Shown in pieces: positions 1-15,137 of a stretch of DNA of 15,137 nt. The notes under the pieces are model-generated. The model worked only from the letters and a program-made list of their open reading frames with translations, was not told where the DNA came from and made no database searches. This DNA is from Thermomicrobiaceae bacterium (lineage in GTDB: Bacteria > Chloroflexota > Chloroflexia > Thermomicrobiales > Thermomicrobiaceae): contig JAICWZ010000005.1 in assembly GCA_025966355.1 (NCBI GenBank), positions 1-15,137 on the forward strand, given 5' to 3'. Numbering within the stretch: position 1 is the stretch's first letter; every line of letters begins with the position of its first letter. The position numbers and the translations under genes were made by a program.

Positions 1-2192
1 ACCTCGCTTTCAACCGCGATCGAGCCGCCGTGTTGCTCGATCATTTGGCGGGCGATAAAGAGCCCCAGCCCGGTGCCACCGGCGGTGCGGCGTGCCGCCT
101 CGCTGCGAGAGAACGGTTCGAAGACCCGCGCCTGATCTTCGGCGCTCATGCCAATCCCCTGATCGCTCACCCGAATCGTGACCTGCTCATCGCGGCTTGT
201 CATGGCGACCCGGACTTCGCCGCCATCGGGTGAATACTTCAGCGCGTTTGAGATGAGATTGGTGAGCACCTGATCCAACCGCTCGGCATCCCACGTCCCA
301 CTGACCGGTTGGGGCGCGTCCAGCACGAGGCGATGACGCTCGTTTCGCTCCGATGTATGTTCAAATCGCGCCATCACCTGTTCTGCCAGCGACCGAAGTT
401 CGACCGGCGCCGGTTTGATGTTTGCCCCCTGGTGGTGCATGCGTGATGTATCGAGCAGATCGTTGAGCAGGCTTTCCAGGCGGATGATCTGTTCTTCAAG
501 ATTATCCGCCGACTCCTCGAAGTAACCCGGATCAAACTCTGGTCGACGCATCCGCCGGATGAGGAGTTGGACGAATCCCTTGATCGTCGTCATCGGCGTC
601 TTGAGTTCGTGCGCCGCCATCGAGAGAAACTGATCCCGGCTTTGAATCGCGGCCTGCGCCTCTTCATACAGCCGTACGTTTTCGATGGCGATCGACGCTA
701 TCCGCGCCAGTTGCGTCAGCGCCTGCTCATCTTCAAGCGAATAGTCACCTTCGTCGCGATCCGACACCTGAACGAGCCCGACATTCCGTCCATCGCGTCC
801 GACGAGCGGCACCGCGAGCCAGCCGCGCAGGGGTGGGTGCAGTTGCGCATACGAACCGTATCCGCGGAAGGCGGGATGCGCCGCGAGTTCGTCCTGTGTC
901 AGCCGGATCGGTTGGTTTGTGCTGCAGACGAGGTGATAGATGCCCGAGCCGTCGATCGGTGCGTCAAAGTCGCGCCAGCGTTCGTAGCGCTCGGATAACG
1001 ACTTCGCCGTGATCGTTTGTGCCCAGCTGTCGGCCGTGGTCAGGCTGATCAACGCCATATGCGATGTGGTCACGATACGCGCTTGCTCGGCGATCGCTTG
1101 CATGACGTCGGAGAGCGACTGTTCGTCGTTGATCAGCAGCGAGGCCCTGGTCAAACCAAGCAACTGCTCGGACTGCCGTTCCGCCCGGCGGCTTACTTCG
1201 CGGGCTTCATGGTAGAGCCGTGCGTTGTCGACGGCAATCGCCGATCTCCAGGCAAGATCTTTGACGAATTCAAGGTCGTCGACCGTATAGGTTCGTGATG
1301 ATTCGGCCATACAGAGCGTAATAGCACCAAGGATTCGGCCGCGAGCGCTCAGTGGCGCGATGATGATCGATCGGGGTGCGAGTTCTTCGAGTATTTGCAG
1401 ACGCTCGTCATCAAGATCGGCCTGTTCGATCAACTCGGCTGGTATCTCGGGGTAAAAGAGTGTCTCACCGGTGCGTAACACCTGAGCGACACCGGTCGCG
1501 GCATCGGGATCGAAGGGATAGCGTTCCTGTAACTGCCGCGCCCAGGCGACCTTCGCCGGGTCTGAATGGGCGACCACCAGATGCGTAACCCCACCGTTTT
1601 TTTCGACGAGTTGAACCGCGCTCCAGTCAGCGAGTCGTGGCACCAGGAGTTCGGCAACATGGGTCAAAGTCTCTTCATAATCGAGCGACGTGGACAGCAG
1701 ACTCGTCATTTCGGACATGAAGCGAAGCGTCGATTCGGTTCGCTTCGGTTCCGTCACATCGCGTAAGACGGTCACGACATGTTTGATAGACCCCTCGTCG
1801 TCGACGATTGGGCGGGCCTGAATATTCGCCCACCGTTGCTCGCCGGTGGCTCGCACGCGATAACTCAGAACAGCATCCGGCCGTGGCTCGCCACGCAGGG
1901 CTAAACGCGTGGGAAACTCATCGGCCGAACGCAAATCGCGTGTCGCGTTGAGAATCTCGAACCGATCTAGAATTTCCGCATCCGGTGCGTGCATGAGCTC
2001 TTCGACGCAGGAAAAACCGAGAAGCTCGGCTGCCGCGGGGTTGGCGAATGCAAGCTGATCCGCCGCGTTCCGCAGCAGAATACCGTCCGGGATGCCGACC
2101 AACGCATCGCGGAGTTGATCGCGCTCCCGCCGAAGCGCTTCGATCTCTTCCTGAAGTCCATTTAATTCCTGAGAATCCGTAGTGAGACCCAT
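1..2192 (-). CDS. PAS-GAF-GAF sensor histidine kinase (C-terminus cut by window edge)
   Basis: Open minus-strand frame of 730 full codons that runs off the left edge. It starts at ATG 2192, preceded by a GAGGT ribosome site four bases upstream (2197-2201). Order: short N-terminal helix, PAS domain (about residues 25-140, ending in a typical V-x-x-x-x-RDVTE), GAF 1 (about 160-330), GAF 2 (about 355-510), HisKA with the H-box MAAHELKTPMTT (phospho-acceptor His about 528), then HATPase_c with N-box NLISNALKYS (about 645), G1 DQGIGMS (about 673) and G2 GGTGLGLFIA (about 705). All catalytic boxes are intact. No membrane segment is visible, so it is probably a cytoplasmic sensor whose GAF/PAS domains bind a small ligand or sense light or redox state. 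Only a few residues of the ATPase domain should be missing, unless a receiver domain follows outside the window. No response regulator is encoded in the window. The class is certain; the signal is unknown. Confidence 0.95.
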   Translation of the reverse strand, partial: MGLTTDSQELNGLQEEIEALRRERDQLRDALVGIPDGILLRNAADQLAFANPAAAELLGFSCVEELMHAPDAEILDRFEILNATRDLRSADEFPTRLALRGEPRPDAVLSYRVRATGEQRWANIQARPIVDDEGSIKHVVTVLRDVTEPKRTESTLRFMSEMTSLLSTSLDYEETLTHVAELLVPRLADWSAVQLVEKNGGVTHLVVAHSDPAKVAWARQLQERYPFDPDAATGVAQVLRTGETLFYPEIPAELIEQADLDDERLQILEELAPRSIIIAPLSARGRILGAITLCMAESSRTYTVDDLEFVKDLAWRSAIAVDNARLYHEAREVSRRAERQSEQLLGLTRASLLINDEQSLSDVMQAIAEQARIVTTSHMALISLTTADSWAQTITAKSLSERYERWRDFDAPIDGSGIYHLVCSTNQPIRLTQDELAAHPAFRGYGSYAQLHPPLRGWLAVPLVGRDGRNVGLVQVSDRDEGDYSLEDEQALTQLARIASIAIENVRLYEEAQAAIQSRDQFLSMAAHELKTPMTTIKGFVQLLIRRMRRPEFDPGYFEESADNLEEQIIRLESLLNDLLDTSRMHHQGANIKPAPVELRSLAEQVMARFEHTSERNERHRLVLDAPQPVSGTWDAERLDQVLTNLISNALKYSPDGGEVRVAMTSRDEQVTIRVSDQGIGMSAEDQARVFEPFSRSEAARRTAGGTGLGLFIARQMIEQHGGSIAVESE

Positions 2193-2367
2193 CTGTACCT
2201 CAACATGCCGCTGCATCGACCATGCCGAATCGGCTGACCAGACCGACCATCGTTGGATGACTCGACGACCGCGAAGGCGGCAGGCGAGATGGACGCGAAC
2301 GAGGGGGCGGTTTCAGACCACTCGCGCAACAGAAGGATACGCTGGCACGGATTCTTTGTCGAAATCA

Positions 2368-2396
2368 TAGATAGCGGAGACGGCCCACATTGTCAA
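2368..2396 (-). promoter_or_regulatory. Candidate sigma70-type promoter for the histidine kinase
   Basis: On the minus strand a perfect TTGACA (plus 2391-2396) is followed after 17 bases by TATCTA (2368-2373), overlapping a better TATGAT hexamer (2364-2369) at a longer 21-base spacing. It lies about 175 bases upstream of the kinase ATG and points at it. The -35 is exact; the -10 is weak at ideal spacing. Confidence 0.35.
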
Positions 2397-2439
2397 GGAG
2401 TCTCGGACGCGGGCCGGGTGATCAAGCTTCGACGTTATC

Positions 2440-2471
2440 CGTATGGCCGGCTCACGCCTGACGGCCATACG
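2440..2471. repeat. Perfect 10-bp inverted repeat, 12-base loop
   Basis: CGTATGGCCG (2440-2449) and CGGCCATACG (2462-2471) are exact reverse complements around a 12-base loop. No T-run follows on either strand, so it does not look like an intrinsic terminator, and its place between divergent genes argues against that role. It could be a protein-binding dyad or a structured leader element. Only the repeat itself is seen. Confidence 0.6.
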
Positions 2472-2781
2472 CTCTATGTCACGGCGCCCGCCAAAATTTT
2501 GCTTCTCCGGCGACCTCGCGATCTCTCCCCTGGCCGGTATGAACCGGGTGGCGACACCTTAGCCTGCCGGTTGCCACAGTCTTGCGTTCCGCAGCGACGC
2601 GGCGTACGATGCACGTATCATCGCCTGGCCGAAAGGATCTTTCGTAGCCGACACTGGTTGCCGACTGTACCCTCTTCATCGGCTACTCGCGAGCCGAAGT
2701 CCGTTCGATCTCAATCATCATCTCTGACACGACCAACGCCAATATGCATGACGGTCTTGAACACTGATTGGGCGTGACACC

Positions 2782-4038
2782 ATGACGATCGACAGGCTGC
2801 AGGTGTTCATCTCATACGTGCGGACCGACGGTGACGTGGCGCGACAGGTTCGTGCCCATCTTGCCGCAGTCGGGGTGCGGACCTGGATGGATGAGTACGA
2901 CATCCCAGTCGGCGCCTATTGGCCAGACGAGATCGACAAAGGGCTGACCGCCTCCGAAATCGTCGTCGGTATCCTTTCTCCTGAGGCGATAGCGAGCCGC
3001 AACGTGAAGAACGAATGGGATTGGGCTATCCAGAACGACAAGCGCCTCCTGCTTGTCCGAGTCGCGCCCACCGATATCCCGCATCGCTACATCTCGATCA
3101 ACTTCATCGACGCAACCGACCCCGACCCAACCGCGGCGCTGGCCTCGCTCGTGGCGGCACTCGGGATCGAGCCGGTGGTTGATATTGCCACGCCACCGCG
3201 CACGGAGTACGCGCAGAGCGGGGAGGTCAACATCGCCTACCAGGTGTTTGGCGAGGGGCCGTTTGACCTGGTCGTGACTCCGGGTTTCGTCTCAAATCTC
3301 GACCTGATGTGGGACAATCCGCCGATTGCGCGATACTGGCGGCGCCTCGCCACCGTTGCCCGCGTCATCACCTTCGATAAGCGCGGCACCGGTCTCTCAG
3401 ATCGCGTCACGGATATCCCGCCCCTCGAACAGCGGGTGGACGATCTGCGGGCCGTGATGGATGCGGCGGGAGTCGAACGGGCAGCATTGATGGGGGTATC
3501 GGAAGGCGGGCCGCTGAGTATCCAGTTCGCGACAACCTACCCGGATCGCACACGCGCGCTGGTACTCTATGGCGCCGATGTTCGGAACCTCTGGGCGCCA
3601 GATTTCCCCTGGGCACCAAAGATCGAGGAACGGATTGCACGTGACGCGGAGATCCTGCATACCTGGGGGAGTGACGCGAGTTCCGACGTCTCGACCTTCG
3701 CTCCCAGTATGGCGAACGACCACGCGTTCATTGAGTGGTTTTTGCGTTTTTGTCGTGCCTCGGCCAGTCCCGGTGCGGCCGTGGCGTTGAGCCAGATGAA
3801 CCGTTCGATCGATGTCCGGCCCCTCCTGGGACAGCTAGACCTGCCGACGCTCGTCGTTCACCGCACCGGCGATCGCTCGAACCCGATCGAACTTGGGCGC
3901 TATCTCGCCGCCACGATTCCCGGTGCCGTCCTTGCTGAACTGCCGGGCGACGATCATCTCCCCTGGCTGGGTGATCAGGATGCCCTCTTCGCGGTCATAC
4001 AGGAATTTCTCACCGGGAGTCTGGATAGGCGCCGATGA
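2782..4038 (+). CDS. TIR domain-alpha/beta hydrolase fusion protein
   Basis: A 418-residue protein. Residues 7-95 form a bacterial TIR domain: VFISYVRTDGDVA at the first strand, WMDEYDIPVGAYW in the BB-loop region, and SRNVKNEWDWAI, where Glu78 is at the place of the NADase catalytic glutamate of active TIR domains. Residues about 140-415 are an alpha/beta hydrolase with nucleophile elbow GVSEGG (Ser240), acid Asp364 (TGDRSNP) and His392 (GDDHLPW), so the triad looks complete. The hydrolase part (EYAQSGEVNIAYQVFGEGP, FDKRGTGLSDR) resembles the clade commonly fused to adenylate/guanylate cyclase or LuxR domains, so it may be a ligand-sensing module with TIR as the output. ATG 2782 sits just before the first TIR strand; its ribosome site is weak. 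It ends 5 bp from the convergent neighbour. NAD cleavage, and any defence role, is inference; no other defence gene is visible nearby. Confidence 0.93.
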   Translation: MTIDRLQVFISYVRTDGDVARQVRAHLAAVGVRTWMDEYDIPVGAYWPDEIDKGLTASEIVVGILSPEAIASRNVKNEWDWAIQNDKRLLLVRVAPTDIPHRYISINFIDATDPDPTAALASLVAALGIEPVVDIATPPRTEYAQSGEVNIAYQVFGEGPFDLVVTPGFVSNLDLMWDNPPIARYWRRLATVARVITFDKRGTGLSDRVTDIPPLEQRVDDLRAVMDAAGVERAALMGVSEGGPLSIQFATTYPDRTRALVLYGADVRNLWAPDFPWAPKIEERIARDAEILHTWGSDASSDVSTFAPSMANDHAFIEWFLRFCRASASPGAAVALSQMNRSIDVRPLLGQLDLPTLVVHRTGDRSNPIELGRYLAATIPGAVLAELPGDDHLPWLGDQDALFAVIQEFLTGSLDRRR

Positions 4039-4043
4039 TCCAC

Positions 4044-6146
4044 CTACAGGAGTTCGGCGATGCGACTCGCCGCCCGTTGCGCTGCGCCGGGCACGTGGGG
4101 CAGGTAGCCGCTGGTGTCGGTATTGATCGTCGCGAGCATGGCGGCGGCGAGTGTTTCGGTGTCGGTGTCGTCGAGAGTGATGCGCTGGCCCGCCCGGTAG
4201 CGCTCGAGGCGATGGGTGACGTGGTAGACCTGCTCGCAGTGATCGCGTAAGGGGGCGTAGAGGAAGGGACGCCGGTTGAGCGTCAGTTCCATGGTGGTGC
4301 TCAGGCCGCCCTGGACGACCGCCAGGTCGCAGGCAGCCAGATGTTCATAAAGATTATGGATATAGCCGCGCGTTTCGAGCCGTTCGTGGCTCGGGAAGCC
4401 GGCTGGATCGAGACGCGGACCGGCTACGACGACGCAGCGAGCGTCGGGGAGTTCGCGGCTGACGAGCGGCCAGGCGTCGGCTGCCGTGTGCAGCAGTTTC
4501 CGGCCAACGGCGGTGCCGCCGGCGCTGATGAGGATGAGCGGCTGGTCGGGCTCGTAGCCGAGTCGGACACGCAGCGCCGGGCGGTCGGCAAGATCGGCCG
4601 GATCGAAGGGTGCGACGTAGCCGACCGCCTCGAAATGCTCGCGTGCCCAGTCGGGGATTTCGGGCAGACCCGGACCGAAGCGCTCGGGAACCAGATCGTC
4701 GTAGTCACCGATATAGAGCGCACGGTCGCGCAGGCGTGGGGAATGTTCGATCTGTTCGAGCATGTCGATGTTGTAGTCGGCGGTGAGGAGCGCTTCGCAC
4801 GAAGCGGACGTGCGATCGATCGGCAACCAGCCGAGGAAGTCGGTCAGAAAGACGTAGGGTGCCAGCTTGAGTTCCGGGTTCTCGTGCAGGAAGTAGTCGA
4901 CCTCCCACGCTTCGTCGCCGATCCAGAGATCGTAGGTGGTGTCACGCACCACATCGAGAAAGACCATGAAGTTCGCCAGCAAGATCTCATCCATATCGCG
5001 AAAGGCGTGGAAACAATGCAGCCGGTGCTCGCTGGCCGCTTGCTCCCAGTGGGCCGATTCGCTGGCGAGTAGCCGGCTCAACGGATGAATACGTTCGCCG
5101 GCTTGCGCCAGCACCTGGGTCACCGGATGCTGCGCCAGCCAGTCGACTTCCAGTCCCGGCACCTGGCGGCGCAGCTCGCGGGCGATCGCCAGGTCGCGTT
5201 GCACATGTCCCAGGCCGATCGGGCTGGAGATGAAGAGCGCGCGTGGCGGCCTGCGCAGGCGCGGCGGTCGCCAGGTGCGACGCTGCGGCTGCGCTTCACC
5301 GAGAAAGGCGTCAATCTCCGCATTCACCCGTACCGGCTGGCGGGCATGAACGACGTGCGAGCCGCCTTCGATGGTGATGAAGTGGAAATCGGGGCGGCGT
5401 TCTACCAACATCCGGCTCGTTTCGATGCTGGCGATCTCATCGCCGGTGCCGTGAATCATGAGCACCGGGCAGACGATGCGCGTGAGTACCTCATCCAGCG
5501 TGAGCGCGGGCAGTAGGTCGGGATTCGAGACGGTTTTGGTCAGAATCTCAGGCGTCGTCTCTCGCGCCCAGGAGATGAGATCCTCGATGAGCTTGGTCGA
5601 GTGCGGCTCGTTCGCGGCCTGGTTGAAGAAGAAGTCGAGCCAGTCGTCGTAGTGGGCGAGCCAGTAGTGCCCGTTCCTCTTTTGCCAGCCGTGATAGCGC
5701 TCCCGGCGCTCCCAAAAGGTGGGATCAGGGGTGAGCCTGATGGCAGGGAGGGTTGGTGCGATGAGACCGAGCCGATTCACCCGTTCGGGAAATCGCGCGG
5801 CGAACCAGAGCGCGAATCCACCGCCCAGCGAGAAGCCGAGCACGTCGGCACGTTCGATGCCGAGGTGATCGAGCAGTCCGATCGCGTAGTCGATGACGCG
5901 ATCGAACTCGAAGGCTCGTGCATCGAGGGTGCGTTCACCGCCGCCGATCCCCGGCGGATCGAACGTAACGACGCGACGCGAGCGCGCCAGATGCGCGATC
6001 TGCATCTTCCAGTGGCGGCTCGGCGCGATCTGCCACGACGGTAGGAGCAGCACCGGCGGCGCATCCGCATCCCCGAAATCCTCGAAAAAGATGTCAAATT
6101 CCCGTAGATGCAGCCGTCCCGATTGTCTCGGTTCGTGTGCGCGCAT
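4044..6146 (-). CDS. Alpha/beta hydrolase-glycosyltransferase fusion protein
   Basis: A 700-residue bifunctional protein. Residues about 12-285 are an alpha/beta hydrolase: nucleophile elbow GFSLGG (Ser106), acid Asp236 in HGTGDE, His264 in GGSH. After an Arg/Pro-rich linker (about 286-302) comes a GT-B glycosyltransferase of the MurG/UGT type: N-terminal loop SSPIGLGHVQRD (307-318), phosphate-binding ISAGGTAVGRK (540-550) and the donor-site signature VQGGLSTTMELTLNRRPFLYAPLRDHCEQ (about 611-639). I chose ATG 6146 because AAGGAGGGG sits three bases upstream (6150-6158). An in-frame ATG at 6182 would add 12 residues but has no such site. The start overlaps the end of the upstream regulator gene by 53 bases, implying translational coupling. 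Substrates are unknown. The fusion suggests one enzyme acts on an acyl or ester group and the other adds a sugar to the same or a related molecule; that is inference. Confidence 0.9.
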   Translation of the reverse strand: MRAHEPRQSGRLHLREFDIFFEDFGDADAPPVLLLPSWQIAPSRHWKMQIAHLARSRRVVTFDPPGIGGGERTLDARAFEFDRVIDYAIGLLDHLGIERADVLGFSLGGGFALWFAARFPERVNRLGLIAPTLPAIRLTPDPTFWERRERYHGWQKRNGHYWLAHYDDWLDFFFNQAANEPHSTKLIEDLISWARETTPEILTKTVSNPDLLPALTLDEVLTRIVCPVLMIHGTGDEIASIETSRMLVERRPDFHFITIEGGSHVVHARQPVRVNAEIDAFLGEAQPQRRTWRPPRLRRPPRALFISSPIGLGHVQRDLAIARELRRQVPGLEVDWLAQHPVTQVLAQAGERIHPLSRLLASESAHWEQAASEHRLHCFHAFRDMDEILLANFMVFLDVVRDTTYDLWIGDEAWEVDYFLHENPELKLAPYVFLTDFLGWLPIDRTSASCEALLTADYNIDMLEQIEHSPRLRDRALYIGDYDDLVPERFGPGLPEIPDWAREHFEAVGYVAPFDPADLADRPALRVRLGYEPDQPLILISAGGTAVGRKLLHTAADAWPLVSRELPDARCVVVAGPRLDPAGFPSHERLETRGYIHNLYEHLAACDLAVVQGGLSTTMELTLNRRPFLYAPLRDHCEQVYHVTHRLERYRAGQRITLDDTDTETLAAAMLATINTDTSGYLPHVPGAAQRAASRIAELL

Positions 6147-9100
6147 AGTCCCCTCCTTGCCCGGCATCGACGGCGCCGGCATCGAGGTTTTCGTGTTCAG
6201 CCAGCATTGACTGAATCAGTGATTCGAGGGAGAGATCGGGTTCGCTGGGGCGTGTTTCATCCGCTTCAGGTAGTTCGGCGTGCAGGCTGCTCGCCAGGCT
6301 GGTGGCCGCCGCGCCGCTCGCTGGATGCGCCAGCACCAGATTGGTGATACGAGTCGCTCGCGTTGTGTCGCCCGCGAGCATGGAGAGGCGCGCCATCTCC
6401 ACGAGGACATCGGTCGCGAGCGGGAGTGCATGGAGATCGGCCGCGATCCGGAGCGCCTGCACGAACCAGCGCCAGGCGGTCTCCCGGTCCCCCTGGGCTT
6501 GCGCGACGATTCCCAGCTGTGTCAGCGAGGTCGCGATGCCCCAGAGGTTGCCGATGGCCTGGCGCGTACGCAGGCTCTGCCGGTGCCAGTCCTCGGCGGC
6601 CGGATAATCGCCCGTCTGATAAGCGAGCGTGCCGAGATTATGGAGCGCGAAGGCGACGCCGCGCTGGTCGCCCGAGGCGGTCGAGATCGACAGGCTCTCC
6701 AGCAGCAGGCGCCGTGCCTCCGTGGTTTCGCCGAGCAGGTGCGTCACCATCCCAAGATCATTGAGTGAATAGGCGCTGCCCCAGCGGTCTCCGGCACGCT
6801 GGAAGAGCGCCAAACTCTCTCGGAGCAGCGCCTGCTCATGCTCGAATGCGTCGTTCGTGTGTGCCACGAGCGCCGCGATGTTCAGCGAAAAGGCGAGCTG
6901 CACGGGGAGCGCATAGCGGCGAAGAATGGCGATGCTCTGTTCGAGCGCATGGTCCGCCGTGTCGAAGGCGCCGAGACGGGTCAGGCAGGCCGCGTAGCCG
7001 GTCAGCAGCTCGGCATAGGCGGTCTCCTGGGCTGAATCGCGCTGAGTTTCGAGCGCGCTGAGGGCTGCTCTAAAGAGATCGCGCCATTCATCGAAGCGGC
7101 CGGTGATCTCGAAGAAGAGCCAGAGGGTGCGACTACACGTGCTCAATTCGCGGCCGAGACGCTGTTCAACAGCCCAGCGCCAGGCAACGCGAATGTTCTC
7201 GAGGTCGGTTTCGATCTCTGCCAGCCCGGCTTCGAGATCGGGCCCTTTCAAGCGCGCTTCGCAGCGGGTGACCAGGTCAACGAAATAGCGTAAATGATCC
7301 TGCCGCGCGCGGACATACTCACGCCCGCGGTCGCGCAGGGCGCGTTCGCCGTACTGCCGCAGGAGTTCATGCACGCCATAACGGCCGGACGAGTCGCGCG
7401 TGATGAACGACTTGGCGACCAGCGAGGCGAGTACCGGCAGGTCGGCGCTCGCCACGGCGACCGCCGCGGACCGCGTGATGCCGCCGCGGAAGAGCGTGAG
7501 CCGGGCAAAGACATCGCGATCGCGGTCGTCGAGCAGTTGCCACGAGTGGTCGAAGGCGGCGCGCATGCTGCGATGCCGTTCCGGGATGTCGCGCAATTCC
7601 GTGCGCAGAAAATCGAGATTGTTCTCGATCTCGCGAGCGATCTCGGCACAGGAGAGGACCGGTGTCCAGGCGGCCGCCAGTTCGATCGCCAACGGCAGGC
7701 CACCCGCAAGTGTGCAGATGCGGGCGATCTGCGTGTAGTCCTCCGCATTGAAGGTGCGGATCGGGTCGGCCTGGCGCGCCCGGTAGACGAAGAGGCGTAC
7801 GGCGCTGTATTCCTCGAGTTCATGGCTGGAATAGGCGGGTGGCAGGCGCAGCGCCGCGAGATGAAAGATCTGCTCGCCGTAGAGATTGAGCCGTTCGCGC
7901 GACGTCGCGACGATCTGAAGCGCTGGAGCCGCCGCCAGTATCTCCGAGATGAGCTCCGCGCCTTCGAGCAGATGTTCAAAATTATCGAGAATCAAGAGCA
8001 GTTCGCGGGAGCGTAAGGCGGCGATGAGTTGATCCTTCGGCTCCTCGGATCCATAGAACGTGACGCCAAGCTGTCCGGCGATGACATGTGGCAGCAGCGC
8101 GGGCGAGGAAACCCCGGCGAGAGGCACCAGACAGGCGCCATCGGCAAAGCGTCGCGCTTCTTGCTCGGCCAACCCGAGCGCCAGGCGGGTCTTGCCAATG
8201 CCGCCCGGACCGGCGAGCGTGATGAGCCGGTGAGTTGGGTCGCGTAACAGGCGCGCGAGCTGGTCGAGTTCGTACTCGCGACCGATCAACGCGCCGGCCG
8301 GCGCCGCGAGTTGGTACGTACGTGACCGCCCCTGGCTGCGTTGTGGCGCTTCATGATTTACCGGATCGCCGCGCACGATGGATTGATACAGCGCTTCCGT
8401 TTCCGGCTCAGGCGCAACGTCGAGCTCGTCCGCGAGAAGCGCCCGGCAGCGTTCGAACTGGCGCAGGGCACCGCTTCGATCGCCCGCCTCGGCCAGACTC
8501 CCAATGAGCGCGCGTTGGGCCGCCTCGTTGAACGGATCGAGATCCGTCCAGCGCTGGGCGGACGCGATCGCGCGCTCGGGGTCGTTCCGCTGCCGGTAAA
8601 TGGCGATCAGCCGTGCCAGCGCCCAGCTCAGCCGTCGCTCCAACTGTTCGCGCGTGACGAGCTGCCACTCGCGAAACGTCTCGCTCCCCGCCGACGTGAA
8701 TTCGGCCAGAAACGCGCCGTGATAGCGCGTGACGGCCTCCTCCAGTCGCCGGGCGCAGGCGGAGCATTCGTCCGGGTTTTCATGCGTGTGGTCTTCGCAG
8801 GCGGCGACGAGTGCCAGGAAATCCGTCACGTCGAGATCGTAGGCGGCGTGGTTGATCTGGATCGTTTCGCGATTAACCAGGATCAGGGGTGGCTCGGCGT
8901 GGTGCTCGTCCAGCGCGGCACGCAGCGTCGAGAGCGCCTGGCTCAGGTTATGACGTGCGGTCGTATCGTCTTGTTCCGGCCAGAGCAGCCCGGCGAGCGC
9001 TTCGCGCCGGTGCGGCCGATGGTGTTCAACGAGCAGGTAGAAGAAGAGGGCGCGCACTTTGTCGTACCCGAAGCCGCCAGCTGGTTCGCCGTTGAGCCTG

Positions 9101-9147
9101 CACTGGAATGGTCCGAGGAGCGATACCTCGAGTCGTGCCATGGTCAC
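6094..9147 (-). CDS. SARP/BTAD-NB-ARC-TPR transcriptional regulator
   Basis: A 1017-residue AfsR-like regulator. Residues 5-100 are the OmpR-like winged helix of SARP proteins (LLGPFQCRLNGEPAG, KVRALFFYLL, RREALAGLLWP, NLSQALSTLR). Residues about 105-255 are the BTAD helical domain. Residues 285-600 form the NB-ARC/STAND ATPase: Walker A GPGGIGKT (313-320), Walker B LLLILD (383-388), GLPLAIEL (483-490) and the winged-helix segment GVHELLRQYG (591-600). About 640-940 is a TPR array. ATP-driven assembly on ligand binding is known for related STAND regulators. The BTAD carries a C-x2-H-x-H-x5-C-x2-C insert at residues 117-131. GTG 9147 is preceded by GAG five bases upstream; ATG 9141 is an equally possible start. 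It is the first gene of an operon with the hydrolase-glycosyltransferase and is divergent from the tautomerase gene, so both are plausible targets. The inducer is unknown. Confidence 0.95.
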   Translation of the reverse strand: MTMARLEVSLLGPFQCRLNGEPAGGFGYDKVRALFFYLLVEHHRPHRREALAGLLWPEQDDTTARHNLSQALSTLRAALDEHHAEPPLILVNRETIQINHAAYDLDVTDFLALVAACEDHTHENPDECSACARRLEEAVTRYHGAFLAEFTSAGSETFREWQLVTREQLERRLSWALARLIAIYRQRNDPERAIASAQRWTDLDPFNEAAQRALIGSLAEAGDRSGALRQFERCRALLADELDVAPEPETEALYQSIVRGDPVNHEAPQRSQGRSRTYQLAAPAGALIGREYELDQLARLLRDPTHRLITLAGPGGIGKTRLALGLAEQEARRFADGACLVPLAGVSSPALLPHVIAGQLGVTFYGSEEPKDQLIAALRSRELLLILDNFEHLLEGAELISEILAAAPALQIVATSRERLNLYGEQIFHLAALRLPPAYSSHELEEYSAVRLFVYRARQADPIRTFNAEDYTQIARICTLAGGLPLAIELAAAWTPVLSCAEIAREIENNLDFLRTELRDIPERHRSMRAAFDHSWQLLDDRDRDVFARLTLFRGGITRSAAVAVASADLPVLASLVAKSFITRDSSGRYGVHELLRQYGERALRDRGREYVRARQDHLRYFVDLVTRCEARLKGPDLEAGLAEIETDLENIRVAWRWAVEQRLGRELSTCSRTLWLFFEITGRFDEWRDLFRAALSALETQRDSAQETAYAELLTGYAACLTRLGAFDTADHALEQSIAILRRYALPVQLAFSLNIAALVAHTNDAFEHEQALLRESLALFQRAGDRWGSAYSLNDLGMVTHLLGETTEARRLLLESLSISTASGDQRGVAFALHNLGTLAYQTGDYPAAEDWHRQSLRTRQAIGNLWGIATSLTQLGIVAQAQGDRETAWRWFVQALRIAADLHALPLATDVLVEMARLSMLAGDTTRATRITNLVLAHPASGAAATSLASSLHAELPEADETRPSEPDLSLESLIQSMLAEHENLDAGAVDAGQGGDYARTRTETIGTAASTGI
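6150..6158 (-). promoter_or_regulatory. Ribosome binding site deciding the hydrolase-glycosyltransferase start
   Basis: On the minus strand AAGGAGGGG lies three bases before ATG 6146, inside the coding sequence of the upstream regulator. It is among the strongest Shine-Dalgarno matches in the window and falls downstream of the alternative ATG at 6182, which rules that start out as the main one. Confidence 0.8.
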
Positions 9148-9192
9148 GTCATCTCAATGACGGGTTGGCTGTCCGATGAATCAGGTAGTTTC

Positions 9193-9221
9193 AGCATGGC
9201 ACAGCGACGCGCGGATTGCAA
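9193..9221 (-). promoter_or_regulatory. Candidate promoter for the SARP regulator operon
   Basis: On the minus strand TTGCAA (9216-9221), 17 bases, then CATGCT (9193-9198) with an upstream TGC giving an extended -10. It lies about 46 bases upstream of GTG 9147. A 7-bp inverted repeat ATGGCAC/GTGCCAT (9196-9202 and 9225-9231) brackets it and could be an operator, though arms this short occur often by chance. Confidence 0.3.
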
Positions 9222-9372
9222 ACAGTGCCATTTGATCAGCGAGAACGGCAACGAAGAACTACAGACCTACCGCTTTGATGATCTGTTGATCGTCTCTTGA
9301 TGACGCGCCGCTACTGTCTCTTCAAACGCTCCCGGCAACGCGCCGATGGTCAGGAGCGGTGTTGAGACAGCC

Positions 9373-9390
9373 GGCTCGATGATCCGAGCC
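9373..9390. repeat. Small dyad before the tautomerase gene
   Basis: GGCTCG (9373-9378) and CGAGCC (9385-9390) are exact reverse complements around six bases, ending seven bases before the ribosome site of the tautomerase gene. Possible operator or leader hairpin. Six-base arms are weak evidence. Confidence 0.3.
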
Positions 9391-9396
9391 ATGAGT

Positions 9397-9403
9397 GGAG
9401 GGG
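9397..9403 (+). promoter_or_regulatory. Ribosome binding site fixing the tautomerase start
   Basis: GGAGGGG lies five bases before ATG 9409, which is followed directly by a proline codon. The upstream in-frame start at 9346 would bury that proline inside the chain and inactivate a tautomerase. Confidence 0.8.
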
Positions 9404-9408
9404 CCGCG

Positions 9409-9651
9409 ATGCCGCTGGTTACGATCAAGTTGATCGAAGGGATCTTCTCCGACCAACAGAAGCAGCAGATGATCGAGCGCGTGACCGACGCCATGCTCTC
9501 GATCGAAGGTGAAAATCTGCGCCCGGTCACCTGGGTGCTTATCGACGACAGCGTTCGAAGCGGCGACTGGGGTATCGGCGGACACGGACTGACCGTCGAG
9601 GATTTCCAGGCCGTCGCCGCAGGGAAAACGACGGCACCGGCGATTGGTTGA
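9409..9651 (+). CDS. 4-oxalocrotonate tautomerase family protein
   Basis: An 80-residue protein beginning MPLVTIKLIEG. After removal of Met the N-terminal Pro is the general base of the 4-oxalocrotonate tautomerase superfamily, which catalyses keto-enol tautomerisation and related reactions as small beta-alpha-beta oligomers. The core LIEGIFSDQQKQQMIERVTDAM and the VTWVLIDD strand fit the family, and the C-terminal half (SGDWGIGGHGLTVED) is typical of the longer 70-80 residue members. The start is fixed by GGAGGGG at 9397-9403 and by the need for Pro in position 2. It lies 96 bases upstream of the FAD oxidoreductase on the same strand, probably in one transcript. The physiological substrate cannot be read from sequence. 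Confidence 0.93.
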   Translation: MPLVTIKLIEGIFSDQQKQQMIERVTDAMLSIEGENLRPVTWVLIDDSVRSGDWGIGGHGLTVEDFQAVAAGKTTAPAIG

Positions 9652-9747
9652 GCGACGACGATTCGCCGAGGTCGAGATGATGAATTTGTCTGTCAAATAT
9701 CCCAAATGCCGGCGGCTCGTCCGCTCGCACTCACAAAGGAACGTGAC

Positions 9748-11163
9748 ATGACCACAACACAGCCGAGGACCACGCAGTCAATCAATCAGGAGCAACTCGC
9801 GAGCCTGATCGCCAATATCCGGGGAACCGTCATCCAACCGACCGATGCAAAGTACGACCTGGCCCGCACGATCCACAACGCGATGATCGACAAGCACCCT
9901 GCCCTCATCGTGCGCTGCGCCGACGCCGCCGACGTGATGCATGCGGTGAACTTCGCGCGTGCCAATGATCTGCTTCTGGCCGTTCGGGGCGGCGGTCACA
10001 ATGTCGCCGGGCTGAGCATGTGCGACGGTGGCCTGGTCATCGACCTGAGCGAGATGTCCGGGGTGCGAATCGATCCGGAGCGGCGGACAGCCCGGGTTGA
10101 AGGCGGAGCGACCTGGGGCAAGCTCGATCACGCCGCCCATGCGTTCGGTCTGGCCACGCCATCCGGCATTATCTCGACGACCGGCGTTGCCGGGCTCACG
10201 TTGGGCGGGGGCTTCGGCCACCTCTCGCGCCACTACGGTCTGTCGTGCGACAACCTTCTGTCCGCGGACATCGTCACGGCCGATGGCCAGTTCCGTACGG
10301 TCAGCGCCGACAAGAACCCGGACCTTTTCTGGGCCATTCGTGGCGGCGGCGGCAACTTCGGCGTCGTGACCTCGTTCGAGTTCCGGCTCCACCCGGTCGG
10401 CATGGTTTATGGAGGCCCGATCTTCTACCCAGTCGAGAAGACCGAGCAACTCTTGAACTTCTTCCGCGACTACATGCGGCAGGCACCGATCGAATTGAGT
10501 GCCTTCTTCAGCTTCCACCAGGGACCACCGGCGCCGTTCATCCCCGAGCCGCTTCACTTCGTACCGATGGTGGCCATCGTCGTCTGCTATTCAGGTGACG
10601 ATCCGGCTCAGGGTGAGGAACTCGTCCGGCCGCTGCGGCAGGTCGCGGAACCGGCGGTCGACTTGGTGGGAATGATCCCGTATCCGGCGCTCAACAGCAT
10701 GTTCGACGCGATCTACTGCCCCGGGCTCCAGCACTATTGGAAGACAGACTACGAACCGAGATTGCTGGACGGGGCGATCAAAGTACACAGCGAATATGGC
10801 CCACAGGTCCCCTCGCTGCAATCGACGATGCATCTCTATCCACAGTCTGGGGCGATTCAGCAGGTCGGCCGAAGCGAGACGGCGTATGGCCAGCGGGACG
10901 TGGAATACGTTCACAACATCGTCGCGATCGATGCCGATCCGGCGAACATGCCCCGAAATATGGCCTGGATGCGCGCGTACGCCGAGGCGTTGCGGCCCTA
11001 CTCCGCCGCGGGTGGCTATGTGAACTTCTTAATGGCGGATGAAGGGCAGGAGCGCGTCAAGGCAACCTATGGCGACAACTACGAACGCCTGGTCGACGTC
11101 AAGACAGCCTACGACCCGACCAACCTGTTCCGGGTGAACCAGAACATCAAACCGAGAGGATAA
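9748..11163 (+). CDS. FAD-dependent oxidoreductase, BBE-type (PCMH fold)
   Basis: A 471-residue flavoprotein of the berberine-bridge-enzyme/6-hydroxynicotine-oxidase class. The FAD_binding_4 domain (about 45-220) has VRGGGHNVAG, with His84 at the position of the 8-alpha-histidyl FAD attachment, then GGATWG, GVAGLTLGGGFGHLSRHYGLSCDN and ADIVTADG, and WAIRGGGGNFGVVTSFEF. The C-terminal BBE motif YDPTNLFRVNQNI is present (about 454-466). The position that carries the second, cysteinyl FAD link in bicovalent members is here in PSGIISTTGVAG and has no Cys, so a single covalent link is predicted. The start at ATG 9748 is chosen for AAAGGA at 9735-9740; the in-frame ATG at 9706 lacks a ribosome site. 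No signal peptide. Such enzymes oxidise alcohols, amines or sugars using O2; the substrate is unknown. It is likely co-transcribed with the tautomerase. Confidence 0.93.
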   Translation: MTTTQPRTTQSINQEQLASLIANIRGTVIQPTDAKYDLARTIHNAMIDKHPALIVRCADAADVMHAVNFARANDLLLAVRGGGHNVAGLSMCDGGLVIDLSEMSGVRIDPERRTARVEGGATWGKLDHAAHAFGLATPSGIISTTGVAGLTLGGGFGHLSRHYGLSCDNLLSADIVTADGQFRTVSADKNPDLFWAIRGGGGNFGVVTSFEFRLHPVGMVYGGPIFYPVEKTEQLLNFFRDYMRQAPIELSAFFSFHQGPPAPFIPEPLHFVPMVAIVVCYSGDDPAQGEELVRPLRQVAEPAVDLVGMIPYPALNSMFDAIYCPGLQHYWKTDYEPRLLDGAIKVHSEYGPQVPSLQSTMHLYPQSGAIQQVGRSETAYGQRDVEYVHNIVAIDADPANMPRNMAWMRAYAEALRPYSAAGGYVNFLMADEGQERVKATYGDNYERLVDVKTAYDPTNLFRVNQNIKPRG

Positions 11164-11170
11164 GGCGAAC

Positions 11171-11236
11171 CGGCAGCTTCTACGCTATGCGGAGCCTGAT
11201 TGGTGCCCGGTCTATCTATGAGCGTAGAAGCTGTCG
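11171..11236. repeat. 16-bp inverted repeat with 34-base loop
   Basis: CGGCAGCTTCTACGCT (11171-11186) pairs with AGCGTAGAAGCTGTCG (11221-11236). The inner 13 bp are perfect, then one G-U pair and two more matches. It begins 7 bases after the oxidoreductase stop codon. No T-run follows, so a classical intrinsic terminator is unlikely, although the RNA stem would be stable. The right arm overlaps the spacer and -35 region of the candidate promoter for the next gene, so a dyad operator or looping site is also possible. Confidence 0.7.
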
Positions 11237-11245
11237 TAGATAATC

Positions 11246-11254
11246 TGCTATTAT
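11246..11254 (+). promoter_or_regulatory. Candidate extended -10 promoter for the DUF1326-DUF2182 pair
   Basis: TGC directly before TATTAT (11249-11254), a one-mismatch -10 with the extended TGn motif, about 48 bases upstream of ATG 11303. No good -35 is seen at 16-18 bases. The region is AT-richer than its surroundings. Confidence 0.35.
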
Positions 11255-11302
11255 GGGATGATCGTCGGCGGAGTTGCATTATGCGCTGAAAAGAGGTCCG
11301 CA

Positions 11303-11908
11303 ATGGTCTGGTCAATGGACGGCACCTATTTTGAGAATTGCAACTGCGATGCGATCTGTCCGTGCACCTGGTCGGGGCTTTCCCTGCCATCGACCCATGA
11401 TCGCTGCAAGGTCGTGCTGAACTATCACATCGACCATGGAGCGATCGACGGCGTCGAAGTCAGCGGCCTGACGTTCGCGCTGGTCGTTGATACGCCACCC
11501 GTGATGGTCGACGGAAACTGGCGGGTCGGCGTGCTGCTCGATGGTCAGGCGACGAGCGAACAGGTCGCTCAGCTCGGTGCGGTTCTCAGTGGTCAAAAGG
11601 GCGGTCCACCGGCCATGCTCCATCCGCTGATCGGAGAGATGCTTGGCGTCGAGCAGATGCCGGTGACGTATGAAAACGATGGCCGGCGGCATCGCGTGCG
11701 CTGGGGCGATGCGGTGAGCATGGAGATCGAAGACTTCTATGCCGGGCCGCAGCGGTCGCCGGTGCGGCTCGAAAACGTCTTTCACCCATCAAACTCGACG
11801 CTGACCGTCGGCACATCGGTTGGCACCCAGGTTGATGCCTTTGGGATCAACTTCGGCGAGACCGGAAGCAGCGGTGCATCCGCTCCGTTTTCGTGGAGCG
11901 GCGAGTGA
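11303..11908 (+). CDS. DUF1326 domain protein
   Basis: A 201-residue protein beginning MVWSMDGTYFENCNCDAICPC, the family hallmark: Cys13-x-Cys15-x3-Cys19-x-Cys21, followed by Cys35, His42 and His45. The Cys cluster suggests a metal or thiol site, but the biochemical role of this family is not established to my knowledge. No signal peptide or membrane segment is visible, so it is probably cytoplasmic. The start at ATG 11303 has AAGAGGT five bases upstream (11291-11297); an in-frame ATG at 11258 would add 15 unconserved residues. The stop codon overlaps the GTG of the following membrane protein gene (GTGA), so the two are made together. DUF1326 and DUF2182 genes are a recurrent pair, which implies a joint function. 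The C-terminal tail is rich in Gly and Ser. Confidence 0.88.
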   Translation: MVWSMDGTYFENCNCDAICPCTWSGLSLPSTHDRCKVVLNYHIDHGAIDGVEVSGLTFALVVDTPPVMVDGNWRVGVLLDGQATSEQVAQLGAVLSGQKGGPPAMLHPLIGEMLGVEQMPVTYENDGRRHRVRWGDAVSMEIEDFYAGPQRSPVRLENVFHPSNSTLTVGTSVGTQVDAFGINFGETGSSGASAPFSWSGE

Positions 11909-12678
11909 CAACCCGCGCGCTGGGAGAACGGCAATCGCTTCTTCCGGCGACGCTGATTCTCTCGATCGCGGCTGGCGCCTGGGCAGGCATCGTCATCTGG
12001 GCGCGCGAAATGGGCGTCGTGCCCGGCACGATGGGCATGACCGTGACGATCTTCGTCATCATGTGGACTTTGATGATGGCCGCGATGATGTTGCCTTCGG
12101 CTATGCCGATGATCACGCTCTACGCACGCACACTGTCGTCCAATCGCTGGCGCCGGATGTCAGCCTTCGGCGCCGGGTATCTGTTCATCTGGGCGGTTTC
12201 GGGCATCCCGGTGTTCGCGCTCGCCTGGCTCAGTGGGCGGGTTGCCACAAACGAGCCGGATCTCGCGGTCGGCGTGGCGGTGGTCATCTTCGCGGCGGCC
12301 GGCCTCTATCAGCTCACCTCGCTCAAGCATCGCTGCCTGCAACATTGCCGCTCGCCGCTGGCGCATCTGCTGCACTACGGGAATTACCGGGGGCGACTGC
12401 GCGATCTGCGAGCGGGCGCGCATCATGGCGCGTTCTGTCTCGCCTGTTGCTGGGCGCTGATGCTGCTCATGGTCGCCTTCGGCGTGATGAACCTGCTGGC
12501 GATGGTTCTCCTGGCCGCGACAGTCGGTATCGAAAAGCAGTGGAAACATGGCGCGGGGTTCGCCAAAGTCGCCGGACTTGCGGCGCTCGCGCTGGCTATC
12601 GTCGTCATTTTCGTCCCAGACCTCGCACCCGGTTTGCAGGCGGGCGGAATGGCGACGATGGGAACGATGGGATCGTAA
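11905..12678 (+). CDS. DUF2182 integral membrane protein, predicted metal-binding
   Basis: A 257-residue protein with about six or seven membrane segments (roughly 12-32, 45-66, 87-109, 119-137, 176-195, 196-209 and 222-237). Family signatures are MWTLMMAAMMLPSAMPM (53-69), SLKHRCLQHC (139-148) and GAHHGAFCLACCWALM (171-186). The His/Cys residues His142, Cys144, His147, Cys148, His173, His174, Cys178, Cys181 and Cys182 are consistent with metal binding. The chosen start is GTG 11905, which overlaps the DUF1326 stop as GTGA and has GGAG six bases upstream (11895-11898). An alternative GTG at 11893 would add four residues. The C-terminus is Met/Gly-rich (GGMATMGTMGS). The transported or handled metal is not known. 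Confidence 0.9.
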   Translation: MTTRALGERQSLLPATLILSIAAGAWAGIVIWAREMGVVPGTMGMTVTIFVIMWTLMMAAMMLPSAMPMITLYARTLSSNRWRRMSAFGAGYLFIWAVSGIPVFALAWLSGRVATNEPDLAVGVAVVIFAAAGLYQLTSLKHRCLQHCRSPLAHLLHYGNYRGRLRDLRAGAHHGAFCLACCWALMLLMVAFGVMNLLAMVLLAATVGIEKQWKHGAGFAKVAGLAALALAIVVIFVPDLAPGLQAGGMATMGTMGS

Positions 12679-12726
12679 GCGCGTCGAGCGATTGCACAAC
12701 ATGACCTAGACCAAGTGCTCCACTCA

Positions 12727-12824
12727 TGTCATCCTGAGCCGCAGCGAAGGATCTCCTTCTCGTATCCCGTGCGCTGTGCTCTGACGAACGAAGAGGAGAT
12801 TCTTCACTGCGGTTCAGAATGACA
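12727..12824. repeat. Large imperfect inverted repeat, dispersed 'GTCATCCTGAGC' type
   Basis: Two 36-base arms (12727-12762 and 12789-12824) around a 26-base centre. The arms begin TGTCATCCTGAGCCGCAGC and, read from the other strand, TGTCATTCTGAACCGCAGT, differing mainly by transitions. The unit resembles a class of intergenic palindromes I know to be scattered in several high-GC bacterial genomes, including Chloroflexota. It lies 48 bases after the DUF2182 stop and may act as a bidirectional terminator or be a non-autonomous mobile unit (MITE-like). No clear target-site duplication is seen. Confidence 0.75.
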
Positions 12825-12874
12825 ATAGAACGCTGCCACTGACTATCCGCCAATAGTGTACATTTGGGGCACTG

Positions 12875-12896
12875 CCGAGGCTTCTTGCAGCCTTGG
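12875..12896. repeat. Short hairpin upstream of the unknown signal-anchored gene
   Basis: CCGAGGCT (12875-12882) and AGCCTTGG (12889-12896) pair over 8 bp with one G-U around a six-base loop, ending about 20 bases before the ribosome site. It could be a leader structure. Low certainty. Confidence 0.3.
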
Positions 12897-12930
12897 TAAT
12901 CCTAGGGACGGAAGGTAAAGGAAGCGTAAT

Positions 12931-13584
12931 GTGGGTCAGCGCTTTGACCAGCGGCACCGAGGGAAGCTGATACTCATCGTCTGCTTGGCGGTGGCGATCG
13001 CACTCTTCGTTGCTGATCAGACGCTCCAAGCGAGTCCACCGTCGCCGACCGAACTGCCTGAAATCATCGCTAACAACGAAGGTGTGCAGCCCTCCGAGGT
13101 GCAGGTGCTGGCATATGAGGTTGCGCACGGCGTACCAGCGGTACTCTACCGGTTCACGGATCAGCCGTTTCGTGCTCCTGGTGGCATCGAGTTGCCGCAG
13201 CCACTGAAGGTCTCGCGGCTCGTTCATCCGCTTGGTCGCCCGTGGGAATGGACCGAAGGCGGTGGGTATTACGGCGGGCAACTGAAGTATGGCGCGGCTG
13301 CCAGCTTCGATCTAGGGAGCGCCAGCGGCGACACGGGAACGGTCATCAATACCATGGTGTTTGGGATGGCGCTGCCCGACGTCGCGGAGCTCCAATTGAC
13401 GATACAGGGCCAGCGTTACATCCGAGATCTTCGACAATCGGATGGCTATATTCTCTTGCTTCCTGATCAGGGTGTGACACCAGACGAAATCACGGATATT
13501 CGGGTTCTGGATGCCGCCGGCCATGAGTTGCCTCCGCCCAGGGGATACGGCAGCGGAACAGGCATTCCGGAGCCACAATCTTGA
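12931..13584 (+). CDS. Signal-anchored protein of unknown function
   Basis: 217 residues from GTG 12931, with AAAGGAAG at 12917-12924. A basic N-terminus (RFDQRHRGK) precedes a hydrophobic stretch at residues 12-28 that reads as an uncleaved signal anchor or a signal peptide, so the rest should lie outside the membrane. The body (about 35-200) has no motif I recognise. It is rich in beta-type segments and has a Gly/Tyr patch (GGGYYGGQLKYG) near the middle, then a Pro/Gly-rich tail (PPPRGYGSGTGIPEPQS). No lipobox: the only Cys (18) lies inside the hydrophobic run. Codon use and the ribosome site support a real gene. It stands alone, after the inverted repeat and convergent with the hydroxyproline dehydratase gene 18 bases away. 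I do not recognise it. Confidence 0.75.
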   Translation: MGQRFDQRHRGKLILIVCLAVAIALFVADQTLQASPPSPTELPEIIANNEGVQPSEVQVLAYEVAHGVPAVLYRFTDQPFRAPGGIELPQPLKVSRLVHPLGRPWEWTEGGGYYGGQLKYGAAASFDLGSASGDTGTVINTMVFGMALPDVAELQLTIQGQRYIRDLRQSDGYILLLPDQGVTPDEITDIRVLDAAGHELPPPRGYGSGTGIPEPQS

Positions 13585-13602
13585 TCGTGTATTCCAGGCG
13601 GC

Positions 13603-14667
13603 TCAACTGCTCCCATCCTCCAACAGAAACCCTCGCCCCAGCACGTCGTCCGGGTCGAGGCGGAATTCGCTGCGGCCGGTGATGAAGGCGCGGCCGCTGA
13701 CTTCGGGGATGATCGCGTCGAAGGTGCCGGTGCGGTCATGGCCGACGACGCGACCGGTGAAGACGCTGCCGGCGCCAAGGATGCTTTCGATGGCAATTGG
13801 CTCGCCGCCAGCGATCTCACCGCGAGCGTAATGCAGCGCCAGGCGGGCGGAGACGCCCGTGCCGGTTGGGGAGCGATCGACCTCGGCGTTGGCGAAGACG
13901 CAGATGTTGCGGCTATGGTGCGCCGGGTCTTCGGGAGGTCCGGTCAGGATCGTGCCATAGAGGAAGCCGAGATCGGGATCGTTCGGATGCTGGATGGCGA
14001 GCGTGGCGTTGACGGCGCGCTTGATCGCCTCACCGGCCGCTACGAGCCGCGTCGTATTCTCCGGTGTTACGGCCAGCCCGACGCGCGCCGCAGGCAGCAC
14101 CGCGTAAAAGGCGCCGCCAAAGGCGATGTCGACGGTGATCGTCCCCACCCCCACGCCCGGCAGGTCGAGGAAGAGATCCTGCGCGTAGACAAAGGACGGC
14201 ACGTTGCGGAAGGAGACGCGTTCGACGCGACCGGTATCGTCGATATGCGCTGTTGCGCGGACCAGACCCGCGGGTGTATCGAGATTGACCGGTGTCTCGC
14301 GACCGGCGATCGAAAGCGCGTTCGTCTCGATCAAGGCCGTCACCAGGGCGATGACGCCGTGGCCGCACATCGTACTGTAGCCCTCGTTATGCATGAAGAG
14401 AACGCCGAGGTCGGCCTCTGCGCTCACCGGCGGGGTGAGCACGCAGCCGTACATGTCGAAGTGCCCACGTGGCTCCCACATCAGCGCCCGGCGCACGCCG
14501 TCGAGCTGTTCGCGCAGATAACGCCGCCGCTCCAGGATCGTTTCGCCGGGAATCTCCGGCAGCCCGCCGGTAATGATGCGCAGCGGTTCACCGGCGGCGT
14601 GCGTTTCGATGGTGGTGATGACCCAACTCTCGTCGTTACGCGGCGGCCACGACCAGTTGAACGCCAT
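13603..14667 (-). CDS. trans-3-hydroxy-L-proline dehydratase (proline racemase family)
   Basis: A 354-residue member of the proline racemase fold. The first active-site loop is NEGYSTMCGHGVIAL with Cys101. The second is DRSPTGTGVSARLAL, where Thr268 replaces the second catalytic Cys of racemases and 4-hydroxyproline epimerases (DRSPCGTG). That Cys/Thr pair is the known mark of trans-3-hydroxy-L-proline dehydratases, which form pyrroline-2-carboxylate by loss of water. The THAAGEPLRI motif near residue 22 is also typical. Length matches the family. ATG 14667 starts five bases after the stop codon of the upstream metallo-hydrolase gene, with only a weak ribosome site, so translation is probably coupled. 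A pyrroline-2-carboxylate reductase, the usual next enzyme, is not in the window. Epimerase activity is unlikely without the second Cys. Confidence 0.9.
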   Translation of the reverse strand: MAFNWSWPPRNDESWVITTIETHAAGEPLRIITGGLPEIPGETILERRRYLREQLDGVRRALMWEPRGHFDMYGCVLTPPVSAEADLGVLFMHNEGYSTMCGHGVIALVTALIETNALSIAGRETPVNLDTPAGLVRATAHIDDTGRVERVSFRNVPSFVYAQDLFLDLPGVGVGTITVDIAFGGAFYAVLPAARVGLAVTPENTTRLVAAGEAIKRAVNATLAIQHPNDPDLGFLYGTILTGPPEDPAHHSRNICVFANAEVDRSPTGTGVSARLALHYARGEIAGGEPIAIESILGAGSVFTGRVVGHDRTGTFDAIIPEVSGRAFITGRSEFRLDPDDVLGRGFLLEDGSS

Positions 14668-14672
14668 TTTGC

Positions 14673-15137
14673 TCAGCCCTGCACCCAGCGATAGCCGTCG
14701 GCTACCGTCTCGAAGTGCCCCCAGCCGGGGAAGGGGTGATGCGTATAGACGCAGGTGGCGTCGCTCGGCAGCGACTCGTCGATGACGCGCCGGCGCGAGG
14801 CGACCATGGCGGACTGATCGCGACGCGGCGAGATCCAGTCGAGATGGGCGATCTCGGCGGCGTGATGGAAAAGATCACCAGTGTAGAAGAAGCGCTTACC
14901 GTTGGAATCGATGCGCACGGCCAGGTGTCCGGACGTTTCGCCGGGTGTCGGGATGATCGTGACGCCCGACGTGATCTCGCGCTCGGCATCGACCAATTCG
15001 AGCAGCCCGGCGCGTTCGACCGCACCCACGTAGCGCGCCAGGTCCGTTGCCGGATTCGTGCGTCGGGGATTCCCCGCCCAATCGGCGCGACCGATATACA
15101 CGCGCGCGTTCGGGAAGCGTGGCACGCGCTCGCCGTC
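14673..15137 (-). CDS. Metallo-beta-lactamase-fold hydrolase (N-terminus beyond window)
   Basis: The frame is open from the right edge through 154 codons to a stop at 14673-14675. Visible parts are RVPRFPNARVYIGRADW, TPGETSGHLAVRI with the metal-ligand His, YTGDLFHH with the bridging Asp, and THHPFPGWGHF, the C-terminal His ligand region typical of lactonase- or esterase-like members. The HxHxDH motif must lie upstream, outside the window. It belongs to the same operon as the dehydratase, with a 5-base gap. The substrate is unknown; MBL-fold enzymes of this type hydrolyse lactones, esters or amides. Confidence 0.88.
   Translation of the reverse strand, partial: DGERVPRFPNARVYIGRADWAGNPRRTNPATDLARYVGAVERAGLLELVDAEREITSGVTIIPTPGETSGHLAVRIDSNGKRFFYTGDLFHHAAEIAHLDWISPRRDQSAMVASRRRVIDESLPSDATCVYTHHPFPGWGHFETVADGYRWVQG

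Follow-up and report, generated by a model that had tools for sequence, protein, structure and literature searches.

A TIR domain in the apparent output position of a LipJ-type hydrolase chassis: a candidate one-component sensor from Thermomicrobiaceae

What does a TIR domain do when it shares a single chain with an alpha/beta hydrolase of a kind otherwise found fused to nucleotide cyclases or LuxR domains? The question is raised by a gene of a Thermomicrobiaceae bacterium (assembly GCA_025966355.1, contig JAICWZ010000005.1), within a stretch of 15,137 nucleotides (positions 1 to 15,137, forward strand) to which we refer, as a whole, as the window. The gene is a single unbroken open reading frame from ATG to stop codon (Table 1), and a chance reading frame is ruled out, as 7,797 of 7,996 scored candidates match its product at E <= 0.001. 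A TIR followed by a cyclase-type hydrolase, as a first-pass annotation had proposed, is confirmed by Pfam, with TIR_2 (PF13676) at 85 bits (cut-off 28) and Abhydrolase_1 over residues 163-390 at 54.5 bits (cut-off 25.8), and by the best NCBIfam model, LipJ. The AlphaFold2 model of the protein has a pLDDT of 94.9. In this soil-type bacterium, then, the TIR looks as though it sits in the usual place of a cyclase or DNA-binding output.

Table 1. Positions of the TIR-hydrolase gene, its domains and key codons, and the neighbouring genes in the window
Feature	Position	Strand	Remark
PAS-GAF histidine kinase	3-2216	-	
174-aa ORF immediately before the TIR gene	2253-2777	+	Lacks Pfam matches; unlikely to be a gene
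CDS of the TIR-hydrolase protein, 418 aa	2782-4038	+	Belongs to the 113 with TIR-hydrolase order in the set of 152
TIR_2 domain, residues 8-123	2803-3150	+	Pfam
Codon of Asn74	3001-3003	+	AbTir equivalent is Trp204 of WxxxE; N in 126/127 rows, D in 1
Codon of Glu78, predicted NADase glutamate	3013-3015	+	AbTir Glu208; E in 127/127 TIR rows
LipJ-type alpha/beta hydrolase domain, residues about 139-413	3196-4020	+	
Codon of Ser240, GVSEGG nucleophile elbow	3499-3501	+	Aligned to GLSMGG of esterase 4uhh
Codon of Asp364	3871-3873	+	Conservation across relatives, alignment
Codon of His392	3955-3957	+	Conservation across relatives, alignment
712-aa alpha/beta hydrolase (N-terminal, Pfam 74 bits) with weak C-terminal glycosyltransferase family 28 match	4044-6182	-	
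SARP-like regulator: weak Trans_reg_C, BTAD, ATPase, TPR	6094-9147	-	

From the relatives search, whose best 120 matches were listed, and a second search we assembled a set of 152 proteins, the query (to which P0002 is nearly identical) and 151 others, the rows being picked by shared exact 5-residue words, a choice biased toward conserved stretches. By phmmer, 53 of the 152 have a TIR-hydrolase layout and 60 a TIR-hydrolase-cyclase-like layout, 12 are hydrolase-cyclase and 10 wHTH-hydrolase-cyclase proteins, three show the hydrolase only and 14 a TIR without hydrolase. The TIR-hydrolase order is thus found in 113 of the 152, as short forms without a cyclase-like tail (53) and long forms with one (60), and the 85 of these aligned to the query share 46-86% identity with it. 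In some short forms the match covers the hydrolase incompletely, and these are probably cut sequences; in the window's own clade, the 24 rows with TIR and hydrolase stop 3-37 residues past the latter.

The LipJ model (NF058673) matches residues 135-413 at 221 bits (E 2.2e-65), which does not reach the family cut-off of 800 bits, and the class III cyclase domain is absent from the window protein. LipJ we take to be Rv1900c. The window hydrolase is of the same kind as in the LipJ/Rv1900c-type hydrolase-adenylate cyclases (PDB 1ybt, 1ybu), and the hydrolase-cyclase relative P0100 matches the 1ybt cyclase at E 3.6e-48; unlike them, the window protein carries an N-terminal TIR and no cyclase. The relatives carry cyclase, LuxR, wHTH, XRE or kinase domains, which bears out the earlier view that this hydrolase belongs to a style fused to cyclases or LuxR, and the claim that the TIR takes the output position is likewise supported. 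A plain bifunctional enzyme pair we rejected as first choice, since the hydrolase is constant and its partner varies. Residues 78, 240, 364 and 392 are the glutamate, serine, aspartate and histidine that had been named, and all four are conserved across relatives. Position 240 is serine in 52/53 short and 56/60 long forms, position 392 is histidine in 44/45 short rows, 8 more being gapped there, and 60/60 long ones, and position 364 is aspartate in 43/45 short rows that carry a letter, with glutamate in the other 2, and in 53/60 long ones, with glutamate in the other 7. The window protein shares its alpha/beta hydrolase fold and intact triad with receptors of the D14/KAI2/RsbQ type; D14/KAI2 receptors and RsbQ signal via partner proteins, in contrast to the fused enzyme of the window protein.

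None of the 60 long forms has both metal-binding aspartates of the class III cyclase: the two are missing in 43, and a single one is present in 17 (single-aspartate matches being alignment-dependent). Of the hydrolase-cyclase proteins, 11 of the 12 keep both, the exception, P0112, carrying a LuxR domain. We extended the count with genome loci, requiring at least 230 residues of hydrolase and, for loci, more than 200 bits; P0002, the duplicate loci L001, L055, L031, L035, L009 and L010, and L051 and L060, whose cyclases are intact (the L051 hydrolase match is short), stand outside it. Among the resulting 123 proteins with a cyclase-like domain, two of which (P0082 and L004) do not differ in their hydrolase rows, both aspartates are kept in 0/81 with another output domain vs 42/42 without one. 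That other domain is a TIR in 61, wHTH in 10, LuxR in eight, and XRE (L044) and protein kinase (L020) in one each, these last two having been assigned by Pfam after their cyclase decay was known; eight of the 42 are loci with extensions, in which a Pfam scan gave no further domain. With kinship considered, each trait changes eight times on the tree and only two independent pairs lie on well supported branches, so that the association between decay and another output has too few pairs for a kinship-corrected test. The idea that the TIR replaces an output domain gains support from these counts. No cyclase relic lies past the stop codon of the window gene (4031-4900; best tblastn E 0.64).

Three loci met along the way deserve mention. 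A genome of the window's family encodes an XRE HTH-hydrolase-decayed cyclase protein (L044:1114-2808), so the hydrolase chassis also occurs with a DNA-binding output within that family. Minicystis rosea has a 997-aa protein kinase-globin-hydrolase-decayed cyclase protein (L020:4381-7371), and a record titled Thaumarchaeota (L006) holds a hydrolase-cyclase gene of otherwise bacterial kind, perhaps on a mis-binned contig.

In a fasttree analysis of 173 hydrolase domains, the window's 26-row clade (support 100) is sister to the long forms P0023, P0025 and P0029 (support 92), and in a more careful tree of 62 rows the short forms join P0023/P0029 at 96/82. Since short forms group with long ones in both trees, the short form would most simply have arisen through loss of a dead cyclase. 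On the careful tree the TIR proteins are spread over several positions (4 changes), but the AU test does not reject a single origin (p 0.066).

The TIR itself gives a less uniform picture. Sequence alignments to AbTir, read together with the residue numbering from the structural match, place Ser11, Arg21, Asp37, Asn74 and Glu78 on AbTir residues 140, 151, 167, 204 and 208. NAD stayed high with AbTir S140A, D167A, W204A and E208A, and R151A was inhibited (PMC11374754). In the window's subfamily, Glu78 is invariant (127/127 rows), as are Asp37 and Ser11 wherever the row has a letter (125/125 and 113/113), while Arg21 is arginine in 58/113. The position of AbTir Trp204 is asparagine in all rows but one, an aspartate, whereas Trp79 and Trp81 are invariant (127/127) and may, at a guess, contribute to the pocket. 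That Glu78 occupies the NADase position therefore holds, for by this mapping it corresponds to the catalytic Glu208 of AbTir, in helix alphaC; what the first-pass annotation missed is that Asn74 replaces the tryptophan and leaves the WxxxE motif of NADases incomplete, even though the catalytic acid itself remains. As a control we took 29 Chloroflexota TIR_2 loci and 3 Anaerolineae TIR loci (35 matched stretches), proteins known from sequence alone; in these the glutamate is kept in 31/32 with a letter and the tryptophan in 15/32, so the absence of the latter is not rare among Chloroflexota TIRs. Taking the kept glutamate and the lost tryptophan together, we regard NADase activity of the window TIR as likely, not certain.

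On this evidence we lean towards reading the window protein as an output-swapped one-component sensor, in which a ligand in the hydrolase pocket would switch NAD+ cleavage, or production of an NAD-derived messenger, by the TIR. The C-terminal LipJ-family hydrolase, with its intact Ser-Asp-His triad, would be the small-molecule sensor, binding and possibly slowly hydrolysing an ester, lactone or lipid-like ligand. The N-terminal TIR would have become the output in place of the class III cyclase usual for this chassis, the cyclase then decaying, as in the long forms, and later being lost, as in the short form of the window. We infer that the state of the ligand, or oligomerisation driven by it, could switch self-assembly of the TIR and hence NAD+ cleavage, the products being nicotinamide and ADP-ribose or a cyclic ADPR-type messenger. 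A messenger is favoured over plain NAD+ loss because the TIR would have supplanted a messenger enzyme and transcription domains.

The roles could also be reversed, the TIR serving as a non-catalytic self-association scaffold, or as a binder of an NAD analogue, that clusters the hydrolase, which would then be the true output as an esterase or lipase. The replaced WxxxE tryptophan would suit such a TIR, as would the fold comparison: fold lists for the complete protein gave nothing but the hydrolase, the TIR was therefore folded separately, and adaptor TIRs match the TIR so modelled as well as NADase TIRs do. A triad conserved in nearly all rows would suit an enzymatic hydrolase, and alpha/beta-hydrolases are named among bacterial conflict-system effectors in the portion of PMC8195603 that bears on this. 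Scaffolding, however, has no need of an invariant Glu78 and Asp37, and a constant hydrolase with a changing partner is what is expected of a sensor; we think this reversal of roles unlikely.

The sensor reading has also to be set against stand-alone anti-phage defence by abortive infection, the role for which the gene had been put forward as a candidate, in which the hydrolase would sense a metabolite or lipid linked to infection and the TIR would deplete NAD+. Many TIR proteins are defence NADases, as far as the literature sampled goes, and the distribution is scattered, as fits defence genes: its genome (2.7 Mb, 79% complete) has no TIR_2 match besides the window TIR, and TIR_2 is absent from 20 other genomes of the same family. 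Among 400 Chloroflexota genomes 57 match at E <= 1e-30, and eight of the 61 of the same order match; among the matches listed in either search, only the window's own spans the TIR. At E <= 1e-95, the 158 genomes of the same class give one match, the window's own. A further TIR-hydrolase gene (L004) lies on a 3.3 kb contig, and named TIR-hydrolase relatives are few, from Thermomicrobiaceae, Thermomicrobiales and Chloroflexota bins and one labelled Actinomycetospora.

The neighbourhood lends no support to a defence role. The 712-aa hydrolase gene, whose glycosyltransferase family 28 match (19.9 bits) is below the cut-off of 22, is convergent with the TIR gene at a distance of 5 bases, and beyond the SARP regulator the genes are mostly metabolic. 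A comparison of nine neighbours (12931-13584 left out) with PADLOC gave two matches, neither a recognised defence gene: in the histidine kinase it was the ATPase part that matched, in the SARP regulator the TPR and ATPase parts. A defence island is not supported on those grounds, and base composition gives no sign of a recent import, the GC content of the region matching the rest of the window. The PADLOC ThsB models match the window TIR weakly (best E 6.5e-6), the NCBIfam ThcB4 comparison stands at 31.8 vs 220 bits, and no ThsA partner of Thoeris adjoins the gene, its neighbours being the histidine kinase, the hydrolase and the SARP regulator. As the chassis, moreover, otherwise bears cyclase or transcription outputs and is one used for regulation, we do not favour a stand-alone defence effector and hold that role to be improbable. 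An inactive relic of domain shuffling, with neither domain catalytic, would account for Asn74 and for the variation of the triad in some relatives, but is very improbable, the active-site residues having been retained to about 50% identity among relatives even as the cyclase in these same proteins decayed.

Returning to the sensor reading, we find the window's TIR subfamily on other chassis too. A search with the TIR of P0127 gave 166 matches, and among the best 120 of these the subfamily is also present on AAA_16-TPR proteins, 37 of which have at least 1,000 aa (P0195 being labelled partial); 35 of the 37 are without LuxR and all 37 keep the motif NVKNEWDW. Fourteen TIR-less loci from the same order include 12 with a frame of more than 900 aa, 11 of them with LuxR, and a Pfam scan of six TIR-less loci found LuxR in five, C-terminal in each. 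The TIR-AAA_16-TPR proteins are thus a second, parallel case of a TIR in place of a former output. In P0133 the TIR is followed by a weak wHTH and a BTAD and AAA chassis, so that the chassis kind of the SARP-like neighbour of the window gene occurs elsewhere behind this TIR subfamily, and in P0194 it precedes a protein kinase and AAA_16. TIR-hydrolase and TIR-AAA_16-TPR proteins come in two instances from contigs of equal size (P0009 and P0181, 19007; P0032 and P0174, 5770), a hint that the two genes are neighbours. Tentatively, and with the odds rather against it, one mobile TIR cassette might be a general signalling output in Thermomicrobiales and related bacteria, on at least three chassis (LipJ hydrolase, AAA_16-TPR, SARP/BTAD), the former cyclase or LuxR output having decayed or vanished on the first two; sensing coupled to cAMP or transcription would thereby have been converted to an NAD-derived messenger, in ordinary regulation and not in phage defence.

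The components are of known kinds: TIR NADases, LipJ-type hydrolase-cyclases and hydrolase-HTH regulators. The window TIR differs from the NADase TIRs AbTir, SARM1 and SPARTA TIR-APAZ in its asparagine for the WxxxE tryptophan and in its hydrolase partner, and the protein differs from the LuxR-, wHTH- and XRE-hydrolase regulators, which share the hydrolase and have a decayed or missing cyclase, in having a TIR for their DNA-binding output. In the passages concerned, plant NBS-LRR proteins can have either a hydrolase or a TIR at the N-terminus, a hydrolase taking the place of the TIR in the liverwort HNL receptors (PMC3352924), and the signal makers of bacterial MoxR-vWA conflict systems can be either TIRs or cNMP cyclases, some inactive (PMC7159879); those passages mention no single chain of a TIR followed by a LipJ-type hydrolase. 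The titles and abstract openings of the open-access full texts among the matches listed contain no prokaryotic TIR-hydrolase fusion, the word 'hydrolase' is absent from the searched text of PMC7075850, and the combination of TIR and hydrolase with cyclase decay appeared in none of the listed open-access matches.

Should the proposed reading be right, TIR enzymes would be an interchangeable output of small-molecule sensors, alongside cyclases and HTH domains, and nature would provide matched sets in which one sensor is joined to a cAMP, DNA-binding or TIR output. The ligands of LipJ-type hydrolases, and the roles of bacterial TIRs outside defence, would then become directly testable.
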